Source of the DNA: Thiomicrorhabdus indica
GTDB lineage: Bacteria > Pseudomonadota > Gammaproteobacteria > Thiomicrospirales > Thiomicrospiraceae
Direction: 5' to 3'
Length of the DNA stretch: 64,000 nt
Assembly (NCBI RefSeq): GCF_004293625.1
Contig: NZ_CP033040.1
Location: 1,054,001-1,118,000, forward strand
The notes under the pieces were generated by a model. That model was given only the letters and a program-made list of their open reading frames with translations, was not told the DNA's origin and searched no databases. Shown here in pieces: positions 1-64,000 of this stretch; the stretch's first letter is position 1; each line of letters opens with the position of its first letter. The position numbers were made by a program, and so were the translations under genes.

Positions 1-2
1 AA

Positions 3-191
3 TACGAGTTTGGTACCGAAGCGGCTGAAATTATGGAGTTTCTTGCAGGACATGTTGAGGTTTTGCTGCCTGGTCAAACTGATTGGCAAACAATCAAAGC
101 AGGGGATAGCTTTGAAGTTCCAGCAAACTCTAAATTCGGCATTAAAGTGCTTGAAGTGTCTGATTACTGCTGTACCTATATTACAGAGTAA
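3..191 (+). CDS. ppnP: Pyrimidine/purine nucleoside phosphorylase PpnP, C-terminal part
   Basis: This is the 3' end of a gene whose start lies outside the window; the open frame begins at base 3 and gives 62 residues. It resembles the C-terminal two thirds of the small cupin-fold nucleoside phosphorylase PpnP (YaiE, DUF1255, about 94 aa in E. coli). Shared signatures are the LLPGQTDW and FEVPANSKF stretches and an end in CCTYITE. The family cleaves nucleosides with phosphate to give ribose-1-phosphate and a free base. The family call is fairly secure; substrate range cannot be read from the fragment. Confidence 0.8.
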   Translation, partial: YEFGTEAAEIMEFLAGHVEVLLPGQTDWQTIKAGDSFEVPANSKFGIKVLEVSDYCCTYITE

Positions 192-207
192 TTCTTCAGT
201 GAAATTG

Positions 208-240
208 TAGAGAACCTCTGATTCGATCAGAGGTTCTCTA
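208..240. repeat. Perfect 15-bp inverted repeat after ppnP
   Basis: Bases 208-222 and 226-240 are exact reverse complements around a 3-nt loop (TCG). It lies just downstream of ppnP. The stem is followed by A rather than T on the plus strand, so it is not a classical terminator by itself. It may protect the 3' end of the ppnP mRNA or work with the next hairpin. Confidence 0.6.
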
Positions 241-246
241 AAAAAG

Positions 247-277
247 CGCCGAGTCAGGTTGTCTGATTCGGCGTTTT
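247..277. terminator. Bidirectional rho-independent terminator
   Basis: An 11-bp stem (247-257 with 263-273, one G-T pair) and a 5-nt loop are followed by TTTT on the plus strand. On the minus strand the stem is followed by CTTTTTT. It can therefore end both ppnP and the convergent 47-aa gene. Confidence 0.8.
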
Positions 278-293
278 GCGTTTTAGCCGATGC

Positions 294-437
294 TTATGGC
301 ATTGGTCGATCTTGTTCTTTAATCTGTTTGTTTTGACGTTTTTTCTTCCACTTGAAATAAAAGTGAATGCCAAAGTGTGAAGCGACTAAAACGACAACTG
401 CCACCATGCCAATGGTTCCAATGTGCTCAATCCACAT
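294..437 (-). CDS. Small single-pass membrane protein (47 aa), unknown function
   Basis: A 47-codon frame starts at an ATG directly behind a strong GGAGGAGT ribosome site on the minus strand and ends in front of the bidirectional terminator. The product begins MWIEHIGTIG and has one hydrophobic segment (about residues 5-28). A very basic stretch (KWKKKRQNKQ, residues 29-38) follows, giving a predicted N-out/C-in anchor. It is divergent from the SulP gene. I do not recognise a family. The ribosome site and flanking terminator support a real gene; a role with SulP is only a guess from position. Confidence 0.65.
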   Translation of the reverse strand: MWIEHIGTIGMVAVVVLVASHFGIHFYFKWKKKRQNKQIKEQDRPMP

Positions 438-528
438 AATACTCCTCCGTAAGTTTTTGATAGTTCGGTAATTCTAACGGCTTTTTGTTAGAATCAGCGC
501 CAAAATTTTGATTGAATTAGGAGTTGTT

Positions 529-2118
529 ATGGAAACCACCCCCCCAAGCCAAGGATTTAATTGGCGAACCTATAAAAACGATACGCTGTCTGGTATTACA
601 GTCGCTTTAGCGCTCGTGCCAGAAGCGGTCGCTTTTGCCTTTGTTGCTGGCGTTCATCCGTTGGTAGGGCTTTATGCCGCCGCTATTGTTGGAATGATTA
701 CGGCAATTTTCGGTGGTCGTCCGGGAATGATTACCGCAGCGGCAGGTTCCTTGGCTGTTGTCATGATGCACTTAGTTATGGAGCATAGTGCTGCGTATCT
801 GTTCTTGGCGGTGATTATGATGGGGGTGTTCCAGATAATTATCGGCATAATGAAATGGGGGCGGTTTATCCGAATGGTGCCCAGTTCAGTGATGCTTGGC
901 TTTGTGAATGGTCTTGCGCTGATTATTTTGGTCGCTCAGTTTACGCAGTTTAAGGACGTTGATGGTAATTGGTTGAATGGCGATGCTATGACCATGATGG
1001 TGGCGATTATTGCAGCAACACTGGCGATTATTTACCTATTACCGAAAATCACTACCGCGGTTCCCTCTGCGTTGGCGGCAATCGTACTGGTTGCATTGGC
1101 GGTTGTGATGTTTGACATTAATGCGGTCACTGTTGGCGACCGAGCGGCGGTTTCTGGAACACTTGAATCATTGGTATACGGCGATGGGACTGAAGGTGGC
1201 TTCCAAGGGTTGAGCTGGTTTACAACCTTGCCAGAAGGTTTTTGGTCATTGGAAACGCTTTGGATTGTATTGCCTTATGCCATTATCTTAACGATTATTG
1301 GTTCAACCGAATCTTTATTGACCATGACATTGATTGATGACATCACAGAAACGCGTGGTAAAGCGAACAAAGAGTGTATTGCACTGGGTTCTGCAAACTG
1401 TGTTGCCGGTTCTTTTGGAACCATGGGGGGATGTGCGTTGATTGGTCAGTCGATGATTAACGTCAAATCCGGTGGGACTGGACGTTGGTCAGGAATTTCT
1501 GCTGCATTGGGGTTATTTGTCATTATTTTGGCGGCCGCACCTTTAATCGAAATGGTGCCAATCGGTGCCTTAGTTGGTTTGATGTTCTTTGTGGTCATTG
1601 CGACTTTTAACTGGTCGAGTTTGCAAATCATGCGTGGTATGACCAAAGCCGATGCCTTTGTTGTGGTTGTGGTAACAGTGCTGACTGTCATGTTTGACCT
1701 TGCTGTGGCGGTTATTGCTGGGGTGATTATCGCCGCATTGGTGTTTGCTTGGCAGCACGCACAGCGTATTTTTATTACTTCATCCACTGAAACCATTGAT
1801 GGTAAAGAGAGCAAAACCTACAACATTCAAGGTCCATTGTTCTTTGCTTCTGCCAAAAACTTTATTGATGCGTTTGATCCGAAAAACGACCCAGAATGTG
1901 TGCACATTGATTTTATGTATTCGCGAGTTTATGACCATTCGGGAGTGGAAGCGATTGAGAACCTGACGCAAAAATACAAATCGGCCGGTAAAAAATTGAC
2001 CTTGAAACACTTGAGCCCTGAGTGTCGAACGCTATTGCACAATGCTAGAGATTTAATTGAGGTGAATGTGTCGGAAGATCCGCACTACCACGTTTCCATG
2101 AGCGGCAAAAAATCCTGA
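529..2118 (+). CDS. SulP-family anion permease with STAS domain
   Basis: A 529-aa SLC26/SulP transporter: an N-terminal membrane domain of many hydrophobic helices (about residues 15-415) and a cytoplasmic STAS domain (about 425-525). The family moves sulfate, bicarbonate or related anions. The frame is open from 508, but ATG 529 sits at good spacing behind AGGAG (519-523), so 529 is chosen. In Hydrogenovibrio/Thiomicrospira, SulP proteins are discussed as candidate dissolved-inorganic-carbon importers, which would suit an autotroph. The substrate cannot be decided from sequence. A terminator follows at 2354-2385. Confidence 0.88.
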   Translation: METTPPSQGFNWRTYKNDTLSGITVALALVPEAVAFAFVAGVHPLVGLYAAAIVGMITAIFGGRPGMITAAAGSLAVVMMHLVMEHSAAYLFLAVIMMGVFQIIIGIMKWGRFIRMVPSSVMLGFVNGLALIILVAQFTQFKDVDGNWLNGDAMTMMVAIIAATLAIIYLLPKITTAVPSALAAIVLVALAVVMFDINAVTVGDRAAVSGTLESLVYGDGTEGGFQGLSWFTTLPEGFWSLETLWIVLPYAIILTIIGSTESLLTMTLIDDITETRGKANKECIALGSANCVAGSFGTMGGCALIGQSMINVKSGGTGRWSGISAALGLFVIILAAAPLIEMVPIGALVGLMFFVVIATFNWSSLQIMRGMTKADAFVVVVVTVLTVMFDLAVAVIAGVIIAALVFAWQHAQRIFITSSTETIDGKESKTYNIQGPLFFASAKNFIDAFDPKNDPECVHIDFMYSRVYDHSGVEAIENLTQKYKSAGKKLTLKHLSPECRTLLHNARDLIEVNVSEDPHYHVSMSGKKS

Positions 2119-2170
2119 CATCCTTATTCACTCGCCAGCGTTGTTAGTAAAGAGCTTGTGTAGTATACCT

Positions 2171-2360
2171 ACACGTCGCACTTCACTGTCTAGCTGGACA
2201 AGCAAATAAGTTTGTCAGGTCATTAGATGTTTTGTTGGTTTGATTGATAGAATACACACGTCGCTTTTGCTGCCTCGCTGGATAAGCAAATCGCTGTGTC
2301 AGATTGTTTTTGAATCACTTGAACTTCACTGCCTAGTCTGGCAAGAAATCGCTCCGTTGA
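2171..2360. repeat. Three degenerate repeats in the SulP-RND spacer
   Basis: The 364-base gap 2119-2482 carries no convincing gene. It holds three related stretches beginning near 2171, 2256 and 2321. They share pieces such as ACACGTCGC, CACTGYCTAG and GCTGGAYAAGCAAAT. The third copy is the shortest and leads into the terminator at 2354. Origin unknown; they loosely recall the dispersed element described at 20801 and 39272. Confidence 0.4.
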
Positions 2361-2385
2361 TTTTCTAAATCAATGGGGCTTTTTT
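2354..2385 (+). terminator. Rho-independent terminator after the SulP gene
   Basis: A 10-bp stem (2354-2363 with 2367-2376, one G-T pair) with a 3-nt loop is followed by GGC and six T. It closes the SulP transcript upstream of the RND operon. Confidence 0.75.
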
Positions 2386-2482
2386 ATAGGCTTATGATGC
2401 TTACGCATTGCCAAATTAAGGATAACTGCTTATTCTTGGTGAATACGTTTTTATATAACGTTTTGCTATTACGGAATCACCT

Positions 2483-3577
2483 ATGAAACACTCCTTTGCC
2501 ATTTCAATTGGCCTTTTGCTTCTACTAATCGTCTGGATGTTATTAGGCGACTCTCCCAAACCTGAACAAGAAAATACTTTAAAGGGCTCGAATGGACTGG
2601 TTTCTGTTGAAGTTCGCGACTCTAAAGCGCAATGGGTGACCAGTAGCATTAAAGCTTATGGCGATCTTTTGCCTTTGCGTGAAACCAAAGTGCTGGCTCA
2701 AACGTACGGTAAGGTTGAATCTTTACACACGCTCGAGGGTGATGCTGTCGATCAGGGACAATTATTGTTGACCTTGTCGATAGAAGATCGAGAGGCGAAA
2801 CTTAAACGTGCCGAGGCGAAAACGCTGGAGGCGAAAAACCGTTATCAAGCGACTCGGAAACTTCAAAATAAAGGCTTTAGTGCTCAACAACAAATTGATG
2901 AACTGTTTGCAGCCTTTGAAGCGGCCAAAGCCGAAGAGGCCATTCTTCGTCAGGAAGTGGATCAGCTTCGAGTTTATGCGCCTTTTAAAGGGGTTATTGC
3001 AAAACAGTTGGTGGAATTGGGTGACTACATTTTTAAAGGTAACCCTTTATTTGAATTGATTGATACGCAATCTATGATTGCAGAGGTTGCGGTTGCCCAA
3101 AGCGATTTTCCTTTTTTGAAAATCGGTCATGCTGTTCAAGTTTCTTTGGCAACAGGGGAAAAACTTTCCGGAAAAATTCGTTTTATTGCACCGAAGGCGG
3201 ATGAAAACACTAAAACTTTCAAGGTTGAGATTTTATTAGAAAATACAGCACATCTACCGAGTGGAATTTCAGTGACCGCAATCATACCTAAAGCTCGGGA
3301 ACGAGCACATTTAATTTCTTCGGCACTGCTTAGCTTAAATGAGCAAGGGATTGTGGGGGTAAAAATCGTGAATGCACAAGAAAAAGTAGCCTTCTATCCA
3401 GTGAAACTTGTTCACGCAGAAAAAAACGGCATTTTTGTCACTGGGTTACCGGAACAAGTCCATTTGATTGTTACCGGGCAGGGGTTTGTTCTAGCTGGAC
3501 AGAAAGTTCATGCGGTTTTTACCGAGGAAACAAGAAACCCCAATGATGTCATGCAACCGCTTGAAGTGAGAGATTAA
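2483..3577 (+). CDS. RND efflux periplasmic adaptor (membrane fusion protein, HlyD/AcrA type)
   Basis: A 364-aa adaptor with an N-terminal anchor (about residues 6-21, rich in Ile/Leu). Half-lipoyl segments flank a coiled-coil hairpin (about 105-155, rich in Lys, Ala, Glu), followed by a beta-barrel part. A hydrophobic region containing VTGLPEQVHLIVTGQGFVLA closes the barrel. Such proteins link an inner-membrane RND pump to an outer-membrane channel. The pump gene starts 5 bases after the stop, so the two are an operon. No outer-membrane factor is encoded nearby; it would have to be shared from elsewhere. Confidence 0.88.
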   Translation: MKHSFAISIGLLLLLIVWMLLGDSPKPEQENTLKGSNGLVSVEVRDSKAQWVTSSIKAYGDLLPLRETKVLAQTYGKVESLHTLEGDAVDQGQLLLTLSIEDREAKLKRAEAKTLEAKNRYQATRKLQNKGFSAQQQIDELFAAFEAAKAEEAILRQEVDQLRVYAPFKGVIAKQLVELGDYIFKGNPLFELIDTQSMIAEVAVAQSDFPFLKIGHAVQVSLATGEKLSGKIRFIAPKADENTKTFKVEILLENTAHLPSGISVTAIIPKARERAHLISSALLSLNEQGIVGVKIVNAQEKVAFYPVKLVHAEKNGIFVTGLPEQVHLIVTGQGFVLAGQKVHAVFTEETRNPNDVMQPLEVRD

Positions 3578-3582
3578 TTGAA

Positions 3583-6500
3583 ATGGGTGTGATTGATGCG
3601 GCTTTTAGCCGAAGTCGAGTAGTCGTGTTGGCTCTGGTGATGATGATTGTCGCCGGTGCCATGGCCTATGTTTCGATTGCCAAAGAATCTTCGCCCGATG
3701 TGCCGATTCCGATGTTTTATGTGTCAATGATACATGATGGAATTTCACCCGAAGATGCAGAACGGCTACTGCTAAAACCGGTGGAAAAAGAGCTGCAATC
3801 TTTGGATGGTCTCAAAGAGATGAAGTCCGTTGCCGCTGAAAATTATGCATCCATTCTACTGGAGTTTTCTGCTGGAGCCGATATTGATCAAGCATTGTTA
3901 GATGTTCGAGAAAAGGTGGATTTGGCGAAAAATAACTTGCCGCCAGATACTCTGGAACCCACGGTGAATGAAATTAATATTGCACTTTTTCCAGTTATCT
4001 CTATATCTTTGTCTGGGTCAATACCAGAAAGAGAGCTTGTTCAGATTTCACAAGGGCTAAAAGATGAACTTGAATCGTTAAGTGGCGTGCTAGAGGTTGA
4101 TATTGGCGGTGATCGAGAGGAGATGATGGAAGTGATTATCGAGCCTCGAACATTGGAAACATATCGTCTCTCCTTTGATGATGTGGTTGCTTTTCTAAAT
4201 CGCAATAATCAATTGGTACCGGCCGGTGCCATGGATAACGGTGCAGGTCGTATGGTGTTTAAAGTCCCTGGGGTGATTGAAGACATTGAAGATGTATTGG
4301 AATTACCGATTAAAACCCATCAAGGCACGGTGGTTACTTTTCAAGACTTAGCGCAGGTACGTCGAACCTATAAAGATCCGGAGGGTTTCGCACGGGTTGG
4401 CGGTGAACCGGCGTTGGTTCTGGAGGTGACCAAACGTGTTGGTGCGAATATTATTGCGACCATTGATGAGGTCAAACAGGTGGTGATACAACAACAGAAA
4501 AATTGGCCAGAAGTGGTGAGTGTGCATTTTATGCAGGATCAGTCGAAAAGCATTAAAACCATGCTAGGAGAATTGGAAAATAATGTGATTACTGCCATAT
4601 TTTTGGTGATGTTAGTGGTGATTGCCGCTCTGGGGGTTAAGCCTGCGCTATTGGTTGGCTTGGCGATTCCCGGGGCGTTTTTAACTGGTATTCTCGCGTT
4701 GCAATGGATGGACTATACGCTGAATATTATTGTGCTATTCAGCTTGATTCTGTCGGTCGGAATGTTGGTGGATGGCGCGATTGTCACGATTGAATTGGCG
4801 CAACGTAAAATGGCAGAAGGCATGGAGCCAAAAGCGGCTTACGCCTTTGGTGCGAAGCGAATGGCATGGCCAATTATTGCCTCAACGGCCACCACATTGA
4901 GTGTGTTTTTGCCGTTGATTTTTTGGCCTGGCGTGGTTGGTGAATTTATGAAGTTTTTGCCGATTACCGTGATTCTTACCCTGCTTGCATCACTATTTAT
5001 GGCGTTGGTTTTTATTCCTGTATTAGGTGCTGCGGTCTCAAAAGGTTACCGGCCGGTAGAAATGCCACAAAACTCTGAGGTCAGCAATGGCATTTGGACG
5101 AAACGTTATATCCGTCTATTGACCCCTCTGTTAGCTCATCCTGGAAAGGTACTGTTGGTGACAAGTTTGTTAATGGTCACTGCCTATATTTCTTATGCCA
5201 AATTTGGCAAGGGAGTGGAGTTTTTTCCAGAAGTTGAACCGGATTTTATCCAGATTCAAGTGCAGGCCAGAGGCGATTTATCTGTTTTTGAAAAAGACGC
5301 TTTGATAAAAAAGGTCGAAGCTGAGATTCTCGATATGCCGGTCTATGAAACTCTCTATGCAAAAACCTATAATGACGCCAGTAATTTACAAGACGCGCCG
5401 ATTGATTTAGTCGGTACGATTCAATTGGAGCTCGAAGATTGGCAACGGCGACCTCCCGCAGAGGTTGTTATTCAGTCGATTCGTGAGCGTGTTGAATTCA
5501 TTCCTGGTATTCAGGTTCAAGTTCGCAAACAAGATAATGGACCTTCAACAGGCAAGCCTATTCAGGTTGAAATCGCTGGAGAAGAGTATGACGAAATTTC
5601 AGCAGGTGTGAATGAGGTTCGCCAACGTATGAATAAGATTGGTGGGTTTGTGGATATTGAAGATTCTCGGCCGATTCCTGGGATTGAATGGAGCCTTAAG
5701 GTTAATCGTGAGATGGCTGCACGCTATCTGGTGGATATAACGACTTTGGGCAATACGGTACAGATGTTCACTGGCGGTGTGAAAATCGCTACCTATCAGC
5801 CGAATGACTCTGAGGAAGAGCTTGATATCCGCCTGCGTTTTCCTGAAGAGGAACGCAATCTGGAACAATTGATGAATCTTAAGGTGCCCACTGTCTATGG
5901 GCCGGTACCGCTTGCAAATTTTGCGGAGTTTCGACCTCAGCAGAAGACCTCTAAACTTGATCGTGTGAATGGCCAAAGGGTGATGATAGTGCAATCAGAT
6001 GTTGAGTCGGGATTGCAGGTGGATCAACAGTTAAATTTATTAAAACACTCTTTGCAACAAACGCCACTCAATGCCGCGGTCAAAGTTCGTTTTAAAGGTC
6101 AAGATGAAGATCAACGTGAGGCCGGAACTTTTTTGACCAAGGCTTTTGTGGCGGCAATTGTTTTAATGGTGCTTATACTGGTCACGCAGTTCAACAGCTT
6201 CTATCAGGCAGGTGTGATTCTGACAGCGATTGTGTTCTCAACAGCCGGTGTTCTACTGGGGCTTCTCGTGACACAAAACCCGTTTGGTATTGTGATGGTG
6301 GGGATTGGCATTATCGCTTTGGCAGGTATCGTGGTGAACAATAATATTGTGTTGATTGATACCTATAACCAGCTAAGAGACGAAGGCGTTGAAAAAATTG
6401 AGGCCATTCAGACGACATTGGCACAGCGTTTAAGACCCGTATTATTGACAACGATCACCACGATTCTAGGGTTAATGCCGATGGTGTTAGCAATGAATAT

Positions 6501-6645
6501 CGATATTCTCGGACAGAACATCAGTTTTGGTGCGCCATCTTCGCTGTGGTGGGTGCAACTTTCCAGCGCAATCGTCGGTGGTTTAACCTTCTCTACATTA
6601 CTCACCTTGATTGTAACGCCGTGTCTTTTAGCGTGGAAAAAATAG
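3583..6645 (+). CDS. RND-family efflux transporter permease
   Basis: A 1020-aa pump of the AcrB/CzcA superfamily with the usual duplicated layout. There is one N-terminal helix, a large periplasmic loop, a helix bundle (about 335-490), a second loop and a C-terminal bundle (about 855-1018). In TM4 the proton-relay motif is GMLVDGAIV: Asp397 is present but the second Asp of AcrB is Gly398. In the C-terminal half the region of the AcrB relay lysine reads VVNNNIV (Asn919-921). These features are nearer to CzcA-like and HAE outlier pumps than to AcrB. Substrate unknown. It follows its adaptor gene directly. Confidence 0.88.
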   Translation: MGVIDAAFSRSRVVVLALVMMIVAGAMAYVSIAKESSPDVPIPMFYVSMIHDGISPEDAERLLLKPVEKELQSLDGLKEMKSVAAENYASILLEFSAGADIDQALLDVREKVDLAKNNLPPDTLEPTVNEINIALFPVISISLSGSIPERELVQISQGLKDELESLSGVLEVDIGGDREEMMEVIIEPRTLETYRLSFDDVVAFLNRNNQLVPAGAMDNGAGRMVFKVPGVIEDIEDVLELPIKTHQGTVVTFQDLAQVRRTYKDPEGFARVGGEPALVLEVTKRVGANIIATIDEVKQVVIQQQKNWPEVVSVHFMQDQSKSIKTMLGELENNVITAIFLVMLVVIAALGVKPALLVGLAIPGAFLTGILALQWMDYTLNIIVLFSLILSVGMLVDGAIVTIELAQRKMAEGMEPKAAYAFGAKRMAWPIIASTATTLSVFLPLIFWPGVVGEFMKFLPITVILTLLASLFMALVFIPVLGAAVSKGYRPVEMPQNSEVSNGIWTKRYIRLLTPLLAHPGKVLLVTSLLMVTAYISYAKFGKGVEFFPEVEPDFIQIQVQARGDLSVFEKDALIKKVEAEILDMPVYETLYAKTYNDASNLQDAPIDLVGTIQLELEDWQRRPPAEVVIQSIRERVEFIPGIQVQVRKQDNGPSTGKPIQVEIAGEEYDEISAGVNEVRQRMNKIGGFVDIEDSRPIPGIEWSLKVNREMAARYLVDITTLGNTVQMFTGGVKIATYQPNDSEEELDIRLRFPEEERNLEQLMNLKVPTVYGPVPLANFAEFRPQQKTSKLDRVNGQRVMIVQSDVESGLQVDQQLNLLKHSLQQTPLNAAVKVRFKGQDEDQREAGTFLTKAFVAAIVLMVLILVTQFNSFYQAGVILTAIVFSTAGVLLGLLVTQNPFGIVMVGIGIIALAGIVVNNNIVLIDTYNQLRDEGVEKIEAIQTTLAQRLRPVLLTTITTILGLMPMVLAMNIDILGQNISFGAPSSLWWVQLSSAIVGGLTFSTLLTLIVTPCLLAWKK

Positions 6646-6652
6646 TGAATCG

Positions 6653-6916
6653 ATGAATTTACACCTATGTCAAAAAGCCTATGTGCACATGCTGATGGAT
6701 GAAAATCCATTGATTTGCAGTTGCCACAATATCACGCTGAATCAAATCTTAGAGGTGTTTCCTGAGTCGAAAGATAAAGATTTCGAGTTGACTGAAATGA
6801 TTTCGAAAATCAAGCAACAAACGGGTGCATCAACCGGCTGTGGAAGTTGTTTGTCCAAAGTCGAAGGTATTACCCAGTGTTATGCGTTAAAACCTGAAAT
6901 TTTCACCGGCCGGTAA
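6653..6916 (+). CDS. BFD-like [2Fe-2S]-binding protein
   Basis: An 87-aa protein whose core is the BFD-type cluster motif: ICSCHN near residue 22, and CGSC about 35 residues later. Four cysteines (CxC and CxxC) fit one [2Fe-2S] cluster. The family includes bacterioferritin-associated ferredoxin and the BFD domains of nitrite reductases and other enzymes. It begins 7 bases after the RND pump stop without a clear ribosome site, so translation may be coupled. The stop codon overlaps a copy of the ACCGGCCGGT palindrome. Partner unknown; iron or redox handling is the likeliest theme given the metal operon next to it. Confidence 0.75.
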   Translation: MNLHLCQKAYVHMLMDENPLICSCHNITLNQILEVFPESKDKDFELTEMISKIKQQTGASTGCGSCLSKVEGITQCYALKPEIFTGR

Positions 6917-6917
6917 T

Positions 6918-7613
6918 TTATTGCAAAGAGACTTTAAGCGCCATTGCCAAACGATAGTCAATGGCATTCAGGTGTTTTTCATCGACTTCAATCAATAGTG
7001 GACCATTGAGTGGCGCTTGGTTTTTAATGACGATTTTGGAACCAATATGCAGGTGAATTGACGTTAAGTAACGCAATTCTTCTGGGCTACGGTTTTTAAT
7101 ACGTTCTAAAGTTACCGGCCGGTTAAGTTCAATTTCTGAGAGTGGCTGTAAGTTGGCGGTTTCGATTGAACCGTCAATGTCAGGAATGGGTGAGCCGTGT
7201 GGATCATGGCTTGGTTCACCTAAGTCTTCCCACATGCGTTGTACCAGTTTGTCGGACAAATAGTGTTCTAAGGTTTCTGCCTCTTCATCAACTTCATCCC
7301 ATAAATAGCCTAGGCGTTCGACCAGGTAGGTTTCTAGAATTCTGTGGTTACGAATCATTTTCATCGCAATTTGCCGCCCTGAGTCGGTCAGACTCACACC
7401 GTAGTAGGGAGCATATTCAATGTAGTTTTCTTCTGCTAGCTTTTTGAGCATGTTGGTCACAGATGCTTGCGAAACAGATAAACGTTCGGCAACATCTTTG
7501 GTTTGCACGCCTTTGTCACTTAACTCGGGCTTTTCAAGTTTATAGATGATTTTTAGATAATCTTCCCAAGCTCGTGAAGGGGTTTGTTGCACAGTGTTTT
7601 TTTTCTTACTCAT
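6918..7613 (-). CDS. DtxR/MntR-family metal-dependent transcriptional regulator
   Basis: A 231-aa regulator with an N-terminal winged helix, the metal-binding/dimer domain and a C-terminal SH3-like FeoA domain, the full three-domain DtxR layout. At the primary metal site the DtxR motif CRWEH is replaced by ETLEH, with Glu in place of Cys. In the family this points to Mn rather than Fe sensing. The ancillary His just upstream is Asp. ATG 7613 overlaps the stop of the upstream permease gene (ATGA), which fixes the start; the frame itself extends further upstream. It is the last gene of the metal ABC operon and presumably acts on the dyads at 11682-11810. Confidence 0.88.
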   Translation of the reverse strand: MSKKKNTVQQTPSRAWEDYLKIIYKLEKPELSDKGVQTKDVAERLSVSQASVTNMLKKLAEENYIEYAPYYGVSLTDSGRQIAMKMIRNHRILETYLVERLGYLWDEVDEEAETLEHYLSDKLVQRMWEDLGEPSHDPHGSPIPDIDGSIETANLQPLSEIELNRPVTLERIKNRSPEELRYLTSIHLHIGSKIVIKNQAPLNGPLLIEVDEKHLNAIDYRLAMALKVSLQ

Positions 7614-8533
7614 GAGTTGGTCTGCCCAGAATTTAGTCGATGCGCATAGTAACGCTTTTGCTGCCATTTTTGAATTTGTAAAATCATTAAGGTGGTAATC
7701 ATTAACAATCCTGCACTGACGGCAATTGACGCTGAAATCGAGCTGTTCAGCCAAGCAGCAATCGCGTAGCCCAGCCAAACCGAGGCCTGTGAATAGGCAA
7801 GAGCAACCCAAAGCATCCCTTTAAGTGATTTGGCGAGTAAGTATGCGGTGGCTGCCGGAATTATGAGTAACGCGACTACCAAAATTGCTCCTACTGCGTC
7901 AAAGGAGGCCACCGTTGTCATGGAAACCAGTGTCATTAAAAAATAGTGCCAGAAAGTGACGCTAATTCCGAGTGATATGGCTAAGCTTGGATGGAAGGTG
8001 ACCGTTTTAAAGCGTTCAAATCCTAAGATAATACTGCTTACCACAATGGTGAAGACAAACAAAATTAACCAAAAAGCTCGTGGCCCGAGCTCTGTACCGG
8101 TTTCCATATCGCCCCAAATAATTGTGTCAAAAGGCACAAAAGCAATTTCTCCATAGAGCACGCACTCTTGGTCAAGGTCAACTTGCCCGGTATAAAGTGA
8201 AACGAGAATGACGCCGATTGAGAAAAACAGCGTAAAGACAATTCCAATACTGGCATCACTTTGCAGGCGGCTTACTTTATGAAGTGTCTCAGATAACCAA
8301 GCGGTGACCAAACCAATGATGACTGCGCCTAGAAGCATGACCCAAAGTGAATTGGTGCCTGAAATAAGATAAGCAAGGACAATCCCAAGTAGTACGGAGT
8401 GTGAAATTGCATCACCCATTAATGCTTGGCGACGTAAAATCAAAAATACCCCCACCAAAGCACAACTTGCTGCGACCAGCGATGCTGTTGCGAGAATCCA
8501 TAAATCTAGACTATAAGTTTCTAACGATTCCAT
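7610..8533 (-). CDS. Metal ABC transporter permease (ABC-3 family)
   Basis: A 307-aa hydrophobic protein with about eight to nine helices and family signatures such as LIIRRQALMGDAISHSVLLG-like text near residues 30-50 (GDAISH). It also has conserved DAVGAILVVALLI near residue 210. It forms the channel of an Mn/Fe/Zn importer together with the second permease upstream. The final bases overlap the regulator gene and the first base touches the upstream gene at 8533, so all are one transcript. Confidence 0.88.
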   Translation of the reverse strand: MESLETYSLDLWILATASLVAASCALVGVFLILRRQALMGDAISHSVLLGIVLAYLISGTNSLWVMLLGAVIIGLVTAWLSETLHKVSRLQSDASIGIVFTLFFSIGVILVSLYTGQVDLDQECVLYGEIAFVPFDTIIWGDMETGTELGPRAFWLILFVFTIVVSSIILGFERFKTVTFHPSLAISLGISVTFWHYFLMTLVSMTTVASFDAVGAILVVALLIIPAATAYLLAKSLKGMLWVALAYSQASVWLGYAIAAWLNSSISASIAVSAGLLMITTLMILQIQKWQQKRYYAHRLNSGQTNS

Positions 8534-9921
8534 TATTTATTACCACCTTGTTGAGAGGCGCTTTTGGCAATGCCTTCAATACTTGGTATCTCAGGAATTG
8601 GTTGGCCATGTGGATCCGATAAGTGCTGCATGAGTTCAGAGGCAATTTCTGCTTCTTGCTCTTGGTTCAATATATGTTCCATCCGTTCGGCTTGTTGGTG
8701 AACTTGTTCCGAAGTTAAGTCGGCATGTTCGCTAAGATAGCTTTCCCATAAACGATGTCGTCGTGTCAGTTTGATTGCTTTTCTCAAACCAGATTCAGTC
8801 AGTGCGAAATGGCATTGTTGTTCGCTGATCCAGCTGAATTTTTGTAGTTGTTTGAGTATTTTTTTTAGTTGGACGTTATCTAGAGAGCGCATCGTGGCTA
8901 TTTCTGCCAAGGTGAAATCATTGCGTTGAAAGTGAGTACGTTCTAGAAGTTTATAGAGCGTACGCAAGACATTTTCTCGCATGACGCGTTGACGTAATTT
9001 TCGGTAATCTAATGAACGTTTTACTAAGCCGTTTTTCGGGGCAAATAAAAAGCTGATAAAGAATAATATCGAGAGACTAACGACTATCCAAGGACCTGTT
9101 GGCATAGCCGGCGCAATATATGAAATTTGTGTGCCCATAGCTGCACTTGTTGCACCAAAAATTGAGGCGAGAATGAGAAGGGTGCTCAGTTGGTGACTCC
9201 AAAAGCGAGCCGCTGCGATAGGGGTGAGTAAAATGGCAGCCATGAGTACGACACCGACCAGCTGTAGACCAACGACGACTGAAAGCACGATGAGTACGGC
9301 AAGAAGCATTTCGTAAAATTTAACGTGAATTCCAAGGGTTTTCGCGTAATTTAAGTTGAAAGCAATCAAACGGAACTTTTCAAAAAACAGGAAAACGGTG
9401 ATTAAGATGGCTATCGTGACGATGGTAAGAAGGTGAATATCTTCTGCTGTCATCGCTGCGGCTTGACCGAAGAGCAGTTTATCCAAACCACTTTTATTTG
9501 CCATTTCCGAGCTTTGTATAAATGACAGCAACATTAGTCCGAGTGCAAAGAAAAATGAGAGGGTAATGGCTAATGCCGCATCGGGTTTGATTTTGGTGTT
9601 TTTGGGTAACCAATCAATAATCCAAAACCCTACAAGACTGGAAAAAAGAGCGCCTAGGAAAATAATCTCAGCTTCTCTAGAGCCGCTGAGTAAAAATGCC
9701 ATCATGACTCCCGGCAAAGCTGCGTGAGCCAAAGCGTCACCGAGTAATGAGCGTTTGCGTAAAAAAGCGAAGGCACCAATCACCGAAGCACTCATACCCA
9801 GCAATAAACTGCCAAAAAGAACCCATGTTGCATTAATGTCTTCAAATGACCAGAAAAGTGCCAATTGCGACAGGATTTGTTGCCATTGGCTTTCAGGTTG
9901 TAAGAGTTCAAATCCATTCAT
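8533..9921 (-). CDS. Metal ABC permease fused to a C-terminal DtxR-like repressor domain
   Basis: A 462-aa two-part protein. Residues 1-295 are an ABC-3 metal permease (GDALAHAALPG near residue 61, GLQLVGVVLMAAILL near 218). Residues about 312-455 are a winged-helix plus metal-binding domain of the DtxR family, with TESGLRKA, HRLWESYL, VHQQAERMEH and SDPHGQPIPEI. Here the ancillary His is kept, and the primary-site Cys is Glu as in Mn-type members. The SH3-like third domain is missing. The same architecture is known from Chlamydia YtgCR, where cleavage frees the repressor. A separate DtxR regulator is encoded at the end of this operon. No frameshift is visible, so the fusion is real in this sequence. 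Confidence 0.9.
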   Translation of the reverse strand: MNGFELLQPESQWQQILSQLALFWSFEDINATWVLFGSLLLGMSASVIGAFAFLRKRSLLGDALAHAALPGVMMAFLLSGSREAEIIFLGALFSSLVGFWIIDWLPKNTKIKPDAALAITLSFFFALGLMLLSFIQSSEMANKSGLDKLLFGQAAAMTAEDIHLLTIVTIAILITVFLFFEKFRLIAFNLNYAKTLGIHVKFYEMLLAVLIVLSVVVGLQLVGVVLMAAILLTPIAAARFWSHQLSTLLILASIFGATSAAMGTQISYIAPAMPTGPWIVVSLSILFFISFLFAPKNGLVKRSLDYRKLRQRVMRENVLRTLYKLLERTHFQRNDFTLAEIATMRSLDNVQLKKILKQLQKFSWISEQQCHFALTESGLRKAIKLTRRHRLWESYLSEHADLTSEQVHQQAERMEHILNQEQEAEIASELMQHLSDPHGQPIPEIPSIEGIAKSASQQGGNK

Positions 9922-9932
9922 ATTGGCGAGCC

Positions 9933-10712
9933 TTAATCATCATGCGCTTGGTTTAAGCGGCTGCGATACATTTGTTCAGTGAGATCATTCAACAAAGACA
10001 GTCGACCACCATAGGTTTTATTGAGGTTATCTTTTGTTAGAACTTCTTCACTTGATCCGGCAGCGATCAGCCGAGCATTGATTAAAATGACGTAATCAAA
10101 ATATTCATGAACGGTGTTAAGGTCGTGGTGGACACAAACGACTGTGTTGCCCTTAGCTTTAAGCTCTTTAAAGAGTTCAATAATGGCTTTTTCCGTGGCG
10201 ACATCGACACCCGCAAATGGTTCATCCATTAAGTATAAGCTTGCTTGTTGTGCCAATGCTCGTGCTAAAAAGACCCGTTGTTGCTGACCACCGGAAAGTT
10301 GTGAAATTTGTCGATCACGAAAGTCCCACATTTTTAGGTTTTTTAATGCTTGTTCTGCGATTTCTTTATCACTAGCTTTCGGTCTTTGCCAGAATTTTAG
10401 CTGACCATGACGCCCCATCAAAACGACATCCATGACATCAATCGGGAAATCCCAATCGATTTCTTCTCGTTGCGGAACATAGGCCGTTGTTAAGCGCTTC
10501 TGTTCAAGTGGTTCTCCAAAAAATAGTGTTGTGCCACCAATCGTTGGCGTTAAGCCCATAATACCTTTTAAAAGTGAAGATTTACCGGCACCATTTGGAC
10601 CAATAATCGCCACAGTTTTACCGGCCGGTATTTCAAAACTGACATCCGTTAAAACCGGTTTGTGATGGTAGCGGATTGAGAGTTGTTCGACTTTTAGTGG
10701 GGTATGACTCAT
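9933..10712 (-). CDS. Metal ABC transporter ATP-binding protein
   Basis: A 259-aa ATPase of the Mn/Zn/Fe uptake class. Walker A is GPNGAGKS (about residues 38-45), the signature is LSGGQQQRV, Walker B is LYLMDEPFAG, and the switch His follows in VCVHHDL. The VPQREEIDWDFP stretch is typical of manganese/iron-type ATPases. It lies 11 bases upstream of the fused permease gene and downstream of the binding protein gene in the same operon. A palindrome copy at 10620 falls in the Walker A neighbourhood (IPAGK). Confidence 0.9.
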   Translation of the reverse strand: MSHTPLKVEQLSIRYHHKPVLTDVSFEIPAGKTVAIIGPNGAGKSSLLKGIMGLTPTIGGTTLFFGEPLEQKRLTTAYVPQREEIDWDFPIDVMDVVLMGRHGQLKFWQRPKASDKEIAEQALKNLKMWDFRDRQISQLSGGQQQRVFLARALAQQASLYLMDEPFAGVDVATEKAIIELFKELKAKGNTVVCVHHDLNTVHEYFDYVILINARLIAAGSSEEVLTKDNLNKTYGGRLSLLNDLTEQMYRSRLNQAHDD

Positions 10713-10749
10713 TTGAATAACCTGTTTGTGAGAGCTACGTAAATCATTT

Positions 10750-11655
10750 TTAGTGTCTTTTTCCTAAAAGTCCATCACGAATGGTTTTTACATTGTGTTC
10801 GACCATTCCAATATAGTTGTCAGCACCGGAACCTTTTGCCCCCATTGCATCAGAATAGAGCTCACCGCCAATAACAAGGTTTTTGCCTTCAGCTTGGATA
10901 CCTTTTACCAAAGACTCAATGAATTTTGGTGAAACACTGGATTCCACAAAAACCGCTTTAATGTCTCTTTGCACAATAATGTCCTTGAGTTGTTTGATAT
11001 CTTGCAAACCAAATTCACCGGCGGTTGAAATTCCTTGAAGACCCATGACTTCTAGACCGTAAGCTTTGCCAAAATAGCCAAAGGCATCGTGCGCTGTAAT
11101 TAAAACGCGATTGGCTTTTGGTATTGAGTTGATTTCAGATGAGACCCATTGATTAAGTTCGTGAAGTTTTTGCTGATATTTTTCAAGGTTTTTTTGATAG
11201 AAGATGGCATTTTGAGCATCTTTTTTGACAAGAATTTCGGTGACTTTATCTGCCGCACTTTGCCAAAGTGTAATATCAAACCAAACGTGAGGGTCATGCA
11301 GTGAATCATATTTGATCAAGTTGGATTTCGGTAGAGATTCTGTCACAGCAACCACGGTCTTTTTACGAGACATTTTGTCAAAGATGTCCTGCATTTTGCC
11401 CTCTAGGTGTAAACCGTTATAAAAGATAATATCTGCGCGGCTCAATTTGCGCATATCGCCTTGGGTGGCTTTGTATAAGTGCGGATCAACACCGACGCCC
11501 ATCAATGATTGAACGGTGACATGTTCTTGACCAATATTTTCAACTAAGTCGGCAATCATGCCTGTTGTTGTCGTTATGTTGAGTTGTGCTTTCGCAGGAG
11601 TGCTTAGTAACACTGTGCAACTTAACCCTATGAGAAGTGAGCGAAATAAGTTCAT
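10750..11655 (-). CDS. Metal ABC transporter substrate-binding protein (TroA/ZnuA superfamily)
   Basis: A 301-aa periplasmic binding protein with a signal peptide (about residues 1-23, ending AKA). Likely metal ligands are His59 (DPHLY), His123 (DPHVW), His189 (AHDAF) and Asp269 (YSDAMG), the TroA-like set. The long His-rich loop of zinc-specific ZnuA is absent. With a DtxR/MntR-type regulator in the operon, Mn or Fe is the more likely cargo, but Zn cannot be excluded. It is the first gene of the minus-strand operon and is preceded by the operator region. Confidence 0.9.
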   Translation of the reverse strand: MNLFRSLLIGLSCTVLLSTPAKAQLNITTTTGMIADLVENIGQEHVTVQSLMGVGVDPHLYKATQGDMRKLSRADIIFYNGLHLEGKMQDIFDKMSRKKTVVAVTESLPKSNLIKYDSLHDPHVWFDITLWQSAADKVTEILVKKDAQNAIFYQKNLEKYQQKLHELNQWVSSEINSIPKANRVLITAHDAFGYFGKAYGLEVMGLQGISTAGEFGLQDIKQLKDIIVQRDIKAVFVESSVSPKFIESLVKGIQAEGKNLVIGGELYSDAMGAKGSGADNYIGMVEHNVKTIRDGLLGKRH

Positions 11656-11681
11656 AATCTTTTATTTCCTTAAACTAATTG

Positions 11682-11695
11682 TTAGTCATGACTAA
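11682..11695. promoter_or_regulatory. Perfect DtxR-like palindrome, TTAGTCATGACTAA
   Basis: A perfect 14-bp dyad lies 27 bases upstream of the binding-protein start. Its half-site TTAG/CTAA resembles the DtxR-family consensus ends. Its position covers the expected promoter of the metal operon. Inferred target of the DtxR-type regulator encoded in the operon, or of the permease-fused repressor domain. Confidence 0.65.
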
Positions 11696-11779
11696 ATTTT
11701 TAATTAATCTAACAATGCTCTAGCTTATTTGCAAGCAAATTTTAATAAAAATAATCGTTGTAAAGTCCGTTTGATTAAA

Positions 11780-11810
11780 TTAGTCTAATAAAAATATTAG
11801 ACAAGACTAA
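11780..11810. promoter_or_regulatory. Second, overlapping DtxR-like dyads upstream of the outer-membrane gene
   Basis: TTAGTC at 11780 pairs with GACTAA at 11805. Inside it, GTCTAATA (11783) pairs with TATTAGAC (11795). The same half-site as at 11682 recurs about 35 bases from the plus-strand ATG. The two sites bracket a 189-base divergent promoter, suggesting shared metal control of both transcripts. Confidence 0.55.
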
Positions 11811-11844
11811 ATTTATTATTTAATGGGATTATTTGGAGCGTTTT

Positions 11845-12621
11845 ATGAAATATAAGCTTAGGCTTTTTAGTTTGGGGATGTTGTTCTTTGTTTCAGCAGC
11901 TCAAGCGGATCTGCGTCCATTGGCGGCCGATCGCCCTGATGCAACGGAAAGTCCGCAGACGGTGGATAAAGGACATTGGCAAATCGAAACGACCATTTTG
12001 GGCTTTGCACAAGACAAGCAGAGTGGTGTGACTTTTCGTTCGTTTGAAGCATTTAATACCAATTTAAAGTATGGTTTGACGGATTCAGTCGATATTCATT
12101 TTGTGATGACGCCTTATGTCAAAGAAGAAGTCGAACAAAACGGTGTTATGACTTCGCAAAGTTCTTATAGTGATCTAGAGGTGCGTTCGAAAATTAACCT
12201 TTGGGGGAATGATGGTGGAGATAGTGCAATGGCGTTATTACCTTATCTAAAGTTACCGGCCGGTAAACTTTCTAATGACAAGGTCAAAGGCGGTTTGATT
12301 ATAACCTTCGGCACAGACCTAGCTGGTTTTGGTGTGGGTATTCAAGCTCAGCTTGATTCTGTTTATAACAAGACGAAAGATGAAATGGATTTTTCAGGCA
12401 GTTACACGGCTGTTTTAGGGTATGACCTTGCAGAAAAGGTTGGTGGCTATATGGAGTATGTGGGGGAGTTCGATGTCGAAGGGGATTATTTTCCCTATGC
12501 AAGCTTTGGCGCCACGTATCAAATGAATGCAAACCAGCAATGGGATATTGGTTCAAAAGCGGCATTGAACGATGAAGGTCAAGATTTTGAGGTCTTCTTT
12601 GGACTGACTCAACGTTATTAA
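11845..12621 (+). CDS. Outer-membrane-type transporter-like protein (phenol-degradation MetA-like family)
   Basis: A 258-aa exported protein with a signal peptide (about residues 1-22, ending AQA). The mature part has alternating beta-strand patterns and the opening ADRPDATESPQTV, typical of the outer-membrane family annotated as putative MetA-pathway of phenol degradation/transporter. It ends in an aromatic (RY), as beta-barrels often do. The frame opens at a TTG at 11833, but ATG 11845 behind GGAG (11835-11838) is the likely start. It is divergent from the metal uptake operon and shares its DtxR-like operators. That suggests a metal-regulated porin, which is inference. Confidence 0.7.
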   Translation: MKYKLRLFSLGMLFFVSAAQADLRPLAADRPDATESPQTVDKGHWQIETTILGFAQDKQSGVTFRSFEAFNTNLKYGLTDSVDIHFVMTPYVKEEVEQNGVMTSQSSYSDLEVRSKINLWGNDGGDSAMALLPYLKLPAGKLSNDKVKGGLIITFGTDLAGFGVGIQAQLDSVYNKTKDEMDFSGSYTAVLGYDLAEKVGGYMEYVGEFDVEGDYFPYASFGATYQMNANQQWDIGSKAALNDEGQDFEVFFGLTQRY

Positions 12622-12643
12622 TTTGAAGATATTTAATCAGTAT

Positions 12644-13621
12644 TTAGGTTGTGCTCACTTGATTGCGCCCTGTAACTTTAGAAAGATAAAGGGCGGCATC
12701 GGCTTGAGTATAGAGATCGGTCTTATCCAAGCCGTCCTTCATTTCGGTAATGCCAAAACTGGCGGTGACTCGCCCACAATCAAATTCAGTCGCTTCAATG
12801 TTTTGGCGGTGACGTTCTGCCACCTCTTTGGCATTTTTCGCATGGGTATTTGGCAGAATAATGGTAAATTCTTCGCCACCAATCCGTGACAGGGTATCGA
12901 CTTCACGTAAATTACTTTGCAGTAGTTGGGCAAATTGTTTGAGTACGGCGTCGCCTGTATCGTGGCCGTGTTGATCATTGATTTTTTTAAAGAAGTCGAT
13001 GTCGAGCAAAACCAAGCAAAAGGGTTCTTGTTGGCGTTCGTAACGCGCGATTTGCTTGTCGAGTTCTTGATCATAGACGCGACGATTGAATAATCCTGTG
13101 AGAGCATCTGTGGTTGAGAGGGCTTTGAGCTCTTGATTTAATGCCATGAGCGATTGCTGTTTTTCAAGAAGTTGCGCTTGAGCTAACTGCAGCTCCAAAT
13201 TAATCGCTGCTTTTTCTTCGGTCGCCATTTCAGCACGGCGGCGTTCTTGAATCAGTTGCTTTTCAATTAGGTGACGGCGGTGCATTTTCATCAGTGCATA
13301 GCTGTAATATGGCTTTCCATCATGATTAATGCGTTGAGCGTTTACCATCAGTGGCAGATTTTCATCGTCTCGCACTTTAAATTTCAGGTAGTTTTCTTCG
13401 ACGGTTTTATTCAGTTGCAAGCTGGGCAGGATATTGCCAAGAAACAGCAATTGACTGGACATGGGTAGCAATACTTTAATGTGCTGACCGATGAGTTCCT
13501 GTTGGTTTAGCTTTAGCCAGTCGCATAAGATGCTGTTCATCGCTGTGATTTCACTGGCTAAATTAGTGGCAAGGTAACCGCAAGGAATTTTTTCGATGTT
13601 AATCTTATTCTTCGATTGCAA
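12644..13621 (-). CDS. PAS-GGDEF diguanylate cyclase
   Basis: A 325-aa soluble signalling protein. An N-terminal PAS-like sensor (about residues 8-112) is followed by a coiled-coil linker (about 115-165) and a GGDEF domain (about 170-325). The active site is GGEEF (248-252). An RxxD inhibitory site (REVD, 239-242) sits five residues before it, so product-inhibited synthesis of c-di-GMP is expected. The start is TTG 13621 behind a purine-rich GAGAGAG. The upstream gene, 27 bases away on the same strand, encodes an RsbQ-like hydrolase, suggesting an operon in which the hydrolase serves the PAS domain. Confidence 0.88.
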   Translation of the reverse strand: MQSKNKINIEKIPCGYLATNLASEITAMNSILCDWLKLNQQELIGQHIKVLLPMSSQLLFLGNILPSLQLNKTVEENYLKFKVRDDENLPLMVNAQRINHDGKPYYSYALMKMHRRHLIEKQLIQERRRAEMATEEKAAINLELQLAQAQLLEKQQSLMALNQELKALSTTDALTGLFNRRVYDQELDKQIARYERQQEPFCLVLLDIDFFKKINDQHGHDTGDAVLKQFAQLLQSNLREVDTLSRIGGEEFTIILPNTHAKNAKEVAERHRQNIEATEFDCGRVTASFGITEMKDGLDKTDLYTQADAALYLSKVTGRNQVSTT

Positions 13622-13647
13622 AGTTTTCGCTCTCTCAGTTCAATGGG

Positions 13648-14451
13648 TTAATGCGTTATGCTGTGTTCGATGCCGGCAATCACCGCTTTAGGGTTGGTGA
13701 TTTGTGGATAGTGACCTGTAGCCTCCAGTTTTAGCGTTTGGCAATTAGGAATTTGTTGAGCCAAATAGTCAATGACTTCGAGCGGCACAATAATATCCTC
13801 TGTGCAGTAAAGCACAGAAACGGGCACTGAAATGTTCGGCAACTGATTGCGAATGTCACACAGGAAAGTCACTTTTGCAAAGTTTTCTGAAATAACGGGG
13901 TCTGAGCGTAAAAAACTTAGCTTAATATCTTCACTAAACTCGGGATGTTCACTGTTCCCAACGGCAGCGGGCGCTAAATAGCTAGCCCATTCAAAGTAGT
14001 TGAGATGCATCATAGTGAGCAATTCCATGACATCCTCTTTTTCAAAGCCACCGTGATAGTTTGTTTCATTTAGATAGTGCGGAGAGGGACCGATGGTAAT
14101 AAGCTTTTTGAACAATTCTGGGCGTTGAATGGAGGCGAGCATTCCAATCGCACCACTCACAGAGTGACCAATAAAATAGACTGATTCAAGGTTTAACGCA
14201 TCACACAGCGCGATTAAATCATTGGCATAAGCGTGCAGGTCATCGTATTTATCATTGTTGTACTCGCTCAAATCTGAGCGCCCGCAGCCAATATAATCAA
14301 AGCTAATCACACGAAATTGATCCGTAAACTCTGGAATGACTTTGTTCCAAACGGTCTTGTCACAACCAAAACCGTGACCAAAAACCAGAGTATTTGAGCC
14401 TGAGCCTTGTATCTCCACATTGTGTTTGGCAATGATGTTATCAGCAGTCAT
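13648..14451 (-). CDS. RsbQ-like alpha/beta hydrolase
   Basis: A 267-aa alpha/beta hydrolase close in length and layout to RsbQ (269 aa) and the plant KAI2/D14 group. The nucleophile is Ser97 in GHSVSG, the acid is probably the Asp in CTEDIIVP, and the base is the His in ATGHYPQ. ATG 14451 lies six bases behind AAGGA and is preferred over ATG 14457. In Bacillus, RsbQ works with the PAS domain of RsbP. Here the downstream partner is a PAS-GGDEF protein. The substrate or ligand is unknown. Confidence 0.85.
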   Translation of the reverse strand: MTADNIIAKHNVEIQGSGSNTLVFGHGFGCDKTVWNKVIPEFTDQFRVISFDYIGCGRSDLSEYNNDKYDDLHAYANDLIALCDALNLESVYFIGHSVSGAIGMLASIQRPELFKKLITIGPSPHYLNETNYHGGFEKEDVMELLTMMHLNYFEWASYLAPAAVGNSEHPEFSEDIKLSFLRSDPVISENFAKVTFLCDIRNQLPNISVPVSVLYCTEDIIVPLEVIDYLAQQIPNCQTLKLEATGHYPQITNPKAVIAGIEHSITH

Positions 14452-14713
14452 TGGCATTCCTTATCAATACGAGTGATCATTTTTAGACTATGCGAGAGTT
14501 ATAAATTGCTAGTGAAACATTTTAACGTCTATATAAGTGAAATGAATGGTACTTGAAATCAATCTTAATGTGGTTGGAGTTTTTTTATAAAGAAGTACTT
14601 TTAACCGGCCGGTGGCTTTTAGGGTAAGAAATTAGAGCAATGAATGAGGAATTGTCGGTACTTTTGTCTCGCTCGATTTATAATTTGCGCAAAACTAATT
14701 TGTGGAGAGATGT

Positions 14714-15547
14714 TTGAACGCTGAATCTGTGCCTCTGTCTTTATCAGTCAAATCTTTGAATCACACGCCAATTGGTATTTTTGATTCTGGAATTGGTGGT
14801 CTACCAATCGCTCAGAAAGTAAGAGAGTTATTGCCTTCTGAGGATATTATCTATGTCGCAGACACAGCTTTTGCACCCTACGGTGAAAAGTCGGAAGCTG
14901 AGATTTTGCAAAGGGCGATTCAGGTCGTAGAGTTTTTGCTCTCAAAAAATGTCAAAGCGATTGTGGTTGCCTGCAATACGGCAACGATGGTGGCGATTAA
15001 AACGCTACGTGAACGTTATGATGTACCCTTTATCGGGGTAGAGCCAGGGGTAAAACCCGCAGCTATTCACACCAAAACTGGAGTAATTGGTGTTTTGGCG
15101 ACGGAAAAGACTCTTAGTAGTCATGCCTTTGATGCTTTGGCAAAGCGAGTCGCTGGCAATGTGCAAATGGAAATTCAACCTAGTCCTAAACTCGTGCATT
15201 TGGTTGAAAATCTGCAATTGGATTTTGATCAGGCTCATAAAGCCGTGCGAGAGTATGTAGAGCCTTTGATGATTAAAGGGGCAGATACGATTATTTTAGG
15301 CTGTACGCATTTTGCTCATTTGACTCCCGTCATTGAGCAGGTGGCAGGTTCGCCAGTGACGGTAATCAGTACCGAATTGGCGGTTGCCAAAGAGGTGCAG
15401 CGCCGTCTTGATTTAGAAAAACTGCTTTGCGTGGCAACATTGCCGGCAATGAATCGTTTTTATACCAGTGGCGATTTAGACTTGTATCGCAAGCAAATTG
15501 CTCACCTATGGCAGGATGTGGAGACTGTTGGAATCTATCAGTTTTGA
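14714..15547 (+). CDS. murI: Glutamate racemase
   Basis: A 277-aa enzyme making D-glutamate for peptidoglycan. Both catalytic cysteines are visible (VACNTAT and GCTHF), as is the opening IGIFDSGIGGL. TTG 14714 is chosen because GGAGAG (14704-14709) lies just before it. The frame also opens at GTG 14702, but that codon overlaps the ribosome site. It stands alone; palindrome copies flank it at 14604 and 15563. No gene is seen in the 262 bases before the start. Confidence 0.92.
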   Translation: MNAESVPLSLSVKSLNHTPIGIFDSGIGGLPIAQKVRELLPSEDIIYVADTAFAPYGEKSEAEILQRAIQVVEFLLSKNVKAIVVACNTATMVAIKTLRERYDVPFIGVEPGVKPAAIHTKTGVIGVLATEKTLSSHAFDALAKRVAGNVQMEIQPSPKLVHLVENLQLDFDQAHKAVREYVEPLMIKGADTIILGCTHFAHLTPVIEQVAGSPVTVISTELAVAKEVQRRLDLEKLLCVATLPAMNRFYTSGDLDLYRKQIAHLWQDVETVGIYQF

Positions 15548-15680
15548 GCGATTAGAGTTTTTACCGGCCGGTAAAGAAAACCTTTCGGCTATTAGGGGCT
15601 GAATTGTCAACAGACCCTAGCAATAATTTTAAATTTAAGTGTCTCTTCATAAGCCTGCAATTAATCTGATTAATCTAGCA

Positions 15681-16604
15681 TTACGTGGTGTAGATTTTTT
15701 TGAGGTGCGTTTCAATCGAGTAGCGTTGTAAAAATTCAATAAATGCTAAGCAGGTTAATGAGAGTTCTTTTTTGTTGCTATAAGCATAATACCAGTGTTT
15801 GTGAATAGGAAAGTCGGCAACGTTTAGACGGATTAAATGCCCAGTATATTCTTCTAGCCGAAATGCATCCGCAGGTAATATTCCAATGCCTAAGTCTGCG
15901 ATAACGCACTGTTTGATTAATTCATAGCTGCCTAGTTCCATATAAGGTTTCAGCTTGATTCCTTCTTCAGCAAATACTCGATCGATTGTTTGACGAATGC
16001 TGGTTTCCGGCAAAGGTAATATAAGGTTTTGTTTTTCCAAGCTTTTCAGACTGAGCTTTGCATGATTATGTAATCGATTACCAGGGGCTGCAACCACCGC
16101 TAAGGTTTGATCAGTAAATGCCTCAAAATGTGCTTCAAGGCCATCTAAGATTCGTCCGGTAATGACCAGTTCGTGTTGTTGTGTCTTTAAGCTTTCCTGC
16201 GTTTCGGCTTTACTCAGAATTGAGAGTTTTGGCACCACCTTTGGATTTTCTTTTAAAAACTCGGAAAGAATAAATGGTAAAAAGTATTTGCTGGCAGAAA
16301 CTCCTGCGATATTGAGTTCTCCTTCGATACCATCTGTTTGGACGGCCCTTAAACGTGTATGGAAGTCATCAAAGTCATCTAGAAGGGTTTGAAATTGCTG
16401 GTAGGTGGTTTCACCGGTTGGGGTTAAATAGACTTTGCGACCTACAATTTCAATCAGCGGATCGCCTATAGAGTCAGCGAGTTTCTTTAGTTGGCTGGAT
16501 ACAGCGGGTTGTGAAATATTAAGTTCTTTTGCCGCTTTAGTGAAGCTTTTGAGCCGTGCGACTGATTCAAAGAGGCGAATTTGATTGAAGGTAATATTGA
16601 GCAT
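15681..16604 (-). CDS. LysR-family transcriptional regulator
   Basis: A 307-aa LysR regulator with an N-terminal helix-turn-helix (KSFTKAAKELNISQPAVSSQLKKL, quoted in parts: KSFTKAAKEL, ISQPAVSSQL) and a C-terminal effector domain. It closes the minus-strand cbb cluster after a 150-aa unknown gene, with 131 bases between. It could be a second CbbR-type regulator; the divergent regulator at 22537 is the positionally classical CbbR. The effector is unknown. Confidence 0.85.
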   Translation of the reverse strand: MLNITFNQIRLFESVARLKSFTKAAKELNISQPAVSSQLKKLADSIGDPLIEIVGRKVYLTPTGETTYQQFQTLLDDFDDFHTRLRAVQTDGIEGELNIAGVSASKYFLPFILSEFLKENPKVVPKLSILSKAETQESLKTQQHELVITGRILDGLEAHFEAFTDQTLAVVAAPGNRLHNHAKLSLKSLEKQNLILPLPETSIRQTIDRVFAEEGIKLKPYMELGSYELIKQCVIADLGIGILPADAFRLEEYTGHLIRLNVADFPIHKHWYYAYSNKKELSLTCLAFIEFLQRYSIETHLKKIYTT

Positions 16605-16735
16605 GGAAAATGGTTCTTTTCGATGTTAAGTTCTTTTGCGGAATTTCTCAGCAGTAGAACCAAATATGAATTTTCAACAGATCCTAGTCTGTAAGGTTTT
16701 ATTTTACTTGCTCAATAATTCCCGTAAAGGAAATC

Positions 16736-17188
16736 TTAGCTAAAACCTCGATTCAACCAAGGATTCACGGGATGTTTGCGTTCGCTTAATCGTTGTTCTT
16801 TTCCTAAGGTGTAGGCAGCCTTTAGCGCCTTGGCTAGTTTAGGGTTTTGCTCCAAGTCGATTTCATAGGTTTCGGCAATTTTCTGTAAATAGGCTTCGGG
16901 TCCGATTGCTTGATAAATCTCCAGAAATTCCCTTATCATCATGGGGAGTTTTGGGAGAGAGAATTCGATTTGAGATTGGAAGGCAGTGACTTCAAAATCA
17001 CTATGTTCCATCATTTCAAATTGATAAGAGATTAAATCAAGATGATGTTCTTTAGCAATTCGGTGTGGCAGTTTTTCCAAAAAAAGGTCGATATCGTCAA
17101 TATAGAGGGGTAAGACAATATCGGATTCGTAGCGAAAGGTTTCACCGCGAAAATCGAATACGACACGAACAGTCATAGTTGAATTCAT
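16736..17188 (-). CDS. Unknown 150-aa protein in the cbb cluster
   Basis: An unrecognised soluble, acidic protein (no signal peptide, no membrane segment). It begins MNSTMTVRVVFDFRGETF, a beta-rich opening, and continues with a helical part (about 75-130). The C-terminal tail contains HPVNPWLNRGF. It lies 87 bases downstream of cbbO on the same strand and before a LysR gene. Its position suggests a role tied to RuBisCO or its activase, but that is only inference. Clean frame, normal base use. Confidence 0.7.
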   Translation of the reverse strand: MNSTMTVRVVFDFRGETFRYESDIVLPLYIDDIDLFLEKLPHRIAKEHHLDLISYQFEMMEHSDFEVTAFQSQIEFSLPKLPMMIREFLEIYQAIGPEAYLQKIAETYEIDLEQNPKLAKALKAAYTLGKEQRLSERKHPVNPWLNRGFS

Positions 17189-17275
17189 ACAGGCCTCGCA
17201 AGCTAATATTTATAATAATTGGCGCAATGACAAGAGTCGAGAAAGCCGCTTTGGAGTTTTTTCGACTCTAATCGA

Positions 17276-19540
17276 TTAGTGAGTCAGTTTCATAAATACT
17301 TGTGGAAGTTGTTCTGGCAGTTTTTCCACATGGTCGATAACGGTGTAATGATTATCAAAAATGGCTTCCACGTAGTCATCTGCATTTGGATCTAGTGTAA
17401 TACAGTAGGAGTAGATCCCTTTGTGTTTTAGCTCTTCCACTGCTTTATGAGTATCTTGAATCAGTATTTGCGGGTCTTTGCTGTCAATATCCGCCGGTTC
17501 ACCATCGGTGAGAATCAACATCAATTTTTTCTCAGCTTGCTGAGCTTCCAGATAATGGGCTGCATGACGCATGGCAGCCCCCATTCGTGTTGAATAAGAA
17601 GCTTCCATTGCTGAAATGCGAGCTTTAACTTCGTCAGTATAGCGTTCTGAATAACCTTTGATATGCTGATAGCGCACTTCGTGACGCGTATCGGAACTAA
17701 AGCCGGCAATGGCAAATTTATCGCCGAGTTGATCGACTGTCCAAGCGGTGATTGCGAGTGCTTCTTCGGCCAGTTCTAACAGTGTTTGTGAACTGTCTTG
17801 TAGACGTTCATTGAGTGACTGTGAGGTGTCGACTAACAGCATGACTGCAATATTTCGACTATCGGAGGTATGACTATAATTAATTCGAGGGTCCGGAGCT
17901 TGCCCACTTTTGAAGTCAATGATTGAACGCAATGCGATATCTAAATCCAGCTCTTCGCCTTCTTCTTGGAAGCGAATGCGCTTTTTGTTCTGCGGTTTGA
18001 GCATCTCGATCATTTTTTTCAGTCGTTTTGCTAAGCCATCGTGCTTATCCATCAAACGGTCAATTTTCCCAGCATCACCACTTGGATGAAGGCGTTCATA
18101 AACGGTTGTCCAATCCGGCCGGTAACTTTCCGATAGATAATCCCATTCGTGATAATGGCGTGGCGGTAAACCGCCATCATTTTCAACGAGCATCTCTTCA
18201 TTTTCATACTCATTAGGCATGATTTCATCCGGTTCATCGTACTCTTCGTAGTGAAACCAGATATAGCGGTTATCATCGCGGTATGAGACTTCGGTGTTAT
18301 CGAAGAATACATCCGGCAGACTGTCTGAAGATTGTTTACGAGATTTAACGTAGAAATCAGAACCTAAGCGTGCCATATCTTGTGTGGTCGAGTCCTCGCC
18401 TTTTTCTTGCATAATTTGATGGAATCGTTCACGAAATTCTTCCAGCAATGGGTTTTGCGGATCGAAACTTTCATCTAATAGCGCACGTGACATACGTGTC
18501 GCACGGTAACGAAGGCATGACTGTTTGGAATCGTCACATGCGCCTTTTTCCGGATATGGGTGTAAGGCCATAAATAACGGTTTTAACCCCGGATATCTCC
18601 GTATTGCCAAATATTCAATACGGCTGTCTTCAAATAGTGAGATGAATAACTGCATATGGGGAGCAAAATTATCGGCCATCAGTTTGGTTGACCATTTTTT
18701 GTGCGCCATCATGTGAGCTATCATGGCTCGGTAACGATTTAATCCTGTTACTCCGTTGTCATCCTGGTAAACATCCGGTACTGCAATCAAAGTTTCATCT
18801 AGATAGGGCACTGGTTTTCGTAACTGGTCAAAAGCGGTTGAGAAGGTTTGCATAGGTAAGTCGCAGTCCCACATACAGTCTTTTAGCATTACAAGATGAC
18901 GTTCGACATCCTTGAATGTCGTTCCTTTGCGTTCTCGAATGATGATGCTTTTGGCGTCATGTGATTCTAGTTTGAAATAGGCAATCTGTTCTTCAGGAGC
19001 GTTAAGGTAGTTACGTGCGCCATAGTCAATAAAGTTGCGGATGCCTTCCAGACATAATTTGGAAATCAACTGCGGTATGGAGTTTAGTAACGGAACCATC
19101 CCTGGACTTTCATGAATCGAGTGGTGACCATGAATGACGGTTTGGGTTTTATTGATGTACTCTTCAAGAATATCAAAATATCGCTGAAGTTCTTCAATGC
19201 TATCAATACGACGGCAAATGCTGCTCAAAGAGTTCAAAAACGGAATTAAGGCTTTTTTATTGGGACTACGGGCCAGCTTGTAGGAGTAATCAGAAACCAT
19301 CTTCATAGTACCTCGGCCGATATGGCGAGCGATTTCCGGCATGATTTCTAGATAGATCAATACCGGCTCAACTCCCATGCCGATTTTACAGAGAAAGTTG
19401 GCACCTTCCATATAAGCTTTCACACCCTCGGCTGATAAGGTGCTGTGTGCTTCTTCAATACAGGCAGGAAAGACTTCTTTCGCTTGCACAAACCCACAGG
19501 TAAATTTCTGCTGATATTCTGCTAATAATTCTTCATTCAT
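17276..19540 (-). CDS. cbbO: RuBisCO activase subunit CbbO (VWA-domain protein)
   Basis: A 754-aa protein, the usual size for CbbO. The N-terminal half is helical. The C-terminal part is a von Willebrand A domain with a MIDAS motif DTSQS (Asp571, Ser573, Ser575), and LILTDGEPADID near residue 650. CbbO is the adaptor of the CbbQ AAA+ ring that removes inhibitory sugar phosphates from RuBisCO. It follows cbbQ after a 180-base spacer that carries a large stem-loop (19621-19697). Confidence 0.93.
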   Translation of the reverse strand: MNEELLAEYQQKFTCGFVQAKEVFPACIEEAHSTLSAEGVKAYMEGANFLCKIGMGVEPVLIYLEIMPEIARHIGRGTMKMVSDYSYKLARSPNKKALIPFLNSLSSICRRIDSIEELQRYFDILEEYINKTQTVIHGHHSIHESPGMVPLLNSIPQLISKLCLEGIRNFIDYGARNYLNAPEEQIAYFKLESHDAKSIIIRERKGTTFKDVERHLVMLKDCMWDCDLPMQTFSTAFDQLRKPVPYLDETLIAVPDVYQDDNGVTGLNRYRAMIAHMMAHKKWSTKLMADNFAPHMQLFISLFEDSRIEYLAIRRYPGLKPLFMALHPYPEKGACDDSKQSCLRYRATRMSRALLDESFDPQNPLLEEFRERFHQIMQEKGEDSTTQDMARLGSDFYVKSRKQSSDSLPDVFFDNTEVSYRDDNRYIWFHYEEYDEPDEIMPNEYENEEMLVENDGGLPPRHYHEWDYLSESYRPDWTTVYERLHPSGDAGKIDRLMDKHDGLAKRLKKMIEMLKPQNKKRIRFQEEGEELDLDIALRSIIDFKSGQAPDPRINYSHTSDSRNIAVMLLVDTSQSLNERLQDSSQTLLELAEEALAITAWTVDQLGDKFAIAGFSSDTRHEVRYQHIKGYSERYTDEVKARISAMEASYSTRMGAAMRHAAHYLEAQQAEKKLMLILTDGEPADIDSKDPQILIQDTHKAVEELKHKGIYSYCITLDPNADDYVEAIFDNHYTVIDHVEKLPEQLPQVFMKLTH

Positions 19541-19620
19541 GTTTTAAACGGTCTCATTCGTTTAACTTCAAAATTTTTCTATTCTTAAAAATAGAAATCA
19601 TTAAGTTTAGATGGGTAGAT

Positions 19621-19697
19621 TTGGGAGGCTGTGTTAAGCCGATTGAGGGAGTGTATATTTTCATACACGACCGAAATCAATAACACACAGCGCCCAA
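19621..19697 (-). other. Large imperfect stem-loop in the cbbQ-cbbO spacer
   Basis: Bases 19621-19636 pair with 19681-19697 (16 positions, a small bulge and a mismatch). An inner GTGTAT/ATACAC hairpin sits at 19651-19668. It fills most of the spacer between the two minus-strand genes. No T-run follows on the minus strand, so mRNA processing or protection is more likely than full termination. Confidence 0.6.
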
Positions 19698-19720
19698 GGA
19701 TGCCCAAATAAAATAATGAT

Positions 19721-20521
19721 TTAGGCGAAGATCATTGAGATGGCGTTATCCAATGTTTCTCGGATGTCTACATCATCTGTAATTGGACGAACCAATGCCA
19801 TTTTGCAAGCTTCAACCGGTGAAATTCCTTTGTTAATCAGCATAGCCGCATAAACCATTAAGCGAGTCGAGATACCTTCATCTAGGCCGTGACCTTTTAA
19901 GTTACGTGCAGTTTCACCAATTTGAACCAGTTTTTTAGCTGTTGTTTCGTCAACGCCACCTTCTTGTTGGAGAATGTGTGCTTCGGTTGCTGCATCCGCA
20001 TAATCAAAATCTAGCCCACAGAAGCGCTGTTTAGTCGATTGTTTAAGGTCTTTCATTAACGACTGATAACCAGGGTTATAAGAGATAACCAGTTGGAAAT
20101 CTGGGTGGGCTTTAATGAGTTCGCCTTTTTTATCTAGGGATAGTTCACGACGGTGGTCCGTCAGGGCGTGGATAACCACCATAGTGTCTTGACGAGCTTC
20201 AACTATTTCATCTAGATAACAGATGGCACCGTAACGAGCGGCCATGGTCAAAGGCCCATCTACCCAACGGGTCCCATTGGCATCCAGTAAGTAACGACCA
20301 ACAAGGTCAGAAGCAGTAATATCTTCGTTACAAGAAACGGTAATGATGGGTTTGCCCAGCTTCCAAGCCATGTGCTCAACAAAGCGTGATTTACCGCAAC
20401 CAGTCGGCCCTTTTACCATGACAGGTAGGCGAGCATCATATGCGGCTGTATAAAGTTCTACTTCGTTTGATTGTGCATCGTAAAAAGGCTCGTTGTCGAT
20501 TTTATATTGTGAAATGTCCAT
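19721..20521 (-). CDS. cbbQ: RuBisCO activase AAA+ ATPase CbbQ
   Basis: A 266-aa MoxR-type AAA+ ATPase with Walker A GPTGCGKS (residues 38-45), Walker B ICYLDEI, and the C-terminal RLMVYAAMLI stretch typical of CbbQ/NorQ. It acts as a hexamer with CbbO to remodel RuBisCO. It is encoded 407 bases downstream of cbbM, as in the form II-linked Q2O2 type clusters. The long spacer contains a terminator-like hairpin (20751-20777), which would lower cbbQ relative to cbbM. Confidence 0.93.
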   Translation of the reverse strand: MDISQYKIDNEPFYDAQSNEVELYTAAYDARLPVMVKGPTGCGKSRFVEHMAWKLGKPIITVSCNEDITASDLVGRYLLDANGTRWVDGPLTMAARYGAICYLDEIVEARQDTMVVIHALTDHRRELSLDKKGELIKAHPDFQLVISYNPGYQSLMKDLKQSTKQRFCGLDFDYADAATEAHILQQEGGVDETTAKKLVQIGETARNLKGHGLDEGISTRLMVYAAMLINKGISPVEACKMALVRPITDDVDIRETLDNAISMIFA

Positions 20522-20750
20522 TTGAAGAATTCCCAGAAACCATTGAAAACAGAAAGTTATTTTGGGTTAGAGACTTCGTTCGAAGTAAAGGTGATGAGTG
20601 ATTATCTATGTAAGGGAACTACGGCACAAGAAACCCTTACAGAACACAAAATTGAAGTGATGAATGGTATTGCTTTCAATTTATTCACATCAACAAGGAG
20701 AAAATTCACCTTTAATCTTTTAAAAGTCCCTAAATCAAAATAACTTGAAG

Positions 20751-20777
20751 AAAAACCCCAGCCTAAAGACTGGGGTT
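20751..20777 (-). terminator. Terminator or attenuator after cbbM
   Basis: AACCCCAG (20754-20761) pairs with CTGGGGTT (20770-20777). On the minus strand the stem is followed by TTTTTC. It lies between cbbM and cbbQ and probably ends most cbbM transcripts. Partial read-through would feed cbbQO. Confidence 0.75.
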
Positions 20778-20800
20778 GGGTTCAGATAATTGCTAGATAT

Positions 20801-20916
20801 AAAGCGCGTGATTTTCGATGAGAGCAAGGCGGCAAAATTATCCGTAGCGTAGTGTATTTGCGATACATGAACAACGGAATGGGGTTACCAACGTAGCTAT
20901 TGCGTAAATCAAACGT
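20801..20916 (-). repeat. Dispersed intergenic element, copy A
   Basis: A stretch of about 116 bases in the cbbM-cbbQ spacer with short inverted ends (TGATTT near 20808, AAATCA near 20906). It has an internal TGTAT-TTGCG-ATACA hairpin. Read on the minus strand it shares TTCATGTA, ATAC, a CG-rich patch and GCCNCCTTG, in the same order, with 39272-39375. The remaining spacer (20522-20750) shows no supported gene. Confidence 0.5.
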
Positions 20917-20928
20917 TTTTAGCAGCAA

Positions 20929-22329
20929 TTATTTATGTACGCCTAGCTTCTCACGCCATTCTGGGAAAATTTTATCCGCATCGTGAGGGAAAGATTCAAA
21001 TGCGCGAGCAAATTCTTTATGATTTTTCGCGTATTCGATTGGATCTTGGCCAGACTTCCAGCACTCGTAAGCTTGACCTAGAGAGATACCACCGTCAGCA
21101 GGAGAGTCAATGTGACCGAATGAACCACCACCACAAGTGTTGATAACGTTACCGTGACCTAGGTTTTCGAAGAAACCTGGAAGACGCAGCGCATTCATAC
21201 CACCAGAGATAATTGGCGTAGTAGGCTTCATACCGTACCACTTCTGATAGAAGTATGGACCTTGACACTCATCACGCTCCAGCATGTAAGCAAGAACCGT
21301 TTCACCAGCGTGACCTTCCATTTTTCCGTAACCCATCGTACCAGTGTGGATACCAGAAGCACCCATTAGGCGAGCAAGCTTCATGTAACATAGTGGATCC
21401 ATACCCATAGGTGACTTATAAGAAGTCAAAGCACCGTGACCTGCGCGGTGGAAGTGTAGGTAAGTATCAGGGAAGTTACGACGACAAGTTGTGACACCAG
21501 CAGGGCCTGTTACGAAGCCATCAACTAGGAATGCAACGTGTTTTTCGTTACCGTATTTGGCGAATTGTTCAAGAATGTATTCACCACGTTTAACCATTTC
21601 ACCGTGGAAATCAGCTGTTACGTTAGCTGAGAACAATTTTGCCTGCCCCGTTTCTTGTTGCGCGCGATCCATTGTTTCTGCAACTAGAGGAATAACTGTT
21701 TCCATTGGGCAGAAGTCTTGGTTTGCTTGAGGTTCATCGTTTTTGATGAAATCGCCACCCAACCAGAAGTCATAACAGGCTTGAGCGAAAGGTTCTGGAC
21801 GAAGGCCTAGTTTTGGTTTGATGATCGTACCTGCAATGTAACCACCGTCAACTTCTGGACGACCAAGTACTTTCCAAAGGTCAGAAATATCGGTTGCTGG
21901 ACCATCGAAACGTTTCACCATTTTCTCAGGAACAAAGAAATCTAGCATACGTAGACCAACGTGGTCACCCATACCTTGGTTGTTACCTAAAATTAGAGAC
22001 CACATATGAGAAACGTTGTAGTGACCATCAATTAAGTTCGGATCGAAAAGCGCTACAGGGTATGCAATCTTCATTAGACCACCGTCTTCACCGAATGCCG
22101 CCTCGTCGATTTCATAAACAAGCGCATCAACACCACGCGTGAAGTCATCAGTGGTAGAAACTTCAACGTTGGTTCCGGTTGAAGATTCAGCAGCAACGTG
22201 AGCCGCTACTTCTAGAAAACCGTAACCTTCAGCAGGTTTTAGACGGTAAGCAACTAGCAGGTGATTATCATCAGCAACTAGCGTGTCTTCAGATAGAGTT
22301 AAGTCAGCGTAACGATTTGACTGATCCAT
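20929..22329 (-). CDS. cbbM: Ribulose-1,5-bisphosphate carboxylase/oxygenase, form II
   Basis: A 466-aa single-subunit RuBisCO, the normal length of form II. Visible signatures are [14 protein letters not shown] (active-site Lys region), the [10 protein letters not shown] carbamylation motif and [28 protein letters not shown] and GGGSFGHID lie near the C-terminus. It fixes CO2 in the Calvin cycle. No small subunit gene is present, as expected. It is divergent from cbbR and heads a minus-strand cluster with cbbQ and cbbO. A hairpin follows the stop at 20751-20777. Confidence 0.97.
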
Positions 22330-22485
22330 TCTAATAGTCCTCTTTAGTCAAGGAAGTGGTTTAGACGGTTTTGATAACCCCAAGCTTCCTTAAAAAGTTA
22401 AATAAAAAAGTGAAATAAAATTTTTTTAGCTGGTAAATCTTTCAAAAGTAAAAAAATTGATGGCGCTAGTTTATTTGTTGGTTAA

Positions 22486-22509
22486 TTATAAGTAAAATTT
22501 TATTTATAA
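22486..22509. promoter_or_regulatory. Candidate CbbR operator: near-perfect 24-bp AT-rich palindrome
   Basis: The two 12-base arms (22486-22497 and 22498-22509) match except at one pair. The site lies in the 207-base divergent promoter between cbbM and cbbR, 27 bases before the cbbR ATG. LysR regulators usually bind AT-rich dyads in such divergent regions. Assignment is from position and symmetry only. Confidence 0.45.
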
Positions 22510-22536
22510 ATGATTTTAATAACCAAAAGGTTATGT

Positions 22537-23421
22537 ATGAGAATTTCACTGCGGCAATTGAAGGTCTTTTTGATGGTGGCTAAATGTCTGAATTACACCC
22601 GTGCTTCAGAACAACTTTTTATGAGCCAACCTGCGGTATCCAAGCAAATTAAGCAGTTGGAAGAAGAGGTTGGCGTCTGCTTGTTTGAAAAAGTTGGAAA
22701 AAAGATTTTTTTGACAGAAGCAGGTCATGACATGCAGTCTTATGCGAACTCTATTCTTGGTCTGGTTTCTGAAGCAAAAGATCATTTTTCTCAGGTGAAA
22801 GGGGGGCAGAAAGGACGGTTAAAAGTGGCCGTAGCGACTACGGCTAGTAGTTTTGCGATTGATATGTTGGGGCAGTTTCGAAAGACTTATTCGGAGGTGG
22901 ACTTTGATATTGAGGTGACTAATCGTCAGACATTGCTAAGTCATCTTGATCGCAATTTAGTCGATTTAGTGATTATGGGACAGCCTCCAGAAAATAATCA
23001 GTATAGCGTTGAGCCTTTTATGAAGAACCCGTTGGTATTTATTGCGCCTATCGATCATCCACTAGTAGGCGAGAGAGTGACTGTAGGTGATTTAATTAAA
23101 GAGTCTTTTGTTGCAAGGGAGGAGGGGTCGGGAACCCGGCAGGCGATGGATGCGTTTTTTGAGGCTCAGGCAGGCGAGTTGCAAGTTGGAATGTTATTTA
23201 ATTCGAATGAGTCCATTAAAAGTGCTGTGGCTTCAGGTTTTGGTTTGGCTTTGGTATCAGTCCATACCATTCAAGCGGAGTTGGAGCACGCCAGTCTGGC
23301 GATTTTGGATGTAGAGAATACACCGATTCAACGTTTTTGGTATTTGGTTCACCTAAAGGAAAAGCGTTTATCGGCTGTCGCTGAAACCTTTCGGAATTTT
23401 ATTTTAGATAAAGCTGTTTAG
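22537..23421 (+). CDS. cbbR: LysR-family regulator CbbR
   Basis: A 294-aa LysR protein with an N-terminal helix-turn-helix (LNYTRASEQLFMSQPAVSKQ) and a two-lobe effector domain; GSGTRQAMD near residue 200 is typical of CbbR. ATG 22537 follows AAAGG and is preferred to ATG 22510, which lies at the edge of the palindrome. It is divergent from cbbM, the classical cbbR arrangement. It is expected to activate the cbb genes. A 14-bp stem terminator follows. Confidence 0.9.
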   Translation: MRISLRQLKVFLMVAKCLNYTRASEQLFMSQPAVSKQIKQLEEEVGVCLFEKVGKKIFLTEAGHDMQSYANSILGLVSEAKDHFSQVKGGQKGRLKVAVATTASSFAIDMLGQFRKTYSEVDFDIEVTNRQTLLSHLDRNLVDLVIMGQPPENNQYSVEPFMKNPLVFIAPIDHPLVGERVTVGDLIKESFVAREEGSGTRQAMDAFFEAQAGELQVGMLFNSNESIKSAVASGFGLALVSVHTIQAELEHASLAILDVENTPIQRFWYLVHLKEKRLSAVAETFRNFILDKAV

Positions 23422-23445
23422 GTTGATTGGTCAATCTTAGGTGGA

Positions 23446-23492
23446 CTCAGTCTAAAATCTAAATGTTTAATGGATTTTAGACTGAGGTTTTT
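23446..23492 (+). terminator. Rho-independent terminator after cbbR
   Basis: A perfect 14-bp stem (23446-23459 with 23473-23486) with a 13-nt loop is followed by G and five T. It separates cbbR from the convergent membrane-protein gene. Confidence 0.85.
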
Positions 23493-23555
23493 CAGTACTG
23501 CTACTGAGTTAACGGCTTTATTTTAATTAAGCATTTTAATAAGACGTTTTCAGTT

Positions 23556-23894
23556 CTAGCTACGTTTTAAGAGACGAAGAACAGGGTAGACAAGGAATGT
23601 ACCAATCGCCGCATAACCAAATGACATAAATAGCAACATAAACCAGTCGGTGCTATAGGTCACTTGAGCCAGTGAAGACATGGTCATTGCCGGCAGCGTG
23701 AAAATAAAAAACAGCCACAAAGCAACGCCAAACATCACTGCAGTTTTAATGCATTTGCCGTTAATAAGCGGGAGTCTTTTGCCAATGAGTGCACCATAGA
23801 GCACTACCGTAGCGATTAATATAGCGAGCACAACACCAGAGTTTTGTAGCAAATAACCATAGGCGATTTGAAAAGTTAAATTTAATTCATTCAT
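23556..23894 (-). CDS. Small multi-pass membrane protein downstream of the SQR-like gene
   Basis: A 112-aa hydrophobic protein with about three helices (roughly residues 18-36, 47-70, 82-106) and a basic C-terminus (LRLLKRS). It begins 9 bases after the SQR-like gene, so it is translated from the same message. It resembles small DUF-type membrane proteins (perhaps DUF5368; I am not sure). A plausible role is anchoring or serving the exported flavoprotein at the membrane, which is inference. Confidence 0.65.
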   Translation of the reverse strand: MNELNLTFQIAYGYLLQNSGVVLAILIATVVLYGALIGKRLPLINGKCIKTAVMFGVALWLFFIFTLPAMTMSSLAQVTYSTDWFMLLFMSFGYAAIGTFLVYPVLRLLKRS

Positions 23895-23903
23895 GATTCT
23901 CTC

Positions 23904-25265
23904 CTAAGCCTTACCAGCCAACATGCGCATGTAGGTCGGTTTGAGTAATTGTTCTTTCATAACCCAAGCAAACCATGACTCTTGTTGTGGGTCGATAAAG
24001 GAATAAGTTGGAATCAAGTCTTTGTTGTAATCAAATTCAATCAGCATTGCAGAACCGATTTCAGTAATCAGAGGACAAGAGGTATAGCCGTTAAATTTAG
24101 CGGTCGGTTCTTGGCCGTTAATGACCGATAACAAGTTGTTTAAAACGATTGGCACTGACATTTTCACGGTTGCTGCGGTTTTTCCTAGTGGTGTTCCATT
24201 GACATCACCACAACCGAAGACTTCTGGATAGCGACGGTGTTGTAAAGTTTCTTGGTCTACTTCTAGCCAGCCACCAGTTGAGAAACCACCATCTTGCCAT
24301 GCAAGAGCTGATTCTCGGATTACTCTTGGTGCACGCATTGGCGGTACAACGTGAAGCAGATCATAGTCGACTGTTTCATCACCTAGATCCGTGGTAAAAG
24401 TTGCTTTTTGCGCATCAATGTCTACCGCTTTTAATCGCGTTTGTAGTTCAACGCTCATGCCGTGTTCTTTAAAGCGGTTGATGACAAAATCATTAAACCA
24501 AGGTAGACCGAAAACGCCACTTGTTGATGAATAGAAGTTTAGGTTAGAGCCTTCAAAGCCGCCATTGCGCTTCATTTGGTCAATGGTTAGGAAGGTTGTC
24601 TTTAATGGCGCACCGGCGCAACGAATAGGGGTGTGTGAAAGCGTGAAATAGCCATTACCACCTTCTTTGGAGAACTTTTCAATTGCTTTCCAAGTGTCAG
24701 CCGCTTTGTCAGGGCTATGGTAAACGCTTCCAAGACCTTTTTCACCGATACGATTAACGTCCATTCCTTCAATGTACTCATAGTCGTATTCAATTCCGGC
24801 AGTCACCACCATGTAGTCGTAAGAGATGACTTGTCCTTCGTCAGTCGTTACCTGTTTGTTTTCTGGATCAAAACTCTCCACCATCTGTTGCACAAATTGA
24901 ATGCGATCGCCTTTTGGCAATAAGGATGCATTTGAGCCTGGAATCACTTTATCTTTTGGCCAAACACCAGTGGCAACCAACGTTAATCCTGGCCAGTAAA
25001 CATGAGGCTCTTTGCGGTCAATAATAGTGATTTTTCCATTGGGTAGCGCGTCTGCTAGACGGTTCGCCATACTGATTCCAGCTGAGCCACTGCCGACAAT
25101 TACAATGTGAGTAGGTGAATCGTTGCCCTGATCAGCGATGGCGGCTTCTAAACCGGTAAAGTAGGCAAATGCCGCTGCGGTTCCTTTTAAAAAGTTACGG
25201 CGTGACATACCTGCTTTTTCAGCTGATTGCATCGCATCATTGAAGATTTTCTTATTATTTTTCAT
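23904..25265 (-). CDS. Tat-exported sulfide:quinone oxidoreductase-like flavoprotein
   Basis: A 453-aa FAD enzyme. A Tat signal is clear (SRRNFLKG, Arg22-Arg23, then a hydrophobic stretch). The FAD-binding GSGSAG motif is near residue 58. Two cysteines sit in contexts typical of type II-like SQR: Cys216 in RCAGAPLK and Cys397 in YTSCPL. A third, Cys352, lies in the FAD-contacting GCGDVN. The pair Cys216/Cys397 matches the two redox cysteines of mitochondrial-type SQR by context. Sulfide oxidation with electrons to quinone is likely; a flavocytochrome c flavoprotein subunit is the alternative. No cytochrome gene is adjacent. Confidence 0.82.
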   Translation of the reverse strand: MKNNKKIFNDAMQSAEKAGMSRRNFLKGTAAAFAYFTGLEAAIADQGNDSPTHIVIVGSGSAGISMANRLADALPNGKITIIDRKEPHVYWPGLTLVATGVWPKDKVIPGSNASLLPKGDRIQFVQQMVESFDPENKQVTTDEGQVISYDYMVVTAGIEYDYEYIEGMDVNRIGEKGLGSVYHSPDKAADTWKAIEKFSKEGGNGYFTLSHTPIRCAGAPLKTTFLTIDQMKRNGGFEGSNLNFYSSTSGVFGLPWFNDFVINRFKEHGMSVELQTRLKAVDIDAQKATFTTDLGDETVDYDLLHVVPPMRAPRVIRESALAWQDGGFSTGGWLEVDQETLQHRRYPEVFGCGDVNGTPLGKTAATVKMSVPIVLNNLLSVINGQEPTAKFNGYTSCPLITEIGSAMLIEFDYNKDLIPTYSFIDPQQESWFAWVMKEQLLKPTYMRMLAGKA

Positions 25266-25613
25266 CTTTCGACTTCCAGAGTTGGAGTGAAAATTTGACC
25301 GGCCGGTATCTTTTTGAATCGCGTCCAGTCGTGAGTTTTGCCCAAGTGGCGCAAAATATGCTTAATCTACCCCAAGATTTTTTTATATTCAAGCCTGCAA
25401 ATGCTATGGAAATTATTGAACCCTTTGAGCTTGTATCTAAGTCAATAATCTAAATGCTGAGTCTAAAATCGTTCTTGGTGAATCAAGGCAGAACAACTAG
25501 GTATGTCATGAGAATGAATCCTTATGTATTAAAAAGGCAAGGTTTGTATTCTTTTTACGGCATTAAATTGATAGTATTTGATTGTTTAAACTCATTGCTA
25601 TTGATGGCCTAAT
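25266..25613. other. Gene-free spacer with a palindrome copy and a degenerate element copy
   Basis: No supported gene. It holds ACCGGCCGGT at 25298 and a stretch near 25470-25530. On the minus strand that stretch reads TCATGACATAC then TTCTGCCTTGATTC, a degenerate match to the dispersed element at 20801 and 39272. It marks the left edge of the accessory island. Confidence 0.4.
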
Positions 25614-25700
25614 ATGAATGAAATCAACACCAAACTCACCCAAGCCCAACAACAAACCATCCTCGCTTCGGCGTTTAGAGGTAATTTAATTAAGAGGTAA
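25614..25700 (+). pseudogene. Remnant of a type I restriction specificity subunit (HsdS C-terminus)
   Basis: A 28-codon frame ending in AQQQTILASAFRGNLIKR. The text QTILASAFRGNLI is the characteristic end of many HsdS proteins (QAILAKAFRGEL type). Upstream the frame is closed by a stop within a few codons and no target-recognition domain is found. It therefore looks like the tail left after deletion of a type I restriction-modification locus. An intact short gene is unlikely. Confidence 0.6.
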
Positions 25701-25706
25701 GCTGTG

Positions 25707-26663
25707 ATGGAAAATGTTGTTTTTTTAGTCAATGAAGAGCCTTATTGTCTTTGGGATATAGACTTAAATACTAAAAATAGAATGTTTATTGAGGGAGTTG
25801 ATGTTGAGTATTTTGATTATTTATTGAAGTTATATCTCGAATCCGCTGATTCAAAAAGAGCCTCAATTGCGATAAAAGCATTACAGCATCATGCTATGGA
25901 AACATTTTTTTCCTTATTGGGGTGTTTGCTTCAAGCTCCAAGTTGTGGGTATGCTTGGATTGCCAAGTGTAAGAATAGTGATCTTCGTGAAATGGCTAAA
26001 AACATCAATTCTGGGGCCTTAAAACTCCATCCATTCTTTAAAACTGACAAATTGTCTTGGAGGGTTGTCGCAGATTTTGTTTTTCAAGAGTTAGTCATTG
26101 GCTCCGTAGAAAATGACAAGCTTAAAGACAATTTTGCTGAGTTATGGAGTCGCCTTTCGGATGAGTTTATAGACAAAAATCAAATAGATGAATATAACAG
26201 TATTAAGCATGGCTTTAGAGTTAATGGAGGTGGTTTCATGTTGTCTTTTGGTTTGGAAGAAAAATATGGTGTGCCAGTACCAAAAGATAATATGACAACA
26301 ATTGGAAGCTCGGAACATGGTTTAAGTTTTTTGAAAATTGAATCTCTTGGCCCCTCGAAAGGAAATCGTAGCTTAAAAGTGAAGCAGGTTGCTTTAAACT
26401 GGAGTTTTGATAAAAACGCCATAATTGTTCAGTTGATTACATTATCAATTAAAAATATTGTTTCTCGTTTAAAGATCATAAACGGTTTGGATAGTCAAAA
26501 ATGTCAATTTTTCTATCCAGAAGATGAGTCTTTTTTTGATAAGCCATGGAGTATTGGTGTGGGCGTTAATAATTTTGAGATGAGTGCTGTCTATGACGAG
26601 AATAGTCTTGAGACAAGAACTACTAGAAAATCATTATTAAAAATTCTTAATGATTTTTCTTAG
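25707..26663 (+). CDS. Orphan protein (318 aa), unknown
   Basis: A clean frame coding for about 318 residues beginning MENVVFLVNEEPYCLWDID. ATG 25707 is preceded in frame by GTG 25704, and AGAGG lies about ten bases upstream, so either start is possible. No signal peptide or membrane segment is evident. The N-terminal half is helical with several Trp and Cys; the C-terminal half has beta-like stretches (KVKQVALNWSF). Base composition is AT-rich against the neighbours, suggesting transfer. It begins 7 bases after the HsdS remnant. I do not recognise the family; a cargo gene left in a defence locus is plausible. Confidence 0.65.
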   Translation: MENVVFLVNEEPYCLWDIDLNTKNRMFIEGVDVEYFDYLLKLYLESADSKRASIAIKALQHHAMETFFSLLGCLLQAPSCGYAWIAKCKNSDLREMAKNINSGALKLHPFFKTDKLSWRVVADFVFQELVIGSVENDKLKDNFAELWSRLSDEFIDKNQIDEYNSIKHGFRVNGGGFMLSFGLEEKYGVPVPKDNMTTIGSSEHGLSFLKIESLGPSKGNRSLKVKQVALNWSFDKNAIIVQLITLSIKNIVSRLKIINGLDSQKCQFFYPEDESFFDKPWSIGVGVNNFEMSAVYDENSLETRTTRKSLLKILNDFS

Positions 26664-26707
26664 CTCGTGAGGATTGTTTTTATTGGGTGCGATTAAGTTG
26701 GCATTAA

Positions 26708-26908
26708 GTGAAGCTCATTGTTGATGCGACTACCCAAGAAAAACTGATTGCACTGATTACCGCTCATCCAAAATGGACGCAAAAACAGTTTGCGAACGCC
26801 TTAGGTATGACGTCGGATGGTGTGAAATATCACCTCAATAAACTCAAGCAAGCGGGTCTCATCGAGCGCGTTGGCTCAACCAAAGCCGGTTCTTGGCATC
26901 TTTTATAG
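26708..26908 (+). pseudogene. Winged-helix fragment, probably the tail of a larger ATP-binding or Fic-type protein
   Basis: A 66-codon frame from GTG 26708 encodes a winged helix: LITAHPKWTQKQFANALGMT, DGVKYHLNKLKQAG, then LIERVGSTKAGSWHLL. This ending is typical of the last domain of Schlafen/AlbA-2 (RecG-like) ATP-binding proteins and some Fic proteins. No upstream domain is present in frame. A free-standing small DNA-binding protein is the alternative. It lies directly before the hip operator array. Confidence 0.5.
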
Positions 26909-26910
26909 TT

Positions 26911-27012
26911 TATACGGATTAGCGTATAATTTGAATTTTATACGGATTAGCGTATAATTTGAATTTTATACGGTAAAGCGTATAATTTGATTTTTATACG
27001 GACTGGCGTATA
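26911..27012. promoter_or_regulatory. Four tandem palindromic operators upstream of hipBA
   Basis: Four 18-bp dyads of the form TATACN8GTATA start at 26911, 26939, 26967 and 26995, an exact 28-base period. Copies 1 and 2 are identical; 3 and 4 differ only in the centre. E. coli HipB binds four operators TATCCN8GGATA, the same size and number. Each 28-base unit also carries TTGAAT (or TTGATT) 16 bases before a TATAAT-like box, so promoter and operator are interlaced. Likely autorepression by the HipB-like protein at 27032. Confidence 0.8.
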
Positions 27013-27031
27013 GAAATTCAAAGGGTGCGGT

Positions 27032-27286
27032 ATGAGAGTCAATTCAGCAAAAGAGCTTGCGGTCTATCTTCAAGATCAGCGTCTCACAAACAAGTTGTCG
27101 CAGAATTTGGTGGCAGACTTAGCAAGTGTTAGGCAGGCAACGGTGTCTTCATTTGAGTCTAAGCCAGAGAATGCCAAGCTTGAAACCTTGTTTAAATTGT
27201 TGTCAGCGTTGGATTTAGAGTTGGAAGTTCGCCGTAAAGGTAATCGTTTTTCTTCCGAAGTAAACCATGAAAGTTTAGAGTGGTAG
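27032..27286 (+). CDS. hipB: HipB-like antitoxin, Xre-family repressor
   Basis: An 84-aa Xre helix-turn-helix protein (LSQNLVADLASVRQATVSSFE about residues 22-42, quoted here as the motif region). E. coli HipB has 88 aa. It ends in SLEW, matching the C-terminal LEW of E. coli HipB, where the last Trp contacts HipA. It lies 7 bases before hipA and behind four operators. Expected to neutralise HipA and repress the operon. Confidence 0.88.
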   Translation: MRVNSAKELAVYLQDQRLTNKLSQNLVADLASVRQATVSSFESKPENAKLETLFKLLSALDLELEVRRKGNRFSSEVNHESLEW

Positions 27287-27293
27287 GTGAATC

Positions 27294-28634
27294 ATGCCTA
27301 AGCCGAATAGTCATTTGTTTGTCTCTATGAATGGTTTATTGGTGGGGGAGTTGTGGAAGTTGGAAAATGGGGCTTTGCAGTTTCAATACGCTGAGGCATG
27401 GTTACAGTCGCCTTACGCACGTTCTCTGTCTTTATCGCTGCCTTTGTCTAAGAAGGTTTATTCTGGCGATTTAATCTATAACTTTCTTGATAATTTGTTG
27501 CCGGATAATGATGCAATTCGAGCCAAAATGCAGGCACGGTTTCATACCCGAACCACCCAGCCTTTCGATCTTTTAGCGGCTGTTGGCAGTGATTGTGTCG
27601 GTGCAATTCAGCTCTCTAGTGACCTTACACCAGTAGATTTGAAAATTCATGCAAAACCTTTGAAAGAAAAGGATGTCGCGCATTTACTGAGAAATTATGG
27701 TGTGAATCCTTTAGGGATGCAGGATGCTGAGGATGACTTTCGAATTTCTATTGCCGGTGCTCAAGAAAAAACGGCGCTTTTAAAGATAGGTAGTGACTGG
27801 TATTTGCCGAAAGGGACAACGCCGACTACGCATATTCTTAAACTGCCGATTGGGATGCTTGCCTACAATAATTTAGATTTAACCCAGAGTTGTGAAAATG
27901 AATGGCTGTGTATGCAAATATCTAAAGCGTTCGACCTGCCGACGGCAAATGCTGAAGTCGTCACGTTTGAAGGCCAAAAAGTTCTGGCTGTTGAACGCTT
28001 TGATCGTAAATGGCAGTCGGATTCTAAGCTGGTAAGGCTTCCGCAAGAGGATATGTGTCAAGCATTGGGTGTTGCGCCTGCAATTAAATACGAAGCGGAT
28101 GGTGGGCCGAGCATTAAAGCGATTATGGATATTTTGCGTGGCTCGCAAACGGCAAACCAAGATCGTGAAATATTCTTTAAATCTCAAGTTCTGTTTTGGA
28201 TGCTCGCAGCACCGGATGGGCATGGTAAGAACTTCAGTCTGTCTATAGAGGCCAATAATAGTTATCGACTCACTAAATTGTATGACATTTTATCGGCTTA
28301 TCCGTTGATGGGCGGCATAGGCCTACAAAAGCAGAAAATTAAAATGGCCATGGCAGTACAAGGGAAAAAACGTCATTACAAATGGGATTCGATTATGCCA
28401 AGGCATTTTTTGAGTACCGCTAAAGCGGTCGGTTATTCTGAAAAATTGGCTTGGCAGAATATGGAAGAGATGTTTCTGAAAACAGAGAGTGTGATTGAGT
28501 CGGTATCAAAACAATTACTCAGTGACTTCCCAAAAGGCTTTCCGCACGACATTGCGGAACCCATTTTTTCAGGGCTTAGGCAAAAATCCAAAGTTGGTTT
28601 ACAGCATTTAGCTGTTTTGACCAAAGAAAAATAA
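27294..28634 (+). CDS. hipA: HipA-family serine/threonine kinase toxin
   Basis: A 446-aa HipA, full length and close to E. coli HipA (440 aa) along its whole length. Ser152 in RISIAGAQEK is the equivalent of the autophosphorylated Ser150. Asp308 in DGHGKNF and Asp331 in LYDILSA are the catalytic and metal-binding aspartates. E. coli HipA phosphorylates glutamyl-tRNA synthetase and induces persistence; the same target is likely but not shown. All key residues are present, so the toxin should be active. Confidence 0.92.
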   Translation: MPKPNSHLFVSMNGLLVGELWKLENGALQFQYAEAWLQSPYARSLSLSLPLSKKVYSGDLIYNFLDNLLPDNDAIRAKMQARFHTRTTQPFDLLAAVGSDCVGAIQLSSDLTPVDLKIHAKPLKEKDVAHLLRNYGVNPLGMQDAEDDFRISIAGAQEKTALLKIGSDWYLPKGTTPTTHILKLPIGMLAYNNLDLTQSCENEWLCMQISKAFDLPTANAEVVTFEGQKVLAVERFDRKWQSDSKLVRLPQEDMCQALGVAPAIKYEADGGPSIKAIMDILRGSQTANQDREIFFKSQVLFWMLAAPDGHGKNFSLSIEANNSYRLTKLYDILSAYPLMGGIGLQKQKIKMAMAVQGKKRHYKWDSIMPRHFLSTAKAVGYSEKLAWQNMEEMFLKTESVIESVSKQLLSDFPKGFPHDIAEPIFSGLRQKSKVGLQHLAVLTKEK

Positions 28635-28648
28635 ATGGACTGACTAAG

Positions 28649-28696
28649 TTAATTAGGCACTATAGTTTTAACAGTAAAATAAACTGTGCTAATTAA
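28649..28696. other. Imperfect hairpin after hipA
   Basis: TTAATTAGGCAC (28649-28660) pairs with GTGCTAATTAA (28686-28696) with one bulged base, and the loop can pair further (AGTTT/AAACT). It marks the right end of the island between hipA and the convergent rlmD. No T-run follows on the plus strand, so it is not a classical terminator. Confidence 0.45.
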
Positions 28697-28724
28697 AAAA
28701 TAAACTCTCATTTATTAAGCGTCG

Positions 28725-29978
28725 CTAGAATTTAAAAATTCGTTTTTTGTTTTCTAGACGTTTGGCTTTTTTCTGCTTCTGTTTTTTGATTTTTTCAAGC
28801 AATACCATGGTTTCGCCATGTGTTGTGTGAGCAAACATGTCCATAAAGCAGGCTTTTTTAAGAACATATCCCTGCTTTTGTAGGAGCTTGCAATCGCGAA
28901 TAAGGGTTGAAGCGTCGCATGAAACGTAGACGATTTTTTGAGCCTCTAATTTCCCAAGTTGCTCGCAGAGTTCCTGTGCACCAAGACGACCTGGGTCGAG
29001 TAAAACTCTATCGTATTTGGCTTCGCGGAACCATTCAAAGTGTTCTAAGCTTTTAAATAAATCCGCTTTGTAAAATTCACAATTATCGAGTTGGTTAAGT
29101 TGTGCGTTTCGATTGGCCGATTCGACTAATGCATCAAGACCTTCTATCCCGATTGCTTTTTTTGAAACCTGTGCCAGTGGAAGTGTGAAGTTGCCAACGC
29201 CACTGAAGAAATCAATCACAGAATCTTTTGCAGAAACATCTAGCCACTCGATCGATTGCGTAATCATTTGTTGGTTGATATCTGCGTTCACTTGAATAAA
29301 ACCGTTGCTTGGAAATTCAATGGTCAGCGCTTTCTGACCGGCCGGTTGAATTTGATAATTCGGCGTTTGCTGCGATTCAGAGAAACCGAAAACACCGTTG
29401 TCGGCTTCAACAATCGTGAATTCACGGTTTTTCCGGGAAGCGGTTTTTAAAAGTTCTGGACGTGATTTTTTAATTTCAGAGTTAAGTGCATTGCTTAAAA
29501 TTGGGCAATGTTCAATATCGACCAAACGATTGTCTTGCGCTTTGCGAAAACCTAATCGTGCCTGTTTGTCTTTTTTATCGATTTCTAGCGCTAAGCGCGC
29601 TCTGCGGCGATAGGCTTGGTCATGAGAGGTCAGCGTGTCAGTGAATTGACAGTTTTCGGTATTTAGCTGCTGTTTGAGCTGGGTGAAAAAGTTTTGTGCT
29701 TTCCAGTGACGTTGCGCCGAAACACTCAGGTGTTGCAGTTGGCAACCGCCGCATTCAGAGTATTTATCACAAAACGGTTCTGTCCGGTTTTCAGAAGGCG
29801 TTTGAACTTTGATCAAATTGGCTTCTGCAAAGTTGCGTTCGTCATTGATGATTTTTGCACTGACAATATCGCCTGGTACGGCATCCGTTACAAAGCAGGT
29901 TTTGCCGTCAATATGCGCAATTCCACGACCATCGTGCGAAAGTCCGGTGATTTCTAAATGTTCAATAATTTGATTCAT
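28725..29978 (-). CDS. rlmD: 23S rRNA (uracil-1939-C5)-methyltransferase RlmD
   Basis: A 417-aa enzyme with an N-terminal TRAM domain (about 1-58) and the [4Fe-4S] ligands in CDKYSECGGCQ (three cysteines) with a fourth in HCPI. The C-terminal methyltransferase has FFSGVGNFTLPLA, a DPGR motif and the catalytic Cys in YVSCDAST. It methylates U1939 of 23S rRNA. It sits downstream of queE on the same strand, 57 bases apart. The C-terminal tail is very basic. Confidence 0.93.
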   Translation of the reverse strand: MNQIIEHLEITGLSHDGRGIAHIDGKTCFVTDAVPGDIVSAKIINDERNFAEANLIKVQTPSENRTEPFCDKYSECGGCQLQHLSVSAQRHWKAQNFFTQLKQQLNTENCQFTDTLTSHDQAYRRRARLALEIDKKDKQARLGFRKAQDNRLVDIEHCPILSNALNSEIKKSRPELLKTASRKNREFTIVEADNGVFGFSESQQTPNYQIQPAGQKALTIEFPSNGFIQVNADINQQMITQSIEWLDVSAKDSVIDFFSGVGNFTLPLAQVSKKAIGIEGLDALVESANRNAQLNQLDNCEFYKADLFKSLEHFEWFREAKYDRVLLDPGRLGAQELCEQLGKLEAQKIVYVSCDASTLIRDCKLLQKQGYVLKKACFMDMFAHTTHGETMVLLEKIKKQKQKKAKRLENKKRIFKF

Positions 29979-30035
29979 AAGTTTATTGTCTTCTGATGGC
30001 TTTCGTTAAATGTGCAGCTTGTCTTAGTAGGGTTT

Positions 30036-30677
30036 TCAGTCAATCCCGAGAAATTTATGGGTTTGCAGACTTAAATTCCATTTTGGATGCTTTAAGCAAT
30101 AGTCCAAAGCCATTTTTGTATGATTTTGGTTTAAGTCGGTATTGGTATTTGCCATGGGTTGCAAATAAAAATACTCAAACGCCATTTGCTCAACAATATT
30201 TGGCATGAGTTCCGGTTGAGGGTAAACAAGTTTGAGTTCATTGCCTTGAGTTAATACGATTTCAGTATTGGCTTTGGGGCTCATACAAATCCAATCGATA
30301 CCGGCCGGTGGCGATTTGGTGCCATTGGTTTCAACAGCAATTTCAAAATTCGCCTTGTGAAGCGCATCAACAAGTTCTTTATCCACTTGCATAAGTGGTT
30401 CGCCGCCGGTTAAAACGGTAAAAGGCTTGATGTTTTTATCTGGCCAAAACTGCAATAGGTGATTGGCTAAATCTTCTGCGGTTTTAAACCGCCCACCATT
30501 TTGACCATCTGTGCCGACGAAATCGGTGTCACAAAATTTGCAAATTGCTTTTTCTCGATCTTCTTCCCGGCCGGTCCATAAGTTACAGTTGCTGAAGCGG
30601 CAGAAAATCGCTGGACGTCCGGCATGAAAGCCTTCGCCTTGAAGTGAGTAAAAAACTTCTTTTATCGAATAACTCAT
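30036..30677 (-). CDS. queE: 7-carboxy-7-deazaguanine synthase QueE
   Basis: A 213-aa radical SAM enzyme of queuosine synthesis. The opening SLQGEGFHAGRP is typical. The cluster cysteines are spaced C-x14-C-x2-C (SNCNLW...ICKFCDTDF), the known long variant found in several proteobacterial QueE proteins. GGEPLMQ follows. It ring-contracts carboxy-tetrahydropterin to 7-carboxy-7-deazaguanine. Other que genes are not in the window. Confidence 0.92.
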   Translation of the reverse strand: MSYSIKEVFYSLQGEGFHAGRPAIFCRFSNCNLWTGREEDREKAICKFCDTDFVGTDGQNGGRFKTAEDLANHLLQFWPDKNIKPFTVLTGGEPLMQVDKELVDALHKANFEIAVETNGTKSPPAGIDWICMSPKANTEIVLTQGNELKLVYPQPELMPNIVEQMAFEYFYLQPMANTNTDLNQNHTKMALDYCLKHPKWNLSLQTHKFLGID

Positions 30678-30836
30678 TGGCCTGATTCACCTAGTGATTA
30701 ATTTTTGCTCGCATTTTACCTTTTTCCAACTTATTTGAGAGGGATTTGATGGGTTTTTGTTGTAAGGAGAGGGTTTGAGCGGCTATAATTTTCGGCTATT
30801 TTTTGAATTTCTTAATAGGAACAGGGTGCGAGCGCA

Positions 30837-32258
30837 ATGGCTGGAAAAACCTTATATGACAAATTGTGGGACGACCATGTGGTTCGTCAAGAAGAAGATG
30901 GTACGGCGTTAATTTATATTGATCGTCAACTGCTGCATGAAGTAACTTCTCCACAGGCGTTTGAAGGCCTGCGTCTTGCTGGTCGTAAACCATGGCGTGT
31001 GGACGCGAACTTGGCAACTTGTGACCACAATGTTCCAACCACTGAGTTAACGGGTGGTGCTGAAACGATTGAGGATCCCGTGTCACGTATTCAGGTGCAA
31101 ACGCTAAACATGAATGCCAAAGAGTTCGGTATTACAGAATTTGGAATGGGCGATCCGCGACAAGGGATTGTGCATGTTGTTGGGCCTGAAGAAGGTAAGA
31201 CTTTGCCAGGAACAACGCTAGTGTGTGGTGATTCGCATACGGCAACGCATGGTGCGCTTGCATCTTTGGCGCATGGGGTCGGAACTTCAGAAGTTGAGCA
31301 TGTATTGGCAACTCAGTGTTTGATTCAGAAAAAAATGAAAAATATGCTGATAAAAGTCAACGGTAAACTTGGCGCTGGTGTGACACCGAAAGATGTGATT
31401 TTGGCGATTATCGGCAAAATCGGTACCGCTGGTGGAACGGGATTCGCCATTGAATTTGGTGGGCAGGTCTTCCGCGATATGTCGATTGAAGGGCGTATGA
31501 CAGTCTGTAATATGGCGATTGAAGCTGGCGCGCGAGTTGGTTTGGTTGCGGTGGATGAAAAAACTATTGAATATGTAAAAGGACGCCCTTTTGCGCCAAC
31601 AGGTAAAAACTGGGAGTTAGCAGTTGAGGCGTGGAAAGAACTGGTTTCTGACGAAGATGCTGAATTTGACACTGTCGTAGAAATAGAAGGCGCTGACATT
31701 GAGCCGCAAGTTTCTTGGGGAACCTCTCCTGAAATGGTGTTGGGTGTTGATGGCGTGGTTCCAGATCCTGATAAAGAAGCGGATGCTGTGAAAGCGACAT
31801 CCATTCGTAATGCGTTGAAGTACATGGGGCTTGAGGCGGGTATGTCAATTAAAGATATTCCGGCTGAATATGTCTTTATTGGTTCTTGTACCAACTCGCG
31901 TATTGAAGACTTCCGAGCTGCGGCAGAAGTGTTAAAAGGTCGTAAGGTATCAGACAAGGTTGAATTGGCAATTGCAGTACCGGGTTCTGGATTGGTGAAG
32001 CAGCAAGCCGAAGCCGAGGGCTTGGATAAAGTCTTTATCGAAGCTGGTTTTGAATGGCGTAATCCTGGATGTTCAATGTGTTTGGCCATGAATGCGGATC
32101 GTTTACCGGCCGGTAAACATTGTGCATCAACTTCAAATCGTAACTTTGAAGGTCGCCAAGGTGCTGGCGGTCGCACACATTTGGTCAGTCCGGAAATGGC
32201 AGCTGCGGCTGCGGTTGCAGGTCATTTTGTTGATGTTCGTGAAATGTTGAACGCTTAA
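30837..32258 (+). CDS. leuC: 3-isopropylmalate dehydratase large subunit
   Basis: A 473-aa aconitase-family subunit of leucine synthesis. The three [4Fe-4S] ligands are visible in IGSCTNSR and [11 protein letters not shown]; the opening [13 protein letters not shown] and [11 protein letters not shown] are canonical. It pairs with LeuD, encoded 19 bases downstream. A palindrome copy (32105) encodes LPAGK in the usual AGERCAST-type region before the C-terminus. Confidence 0.96.
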
Positions 32259-32277
32259 TCGAGGCTAGGAGAGAAAA

Positions 32278-32913
32278 ATGGAAAAATTTACAACTTTTAG
32301 CGCGATTGTTGCCCCAATGGATCGTGCGAATGTCGATACGGATGCAATTATCCCCAAGCAATTTTTGAAGTCAATTAAGCGTTCTGGTTTTGGCCCGAAC
32401 TTGTTTGATGAGTGGCGTTATGAAGATGTGGGGCAGCCTGATTCAGACAACTCTAAACGTCCATTACGTAAAGACTTTGTTTTGAATCAACCTCGTTATC
32501 AAGGTGCGAAGATTTTATTGGCGCGTGAGAATTTTGGTTGCGGTTCTTCACGTGAACACGCTCCTTGGGCACTGAAAGACTATGGCTTTGACGTGATTAT
32601 TGCGCCAAGTTTTGCGGATATTTTCTTTAATAACTCGTTCAAAAACGGCATTTTACCGATTGTTCTGGATGAGCAAAAAGTTGATGAGTTGTTTAATGAA
32701 ACCTTTGATACAGAAGGATATGAGCTAACAATCGATCTAGAAAATCAGCAGATTGTGACGCCGTCTGGAGATGCAATTGCGTTTGATGTGGACTCTTTCC
32801 GCAAGCATTGCCTGTTGAATGGTTTGGATGATATCGGTTTGACTTTGCAGCATGCTGAGCAGATCAAAACCTATGAAGAAAGTCGTAAGCAAACAAAGCC
32901 TTGGCTGTACTGA
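32278..32913 (+). CDS. leuD: 3-isopropylmalate dehydratase small subunit
   Basis: A 211-aa swivel-domain partner of LeuC. Signatures are [13 protein letters not shown] and the [16 protein letters not shown] motif. GAGAG precedes the ATG. Part of leuCDB. Confidence 0.96.
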
Positions 32914-32974
32914 TTTTGGTTGTATAAGCTTAAGCATAAATAGAATTCAAATTTAAGAAATAGAGAAATTAACA

Positions 32975-34048
32975 ATGACAAAAAATGTATTGATTCTTCC
33001 TGGTGATGGTATTGGTCCGGAGATTACTGCTGAAGCGGTAAAGGTATTGAATAAATTAGTTGAGACAGATGGTCTTGATATTTCAATGGAAGAAGATTTA
33101 GTCGGCGGTGCTGCTTACGATGTTCACGGTGTGCCATTAGCCGATGACACCATGCAAAAAGCACATGATGCGGATGCCGTGCTTTTAGGTGCTGTGGGTG
33201 GTTACAAGTGGGAATCACTGGATATTTCTGTACGCCCTGAAAAAGGACTATTGCGCTTACGAAAGGAAATGGAGCTGTTTGCCAACCTTCGTCCAGCGAT
33301 GCTTTTCCCTCAGCTTGCTTCAGCATCGACTTTAAAGCCAGAAGTTGTTGCTGGTTTAGATATTTTGATTGTGCGTGAGCTAACCGGTGGTATCTATTTC
33401 GGTCAGCCTCGAGGTATCCGCACTTTGGAAAATGGTGAGCGTCAAGGTTACAACACTTATGTTTATTCTGAATCTGAAGTTAAGCGTATCGCGCATGTTG
33501 CTTTCCAAGCGGCAATGAAACGTGGCAAAAAACTAACTTCTGTGGATAAAGCTAACGTTTTGGAAGTGACTGAAATGTGGCGTGAGATTATTGATGAAAT
33601 CGCTCCTGAGTATCCAGAAGTTGAAGTAAATCACATGTATGTGGATAACGCGGCGATGCAGTTGGTTTTGAATCCTAAGCAATTTGACGTTATGGTAACA
33701 GGTAACATGTTTGGTGATATTTTGTCGGATGAAGCGTCGATGCTAACAGGTTCTATTGGTATGCTAGCCTCTGCATCATTGGATAAAAACAATAAAGGTA
33801 TGTATGAGCCTTCACACGGTTCTGCACCAGATATTGCCGGTCAAAACAAAGCAAATCCTCTGGCAACGATTATGTCTGCGGCCATGATGTTGCGTTATAC
33901 GCTAGGTCGTGAAGATTTGGCTGTGAAAATTGAAGAAGCAATTTCAAAGGTATTGGATCAAGGTTTACGTACTGGCGATATTATGGATGAAGGTTGTACA
34001 CAAGTGACTTGCTCAGAAATGGGTGATGCAGTTGTTGCGGCATTGTAA
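32975..34048 (+). CDS. leuB: 3-isopropylmalate dehydrogenase
   Basis: A 357-aa NAD-dependent enzyme that oxidises and decarboxylates 3-isopropylmalate. It opens [11 protein letters not shown], and has [14 protein letters not shown], the VDNAAMQLV active-site loop and [13 protein letters not shown] near the NAD site. Third gene of leuCDB. A palindrome copy (34064) sits in the short gap before the next gene. Confidence 0.96.
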
Positions 34049-34078
34049 TCGCGTTTAAAGTTTACCGGCCGGTCAGAA

Positions 34079-35038
34079 ATGCGCAATCGTTTTACCATTA
34101 CAATCAGTGATGTCTATGGTGCGAAACAGTATTCGTTTCGACAGGTTGTAAAACGATTTGCGGTTTACTTGATTTTGTTGATTGCCGGGTTATGGCTTCT
34201 GATTGCAGGAAGTCTGTTTTGGGCGTTAGAGACTAAAGACGAAATTGAATCGAAGCATCAGCATTCCGTTGAGCTTTATGGTGAACGTCTGTTTGAATTG
34301 CAGGAAAGTTTTAATGAGACTTTGCTGGAAAAACAGGCGGTTGAGTCTTCTGTAGAAACGCTCGGCAAGCAGATTCAAGGCCTTGAAGAGTTAGTAATGG
34401 GAGGCAGCGACTTGCCTCCGGTTGAAAATGTTGACCTTGAAGAACGGTTACGAAATCTGCAATCTTCCGCTATTGGTCAGCAGTATCTTTTGATGATGCT
34501 ACCAAATGGGTCGGCAGTTGAGGACTATCGAGGTATTTCCAGTTCATATGGTATGCGCATTCACCCGGTGACGGGTAAGCGAAAAATGCACTATGGGATT
34601 GATTACAAAAGTCGTCAGGGAGATGCGGTGATTGCAACCGCGGAAGGTGTTGTCATGTTTGCAGGTTACACTGATTCTGGGTTTGGCAAAATGGTGACCA
34701 TTGCGCATGCGAATGGCTTTAAAACTCGATATGGTCATTTGAGTAAAATCAATGTTAAGCTAGGTCAATTTATAGAAAAAGGTCAAAAACTGGGTGAGGT
34801 TGGTACTACAGGTTTATCTACGGGAGCCCACCTGCATTATGAGGTGTTGTTTTTGAGTAAACGTCTCAATCCAAGGCCTTTTAACGATTGGTCTTTGACA
34901 AACTTTAAGCAGATTTTTACAGAGGTAAAACAGGTTCCATGGGCATCTTTCGTGCAAGCGGTCAACTTCAAAGTCCGTCAGGTGGAAAAACTATTATTAC
35001 CCGAGGTACCAAAATCAGTGGAGAGCTCGAGCATTTAG
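34079..35038 (+). CDS. M23-family peptidoglycan endopeptidase, membrane-anchored
   Basis: A 319-aa protein with a cytoplasmic basic N-terminus and one membrane helix (about residues 25-48). A coiled coil (about 55-105) leads to a LytM/M23 domain (about 155-270). Zinc ligands are visible in MHYGIDYK (HxxxD) and HLHYEV. Such enzymes cut peptide cross-links in the wall and often pair with bactofilins. Here the bactofilin gene starts 100 bases before this gene ends. The two sit between leuB and asd. Confidence 0.9.
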   Translation: MRNRFTITISDVYGAKQYSFRQVVKRFAVYLILLIAGLWLLIAGSLFWALETKDEIESKHQHSVELYGERLFELQESFNETLLEKQAVESSVETLGKQIQGLEELVMGGSDLPPVENVDLEERLRNLQSSAIGQQYLLMMLPNGSAVEDYRGISSSYGMRIHPVTGKRKMHYGIDYKSRQGDAVIATAEGVVMFAGYTDSGFGKMVTIAHANGFKTRYGHLSKINVKLGQFIEKGQKLGEVGTTGLSTGAHLHYEVLFLSKRLNPRPFNDWSLTNFKQIFTEVKQVPWASFVQAVNFKVRQVEKLLLPEVPKSVESSSI

Positions 35039-35391
35039 AGGGTGACTTGCATTTGGATGGTGCCTTGGAAGGGGTTGTGAAAGTTGAATCTGATGTTTCT
35101 GTCGGGCGCACTGGACAGCTGACAGGGTTGGTAAAGTGTCAAAATCTGTTTGTGAGTGGGCACGTTGATGCAAAAGTGGCTTGCCAAACGCTCGAAATCT
35201 TGCCAGGCGGCCAGTTTAGTGGTGAGGTGATTTGTCATGATTTCATTGTTGACGAAGGTGGTGAGTTTAATGGTCAGCGTTACCAGTTAACGGATGAAGG
35301 TGAAGTTGTTGCTTTGGAGAAGTGTTTGGAAATGCTCAAAAATGATCAGCTTTTTTCGTTTGCAGGGGTTGAATTAGCGGTGGACAAGTAG
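34939..35391 (+). CDS. Bactofilin-family cytoskeletal protein
   Basis: A 150-aa bactofilin: after about 15 residues comes TIITRGTKISGEL, then the Gly-spaced beta-helix repeats (GDLHLDGALEGVV, VGRTGQLTGLV, LFVSGHVDA). Bactofilins form stable filaments that place wall enzymes. ATG 34939 overlaps the M23 gene by 100 bases in another frame. No later ATG, GTG or TTG precedes the conserved core, so the overlap appears genuine unless the sequence has an error. Confidence 0.85.
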   Translation: MGIFRASGQLQSPSGGKTIITRGTKISGELEHLEGDLHLDGALEGVVKVESDVSVGRTGQLTGLVKCQNLFVSGHVDAKVACQTLEILPGGQFSGEVICHDFIVDEGGEFNGQRYQLTDEGEVVALEKCLEMLKNDQLFSFAGVELAVDK

Positions 35392-35464
35392 TCAGACTAG
35401 CAAACAGTTTTAAGAATTTAAGTTTTTAGAAAAATTAAAGTTTTAAGGAATAAGGATTTACAAG

Positions 35465-36487
35465 ATGTCAAAGTTATACGATATCGCAGTAGTTGGTGCG
35501 ACAGGTGCAGTTGGGGAAACCATTTTAAAAGTGCTAGAAGAGCGTAACTTTCCAGTTGGTAACTTGTATCCTCTGGCTTCATCAAGATCGGCCGGTAAGA
35601 AAGTAGAATTTAATGGTAAATGGGTTGAAATCCAAGATCTTGCTGAATTTGATTTTTCAAAGGTACAGATCGGACTATTCTCACCGGGAGCAAGTATTTC
35701 GGCTGAATACGCTCCAAAAGCCGCTGCTGCCGGATGTGTAGTGGTTGATAATACTTCACAATTTCGCTATGACGACGATATTCCGTTGGTTGTTCCAGAG
35801 GTGAATCCAGAGGCGGTAGCAGGTTATAAAAACCGTGGGATTATTGCGAACCCAAATTGTTCAACCATTCAAATGCTGGTCGCGTTAAAACCGATTTATG
35901 ATGCAGTTGGCATTAAGCGTATCAATGTGTCCACTTATCAAGCTGTTTCTGGGTCGGGTAAGGAAGCGATTGAAGAATTGGCAACTCAAACGGCGAACCT
36001 TTTGAATATGAAGCCTGTTGAAACAAAAGTTTATCCTAAACAGATTGCATTTAACTGTATTCCGCAAATTGATGTGTTTATGGAAAATGGCTACACCAAA
36101 GAAGAGATGAAGATGGTGTGGGAAACCAAAAAAATCATGGGTGACGAGTCAATTACTGTAAACCCAACGGCGGTTCGTGTCCCTGTTTTCTTTGGTCATA
36201 GTGAAGCGATTCATATTGAGACTGAAAAGAAAATCACGGCAAATGAAGCCATGGAGCTTTTCAAAAAAGCAGATGGTATTGTGTTGATGGATGAGCGTGT
36301 AGATGGCGGTTATCCAACGGCAGTTACGGATGCAGCAGAAACAAATCCTGTCTATGTTGGTCGAGTCCGTGAAGACATTTCTCATGAGAATGGCCTGAAT
36401 TTGTGGGTTGTTGCAGATAATGTTCGTAAAGGTGCTGCAACCAATACGGTTCAGATTGCAGAAGTACTTATTCGAGACTATATCTAA
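35465..36487 (+). CDS. asd: Aspartate-semialdehyde dehydrogenase
   Basis: A 340-aa NADPH-dependent enzyme making aspartate semialdehyde for Lys, Thr, Met and diaminopimelate. It shows VVGATGAVGE at the N-terminus, the catalytic Cys in NPNCSTIQ, and a conserved HSEAIHIE. AAGGA precedes the ATG. In many Gammaproteobacteria fimV follows asd; here truA does. Confidence 0.95.
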   Translation: MSKLYDIAVVGATGAVGETILKVLEERNFPVGNLYPLASSRSAGKKVEFNGKWVEIQDLAEFDFSKVQIGLFSPGASISAEYAPKAAAAGCVVVDNTSQFRYDDDIPLVVPEVNPEAVAGYKNRGIIANPNCSTIQMLVALKPIYDAVGIKRINVSTYQAVSGSGKEAIEELATQTANLLNMKPVETKVYPKQIAFNCIPQIDVFMENGYTKEEMKMVWETKKIMGDESITVNPTAVRVPVFFGHSEAIHIETEKKITANEAMELFKKADGIVLMDERVDGGYPTAVTDAAETNPVYVGRVREDISHENGLNLWVVADNVRKGAATNTVQIAEVLIRDYI

Positions 36488-36599
36488 ACAGCTTTTTTGA
36501 CGTGTTTTTTTAGGTGTAATAAGTGTTTGCTTAGGAGTATAAGCAAATAATTTTCGCCTTGAGTTTAGTTAAAAAATTCGGTTAGAGATTAGTAATTTT

Positions 36600-37403
36600 A
36601 TGAGAATAGCTCTAGGAATTGAATACTTGGGTGGCGCTTATTGTGGCTATCAGCGACAAAAGCACTGTCCATCGATTCAACAACATCTTGAGAGCGCTTT
36701 AAGCTCTATTGCGAATCACGCAGTAGAGCTTTTTTGTGCAGGTCGAACTGACACAGGTGTACATGCGGTTGGTCAGGTGGTGCATTTTGATACAGATGCT
36801 ATTCGTCCTGAGCGTGCATGGATTCAAGGTACAAACACGCAGTTGCCAGCGGATATTCGGGTTGCTTGGATGCAGGAGGTGTCTGCGAGTGATTTGGAAG
36901 AGGGCGGCTTTCATGCACGTTTTTCTGCTGTTGCTCGTCAATATCGTTATGTGATTTTTAACCGGCCGGTAAACTCTGCAGTTTTGGCTGGGCGGGTGAC
37001 ACACGAATCTTATCTTTTGGATGAGAAAAGTATGCATGCGGCTGCCCAGGCATTGCTTGGTGAACAGGATTTTAGTTCCTTCAGAGCTGCGTCTTGTCAG
37101 GCATCTCATGCTCGCCGGAATGTACAGAGTGTTGCTGTGACTCGTTTCGGTGATTTTGTCTTTATCGATATACAGGCCAATGCATTTTTACACCACATGG
37201 TTCGCAACATTGCAGGTGCCCTGATTGAGGTGGGTAAAGGGCATCAGTCGGTACAATGGATTACGGAACTATTGAAAGTTCAAGATAGAACGAAAGCTGC
37301 CCCCACAGCCCCGGCTTCTGGGCTATATTTTGTTAATGCCATTTATCCTGAGGTTTTACAAATCCCCAGAATGCAGCTTAATGAAGTGTTATGGCAGTTT
37401 TAG
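36600..37403 (+). CDS. truA: tRNA pseudouridine(38-40) synthase
   Basis: A 267-aa TruA with the catalytic Asp in CAGRTDTGVHA and the FHARFSA and FLHHMVRNIAG motifs. It isomerises uridines 38-40 in the anticodon arm. It starts 112 bases after asd and 23 bases before trpF. A palindrome copy at 36961 encodes NRPVN. Confidence 0.95.
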   Translation: MRIALGIEYLGGAYCGYQRQKHCPSIQQHLESALSSIANHAVELFCAGRTDTGVHAVGQVVHFDTDAIRPERAWIQGTNTQLPADIRVAWMQEVSASDLEEGGFHARFSAVARQYRYVIFNRPVNSAVLAGRVTHESYLLDEKSMHAAAQALLGEQDFSSFRAASCQASHARRNVQSVAVTRFGDFVFIDIQANAFLHHMVRNIAGALIEVGKGHQSVQWITELLKVQDRTKAAPTAPASGLYFVNAIYPEVLQIPRMQLNEVLWQF

Positions 37404-37426
37404 TTAGGAATCAATAAGGAATTTGA

Positions 37427-38050
37427 ATGCGAACTCGTGTTAAAATTTGCGGCCTGACAAATGTAGCAGATGCACTGGTTGCCGCGAATGCTGGGGCTGA
37501 TGCAATTGGTTTGGTGTTTTATCCGCCTAGCCCAAGGAATGTAACTATTGCAGATGCGAAAAAAATTGCTCAGTCTATCCCGGCGTTTGTGACTAAAACG
37601 GCCTTGTTTGTAAACCCTGAACCTGAATTTGTGGAAGATGTTTTGGCAAATGTCGAAATCGATCTGATTCAGTTTCATGGTGATGAAACGGGGGAGTTTT
37701 GTCAGCAGTTTAATCGCAGTTATATTAAAGCGATTGCAATGAAACCAGGTGTTGACTTGCAAAATGTTGCGAAAGCATACCAATCAAGTGCGGGTATTTT
37801 GCTGGATACCTATAAAAAAGGCGTACCGGGTGGAACCGGTGAGTCGTTTAATTGGGAGCTTGTCCCAAAAGAATATGAGAAGCCAATTATTTTGGCCGGA
37901 GGCTTAAGCCCAGAAAATGTTGCACAGGCGATTGCCCAAACGAATGTTTGGGCTGTTGATGTCAGTGGTGGAGTCGAGGCAGAAAAGGGCATAAAAAGCC
38001 CTGAGAAAATTCAACAATTTATTAAATATTCAATGAGTGAAGCCGAATGA
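37427..38050 (+). CDS. trpF: Phosphoribosylanthranilate isomerase
   Basis: A 207-aa TIM-barrel enzyme of tryptophan synthesis. Motifs are VKICGLT with the catalytic Cys, [18 protein letters not shown], and AGGLSPENV near the end. It overlaps trpB by 4 bases (ATGA), so translation is coupled. Confidence 0.95.
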
Positions 38051-39267
38051 CAACCGAAAATTCATCGATTAATTTCTCACAGTTTCCAGATAAAGATGGT
38101 CACTTTGGTCCATATGGTGGGATTTTTGCCCCTGAAACTCTGATGGCGGCTCTTGAGCAACTAAATCAAGAGTATGAAAGTGTTAAAAATGATCCCGAGT
38201 TTTTAAATGAAATCGCTAAAGACTTGAAGGATTATGTTGGGCGACCAACGCCTTTGTATTATGCGCAGCGCTGGTCAGAGGAACTAGGGGGCGCTAAGAT
38301 TTATCTAAAGCGTGAAGACTTGAATCATACAGGTGCTCATAAAGTTAATAACACGATTGGTCAGGCATTGTTGGCAAAACGTTTAGGTAAAAAACGCATT
38401 ATTGCTGAGACTGGTGCTGGTCAGCACGGAGTCGCTTCGGCAACCGTTGCAGCCCGTTTGGGACTTGAATGTATTGTTTACATGGGAGCCGATGATGTAG
38501 TTCGCCAAGCACCAAATGTTGCTCGAATGCGAATGTTGGGCGCAACTGTTGTGCCTGTTACCTCCGGCTCTCGTACCTTGAAAGATGCACTGAATGAAGC
38601 GATGCGTGATTGGGTAACCAATGTAGATGATACTTTCTATATTATTGGGACCGTTGCCGGTCCTCACCCTTATCCAGCTATGGTTCGAGACTTTCAAGCC
38701 GTGATTGGTGAAGAGGCTCGTGCTCAGTGTTTAGAGAAGGAAGGAAAGTTACCTGAAGCATTGATTGCTTGTGTGGGTGGTGGCTCTAATGCGATAGGCC
38801 TTTTCCATAAGTTTTTGGCAGATGACTCCGTCAAAATTTACGGTGTAGAACCGGCCGGCCACGGATTGGAAACTGATCAGCATGCTGCACCTTTGTGTAA
38901 AGGTACACCAGGAGTTCTTCATGGAAACCGCACTTATTTGATGCAAGATGAAAATGGACAAATTCAAGGAACCCATTCTATTTCTGCTGGTTTGGATTAT
39001 CCAGGTGTTGGGCCTGAGCATGCGTGGCTAAAAGATATTGGTCGTGTGAATTATGTCGCAATAACGGATGAAGAAGCTTTACAGGGTTTTCGCGATTTAA
39101 CCCGTTTTGAAGGCATTATCCCTGCATTAGAATCTTCTCATGCCATTGCTTATGCAACAAAGTTAGCACCGAGTATGGGGAAAGATGAAGTGATTATTGT
39201 CAATCTTTCTGGGCGTGGTGATAAAGATATGAACACGATTTGCCAAATTGAAGGCATCGATTTTTAG
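38047..39267 (+). CDS. trpB: Tryptophan synthase beta chain
   Basis: A 406-aa PLP enzyme joining indole and serine. The PLP lysine is in [21 protein letters not shown] binds the phosphate; NLSGRGDKD closes the C-terminal part. It is separated from trpA by 156 bases that carry a copy of the dispersed element. Confidence 0.97.
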
Positions 39268-39271
39268 CAAC

Positions 39272-39375
39272 TGCGATTTGAAAATACTTCGTTAGAAGCA
39301 GGATTCAAAAATGCTCATGTACAAGAATACGCCGCGTTTTTTATGCCCACTTTAGCCTTGTCTTTTCAAGTTTCG
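39272..39375 (+). repeat. Dispersed intergenic element, copy B
   Basis: Lies between trpB and trpA. It contains TCATGTAC (39315), AATACG, a CG-rich patch and TTTAGCCTTGTC (39352-39363). The order and spacing match copy A (20801-20916, minus strand). The only other content of the spacer is the region just before trpA. Confidence 0.5.
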
Positions 39376-39423
39376 TAACACTAAAACTGACTGTGATAAA
39401 GAATTGAAAGAACTTTTGGAATT

Positions 39424-40242
39424 ATGAATAGAATTTCTCAAACATTTGACACTTTGAAATCTCAAGGTAAAACGGCTCTAATCCCTTATATTACCGCAGG
39501 AGATCCACGCCCAAATGCCACGGTTAGTTTGATGCACCTTTTGGTTGAAAAAGGTGCGGATATGATTGAATTAGGTGTGCCGTTTTCGGACCCTATGGCG
39601 GATGGACCTGTCATTCAAAAAGCCGTTGAGCGTGCATTAGCGCATAATGTTTCCATGAACGATGTTTTTGAAATGGTTCGTGAATTTCGCGAAAAAAATA
39701 CAGAAACACCTGTCATTTTAATGGGGTATTTAAACCCCGTAGAGCGAATGGGGTTTGAAAATTTTGCTAATGCAGCAAGTTCTGTAGGGATTGATGGAAT
39801 TTTAACGGTTGATATGCCTCCACAAGAGTCGATGGGATATTTTGAGGCGATGCAGTCTCACAACCTTGAAAGAATCTTTTTGGTGTCTCCAACTACGCCG
39901 TTAACTCGTTTAGAAGCCGTGAATGAAAAAGGTAGTGGCTTTGCTTATTATGTGTCGCTAAAAGGTGTCACTGGAACCAAAGAAGTGGATGCGGATGATG
40001 TTGCGATACAAATGAAGCGTCTTAGCAATCATATTGATTTACCGGTTGGAATTGGTTTTGGAATTCGCGATGGAGAAGCCGCGGCAAAAATGGCTAAGCT
40101 AGGAGATGCGGTTATTGTTGGTTCTGTACTGGTAAGCCTAATTGAAGCTCGTGCAGAGCAAGATTTATATGAAATTGAATTGGCATTGGGTGAAAAAATG
40201 TCAGAACTTCGCCACGCGATTGATCGCGCGGATGCAGAATAA
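39424..40242 (+). CDS. trpA: Tryptophan synthase alpha chain
   Basis: A 272-aa TIM barrel that releases indole. Motifs: PYITAGDP, the catalytic Glu in IELGVPFSDP, and the catalytic Asp in LTVDMPP. VGIGFGIRD and AVIVGS are also present. It is followed 18 bases later by accD, a common gammaproteobacterial order. Confidence 0.96.
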   Translation: MNRISQTFDTLKSQGKTALIPYITAGDPRPNATVSLMHLLVEKGADMIELGVPFSDPMADGPVIQKAVERALAHNVSMNDVFEMVREFREKNTETPVILMGYLNPVERMGFENFANAASSVGIDGILTVDMPPQESMGYFEAMQSHNLERIFLVSPTTPLTRLEAVNEKGSGFAYYVSLKGVTGTKEVDADDVAIQMKRLSNHIDLPVGIGFGIRDGEAAAKMAKLGDAVIVGSVLVSLIEARAEQDLYEIELALGEKMSELRHAIDRADAE

Positions 40243-40260
40243 GAAAATTTAGGAGTTGTT

Positions 40261-41115
40261 ATGAACTGGTTCGATAAAATTTTGCCGAGCATTAAATCGG
40301 TCACAGATCGTAAAAAATCTGTCCCAGAAGGGCTTTGGACCAAATGCCCCAAATGTGAGGCAACACTTTATCGTGCTGAAGTTCACCGTAATCAAGAGGT
40401 GTGTCCAAAGTGTGATCACCATATGCGTCTAGGAGGTCGTGACCGATTGGAGGCGTTTTTTGATGAAGGAACCTTTGAAGAATTTGCTCAAAATTTAAAG
40501 CCGGTTGATCGATTAAAATTTCGTGATTTGAAAAAATACAAAGACCGAATTTCTCAGGCGCAGAAGGCAACGGGTGAAAACGATTCTTTTATTACTGCAA
40601 AAGGTGACATCTGCGGTTTGGGTGTGGTTGCAGCTGCATTTGAATTTAAATTTATGGGTGGCTCAATGGGCTCCGTTGTCGGTGAAAAATTTGTTCGTGC
40701 AGTGGATTTAGCCATTGAAGAAAATAAACCATTTATCTGTTTTTCAGCATCAGGCGGCGCTCGAATGCAAGAAGCACTCTTTTCGCTTATGCAAATGGCA
40801 AAAACTTCAGCCGCACTTGGACGTTTGCGTGAAAAAGGGCTTCCCTTTATTTCTGTTTTAACTGACCCTACTATGGGGGGCGTTTCTGCTTCATTTGCAA
40901 TGCTAGGGGATTTGAATGTGGCTGAGCCGAAAGCTTTAATTGGTTTTGCGGGCCCTCGTGTTATCGAGCAAACCGTTCGTGAAAAACTGCCCGAAGGATT
41001 CCAACGTAGTGAGTTTCTATTAGAGCACGGTGCCATTGATGCGATTATTCATCGCCATGATTTAGCGCCAGAACTGTCTTCAATTTGCAAGATGCTGTTA
41101 AAGCAACCTGCGTAA
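40261..41115 (+). CDS. accD: Acetyl-CoA carboxylase carboxyltransferase beta subunit
   Basis: A 284-aa subunit with an N-terminal zinc ribbon (CPKCEATLY and CPKCDHHM) and a crotonase-like carboxyltransferase core ([31 protein letters not shown]). It works with AccA to form malonyl-CoA. TTAGGAGTTGTT precedes the ATG, a strong ribosome site. Confidence 0.97.
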
Positions 41116-41134
41116 ACAGAAAAAATAATTCTTC

Positions 41135-42592
41135 ATGCAATTGCAACCCAACAAACACTCTTCCCTTGATTATTGGATTGCTTGGCTACTAAATTTGCAT
41201 GCGCAAGAGATTGATCTAGGTCTAGAGCGTGTCAAGTCAGTTGCGGAGCGAATGGAGCTTCTTGAACCTGCGCCGTTAGTTTTAACGGTGGCAGGCACTA
41301 ATGGCAAGGGCTCAAGTGTTGCAATGCTTGTCTCCGTCCTGTCTGAGGCGGGTTTTCAAGTTGGTAGTTACACCTCACCCCATATTCAACACTTCAATGA
41401 ACGGATTCAAATCAATCAACAACCGGTAACCGACTATTCGATTATTCATGCCTTTGACTCGATTGAGAAAGCCCGTGGTGATACCAAGTTGACCTATTTT
41501 GAGTTTTCAACTTTGGCAGCTTTGTCGATTTTCAAATCTGCAAACTTGGATGTTGTTGTTTTGGAGGTTGGTCTAGGTGGTCGTTTAGATGCGGTCAACA
41601 TAGTGGATGCGGATGCTGCATTGATTACTGCAATTGATATTGATCATATTGACTGGCTTGGTGATGACAGAGAAAAAATTGCCATTGAAAAAGCTGGTGT
41701 CATGCGTTCAAAACGTTTTGCGGTCTGTTCCGATTCCAACCCTCCAAAATCACTTGAGAAATATTCAGCCGCTAATGATGTTGAATTGTTTCAACTTGGA
41801 GATGCGTTTTCCTATGGTAATACATCCTCTTTGAAGGTTTCTATTTTTAAAGGCCACCAAAACTGGGTTTGGAATAATCATTCAATGGATTTAAGCCGTT
41901 TGACTAATGATCAAATCGATTTAGTTTTTCCAAATCTTAAAGGGGCGTTTCAGCTGCAAAATGCCTCTGGTGTTGTAGCGTTAATTTTGGCTTTGTGGTC
42001 GAAAAAACTATTGCCTTATGAGCTTTCACCGGCCGGGATGATTGATGCGATTAATCATGGGCTTCACAAATCTCATCATCCTGGGCGTTTGCAAGAGAAA
42101 TGGGTTAACGATCAATATTGGTTAATTGATGTAGCTCACAACCCACAATCAGCTGGCGTTTTAGTGGAATTTCTACAGCAAACTCAGCAATCAGCCTTTA
42201 CTGCAATATTTTCTGTCCTGAAAGATAAAGATTCCATACCAATGGTTAAAGCCTTAAAGCCTTTTGTAAACCGCTGGTTGATTGCCGACTTGAACAATCC
42301 ACGTTCAATGAATTTACAAGAACTAACTGCTGTTCTTGAGAGTGCTGGGGTCGATGAAATTGATGAGGTTGTTCAACAATGTGATTCGATTGAGGCTTGT
42401 GCTGAGTTAGCTTTTGAAATGCCATCCAAAGTGCTCGTATTTGGTTCGTTTTTTACTGTTGCTAAAGTTTTTGATGCGCTTGATCAGCATGAAGAAAGCT
42501 TACCGGCCGGTAAGCTTTCTATTACCGATATACCTCAGGAAAATGAATCTGACACTTTCGTGACTCATGATCATATATTAGGACAGTCTTAA
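41135..42592 (+). CDS. folC: Folylpolyglutamate/dihydrofolate synthase
   Basis: A 485-aa Mur-ligase-like enzyme adding glutamate to folates. It has the P-loop GTNGKGSS, the GSYTSPHI motif and LEVGLGGRLDAVN. VIDVAHNPQSAG lies in the second domain. It is longer than E. coli FolC (422 aa), mainly through a C-terminal tail. The tail region contains a 28-bp perfect palindrome (42493-42520). Its stop overlaps the start of the SPOR gene (TAATG). Confidence 0.93.
   Translation: MQLQPNKHSSLDYWIAWLLNLHAQEIDLGLERVKSVAERMELLEPAPLVLTVAGTNGKGSSVAMLVSVLSEAGFQVGSYTSPHIQHFNERIQINQQPVTDYSIIHAFDSIEKARGDTKLTYFEFSTLAALSIFKSANLDVVVLEVGLGGRLDAVNIVDADAALITAIDIDHIDWLGDDREKIAIEKAGVMRSKRFAVCSDSNPPKSLEKYSAANDVELFQLGDAFSYGNTSSLKVSIFKGHQNWVWNNHSMDLSRLTNDQIDLVFPNLKGAFQLQNASGVVALILALWSKKLLPYELSPAGMIDAINHGLHKSHHPGRLQEKWVNDQYWLIDVAHNPQSAGVLVEFLQQTQQSAFTAIFSVLKDKDSIPMVKALKPFVNRWLIADLNNPRSMNLQELTAVLESAGVDEIDEVVQQCDSIEACAELAFEMPSKVLVFGSFFTVAKVFDALDQHEESLPAGKLSITDIPQENESDTFVTHDHILGQS
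42493..42520. repeat. 28-bp perfect palindrome centred on ACCGGCCGGT, inside folC
   Basis: The 14-base arm at 42493-42506 is the exact reverse complement of 42507-42520. The core is ACCGGCCGGT (42502-42511), flanked by TTA/TAA and AAGC/GCTT extensions. It codes for the folC residues SLPAGKLS near the C-terminus. It could form a very stable hairpin in mRNA close to the folC-SPOR junction. Confidence 0.85.
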
Positions 42593-43293
42593 TGATTGTT
42601 TTCGAAGATGATAAAGCACGCTACCGTTTTTTAGGTGTTGTAGTTTGGTTTTTTTTGTTAATGCTGTTTGTACCAAGTTGGTATGCAAACCCCGTAAATT
42701 TTGTACCTCATCAAGTTCAATTGGATTCTGGTTATGGTGAAGCTGATAAGAGGGTATTGTTTCCACAAGCGTATCGATTGCCTTCCAAAGACAACTCAGA
42801 AGAGGTGATGAGTCAGGCAAAAAAAGATGCAGAGCAAATTGCCATTGAGGATCTTGCTTTAAAAAAACAATCTGCACTCAGTGATGCGCAAACCCCTGCT
42901 CAAAATTTATCAAATTCTCAGCAAGCAACTGAATTGAAGGTAAATCGCTCCCAGTTTGAAAAGTCTGCGGAGCAAGCCGTTGCTGAGAAGCAAGAAGCGA
43001 TTAAAAAAGCTTCGGTTGGAGCCGAGGGTAAAGTGGAAGCTTTGCCACCTGTAAATGATGCTGGCGATTGGTTGTTATTGTTAGCTTCTTACCCGAATAA
43101 AAAAGAGGCGCAAAATTTTATGCGCTCAGTGGAGCAGGCGGGTTATTCCACCGCAATGAAATTTTATTCCAAGCAGCAGATTTACTCGGTTCGGGTGATT
43201 GGCATAGAATCGAGAGCGAAAGCTCAAATTGTAAAAAAGAAATTAGATAAAATGTTCAACCTAAACGACTCAATTATTCGTCAAAACAGATAA
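42592..43293 (+). CDS. SPOR-domain cell-division protein (DedD-like)
   Basis: A 233-aa inner-membrane protein with one helix (about residues 12-31). A long charged, Ala/Gln/Lys-rich linker follows, then a C-terminal SPOR domain (about 157-232; GDWLLLLASYPNKKEAQ, YSVRVIG). SPOR domains bind denuded glycan at the septum. Its place after folC matches dedD of other Gammaproteobacteria; cvpA, normally between this gene and purF, is absent. Confidence 0.88.
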   Translation: MIVFEDDKARYRFLGVVVWFFLLMLFVPSWYANPVNFVPHQVQLDSGYGEADKRVLFPQAYRLPSKDNSEEVMSQAKKDAEQIAIEDLALKKQSALSDAQTPAQNLSNSQQATELKVNRSQFEKSAEQAVAEKQEAIKKASVGAEGKVEALPPVNDAGDWLLLLASYPNKKEAQNFMRSVEQAGYSTAMKFYSKQQIYSVRVIGIESRAKAQIVKKKLDKMFNLNDSIIRQNR

Positions 43294-43337
43294 TGGATTT
43301 TTGAGTCAAAGAATTTAATTAAAAGAGAGTTCAAAAC

Positions 43338-44858
43338 ATGTGCGGTATTGTAGGCATCGTTACGGTCGGAAATAATTCAGTCAACCAAGAGATTTATGAT
43401 GCTCTGACCATTTTGCAACATCGTGGGCAAGATGCGGCTGGAATTGTGACCTGTGAAACAGGGCGTTTTTATCAACGTAAAGATAATGGTTTGGTAAAAG
43501 ATGTTTTTCGCACACGTCACATGCGCGATTTGGTTGGAAGCATGGGGATTGGTCATGTTCGATACCCAACCGCAGGATCGTCATCCAGTGCAGAAGCTCA
43601 ACCGTTTTATGTGAACTCTCCATACGGTATCGCAATGGGGCATAACGGTAATTTAACGAATGCCTCAGAGTTGGCGGATGAAATTTATCGAACAGATTTG
43701 CGCCATTTAAATACGGATTCTGATTCGGAAGTCTTATTAAATATTTTTGCACATGAGTTAATGAGCTGCGGAAAATTAGAAATCAATCAAGACGATATCT
43801 TTAGAGCAATTAAAGCAGTCAATAAACGTATTCGCGGTGGTTATGCGGCTGTTGGTGTCATCTCTAGTTTGGGTGTGGTTGGTTTTCGTGATCCGCACGG
43901 TTTGCGTCCTTGTGTAGTTGGTAAACGTGAAACAGCGTCTGGGACGGATTACATGCTAGCGTCTGAATCTGTTGCTTTGGACGGTCTTGGTTTTGAGTTA
44001 ATGAAGGACTTGGCACCAGGTGAAGCGGTCGTTATTACTGAGAAGGGTGAAATTTTCTTTGAACAGTGCGCTGAAAACCCAGTTTATTCACCCTGTATTT
44101 TTGAATTCGTATACTTCGCACGCCCAGACTCAATGATTGATGATATTTCAGTCTATAAATCACGTTTGCGTATGGGTGAAAAATTAGCGGATAAAATTTT
44201 AAATGAGTGGCCAGATCACGATATTGATGTGGTGATGCCGATTCCTGACACCAGCCGAACATCAGCGATTGAATTGGCAAACCGTTTAGGTAAACCTTAC
44301 CGTGAAGGCTTTATTAAAAACCGATATATTGGTCGTACCTTTATTATGCCGGGTCAACAGTTACGTAAAAAGTCGGTGCGTCAAAAGCTGAATCCAATTG
44401 ATTTAGAGTTCGAAGGAAAGAATGTCCTACTTGTCGATGATTCGATTGTTCGTGGTACGACCTCAGGTCAAATTGTGCAAATGGCTCGAGAAGCCGGTGC
44501 AAAAAAAGTTTATTTCGCCTCAGCAGCACCTGCTGTTCGTTACCCTTACGTTTACGGTATTGATATGCCATCTCCATCTGAGTTGGTTGCAAATAACCGA
44601 ACAACGGAAGAAGTGGCTGAGTACATCGGTTGTGACAGATTGGTTTATCAAGATCTTGATGATTTGATTGAGGCTGTGAGTGCAGGTTCGGAAAATATTA
44701 CCCAATTTGATACCTCTTGTTTCAGTGGTGTTTATGCAACGGGAGATATTACGCCTGAATATTTGGCGTCGCTTGATACAAGTCGTAACGACGATGCACA
44801 AACAGCAAAGAAGGCAGCGGCACAAGAGACTGTTGGTTTGCATAACGCTGGAAAATAA
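43338..44858 (+). CDS. purF: Amidophosphoribosyltransferase
   Basis: A 506-aa first enzyme of purine synthesis. The N-terminal nucleophile Cys follows the start Met (MCGIVGIV). The glutaminase domain has GHVRYPTAG. The PRPP site is [14 protein letters not shown]. It converts PRPP and glutamine to phosphoribosylamine. A GC-rich hairpin follows the stop at 44890-44904. Confidence 0.97.
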
Positions 44859-44889
44859 CTATTTTTTAGCAAAATATAAAAATATCCAG

Positions 44890-44914
44890 GCCGGCAAAGC
44901 CGGCGGTTTATTTT
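44890..44914 (+). terminator. Probable terminator after purF
   Basis: GCCGGC (44890-44895) and GCCGGC (44899-44904) pair around AAA, followed by GGTTTATTTTT. A short but GC-rich stem with a T-rich tail. Confidence 0.55.
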
Positions 44915-44946
44915 TGGAAAAATAAGAATTATTTGGGAAAAATTAA

Positions 44947-46137
44947 ATGAGTTTTGATTCTTGGGATGATTTTGATATGCAAACCATTGCTGTTCGTGCA
45001 GGCTATGAACAGACACCTGAGCAAGAAAATTCTGAAGCGATTTTTCCCACATCAAGTTTTCGTTATGCTTCTGCTCAGCAAGCAGCTGATCGCTTTAGTG
45101 GTGCTGAGGCTGGCAATGTTTATTCGCGCTATACGAATCCTACCGTTCGAACTTTTGAGCAAAGACTTGCGTTAATGGAGGGTGGTGAAGAATGTGTTGG
45201 AACTGCTTCAGGCATGTCGGCGATCTTGTCTACCTTTATGGCTCTTTGTAAATCGGGTGATCACGTTATTTCTTCACAAAGTATTTTTGGCACAACTAAA
45301 ATGTTGTTCAGTAAATATTTGTCGAAGTTTGGGGTAGAGGTAACTTTTGTATCGCAAACTGACATTTCGGAATGGGAGTTTGCGGTTAAAGAGAATACCA
45401 AGGCGTTTTTTTTGGAGACGCCCTCAAATCCTTTGACTGAGGTTGCCGATTTACGAGCGCTTAGTGCGCTTGCTAAACAGAGTGACGCCCTGTTGATTGT
45501 TGATAACTGTTTTTGTACTCCCGTTTTGCAACGTCCTTTGGAACTCGGAGCAGATATTGTTATTCACTCGGCAACGAAGTTTTTAGATGGTCAAGGGCGA
45601 GTGATTGGTGGCGCGGTTGTTGGAAATGAGCAGGTCGTCGGTGAAGAGGTGCGTGGTTTTATGCGTACTTGCGGCCCGAGCATGAGTCCATTTAATGCCT
45701 GGATTTTTTTGAAAGGGTTGGAGACCTTGTCAGTTAGAATGAAAGCGCATTGTGAAAATGCGTTGGATTTGGCGAATTGGTTAGAGTCTCACCCGAAAGT
45801 CGAGAAAGTATTTTACCCAGGGCTTGAATCTCATCCACAGTATGAATTGGCGCAAACTCAGCAGTCTGCTGGTGGAGGTTTGGTGAGCTTTCGTGTTAAA
45901 GGTGGCAAAAAAGAAGCCTGGAAGGTCATTGATAATACAAAGATGTTATCAATCACAGCGAATCTTGGGGATGTTAAAACGATTATTACGCATTCAGCGA
46001 GTACAACGCATAGCCGTGTTCCTTTGGAAGATCGATTAAAGACTGGAATTACAGATAATCTCATTCGAATCTCCGTTGGGTTGGAGTCTGTTGAAGATAT
46101 TAAAAAAGATTTGGCACGTGGGCTGGATTTGATTTGA
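44947..46137 (+). CDS. metZ: O-succinylhomoserine sulfhydrylase
   Basis: A 396-aa PLP enzyme of the Cys/Met-metabolism family. The PLP lysine is in HSATKFLDGQGR; SRYTNPTVRTFEQRL and THSASTTHSR are family landmarks. Its place right after purF is that of metZ in Pseudomonas, which uses sulfide directly to make homocysteine. O-acetyl- versus O-succinylhomoserine use cannot be settled from sequence alone. A strong terminator follows. Confidence 0.92.
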   Translation: MSFDSWDDFDMQTIAVRAGYEQTPEQENSEAIFPTSSFRYASAQQAADRFSGAEAGNVYSRYTNPTVRTFEQRLALMEGGEECVGTASGMSAILSTFMALCKSGDHVISSQSIFGTTKMLFSKYLSKFGVEVTFVSQTDISEWEFAVKENTKAFFLETPSNPLTEVADLRALSALAKQSDALLIVDNCFCTPVLQRPLELGADIVIHSATKFLDGQGRVIGGAVVGNEQVVGEEVRGFMRTCGPSMSPFNAWIFLKGLETLSVRMKAHCENALDLANWLESHPKVEKVFYPGLESHPQYELAQTQQSAGGGLVSFRVKGGKKEAWKVIDNTKMLSITANLGDVKTIITHSASTTHSRVPLEDRLKTGITDNLIRISVGLESVEDIKKDLARGLDLI

Positions 46138-46158
46138 TTTTGAGCTTGTTTTGAAAAT

Positions 46159-46190
46159 AAAAAAGCCTTGTTTTATAACAAGGCTTTTTT
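46159..46190. terminator. Bidirectional terminator between metZ and yhbY
   Basis: A perfect 14-bp stem (46159-46172 with 46177-46190) with a 4-nt loop, A-tract on one side and T-tract on the other. It serves the convergent metZ (plus) and yhbY (minus). A palindrome copy lies at 46204-46213 just beyond it. Confidence 0.92.
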
Positions 46191-46236
46191 GTGTTGAAAC
46201 TTTACCGGCCGGTAAAACCTTCAGTTAAATGATTCA

Positions 46237-46554
46237 TTAGTTAAGTGAAAACTCGCTGTCTTTTTCACGTTGACGAAAAATCACGCAGGTTTTACCAATG
46301 GTTTGAACCAGTAATGCACCGGTATTTTCAATAATATGTTCAACAATTTTTTTTCGGTCATCACGCTCGCCAATAGCGATTTTGATTTTCAAGAGTTCGT
46401 GATGCTCAAGAGTTGTTTCCAATTCTGCCATCAAAGAATCTGTGACGCCGTTACTCCCGATAATAATCATTGGGTTAAGATTGTGCGCAATTCCTTTCAA
46501 GAATTTTTTCTGAGGGTTGCTTAGAGAGGTCAGCTTTTTGTTTGATTTGCTCAT
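46237..46554 (-). CDS. yhbY: CRS1/YhbY-domain RNA-binding protein
   Basis: A 105-aa one-domain protein, with the family stretches LSNPQKKFLKGIAHNLNP, IGSNGVTDSL and the C-terminal GKTCVIFRQRE. It associates with pre-50S ribosomal particles in E. coli. ATG 46554 follows GGA at good spacing and is preferred to ATG 46572. It is divergent from rlmE, as in E. coli. Confidence 0.9.
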   Translation of the reverse strand: MSKSNKKLTSLSNPQKKFLKGIAHNLNPMIIIGSNGVTDSLMAELETTLEHHELLKIKIAIGERDDRKKIVEHIIENTGALLVQTIGKTCVIFRQREKDSEFSLN

Positions 46555-46611
46555 TGAAAAATCCAAATTCATTCATAGAAAATAAAAACGTATTGTAGTA
46601 GAAATCCGATT

Positions 46612-47229
46612 ATGGCGAGAAGTAAATCCAGTGACTCCTGGTTAAAAGAGCATTTTGATGATTACTATGTTGAGCTGGCGAAGAAAGAAGGTTGGCGATC
46701 TCGTGCGGTTTATAAGTTGCAAGAGATTGACGATAAGGATCAACTGTTTAAAAAAGGAATGTGCGTTGTTGATTTAGGCGCAGCGCCTGGAGGTTGGTCG
46801 CAATGGACGGTCCATAAAGTGGGAGATCAAGGGGAAGTCTTTGCCTTGGATATTTTGCCTGTTGAACCTTTTGCCGGTGTTACCTTTATTCAAGGGGACT
46901 TTCGGGAAGATGAGGTGTATAACCAATTGCTTGAATCTCTAGCAGGCCGTGACGTAGATGTGGTGATGTCAGATATGGCGCCTAATATGAGTGGCAATAA
47001 GTCAGTTGATATTCCGCGTTCAATGTATCTGGTCGAGTTATGTGTAGACTTGGCTGATCAAGTGTTGAAGCCGAATGGTGATTTGTTGATGAAAGTTTTT
47101 CAAGGTGAAGGCTATAACGAATTGATTCAAACACTTCGTGGTAAATATCAAAAAGTAATTACTCGAAAGCCGAAGGCTTCAAGGCCTAGAAGTAAAGAAA
47201 TCTACTTATTAGCACGTGGTAAAAAATAA
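46612..47229 (+). CDS. rlmE: 23S rRNA 2'-O-methyltransferase RlmE (FtsJ)
   Basis: A 205-aa methyltransferase. SAM site VVDLGAAPGGWSQW; catalytic Lys/Asp set in SRAVYKLQEID, MSDMAPNMSG and LMKVFQGEG. It methylates U2552 of 23S rRNA. Next comes ftsH, the order seen in E. coli, after a 163-base spacer that likely holds the ftsH promoter. Confidence 0.96.
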   Translation: MARSKSSDSWLKEHFDDYYVELAKKEGWRSRAVYKLQEIDDKDQLFKKGMCVVDLGAAPGGWSQWTVHKVGDQGEVFALDILPVEPFAGVTFIQGDFREDEVYNQLLESLAGRDVDVVMSDMAPNMSGNKSVDIPRSMYLVELCVDLADQVLKPNGDLLMKVFQGEGYNELIQTLRGKYQKVITRKPKASRPRSKEIYLLARGKK

Positions 47230-47392
47230 CCTTTTTATGGAAAAACGATTAACGTGATTAATGAAAACGATTGCGTATAAAATAAATTTATAAAAAATTG
47301 TGATAAGCTATCAAGTTCGAAATAGTCTAGTCATTATTCACTGTTTCAGAAGTGGTAAAACTAGAATAAATAAAATAAAACAAGGTTAATCA

Positions 47393-49366
47393 ATGAAAAA
47401 TAATGATTTGCTGAAAAACGTCTTAATCTGGGCAGTTGTTGCCATGATTTTGATGTCGGTTTTTAATCACTTTGGTTCTCAAGGGCAGGGAACGTCTGGA
47501 CGATTGGATTATTCAGACTTTATTGATCAGGTTCATCAAGGCCAAGTAAGCAAAGTGAGCATTGAAGGCGCTACGATTCGCGGTGTATATGGCAATGGTG
47601 ATTCGTTCACAACCTATAATCCGGGTGATCCTGGATTAATGGGTGATTTGCTTGATAATCGTGTTCAAGTGAGTGCAAAACCGCCTGAACAGCAAAGCGT
47701 GTTAATGCAGATCTTTATCTCATGGTTCCCAATGCTGCTTTTAATCGCGGTTTGGATTTTCTTTATGCGCTCAATGGGTGGTGGCGTTGGCGGCAAAGGC
47801 GGTCCAATGTCATTTGGTAAATCAAAAGCGCGCATGATGACTGAAGATCAAAATAAGGTGACACTGGATGATGTGGCCGGAGCTGATGAAGCCAAGCAAG
47901 AGGTTGGCGAAATTGTAGACTTCTTAAGAGACCCTTCTAAGTATCAGAACTTAGGGGGGAATATTCCTCGTGGTGTTTTGATGGTTGGTCCTCCTGGAAC
48001 AGGTAAAACTCTTTTGGCAAAAGCGATTGCCGGTGAAGCAAAAGTTCCTTTCTTTACAATTTCAGGTTCGGACTTTGTCGAAATGTTTGTGGGGGTCGGT
48101 GCTTCTCGTGTTCGCGATATGTTTGAACAAGCAAAAGCTCATGCACCTTGTATTATTTTTATTGATGAAATAGATGCAGTTGGTCGAAGTCGTGGCGCAG
48201 GAATGGGCGGTGGAAACGATGAGCGTGAGCAAACTTTGAACCAAATGTTGGTTGAAATGGATGGTTTTGAAGGCAATGAGGGAATTATCGTAATTGCTGC
48301 CACCAACCGTGCTGATGTGCTTGACCCTGCGTTATTGCGACCTGGTCGTTTCGACCGACAAGTGACAGTGGGTCTGCCGGATATTCGTGGGCGTGAGCAA
48401 ATTCTACGTGTTCACATGCGCAAGGTTCCACTTGCTGAAAATGTTAAACCTTCTTATATTGCTCGGGGTACGCCTGGTTTCTCAGGTGCAGATTTAGCGA
48501 ACCTGGTCAATGAGGCTGCACTTTTTGCAGCTCGAGAAAATGAAAAAATGGTTACGCAACAGCATTTTGAGAAGGCAAAAGATAAGATCTTGATGGGAGT
48601 GGAGCGCAAATCAATGGTCATGAAAGAAGATGAGCGTAAGATGACGGCTTATCATGAATCTGGTCATGCTATTGTGGGATACTTAGTTCCTGAACACGAT
48701 CCTGTTTATAAGGTCTCAATTATGCCGCGAGGACGTGCTTTGGGTGTGACCATGTATCTTCCTGAAGAAGATAGCTACAGTTATTCAAAACGAAAACTGG
48801 AGTCACAGCTGTCTAGCTTGTACGGTGGCCGTATCGCGGAAGAGATTATCTATGGTGAAGACGCTGTCACCACGGGTGCTTCTAATGACATTGAGCGTGC
48901 GACAGCAATCGCCCGTAATATGGTCACTAAGTGGGGTCTTTCTGATAATTTAGGGCCATTGCTTTATGAAGAGGAAGATAAAGGCGGTTTTATGGGAACC
49001 TCTAGAAATGCAAATGTTTCTGGTGAAGTTTCTAAAAAAATTGATGAAGAAATTCGTAATATTATTGATCGGAACTATCAGCGTGCAACTCAAATTTTGA
49101 CGGATAATCGTGACAAGCTTGAGGTGATGACTGAGTGTCTGATGAGGTATGAAACGATTGATAAAGATCAGGTTGATCGAATTATGGCTGGTGAAGAACC
49201 AGGTGCTCCTAAGGACTGGATAGAGCCAGATGATCAACCTCCGGTTCAAAAGAATGAATCACCTACTTTGGAAGAAATGTCAGAGAAGAAAGCAGATGAC
49301 AAGGTTTCGGATGATATGTCTGGTGAATCGAACTCAGGTGGTTCTGAAGAGCCTAAATTGCATTAA
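47393..49366 (+). CDS. ftsH: ATP-dependent zinc metalloprotease FtsH
   Basis: A 657-aa membrane AAA+ protease. Two N-terminal helices (about 8-24 and 103-125) flank a periplasmic part. The ATPase has Walker A GPPGTGKT, Walker [10 protein letters not shown] and the second region of homology ending RPGRFDR. The zinc site is HESGH with a further Asp in [10 protein letters not shown]. The C-terminal tail is acidic and Ser/Glu-rich. It degrades membrane proteins and regulators. A terminator follows. Confidence 0.97.
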
Positions 49367-49390
49367 AATTTAGGTGTGTTCAGAAGATGA

Positions 49391-49416
49391 AAACCTCGCT
49401 TTTGCGGGGTTTTTTT
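49391..49416 (+). terminator. Rho-independent terminator after ftsH
   Basis: AAACCTCGC (49391-49399) pairs with GCGGGGTTT (49404-49412) around TTTT, with one G-T pair and a run of seven T. It precedes folP by about 23 bases. Confidence 0.8.
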
Positions 49417-49438
49417 ATGAATGATTTAAGGTGAAAAA

Positions 49439-50278
49439 ATGGAATTGCATGCATGGTTGGAAAGGGTTGTTGAATCTCGAAAGCGGGCGGCTGTCATGGG
49501 TATTTTAAATGTTACGCCAGACTCGTTTTCTGATGGGGGTGATCATGTCGATACTGAACGGTTAAGGCGCTCTGTCGAGCGTATGGTCATGGATGGTGTG
49601 GACGTTTTTGATATCGGTGGAGAGTCAACTCGTCCGGGTTCAGAACCAGTGTCATTGCAGCAAGAACTTGATCGAGTTATTCCAGCGATTGAATTAGTTA
49701 AAGAATTAAGTGGGTTGCCAATTTCAATTGATACATACAAGCCACAAGTAATGAAAGAAGCGATTGAATGCGGCGCGAGTATTATTAATGATGTGAATGC
49801 TTTGCAAGAAGATAACGCTTTAGAGATAGCAGCCAGTTTGGATGTGCCGGTTTGTCTAATGCATAAAAAAGGTCTGCCAAAAACCATGCAGCAACAGGTA
49901 GAATATGATTCCGTTTTGGATGATGTGGAATCATTTTTGATGAATAGGGTAAACGCTTGTATTGATGCAGGTATTCGCCAAGAACAAATTATGCTTGATC
50001 CAGGCTTTGGTTTTGGCAAGTTGTTAACACACAATCAGAATATTTTTCAGAACTTAGATCGATTATTTGATTCCAGTTATCCATTATTGGTCGGTGTTTC
50101 GCGCAAAAAAATGATTGGTGAACTATTGGAATTCTCGGATCAAAAAACAGCAAAAGAGCGTGTTTATGGAAGTGTTGGTGCAGCCGTTGTCGCAGCGATT
50201 AAGGGTGCCAAAATTCTGCGTGTACATGACGTAAAACAAACTGTAGAAGCATTAAAAGTTGCGCAAGCATTGTGGTGA
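49439..50278 (+). CDS. folP: Dihydropteroate synthase
   Basis: A 279-aa folate enzyme with GILNVTPDSFSDGG (residues about 21-34), IGGESTRPGSE and the LDPGFGFGK loop. It condenses p-aminobenzoate with the pterin pyrophosphate. It follows ftsH and precedes glmM, as in E. coli. The final SRKKMIGELL segment is canonical. Confidence 0.96.
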   Translation: MELHAWLERVVESRKRAAVMGILNVTPDSFSDGGDHVDTERLRRSVERMVMDGVDVFDIGGESTRPGSEPVSLQQELDRVIPAIELVKELSGLPISIDTYKPQVMKEAIECGASIINDVNALQEDNALEIAASLDVPVCLMHKKGLPKTMQQQVEYDSVLDDVESFLMNRVNACIDAGIRQEQIMLDPGFGFGKLLTHNQNIFQNLDRLFDSSYPLLVGVSRKKMIGELLEFSDQKTAKERVYGSVGAAVVAAIKGAKILRVHDVKQTVEALKVAQALW

Positions 50279-50322
50279 TAAGTTTTTACCGGCCGGGTAG
50301 TAATCAGAGTCTAGGAATAAAA

Positions 50323-51654
50323 ATGCAAAAAAGAAAATACTTTGGAACTGATGGAATTCGTAATCGAGTGGGTCAAGGTATGATTTCCCCTGATCAGGTT
50401 TTAAAGCTTGGATGGGCTACTGGTCAAGTAATGCAAAAACGTGGCTTAAAGTCTGTTTTGATTGGGAAAGATACTCGTATTTCTGGTTACATGTTTGAAT
50501 CGGCCTTAGAAGCTGGATTTATTGCTGCAGGTATTGATGTTTATCTGGTTGGTCCTGTGCCGACGCCAGCAGTTTCTTATCTAACCCAAACTTTTAATAA
50601 TGACTTAGGTGTTGTGATTAGTGCTTCCCATAATCCACATGAGGATAATGGTATTAAATTTTTTTCCTCGGAAGGTCAAAAAATCTCCGATGAACTTGAG
50701 CTTGAAATTGAAGCGATGTTTGAGCGGAAAATGAAAGTGGTTGATTCAGAGGTTCTGGGTAAAGCCCAGAGGATTGATGATGCTGCTGGTCGATATATAG
50801 AGTTTTGTAAAGGAACCTATCGCGCCAAACAAAAGTTAAAAGGTCTTCGTATTGTTTTGGATTGTGCGAATGGTGCAACATATCATATTGCTCCGAGTGT
50901 TTTTAAAGAACTCGGGGCAGAGGTTTTTGCCATTGGTGTTAAGCCAGATGGTGTGAATATTAATAAATCATGTGGTGCAACCGATTTAAATGCATTGGTT
51001 CAAGCTGTCGATGCGCATCGTGCAGATTTAGGAATTGCATTTGATGGCGATGGTGATCGAGTCATGATGGTAGATGAATCCGGTCAGATTGCAGATGGCG
51101 ATGCGATTCTTTATATTTTAGCTACGATGACTGGAAAACCGGTTCATGGAGTTGTTGGGACTTTGATGAGTAATCTAGGCTTTGAAAATACATTAAAAGC
51201 AAAAGGTATCGATTTTGTAAGAAGTAATGTTGGAGATCGTTTTGTCAAAGAGTTGTTGCTTCAAAAGGGCTGGATTTATGGTTCGGAACCATCAGGGCAT
51301 GTGCTGTGTTTGAATAAAATTTCAACGGGCGATGGTATTGTTGCGGCACTGCAAGTTTTAGCTGCATTGGTTAGTCAAAACAAAAAATTGAAATCTGTTC
51401 TTGCCGAGATTCAGGTTTACCCTCAAGAGCTACGTAATATTACGGTTGCAAATAATCGTGGAGTTGAAGAAAATACCCGGCTGCAAAAAGCTATTCAACA
51501 AGCTGAAAAAGAATTTGCGGGTAAAGGTCGAGTGCTGATTCGTGCTTCGGGCACTGAACCAAAGATCCGAGTAATGGTTGAAGGTCAAGACCTTACACAA
51601 GTTACTAAATTAGCAGATGAACTTCAAGCAGTTGTAGAATCAGAGTTTTCATAA
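50323..51654 (+). CDS. glmM: Phosphoglucosamine mutase
   Basis: A 443-aa mutase interconverting glucosamine-6-P and glucosamine-1-P for cell-wall precursors. Active Ser in VISASHNPHEDNGIKFF, metal loop FDGDGDRV, and phosphate loop RASGTEPKIRVM. The frame opens earlier (50272), but ATG 50323 starts the conserved KRKYFGTDGIR and follows AGGA. A variant palindrome (ACCGGCCGGG) sits in the short folP-glmM gap at 50288. Confidence 0.96.
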   Translation: MQKRKYFGTDGIRNRVGQGMISPDQVLKLGWATGQVMQKRGLKSVLIGKDTRISGYMFESALEAGFIAAGIDVYLVGPVPTPAVSYLTQTFNNDLGVVISASHNPHEDNGIKFFSSEGQKISDELELEIEAMFERKMKVVDSEVLGKAQRIDDAAGRYIEFCKGTYRAKQKLKGLRIVLDCANGATYHIAPSVFKELGAEVFAIGVKPDGVNINKSCGATDLNALVQAVDAHRADLGIAFDGDGDRVMMVDESGQIADGDAILYILATMTGKPVHGVVGTLMSNLGFENTLKAKGIDFVRSNVGDRFVKELLLQKGWIYGSEPSGHVLCLNKISTGDGIVAALQVLAALVSQNKKLKSVLAEIQVYPQELRNITVANNRGVEENTRLQKAIQQAEKEFAGKGRVLIRASGTEPKIRVMVEGQDLTQVTKLADELQAVVESEFS

Positions 51655-51722
51655 AAATGCAATATTGTTTTTAAGGAAAGAAAACGCTAATATTGCGCAA
51701 ATTTTGTGTCGGAGATAAGGAA

Positions 51723-52493
51723 ATGAGAAAGCCATTTGTTGCTGGAAACTGGAAAATGCACGGTTCTAAGGCATTTGTAACAGAATTGAATCAAGGCCTT
51801 AAACAGCAAACAAATTCAATGACAGAGATTGATATTGCAGTTTGTCCACCAGCTTTATATATCTCCCAAACAATTGCTGAGCTTGAAGGCTCAACTGTTA
51901 AAGTTGGGGCACAAAATATTGCTGAAGAAGCGTCTCAAGGTGCTTTCACCGGAGAAATTTCAATTGCCATGTTAAAAGACATGCAGTGTGATTATGTTAT
52001 TTTGGGTCACTCTGAACGTCGAGCAATTTATGGTGAAACTGATGAGCAAATTGCAAACAAAGTCGCTGTAGCGCTTGAAGCTGGTATTACGCCGATTTTT
52101 TGTGTTGGTGAAACATTGGAAGAACGTGAGTCCGGTACTATGGAATCAGTTATTGCAACGCAATTAGATGCAGTAATCTCTAAAGTGGGTGTTGAGGAAT
52201 TTGAAAAAATTGTCATTGCCTATGAGCCTGTTTGGGCAATTGGTACAGGTGTAACTGCCAGCCCTGAGCAAGCACAAGAAGTCCATGCCTTTATTCGTGA
52301 TAAATTAGCTCGACTAAATCGTGCAGTGGCAGAGAAAGTAATTATTCAATACGGTGGTAGCGTCAAACCAAATAATGCAGCAGAATTGTTTGCCCAAGCG
52401 GACATTGATGGTGGTTTAATTGGTGGTGCTTCACTTAATGCAGATGATTTTGCGGCAATTTGTCAAGCCGCTCAAGATGTAGCGAGTGCCTAA
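51723..52493 (+). CDS. tpiA: Triose-phosphate isomerase
   Basis: A 256-aa TIM barrel. Catalytic Lys in AGNWKMHG, His in LGHSERR, Glu in [11 protein letters not shown]; the phosphate loop is [20 protein letters not shown] before ATG 51723 sets the start. In an autotroph it also serves the Calvin cycle. Its stop overlaps the start of secG (TAATG). Confidence 0.96.
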
Positions 52494-52819
52494 TGTTTAG
52501 CATTGTTTTAACAGTTCATATTATTATTGCGTTCTTATTGATTGTGTTAGTTTTAATGCAACACGGTAAGGGTGCGGATGCAGGTGCCAATTTTGGTGGG
52601 GGAAGTTCATCTTCTCAATCGGTATTTGGAAGTGGTGGTTCGGCAACATTCTTGTCTCGAGTCACTGCGGTGCTTGCAACAATTTTCTTTATCACAAGTT
52701 TGACACTTGCCTATATCGCCAGCCAACAAGCTAAGGGGTATCAAAGTGTCACGACAGAAACTCAAAAGGTTTCTGAAGAAGCTGAAAAGCAGTCGGAAAA
52801 CCCGGTTGTTCCAAATTAA
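52493..52819 (+). CDS. secG: Protein translocase subunit SecG
   Basis: A 108-aa SecG with two helices (about 1-21 and 52-74) and between them the [20 protein letters not shown] segment, shown here by its parts LMQHGKG and GANFGGG. Its C-terminal tail is charged. It supports SecYE export. The ATG overlaps the tpiA stop. tRNA-Leu(GAG) follows, the same order as secG-leuU in E. coli. Confidence 0.94.
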
Positions 52820-52828
52820 AAATTCTTT

Positions 52829-52913
52829 GCCGATGTGGTGAAATTGGTAGACACGCCATCTTGAGGGGGTGGTGACGCAAGTCGTGGCGGTTCGAGTCCG
52901 CCCATCGGCACCA
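52829..52913 (+). tRNA. tRNA-Leu (anticodon GAG)
   Basis: An 85-nt class II tRNA with encoded CCA. The acceptor stem is GCCGATG with CATCGGC; the anticodon stem CCATC/GGTGG encloses a TTGAGGG loop, giving GAG. A long variable arm follows, and the T-arm is GGCGGTTCGAGTCCGCC. It matches leuU of E. coli in identity and in place (after secG). Confidence 0.96.
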
Positions 52914-52920
52914 AATTCGT

Positions 52921-52957
52921 ACTGCTGTTTGCTCGTTCAGACAGCAGTTTATTTTTG
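52921..52957 (+). terminator. Probable terminator after tRNA-Leu
   Basis: ACTGCTGT (52921-52928) pairs with ACAGCAGT (52941-52948), followed by TTATTTTT. It lies between the tRNA and nuoA. It may only partly separate the two transcripts. Confidence 0.6.
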
Positions 52958-52978
52958 CTAGATGAGGTCATACAACCA

Positions 52979-53335
52979 ATGCTAGAAAATTATCTACCCG
53001 TTCTAGTTTTTATAGTGCTAGGCATTCTTTTTGGCGTAGGACCAATTTTAATTGGTTACTTACTGGGGCCGCAAAAACCTGATTCGGAGAAGAATTCTCC
53101 ATATGAGTGTGGTTTTGAAGCCTTTGAGGATGCGCGTATGAAGTTCGATGTACGCTTTTACCTAGTTGCAATTTTGTTCATTATTTTTGACTTGGAAATT
53201 GCTTTCCTTTTCCCTTGGGCAATCGTTCTGGATGAGGTTGGTACATTTGGCCTCTTGGCAATGGGTGTATTTTTATCATTGCTAGTGATTGGCTTTATTT
53301 ATGAGTGGAAGAAAGGAGCGCTGGAATGGGAGTAG
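52979..53335 (+). CDS. nuoA: NADH-quinone oxidoreductase subunit A
   Basis: A 118-aa membrane subunit with three helices and the conserved [23 protein letters not shown] stretch (key parts PYECGFEAF and RFYLVAI). ATG 52979 starts the conserved region, with GAGG 12 bases upstream. It overlaps nuoB by 10 bases. First gene of the nuo operon. Confidence 0.95.
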
Positions 53336-53802
53336 AAGGCGTTTTGAAAGAGGGGGTTGTAACCACCTCAGCCGATAAGCTAATTAACTGGGCTCGTACA
53401 GGTTCATTATGGCCAATGACGTTTGGTCTTGCATGTTGTGCGGTAGAAATGATGCACGCAGGTGCATCTCGATATGATCTAGACCGGTTCGGGATTATAT
53501 TTCGACCTTCTCCACGTCAATCTGATGTCATGGTTGTAGCCGGAACTCTTGTAAATAAAATGGCTCCTGCTTTACGCAAAGTCTACGATCAAATGGCTGA
53601 ACCGCGTTGGGTAATCTCTATGGGTTCTTGTGCAAATGGTGGTGGTTATTATCACTATTCTTATTCAGTTGTACGTGGTTGTGATCGTATTGTGCCTGTT
53701 GATGTATATGTTCCAGGTTGCCCTCCAACCGCTGAGGCGTTGCTGTATGGAATTGTACAATTACAGAATAAAATTAAACGTACGAATACCATTGCACGTT
53801 AA
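53326..53802 (+). CDS. nuoB: NADH-quinone oxidoreductase subunit B
   Basis: A 158-aa subunit carrying cluster N2. The ligands are in [20 protein letters not shown] and [10 protein letters not shown]. The start is ATG 53326, behind AAAGGAG; the longer frame from 53305 is not needed. Confidence 0.96.
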
Positions 53803-53817
53803 CGGGAGTTTGAAGGA

Positions 53818-54495
53818 ATGAAACAGTCTATTTTAGATTTGCAAACTCGTGTAAATGATGTGCTTAAAGCAGAGTTGGTTTCAAGCGAAATTGCGCTGGA
53901 TGAATTGACAATTGAACTTGCAGCTGAAAATGCATTTGAAGGTTTGATGAAGTGTCGTGATGAGCTTGGTTTTGAGCAGCTGATAGATTTATGTGGTGTT
54001 GACTATTTAGATTACGGTAAAGCTAATTGGGAAACCATGAAAGCGGCAAACACTGGTTTTAACCGTGGTGTATTTGATTTTGCAGAAGATGAGCAGCAAG
54101 ATGAATCTCTGGATATGCCTCGTCGTTTTGCGGCGGTATATCATTTGTTATCAATTGAGCACAATATTCGTTTACGTGTAAAGGTTTTTGCACCGAATAC
54201 GCAATTACCTGTTATTCCAAGTGTGATTGACGTTTGGTCAGTTGCAAATTGGTTTGAACGTGAGGCATTTGATCTTTATGGGATTCTCTTTGAAGGTCAT
54301 CCTGATTTGCGTCGTATTTTGACTGATTATGGTTTTGTCGGTCATCCTCTTCGTAAAGACTTTCCCCTAACTGGGCATGTAGAAATGCGTTATGACAATG
54401 ATAAAGGTCGTGTGGTCTATGAACCTGTGACGATTGAAAATCGTGTAAATGTTCCGCGTGTTATTCGTAAATCTTCGCCAGAAAAAGCTGAGTAA
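53818..54495 (+). CDS. nuoC: NADH-quinone oxidoreductase subunit C
   Basis: A 225-aa 30-kDa subunit. Core motif [24 protein letters not shown] is present (seen as [10 protein letters not shown] and HPDLRRIL). It is a separate gene from nuoD, unlike the fused nuoCD of E. coli. An extra acidic stretch ([10 protein letters not shown], near residue 90) lies in the N-terminal domain. Confidence 0.95.
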
Positions 54496-54504
54496 GGGTC
54501 TCCA

Positions 54505-55758
54505 ATGTCAGAAATTCGTAACTATACTCTTAACTTCGGTCCACAGCATCCATCTGCGCACGGTGTGTTGCGCTTAGTTTTGGAGCTTGATGGTGAAACG
54601 GTTGTCCGCTCTGATCCTCATATCGGCCTTCTTCATCGTGGAACTGAAAAATTAGCAGAATTCAAACCTTATAACCAATCAATTGGTTACATGGATCGTT
54701 TAGACTACGTTTCAATGATGTCAAACGAACATGCTTACGTAATGTCAATTGAGAAAATGTTGGGTGTTGAGGTTCCTGAACGTGCACAGTACATCCGAGT
54801 CATGTTTGATGAAATCACGCGTATCTTAAATCACTTGATGTGGTTAGGTGCTCATGCACTAGATATTGGAGCTATGACGGTTTTCTTATATGCGTTCCGT
54901 GAGCGTGAAGATTTAATGGATTGCTATGAGGCTGTCTCTGGTGCTCGTATGCATGCAACTTATTACCGGCCGGGTGGTGTTTATCGTGATTTGCCTGATA
55001 CGATGGCAAAATATGAAGAATCAAAATGGACGTCTGGTAAAAAGCTTAATGACTTAAATGAAACTCGGGAAGGTTCACTGCTTGACTTTATTGAAGCCTT
55101 TACGGAGCGTTTTCCAGGTTATGTTGATGAGTATGAAACACTTCTAACGGATAATCGTATTTGGAAGCAACGTACGGTTGATATCGGAGTTGTTTCCCCA
55201 GAGCGTGCGCTTCAGCTTGGGTTTACAGGCCCAATGCTTAGAGGTTCAGGCATCGCATGGGATTTGCGTAAGAAGCAACCATATGAAGTTTACGACAAAA
55301 TGGATTTTGATATTCCTGTTGGTAAAACAGGCGACTGCTATGACCGCTATTTAGTGCGTGTTGCAGAAATGCGTGAGTCTAACAAAATCATTAAACAATG
55401 CGTTAAATGGCTAAAAGAAAATGATGGGCCAGTCATGAGCAGTGATAATAAAGTTGCTCCGCCTTCTCGTGAAGACGCTAAGTCAAATATGGAAGCGTTG
55501 ATTCACCACTTTAAACTTTACACTGAAGGTTATACCGTTCCAGCTTCTGAAGCTTATGCAGCAGTCGAACATCCTAAGGGTGAATTTGGTATTTATATGG
55601 TGTCGGATGGAGCAAATAAACCATACCGTATGAAAGTACGTGCACCTGGTTTCCCTCACCTTGCTTCGCTTGATGAGATGGTAAAAGGTCACATGATTGC
55701 GGATGTTGTATCAATTATTGGTACCCAAGATATTGTATTTGGAGAAATCGATCGATGA
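54505..55758 (+). CDS. nuoD: NADH-quinone oxidoreductase subunit D
   Basis: A 417-aa 49-kDa subunit forming the quinone site with NuoB. Motifs include [19 protein letters not shown] ([11 protein letters not shown]), the His-Gly region [10 protein letters not shown], and the C-terminal DIVFGEIDR. It overlaps nuoE by 4 bases. Confidence 0.97.
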
Positions 55759-56249
55759 GCTCGACAACGGAAAAATTTATCCAGGGTGAAGTAAAAGAAC
55801 GCATTGATCGCTGGATTGCAGAATATCCAGCAGAGCAGCGTCAATCAGCATGCATGCCAGCTCTACGTATTGTTCAAGAATCAAATGGTGGTCATCTAAC
55901 CAATGATTTAATGGATCAAGTTGCTGAGTATTTAGAGATGCCGCCTATTGCCGTTTATGAAGTGGCAACTTTCTATGGAAATTACAATCATCAACCAGTT
56001 GGCAAGCATCAGATTAATTGGTGCAATTCTATTTCCTGTTATCTTCGTGGTGGAGAAGAACTACGTGAAAAATTAGAAGCCAAGCTTGGTGTTAAGCCAG
56101 GTGAGATAACTACGGATGGAAAATTTTCAATCAAGAAAGTTGAATGCCTAGGTGCTTGTGGTGGTGCTCCAATGTGTAAGATTGGTAAGGATTACCATGA
56201 AAACTTGGATGAAGACAAATTATTTAAAATCTTAGACGAATTGGAGTAA
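55755..56249 (+). CDS. nuoE: NADH-quinone oxidoreductase subunit E
   Basis: A 164-aa thioredoxin-like subunit with a [2Fe-2S] cluster. The ligands follow the family pattern: CNSISC (C-x4-C) and CLGAC (C-x3-C). It docks with NuoF. It precedes nuoF by 4 bases. Confidence 0.96.
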
Positions 56250-56253
56250 AGCA

Positions 56254-57534
56254 ATGGTTCATCAAAGTGAAAACTGTTTTCGTCTAAATCAACTAGAACG
56301 TTCCTACGACATTGATGTCTATATGGAAAATGGTGGCTACGAAGTTTGGAAAAAAGTTGTTTCAGGCGAATTAACACCTCCGGAAATTATTGAAGAAGTT
56401 AAAGCGTCTAACATTCGTGGCCGAGGTGGAGCAGGGTTCCCAACTGGTCTCAAGTGGAGCTTCATGAATCGCGAGGCACCAGGTCAAAAATATATCGTCT
56501 GTAATTCGGATGAAGGGGAACCAGGTACCTTTAAAGACCGTGATATTCATCGTTATAACCCTCATGCTTTAGTTGAAGGTATGATGATTGCTGGTTATGT
56601 AATCGGTGCTTCACAGGGCTATAACTATATACGTGGCGAGTTTTGGGAACCATATCAGATTTTTAAAAACGCGATTAATCAAGCTCGTGAGGCTGGGTTA
56701 CTTGGAAAAGATATTTTAGGTTCTGGCTGGGATTTTGATTTGCATGTGCACTTAGGTGCTGGTGCCTATATCTGTGGTGAAGAGACGGCTTTATTAGAGT
56801 CGATTGAAGGTAAGAAAGGTCAACCTCGTTTTAAACCACCGTTCCCTGCTAGTTATGGTCTTTATGGTCGTCCAACAACGATTAATAACACTGAAACACT
56901 TGCGTCAATTCCAATGATTTTGTCTAAAGGTGGTAAATGGTTTAACGATCTTGGTGTGAAAAATGCCGGTGGTACTAAGCTTTATTCAGTTTCTGGCCAC
57001 GTTAATAATCCGGGTAACTTTGAAGTTCGGATGGGAACACCATTTAAAGAATTGTTAAAGCTAGCCGGTGGTATCTGGAAGGGACGTGAATTGAAATGCG
57101 TTATTCCGGGTGGTGCTTCAACAGCGATTATTCCTGCTGATAAAGCGCTTGAAATGAACATGGATTATGACTCTATTGCGAATGCCGGTTCATTTTTAGG
57201 AGCTGGATCAATGATTGTGATGGATGACCAAACGGATATTGTTAAAGTTTGCCAAAATTTGTCGCATTTCTATTGGGATGAGTCTTGTGGTCAATGTACT
57301 CCTTGTAGAGAAGGTACAGGTTGGCTGATGCGAGTTTTAAACCGAATAGTAGAAGGCAAAGGGCGTCCTGAAGACATTGCCGCATTAAAAGATGTTTCTG
57401 GCAAAATCATGGGGAATGTAATTTGTGGTTTGGGTGATGCTGCGACAATTGCATTAACAAGTGCGGTTGATCAGTATGAACACGAATTTCAGCATTATAT
57501 AGAACACGGATGCAGTATATACGATCGCGTATAA
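56254..57534 (+). CDS. nuoF: NADH-quinone oxidoreductase subunit F
   Basis: A 426-aa NADH- and FMN-binding subunit. [13 protein letters not shown] binds [17 protein letters not shown] binds FMN. The N3 [4Fe-4S] ligands are in [11 protein letters not shown] with a later Cys in VICGLGD. A terminator-like hairpin lies between this gene and nuoG. Confidence 0.97.
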
Positions 57535-57551
57535 ACGTGATCGGAACCGAT

Positions 57552-57577
57552 AAAGCGCAATTTTTATTGCGCTTTTT
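57552..57577 (+). terminator. Terminator-like hairpin inside the nuo operon (nuoF-nuoG)
   Basis: AAAGCGCAAT (57552-57561) pairs perfectly with ATTGCGCTTT (57566-57575) around TTTT, ending in a run of five T. An outer CCGATAA/TTATCGG pair encloses it. It fills the 111-base gap between nuoF and nuoG. All other junctions in this operon are short or overlapping. It could attenuate nuoG-L or mark a second promoter region. Confidence 0.75.
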
Positions 57578-57645
57578 CGTGCTTATCGGGGTGAAATTTT
57601 AGAACTATTTTTACCCTAACCAAATTTAATTTAGGTTGAAGAACT

Positions 57646-59775
57646 ATGGTAAAAGTTGAAATAAACGGACAAGTTATTGAGGCCCATGAAGGTGACATGC
57701 TGATCGATGTTGCTGATGGGGCACAGATTCCGATTCCCCGTTTTTGTTACCACAAAAAACTATCGATTGCCGCTAACTGTCGTATGTGTTTAGTAGAAGT
57801 AGAAGGTGCTTGGAAGCCTCTTCCTGCTTGTGCAACGCCTGTGACAGACGGCATGAAGGTGCACACGAAATCGCCAAAAGCGATTGCATCTCAGAAATCT
57901 GTGATGGAATTTTTATTGATTAACCACCCACTAGATTGCCCAATCTGCGATCAAGGTGGCGAGTGCGAGTTACAAGATGTTGCTATGGATTATGGTGATG
58001 ATGTTTCTCGTTATGTTGAAGCGAAACGTGTCGTTGGTGATAAAAACGCAGGTCCGTTGATCAGCACTGATATGACTCGTTGTATCCACTGTACTCGTTG
58101 TGTTCGTTTTGGTCAGGAAGTGGCTGGAATGATGGAGTTGGGTGCGACAGGTCGTTCAGAATGGATGGAAATTGGCACTTATGTTGAGAAATCAATTACT
58201 TCTGAAATGTCAGGAAATATGATTGATTTATGTCCTGTTGGTGCTTTGACTTCTAAGCCGTTCCGCTATAAAGCTCGTCCATGGGAACTTAAAGCACACA
58301 ATTCTGTAGCAGCTCATGACTCTATTGGATCAAACATTATCGTCCATACAAAAGATGATCGAGTAATGCGTGTTGTGCCTGCTGAAAACGAATCAATTAA
58401 TGAGGTATGGTTATCTGACCGTGATCGTTTTTCTTACGAAGCGATTGAGTCAGAAGATCGATTAACTCAGCCAATGGTTAAAGAAAATGGTCAATGGAAA
58501 GTTGTTGACTGGGAAACAGCACTTCAAGTTGCCGTTGAAGGTATTCAAAATCTTAACGATTACAGTAATATTGGTGTTTTGGCTTCAGCGAATTCAACAC
58601 TTGAAGAATTGCAGTTATTGCAAAAGCTAGCTCGTGGTTTAGGAATCAAAAATATTGACTTCCGTACTCGTCAGCAGGATTTTTCATTGGATGCTAAAGG
58701 CTTCCATACGCCTTCACTTGCTCATTCTATTGAAGCAACGGACAAATTAGATGCCGCCTTGCTAGTTGGTACATATTTGCGTAAAGAATTGCCGATTTTA
58801 AATACGCGTTTACGTAAAGCAGTCACTGTGAAAAATGCAAAAGTATTTACAGTTAACCCTGAAAACTTTTCATTCAACTATCAAACGACAGGTTTTTATG
58901 AATCTGGTTTGGTTGCAGAATTAGCTGGAATCGCGAAAGCGGCTGCGGAATTAAAAGGGGAATCAGAAGAACTGACATCCTCTGCTAATATGGCAGATGG
59001 GCATAAGCAAGCAGCTCAAATTTTAATGGATGCGAATGATGCTTCTATTATGGTTGGACAGGTTTCGCAGTTGCATCCTGACTATTCAGTGATTCTTAAG
59101 TTAGCAAATAGCATCGCGAATAATACCGGTGCTAAATTAAGTGTTCTTCCCATTCAAGCAAATGAAGTTGGGGCTCATCTAGTGAATTTCTTACCGGCCG
59201 GTGGTAAAAATGCACAAAAGATGCTTGATGGTATGAGTGCTTTTATTAACCTCGGTCTAGAACCTGAAAAAGACTTTGTTGATGGAAGTAAGGCTTTGAA
59301 TGCAATGCAGAGTGCTGGATTCGTTGTGAATTTAACGGCCTTCGATAGCGAATATCAACGTGAATACGCTGATGTAATGCTACCGATTGCCACTTTTGCC
59401 GAAACTGCAGGGACATTTGTTAATGCTAACGGTTTAAAGCAATCGTTCAAAATGGCGGCTGAACCAAAAGGTGATGCGAAAGCTGCTTGGAAAATATTGC
59501 GTGTCATGGGCAATATGTTCAATCTTTCTGGTTTTGATCACACGCATACCAATGAAGTTTTACGAGAAGTTCTCGATAATAAGCATTCACAAATTGCATT
59601 TGCAACTTTTGATTGCAGTTTACCTTCATCTAATAACGACACTCAGTGTCAGTTGGTATCTCCATATCAAATGGATGCCTTGGTTCGCCGAAGCCCATCC
59701 TTACAAGCAACACCAGATGCAGATACCGCAACGATGGGTCGTGTTGGTCTAGATACAGCAAAAGGGGATAATTAA
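57646..59775 (+). CDS. nuoG: NADH-quinone oxidoreductase subunit G
   Basis: A 709-aa 75-kDa subunit. The N-terminal ferredoxin-like part has [20 protein letters not shown]-type ligands (CRMCLVEV), [11 protein letters not shown] and [14 protein letters not shown] molybdopterin-oxidoreductase-like domain follows. It is of the shorter mitochondrial-type length (about 700) rather than the E. coli 900-residue type. It overlaps nuoH by one base. Confidence 0.95.
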
Positions 59776-60836
59776 TGTTTGATGCAATTCAAGCCTTTTT
59801 AGCTGGCTTCTTATTTGATTGGCTAGCGACACTTATTACCCTTGTGCTTCAAGCGGTGGCCGTCATTCTGCCAATTATGCTGGTAGTTGCATGGTTGACC
59901 TATGCAGAGCGTAAAGTGATTGGTTTTATGCAAGTGCGCATGGGACCTAACCGTGTTGGTCCAATTGGGCTTCTGCAACCAATTGCTGATGCGTTAAAGT
60001 TAATGACCAAAGAGGTTATTTTTCCGGCTCAGTCCAACAAATACCTATTTATCATTGCACCCATTCTAGCAATTGCACCTGCAGTGGCTGCCTATGCAGT
60101 TATTCCATTCTCCGAAGGGGTGGTGGTCACCGACATTAATGCCGGTGTGCTTTATGTCCTAGCAGTCTCGTCGATTCTCGTGTATGGAACAATTGTCGCA
60201 GGTTGGGCATCCAACTCTAAGTATGCATTCTTGGGTGCATTGCGTGGTTCAGCTCAAAAGATTTCGTATGAAATAGCGATGGGTTTCGCGTTGGTAACCG
60301 TTTTAATGATTGCCGGTTCGATGAACTTGACTGAAATTGTTCAAGGTCAGCAAGGTGGCGTATGGAATTGGTATTTATTGCCATTATTACCAATGTTTTT
60401 TGTTTACTTCATTTCTGGCCTTGCTGAAACCAACCGTACACCGTTTGACGTGATTGAAGGTGAGGCAGAAATCGTTGCTGGGTTCCATGTTGATTATTCT
60501 GGAATGACATTTGGTGTTTTCATGTTGGCAGAATACGCCATGATGATTCTGATTTCATTTATGACTTCAATCATGTTCCTAGGTGGCTGGCTGTCACCGT
60601 TTGAAGGTATTCCAGGTCTTGAGGCAATGTTCTCATGGGTTCCGCAACTAGCGTGGTTGTCAATTAAGGTTGCTTTCCTACTGTTTGTATTCTTGTGGTT
60701 ACGTGCGACTTATCCACGTTACCGTTATGACCAACTAATGCGTTTGGGTTGGAAAGTGTTAATTCCATTAACCATTGTTTGGGTATTTGTTGTTGGTGCA
60801 ATGAAATACTTCAGCTTTGGCCCTTGGTTTAACTAA
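59775..60836 (+). CDS. nuoH: NADH-quinone oxidoreductase subunit H
   Basis: A 353-aa membrane subunit with about eight helices. Motifs [20 protein letters not shown] ([18 protein letters not shown]), [11 protein letters not shown], and [21 protein letters not shown] (ETNRTPFD). It forms part of the quinone channel. Confidence 0.96.
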
Positions 60837-60847
60837 TAGAGGCAGAC

Positions 60848-61336
60848 ATGAGTAATTTAAATCATCTAATTAAAACTTGGGGTCTAACCGAACTGATTAA
60901 AGGTTCAATGGTTACTTTGAAGTATTTATTCAAGCGTAAGATTACCGTTCGTTACCCTGAAGAGAAAACCCCTTTGTCGCCACGTTTTCGTGGGCATCAT
61001 GCATTGCGCCGTTATGAAAACGGTGAAGAGCGTTGTATTGCTTGTAAGTTGTGTGAAGCGGTCTGTCCAGCAAATGCGATTACGATTGAATCAGAAGAGC
61101 GTGAAGACGGTACCCGTCGTACCACGCAATATGACATTGATATGTTTAAGTGTATCTACTGCGGTTTCTGCGAAGAAGCTTGCCCAGTTGATGCGATTGT
61201 TGAAACCCGTGTGTTTGAATATGAGTTCCACGAAAGAGGGCCTCATATCCGTACCAAAGAAGATCTTTTAGCCTTTGGTGACAAGCATGAAACGCAAATT
61301 GCTGCGGATCGTGCGGCAGACGCGAAATACCGTTAA
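60848..61336 (+). CDS. nuoI: NADH-quinone oxidoreductase subunit I
   Basis: A 162-aa ferredoxin-like subunit with two [4Fe-4S] motifs, [12 protein letters not shown] and [12 protein letters not shown], both complete. It joins the peripheral arm to the membrane arm. Confidence 0.97.
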
Positions 61337-61353
61337 TCTCGAGAGACGTTGCT

Positions 61354-61998
61354 ATGAGCTTTGAACAATTTGTATTTTATTTGTTAGCAGCAATCGCCAC
61401 GATCTCTGGATTGATGATGATTACTGTTAAAAACCCGGTAAAGGCTGCACTTTGGTTAGTGTTAGCTTTTATTTCTACGGCCGGTCTTTGGATTATGGCG
61501 CAAGCTGAATTCTTAGGACTGGTACTGATTCTTGTTTACGTCGGTGCTGTGATGGTTCTTTTCCTGTTCGTCGTTATGATGCTTGACATCAACATGGCGA
61601 TTTTAAAAGAAGGATTTACGCGCTATTTACCAATTGGTGCTTTGGCAGCTGTTGCGATTTTTGCCTTGATGTACATGGTGATTGGTCCAGATCATTTTGG
61701 CTTAGATAAGGTGGCAGCTCCTGCACCAAAACCTGCAGACTTCAGTAACACTGAAGCCATTGCTGTTCCACTTTATACGGAGCATGCATATGCTTTTATT
61801 TTGGCTGCTGTTCTATTGTTGGTTGGGATTGTTGCAGCAATAGCGCTAACTTTACGTCGACGTCCGACCGGCACCGTGTTGTACCAAGACATTGATAAAC
61901 AAAACCGTACGTTGGCGAAAGACCGCTTCGAGATGGTGAAAATGGATGCAGTGGTTGAAAAGCCAGTGGTTCAAAACGAGGAGGAAGATAAAAAATGA
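61354..61998 (+). CDS. nuoJ: NADH-quinone oxidoreductase subunit J
   Basis: A 214-aa membrane subunit with five helices and the conserved [15 protein letters not shown] and [18 protein letters not shown] segments (short parts given). It has a charged C-terminal tail. It overlaps nuoK by 4 bases. Confidence 0.94.
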
Positions 61999-62300
61999 TT
62001 GCGCTTTCTGACTATCTTTTATTTGGCGCAGTGCTGTTTATGATCAGCATGGCCGGTATCTTCCTAAACCGTAAAAACGTTATTGTTCTATTGATGTCAA
62101 TTGAGCTGTTGCTGTTAGCGGTGAATACTAACTTAGTGGCGTTTTCACATTATCTAAATGATGTGACTGGGCAGATTTTCGTATTTTTTATTTTGACGGT
62201 TGCTGCAGCGGAAGCGGCAATTGGTTTAGCGATTATCGTATTGGTATTCCGAAATCGTAAGAGCATCAATGTTGATGATCTTGGTTCACTGAAGGGGTAA
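61995..62300 (+). CDS. nuoK: NADH-quinone oxidoreductase subunit K
   Basis: A 101-aa three-helix subunit with two conserved membrane Glu residues ([10 protein letters not shown] and [11 protein letters not shown]). It is one of the antiporter-like proton channel components. Confidence 0.96.
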
Positions 62301-62306
62301 GACTGA

Positions 62307-64000
62307 ATGTTACATGAAATTTTAACAGTCCTTCTGCTTGCACCTTTAGTGGGTGCGATGATTGCAGGTCTGTTCGGTCGTCAAGTCGGCCGAGCAGGGG
62401 CTCATTATTCGACAATTGCAGGGGTGGCGATTTCCACTCTAGCCGCTATTTATGTATTTTGGTTGTTCGTTTTCCAGGGGCACGCAGAATACAATGCATC
62501 GCTATATACCTGGATGGTGGTTGACGGCGTGAAGTTTGAAATCGGCTTTATGATTGACAAATTGTCTGCCACGATGATGTTGGTAGTAACGTTCGTCTCT
62601 TTGATGGTCCATATCTATACCATTGGTTATATGGATCATGACGAAGATTACGCCCATGATGACCCGTATTATCAACGTTTCTTTTCATATATCTCTTTGT
62701 TTACCTTTTCAATGCTTTCATTGGTTATGGCAAACAACTTCCTACAACTGTTCTTTGGTTGGGAAGCGGTAGGACTAGTTTCTTACCTTTTGATCGGTTT
62801 TTACATGAAGCGTGAGTCGGCGATTCAAGCAAACTTAAAAGCGTTTTTAGTGAATCGTGTGGGTGATTTTGGTTTCATTTTGGGTATTGCAGTCGTTTAT
62901 GTGTATTTCAATACCATGGACTACAAAGAGTTCTTTAACCAGCTTGCAACCCAAAAAGACGTGATGATTGAAATCATTCCTGGTGTGGAATGGTCAATGA
63001 TCACCCTGATGTTGATCTTACTATTCGTTGGTGCTATGGGTAAATCGGCTCAGATGCCACTTCACGTTTGGCTACCAGAGTCAATGGAAGGTCCGACGCC
63101 AATTTCAGCGTTGATCCATGCGGCAACGATGGTAACCGCCGGTATATTTATGGTAGCTCGACTTTCACCAGCTTATGAATTATCTGAAGTTGCACTTTCG
63201 GTTGTATTGATTATTGGGGCGCTTACCGCATTCATGATGGGGCTTTTGGGGCTTATCCAGCAAGATATCAAACGTGTAGTTGCATACTCAACGCTTTCTC
63301 AGTTAGGTTATATGACTGCAGCGTTAGGTGCATCTGCTTATGCAGGTGCGATGTTCCATGTATTAACTCACGCATTCTTTAAAGCTTTGTTGTTCCTTGC
63401 TGCAGGTTCAGTCATTATTGCAATGCACCATATTCAAGACATTCGACAAATGGGTGGTTTGAAGAAATATATGCCGGTAACTTACTGGGCGATGTTGATA
63501 GGTTCTTTGGCCTTGATTGGTTTCCCTGGCTTCTCAGGATTCTTCTCAAAAGACTCAATTTTATTGAGTTTGGGCTATTCAGATCGCTTCGGTGCTGACT
63601 TTGCTTATGTGTTATTGCTAGCGGGGGTCTTTATCACTGCGTTCTACAGCTTCCGTATGTTCTTTATTGTATTCCACGGAGAAGAGTCAGAATATGTTCG
63701 TACGCACAAAATTAAAGAGTCGCCACTAGTTGTGACGATTCCTCTAATTTTGTTGGCGATTCCTGCTGTATTGATGGGAATTCCAATGTTCGAGCCTATG
63801 CTGAATGGTCAGTACTTCGCTGAAGCTATTCAGATTAAGCCTGAAAACGACACAATGATGATGGTCTATACTCAGTATTTTGAAGGTACCTTTAATCTGA
63901 TCTGGACATCGTTTGCTTCTCTACCAGTTATCTTAGCACTGTCAGGTGTAGCACTGGCTTGGTTCATGTATATCAAAAAACCTGATATGCCTGCAAAGCT
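62307..64000 (+). CDS. nuoL: NADH-quinone oxidoreductase subunit L, N-terminal part
   Basis: The frame starts at ATG 62307 and runs off the window edge after about 564 codons. It is an antiporter-like subunit with FFGWEAVGLVSYLLIGF, GKSAQMPLHVWLPESMEGPTP (KSAQMPLHVWLP), and HAATMVTAGIF. A later THAFFKALLFL follows. Key Glu and Lys residues of the proton path are present. nuoM and nuoN would be expected next, outside the window. Confidence 0.96.
   Translation, partial: MLHEILTVLLLAPLVGAMIAGLFGRQVGRAGAHYSTIAGVAISTLAAIYVFWLFVFQGHAEYNASLYTWMVVDGVKFEIGFMIDKLSATMMLVVTFVSLMVHIYTIGYMDHDEDYAHDDPYYQRFFSYISLFTFSMLSLVMANNFLQLFFGWEAVGLVSYLLIGFYMKRESAIQANLKAFLVNRVGDFGFILGIAVVYVYFNTMDYKEFFNQLATQKDVMIEIIPGVEWSMITLMLILLFVGAMGKSAQMPLHVWLPESMEGPTPISALIHAATMVTAGIFMVARLSPAYELSEVALSVVLIIGALTAFMMGLLGLIQQDIKRVVAYSTLSQLGYMTAALGASAYAGAMFHVLTHAFFKALLFLAAGSVIIAMHHIQDIRQMGGLKKYMPVTYWAMLIGSLALIGFPGFSGFFSKDSILLSLGYSDRFGADFAYVLLLAGVFITAFYSFRMFFIVFHGEESEYVRTHKIKESPLVVTIPLILLAIPAVLMGIPMFEPMLNGQYFAEAIQIKPENDTMMMVYTQYFEGTFNLIWTSFASLPVILALSGVALAWFMYIKKPDMPAK

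Follow-up and report, generated by a model that had tools for sequence, protein, structure and literature searches.

A divergent RsbQ-PAS gene pair with a predicted diguanylate cyclase output in Thiomicrorhabdus indica

The window analysed here, a stretch of 64,000 nucleotides from contig NZ_CP033040.1 of Thiomicrorhabdus indica, carries two neighbouring genes on the minus strand. The upstream one (13648..14457) codes for an RsbQ-type alpha/beta hydrolase, with 269 aa if translation begins at the first ATG. The likely start is, however, the next ATG, at 14451 (giving 267 aa), where AAGGA is found 6 nt 5' of the codon. This start also fits the end coordinate (14451) and the Ser97 triad of the original prediction, and the triad becomes S99/D221/H249 when numbered, as throughout this text, from the first ATG. 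The downstream gene (12644..13621) begins with a TTG located 26 bases after the end of the hydrolase, and its 325 aa product has a PAS - helix - GGDEF layout according to Pfam, AlphaFold2 and Foldseek. The original prediction of a hydrolase placed directly upstream of a PAS-GGDEF gene at this site was thus borne out. In a scan of the pair, promoter- and terminator-like sites appeared at chance level, leaving co-transcription of the two genes unsupported.

The hydrolase matched Abhydrolase_1 with 90.7 bits, above the Pfam cut-off. Its top sequence match in the PDB was RsbQ of Bacillus subtilis (1wom, E 3.2e-75, 44% identity), and most of the next matches were KAI2 and D14 proteins. RsbQ was also ranked first by Foldseek with the AlphaFold2 model (mean pLDDT 96.4; TM 0.96 to 1wom), so that both the RsbQ-type assignment and the relation to KAI2/D14 claimed beforehand hold, the latter by homology in the PDB sequence matches and in Foldseek. 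The alignments place an intact catalytic triad at Ser99 (14161..14163), Asp221 (13795-13797) and His249 (13711-13713), and this triad is kept in nearly all of the 84 hydrolases aligned (Ser in 84/84, Asp in 83/84 with one Gln, His in 83/84 with one gap that belongs to the broken hydrolase of locus L022, described below). The lid region, residues 130-202 (13852..14070), was delimited from the model and from the rice KAI2 lid (Tyr125-Ser197; PMC11350264), and contains helices at 140-152, 154-166, 172-183 and 187-199 in the model. The host genome has one RsbQ-type hydrolase, the second match being just 21% identical.

In the partner protein the GGDEF diguanylate cyclase domain (PF00990, residues 170-321, 12659..13114) scores 156.3 bits, above the cut-off, and contains GGEEF (residues 248-252, 12866..12880), a form of the GG(D/E)EF motif that characterises diguanylate cyclases. 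Five residues before it lies an RxxD (residues 239-242, 12896..12907), presumably the inhibitory site, which agrees with the I-site of the original prediction and is found at the same spacing in 28 of 40 cyclases. The N-terminal RsbP-type PAS domain (residues 13-112, 13286..13585) comes from alignment and model, with Pfam matches that stay under the cut-off (PAS_9 23.0 bits against 27, PAS 19.9 bits against 22.6). This predicted domain is supported by the AlphaFold2 model (mean pLDDT 92.5, pTM 0.60), whose best PDB matches are PAS-GGDEF-EAL structures, with TM-scores over its own length of 0.43-0.54 in the 50 matches listed, many of which cover GGDEF alone. The first of them, PA0861 (5xgb), has the same PAS - helix - GGDEF arrangement and adds an EAL domain, and the fourth, a LOV-activated diguanylate cyclase (8c05), has a similar PAS/LOV - helix - GGDEF layout. 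The PAS end, YSYALMKMHRRHLIE, read by eye, lacks a DIT motif, as expected for the RsbQ-PAS module. Both domains are connected in the model by a long helix, presumed to be a coiled coil (residues 116-170, 13112..13276), with 56 residues from R116 to D172. The same distance could be measured in 38 of 40 cyclases (two were not measurable) and spans 56 residues in 35 of them and 28 in the other three, equal to eight or four heptads; because the 56-residue linkers are related by descent, the number of independent events behind this pattern is small.

Gene pairs of this kind have been described by Nadezhdin, Brody and Price in 2011 (PMC3183031), who assembled 45 RsbQ/RsbP-PAS pairs from adjacent genes with a PPM phosphatase, a histidine kinase or a diguanylate cyclase as output, named the class residues, reported direct contact between RsbQ and PAS and proposed two ligand models. 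The core idea of the original prediction is therefore not new. A ligand made or delivered by the hydrolase is one of these two models, and the published genetics, in the parts of the paper covered here, speak for direct protein contact. In B. subtilis the changes F55A and Y59A gave null phenotypes and disrupted the interaction with RsbQ in yeast two-hybrid; the level of the Y59A protein was 50-60%, which may account for part of its effect. In 36 of the 45 proteins a stretch of 21 or more residues that may form a coiled coil leads to the output. The modular view is repeated in PMC12143880 (eLife 2025), with an AlphaFold2 model of 2RsbP/2RsbQ in which RsbQ is located between the PAS domains and the linkers. 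Among papers retrieved on RsbQ/RsbP together with GGDEF, diguanylate cyclase, c-di-GMP or karrikin, the cyclase pair was central, by titles and the beginnings of abstracts, only in PMC3183031.

The window shares with the published modules with cyclase output, for example that of Psychromonas ingrahamii (A1SVT3), a hydrolase located directly upstream on the same strand, an N-terminal RsbP-type PAS domain, a helical linker, a single GGDEF domain and most class residues, but it has an Asn at the Y59 position and its hydrolase belongs to a clade of its own. Gene order, hydrolase fold and the PAS-helix-output layout are also those of RsbQ/RsbP in B. subtilis, whereas the output is GGDEF and not a PPM phosphatase. 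Plant KAI2 and D14 (KAI2 structure, PMC3548789; karrikin perception, PMC7242065) are homologous to the hydrolase, have the same fold and triad and also signal via a protein partner, D3/MAX2, the modelled contacts of which include E174 and N181 of the KAI2 lid (PMC11350264); the identity is, however, 31-40% in the Foldseek list, and the plant partner is an F-box protein instead of a PAS protein.

In the family the hydrolase was found (E <= 1e-30) in seven of 62 genomes, and all seven have a PAS-GGDEF gene directly downstream. Separation of the two genes in relatives had been named beforehand as what would count against the pairing, which on this point stands. A PAS query matched five of the 62 genomes, all of them hydrolase-bearing, and did not reach the pairs of genomes G021 and G061. 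In G021 (L022, 6971-8700) the frame of the hydrolase is broken late and the downstream cyclase is open, so this may be a natural case of a cyclase without its partner; the counts of distances, covariation and trees do not include L022, and those of PAS residues and linkers do. Few flanking genes are common to the pair loci of the family. earP-efp (by eye) flanks the pair in L019 and L022, a DEAD-box helicase is found in L019 and L020 and a BaiN-like oxidoreductase in L021 and L022, which may be an old shared neighbourhood where one pair displaced another.

The pair recurs well beyond the family. In the scan of the genome collection, a PAS was directly downstream in 76 of the 80 best-ranked stretches kept from 585 that were confirmed, a share that is not a census since the scan patterns were built from mostly PAS-paired hydrolases and the loci kept were those nearest the hydrolase of the window. 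The others are L074, where the contig ends, L076, L078 and L104. Searching the class gave the hydrolase in three of 369 genomes, the own one included, with L024 paired and L023 unpaired, and searching the phylum gave it in 20 of 398, again with the own one, and the pair at 20 of 22 new loci. On plasmids it was present at 23 of 25 loci (L113, L136-L159) taken from 74 records with a match, which fits its patchy distribution; six of these 23 pairs are on plasmids typed as conjugative by PLSDB. Loci L009, L011-L016 and L105-L109 duplicate others counted elsewhere and were left out. Among the first 84 pairs, 40 have GGDEF in the same open frame; the remaining 44 include 33 with a match to HATPase_c and five with one to SpoIIE, and several of the rest are cut or broken frames. 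No PAS was found directly downstream of eight RsbQ homologues (L023, L076, L078, L104, L132, L133, L151, L152). The Planococcus/Planomicrobium hydrolases L036 (4884-5702), L078 (2977-3795) and L104 (2950-3801) form one clade (100/100) and no PAS gene was found directly downstream of any of the three; the gene that follows the L078 hydrolase looks RsbR-like by eye.

We compared the PAS class positions of the window with those of 75 loci outside two clades that we call A and B. At seven of the ten positions listed (C14, L17, L52, F60, P66, E76 and P90, corresponding to C10, L13, L48, C56, P62, E72 and P86 of B. subtilis) the window has the commonest letter. At two others it has a minority letter: Q57 at Q53, found in 6/75 loci and also the residue of B. 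subtilis, and L59 at F55, found in 3/75. Which consensus code of PMC3183031 fits which position was inferred in this analysis. The tenth is the RsbQ-contact position Y59, in the F-alpha helix (residues 54-71, 13409..13462, from alignment and model), where His or Tyr is the consensus at the 75% level, not an absolute one, according to the parts of PMC3183031 covered, and the window has N63.

The hydrolases of the window, of three relatives (L017, L018, L019) and of Zobellella (L025) group in a single clade supported at 100/100, clade A, and the Y59 position in their partners is N, N, T, N and Q, respectively. Outside clade A, each of the 77 letters of the first set is Y, H or F, and two rows are gapped. 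Among 43 held-out pairs the position is non-aromatic in six, so the trait is unusual and not unique to clade A, and we take it as a variant of the module that does not exclude the window from it. With 5/5 members non-aromatic, the contact in clade A must differ from that of B. subtilis. This distinct clade with a non-aromatic Y59 position is, on the sequences compared, new here. L020 and L021, from the same family, fall outside it, together with Oleispira Olei00960 and L023 (100/99). The four cyclases of clade A that belong to the genus start with a non-ATG codon (TTG, TTG, GTG and GTG at 13621 of the window, 6810 of L017, 5957 of L018 and 6927 of L019, by our own reading) followed by Gln-Ser, so that the cyclase is perhaps made in lower amounts than the hydrolase. 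Two candidate features of clade A were rejected: its specific hydrolase columns as a lid signature (6/19 in the lid, about what its 73 of 269 residues would give), and a one-residue deletion in F-alpha, the alignment being gapless there.

Clade A does not lie inside the clade of the plant KAI2/D14 receptors in the hydrolase tree. The four plant rows, one of which is a reconstructed ancestor (7ukb), form a separate clade (100/100) and are located on a long branch that takes the midpoint root. Unrooted, the tree is divided by a split with support of 95/96, and the plant rows fall on the side that is rich in cyclases, whose 42 rows comprise 29 other cyclase-paired hydrolases, the five of clade A, the four from plants and four in no group. 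That the plant receptors arose on this side is something that a tree of this kind, with no outgroup, does not show.

Hydrolase and PAS distances are correlated over 83 pairs (r 0.716; the maximum in 1000 shuffles was 0.195). Partial correlations in the 39 cyclase pairs were 0.657 between hydrolase and PAS when controlled for GGDEF and 0.283 between hydrolase and GGDEF when controlled for PAS, and therefore hydrolase and PAS co-diverge beyond GGDEF. We also calculated covariation between columns as APC-corrected mutual information and counted the column pairs that join two blocks, the lid (130-202) and F-alpha (54-71), with ranges that were fixed once the 2011 paper and the models were known. 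In the first set, lid x F-alpha accounted for 30% of the 40 pairs with the highest covariation, with 4.2% expected and a mean of 2.2% (maximum 10%) in 200 shuffles, which do not keep relatedness. Leaving clade A out gave a share of 25%, and the cyclase and non-cyclase subsets gave 20% each. Using GGDEF as a control in the 39 cyclase rows, F-alpha made up 47.5% of the top 40 in hydrolase x PAS versus 20% in GGDEF x PAS (16.3% expected), and the lid 37.5% in hydrolase x GGDEF versus 32.5% in hydrolase x PAS (about 27% expected). The F-alpha half thus passes the control and the lid half is non-specific in its own.

The pair with the highest covariation in the first set was H155-PAS59, the latter being the F55 position. 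With all 126 pairs H150-PAS65 came first and H155-PAS59 twelfth, and lid x F-alpha again took 30% of the top 40. The 43 held-out pairs, which were found with profiles of the first alignment and then added to it and so are not wholly independent, showed no lid/F-alpha excess by themselves in the top 40 (2.5%) or the top 100 (4.0%), with 3.5% expected. In their top 200 the share was 6.5%, the same as in the highest of 200 shuffles, and the mean percentile of the block was 0.545 against 0.505 +/- 0.012 after shuffling (0/200 as high), compared with 0.546 in the first set. Furthermore, the top 40 pairs of the first set had a percentile of 0.604 in the held-out set (32 usable, 2/200 shuffles as high). 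In the held-out pairs, then, the block test holds and the test of top pairs fails. The covariation leans toward direct protein contact and is silent on a ligand moving into the PAS domain.

We interpret the locus as a bipartite RsbQ-PAS sensing module with diguanylate cyclase output, to which we give a probability of roughly 0.7. The Ser-His-Asp pocket of the hydrolase would recognise a small molecule, and the hydrolase would touch the PAS F-alpha helix, probably via the lid; a parallel coiled coil would carry the change to the paired GGDEF domains, setting c-di-GMP synthesis, and binding of the product at RxxD would limit the output. The direction, activating and not inhibiting, is carried over by analogy from B. 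subtilis. Several results count against this reading: the PAS score under the Pfam cut-off, the Asn at Y59, the lid control and the failure of the top pairs in the held-out set, as well as the presence of the hydrolase in just 7/62 family genomes and the 62 GGDEF matches of the host genome.

A lesser but real possibility is Model 1 of PMC3183031, in which a product of the hydrolase is handed into the PAS cavity as signal or cofactor. The near-universal triad fits this, as do the null phenotypes of RsbQ triad mutants in the same paper, but conservation of the triad is equally expected if the pocket merely binds, and RsbP-PAS had yielded neither a ligand nor a cofactor according to the covered parts of that paper. 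Between product delivery and ligand occupancy we lean towards occupancy. It is rather improbable that clade A, through the change from Y59 to Asn, Thr or Gln, has lost the F-alpha contact and that its hydrolase acts on the cyclase via a diffusible product alone: the split between its five non-aromatic letters and the 77 Y, H or F outside points that way, yet C10, L48, P62, E72 and P86 are retained, the genes are still adjacent and the non-aromatic letters among held-out pairs indicate that the position tolerates change. Finally, a hydrolase of metabolism that shares a transcript by history with a cyclase unrelated to it would explain the sporadic hydrolase and the eight homologues lacking a PAS downstream, but recurrence of the pair across phyla and output types makes chance adjacency very unlikely, and so do its retention in the family despite few common flanks and the co-divergence beyond GGDEF.

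The host genome contains one SoxZ match and two matches to RuBisCO_large, a family that also matches B. subtilis in controls; one of these two lies inside ORF 20929-22329 of the window. Together the matches suggest a carbon-fixing sulfur oxidiser, unlike the 45 hosts of PMC3183031, organo-heterotrophs by its description. The pair (12644-14457) is located about 3-8 kb from cbbO and cbbQ (by eye) and the RuBisCO_large match (17276-22329). The clade B pair of G061 (L021, 6974-14765) also adjoins homologues of cbbO, cbbQ and RuBisCO_large, its RuBisCO homologue being only 30% identical to that of the window; such proximity is seen at two of the seven pair loci and may be accidental. A HipA-like protein (by eye) is found at 27294-28634.

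The pair is a real and well-conserved module of an already published kind, of which the window holds a divergent member; besides clade A, the RuBisCO- and SoxZ-bearing host, the lid/F-alpha covariation and the linkers of eight or four heptads are new here. That a presumed autotroph carries it speaks, weakly, in favour of an endogenous ligand. A rather doubtful extension is that reading by a partner through the lid is ancestral to RsbQ, KAI2 and D14, clade A with its Y59 replacement being a re-tuned contact through which c-di-GMP in an autotroph would follow an endogenous signal. If true, bacteria would read the ligand occupancy of the hydrolase via the PAS F-alpha helix and plants via an F-box protein. 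The covariation points to hydrolase residues for mutation, complementing PMC3183031, which mapped the PAS side in the parts covered. Both the RsbQ-PAS signal and the endogenous KAI2 ligand of plants are called unknown (PMC3183031; PMC11350264, in the parts covered), and a cyclase output would provide c-di-GMP as a simple read-out in a ligand screen.
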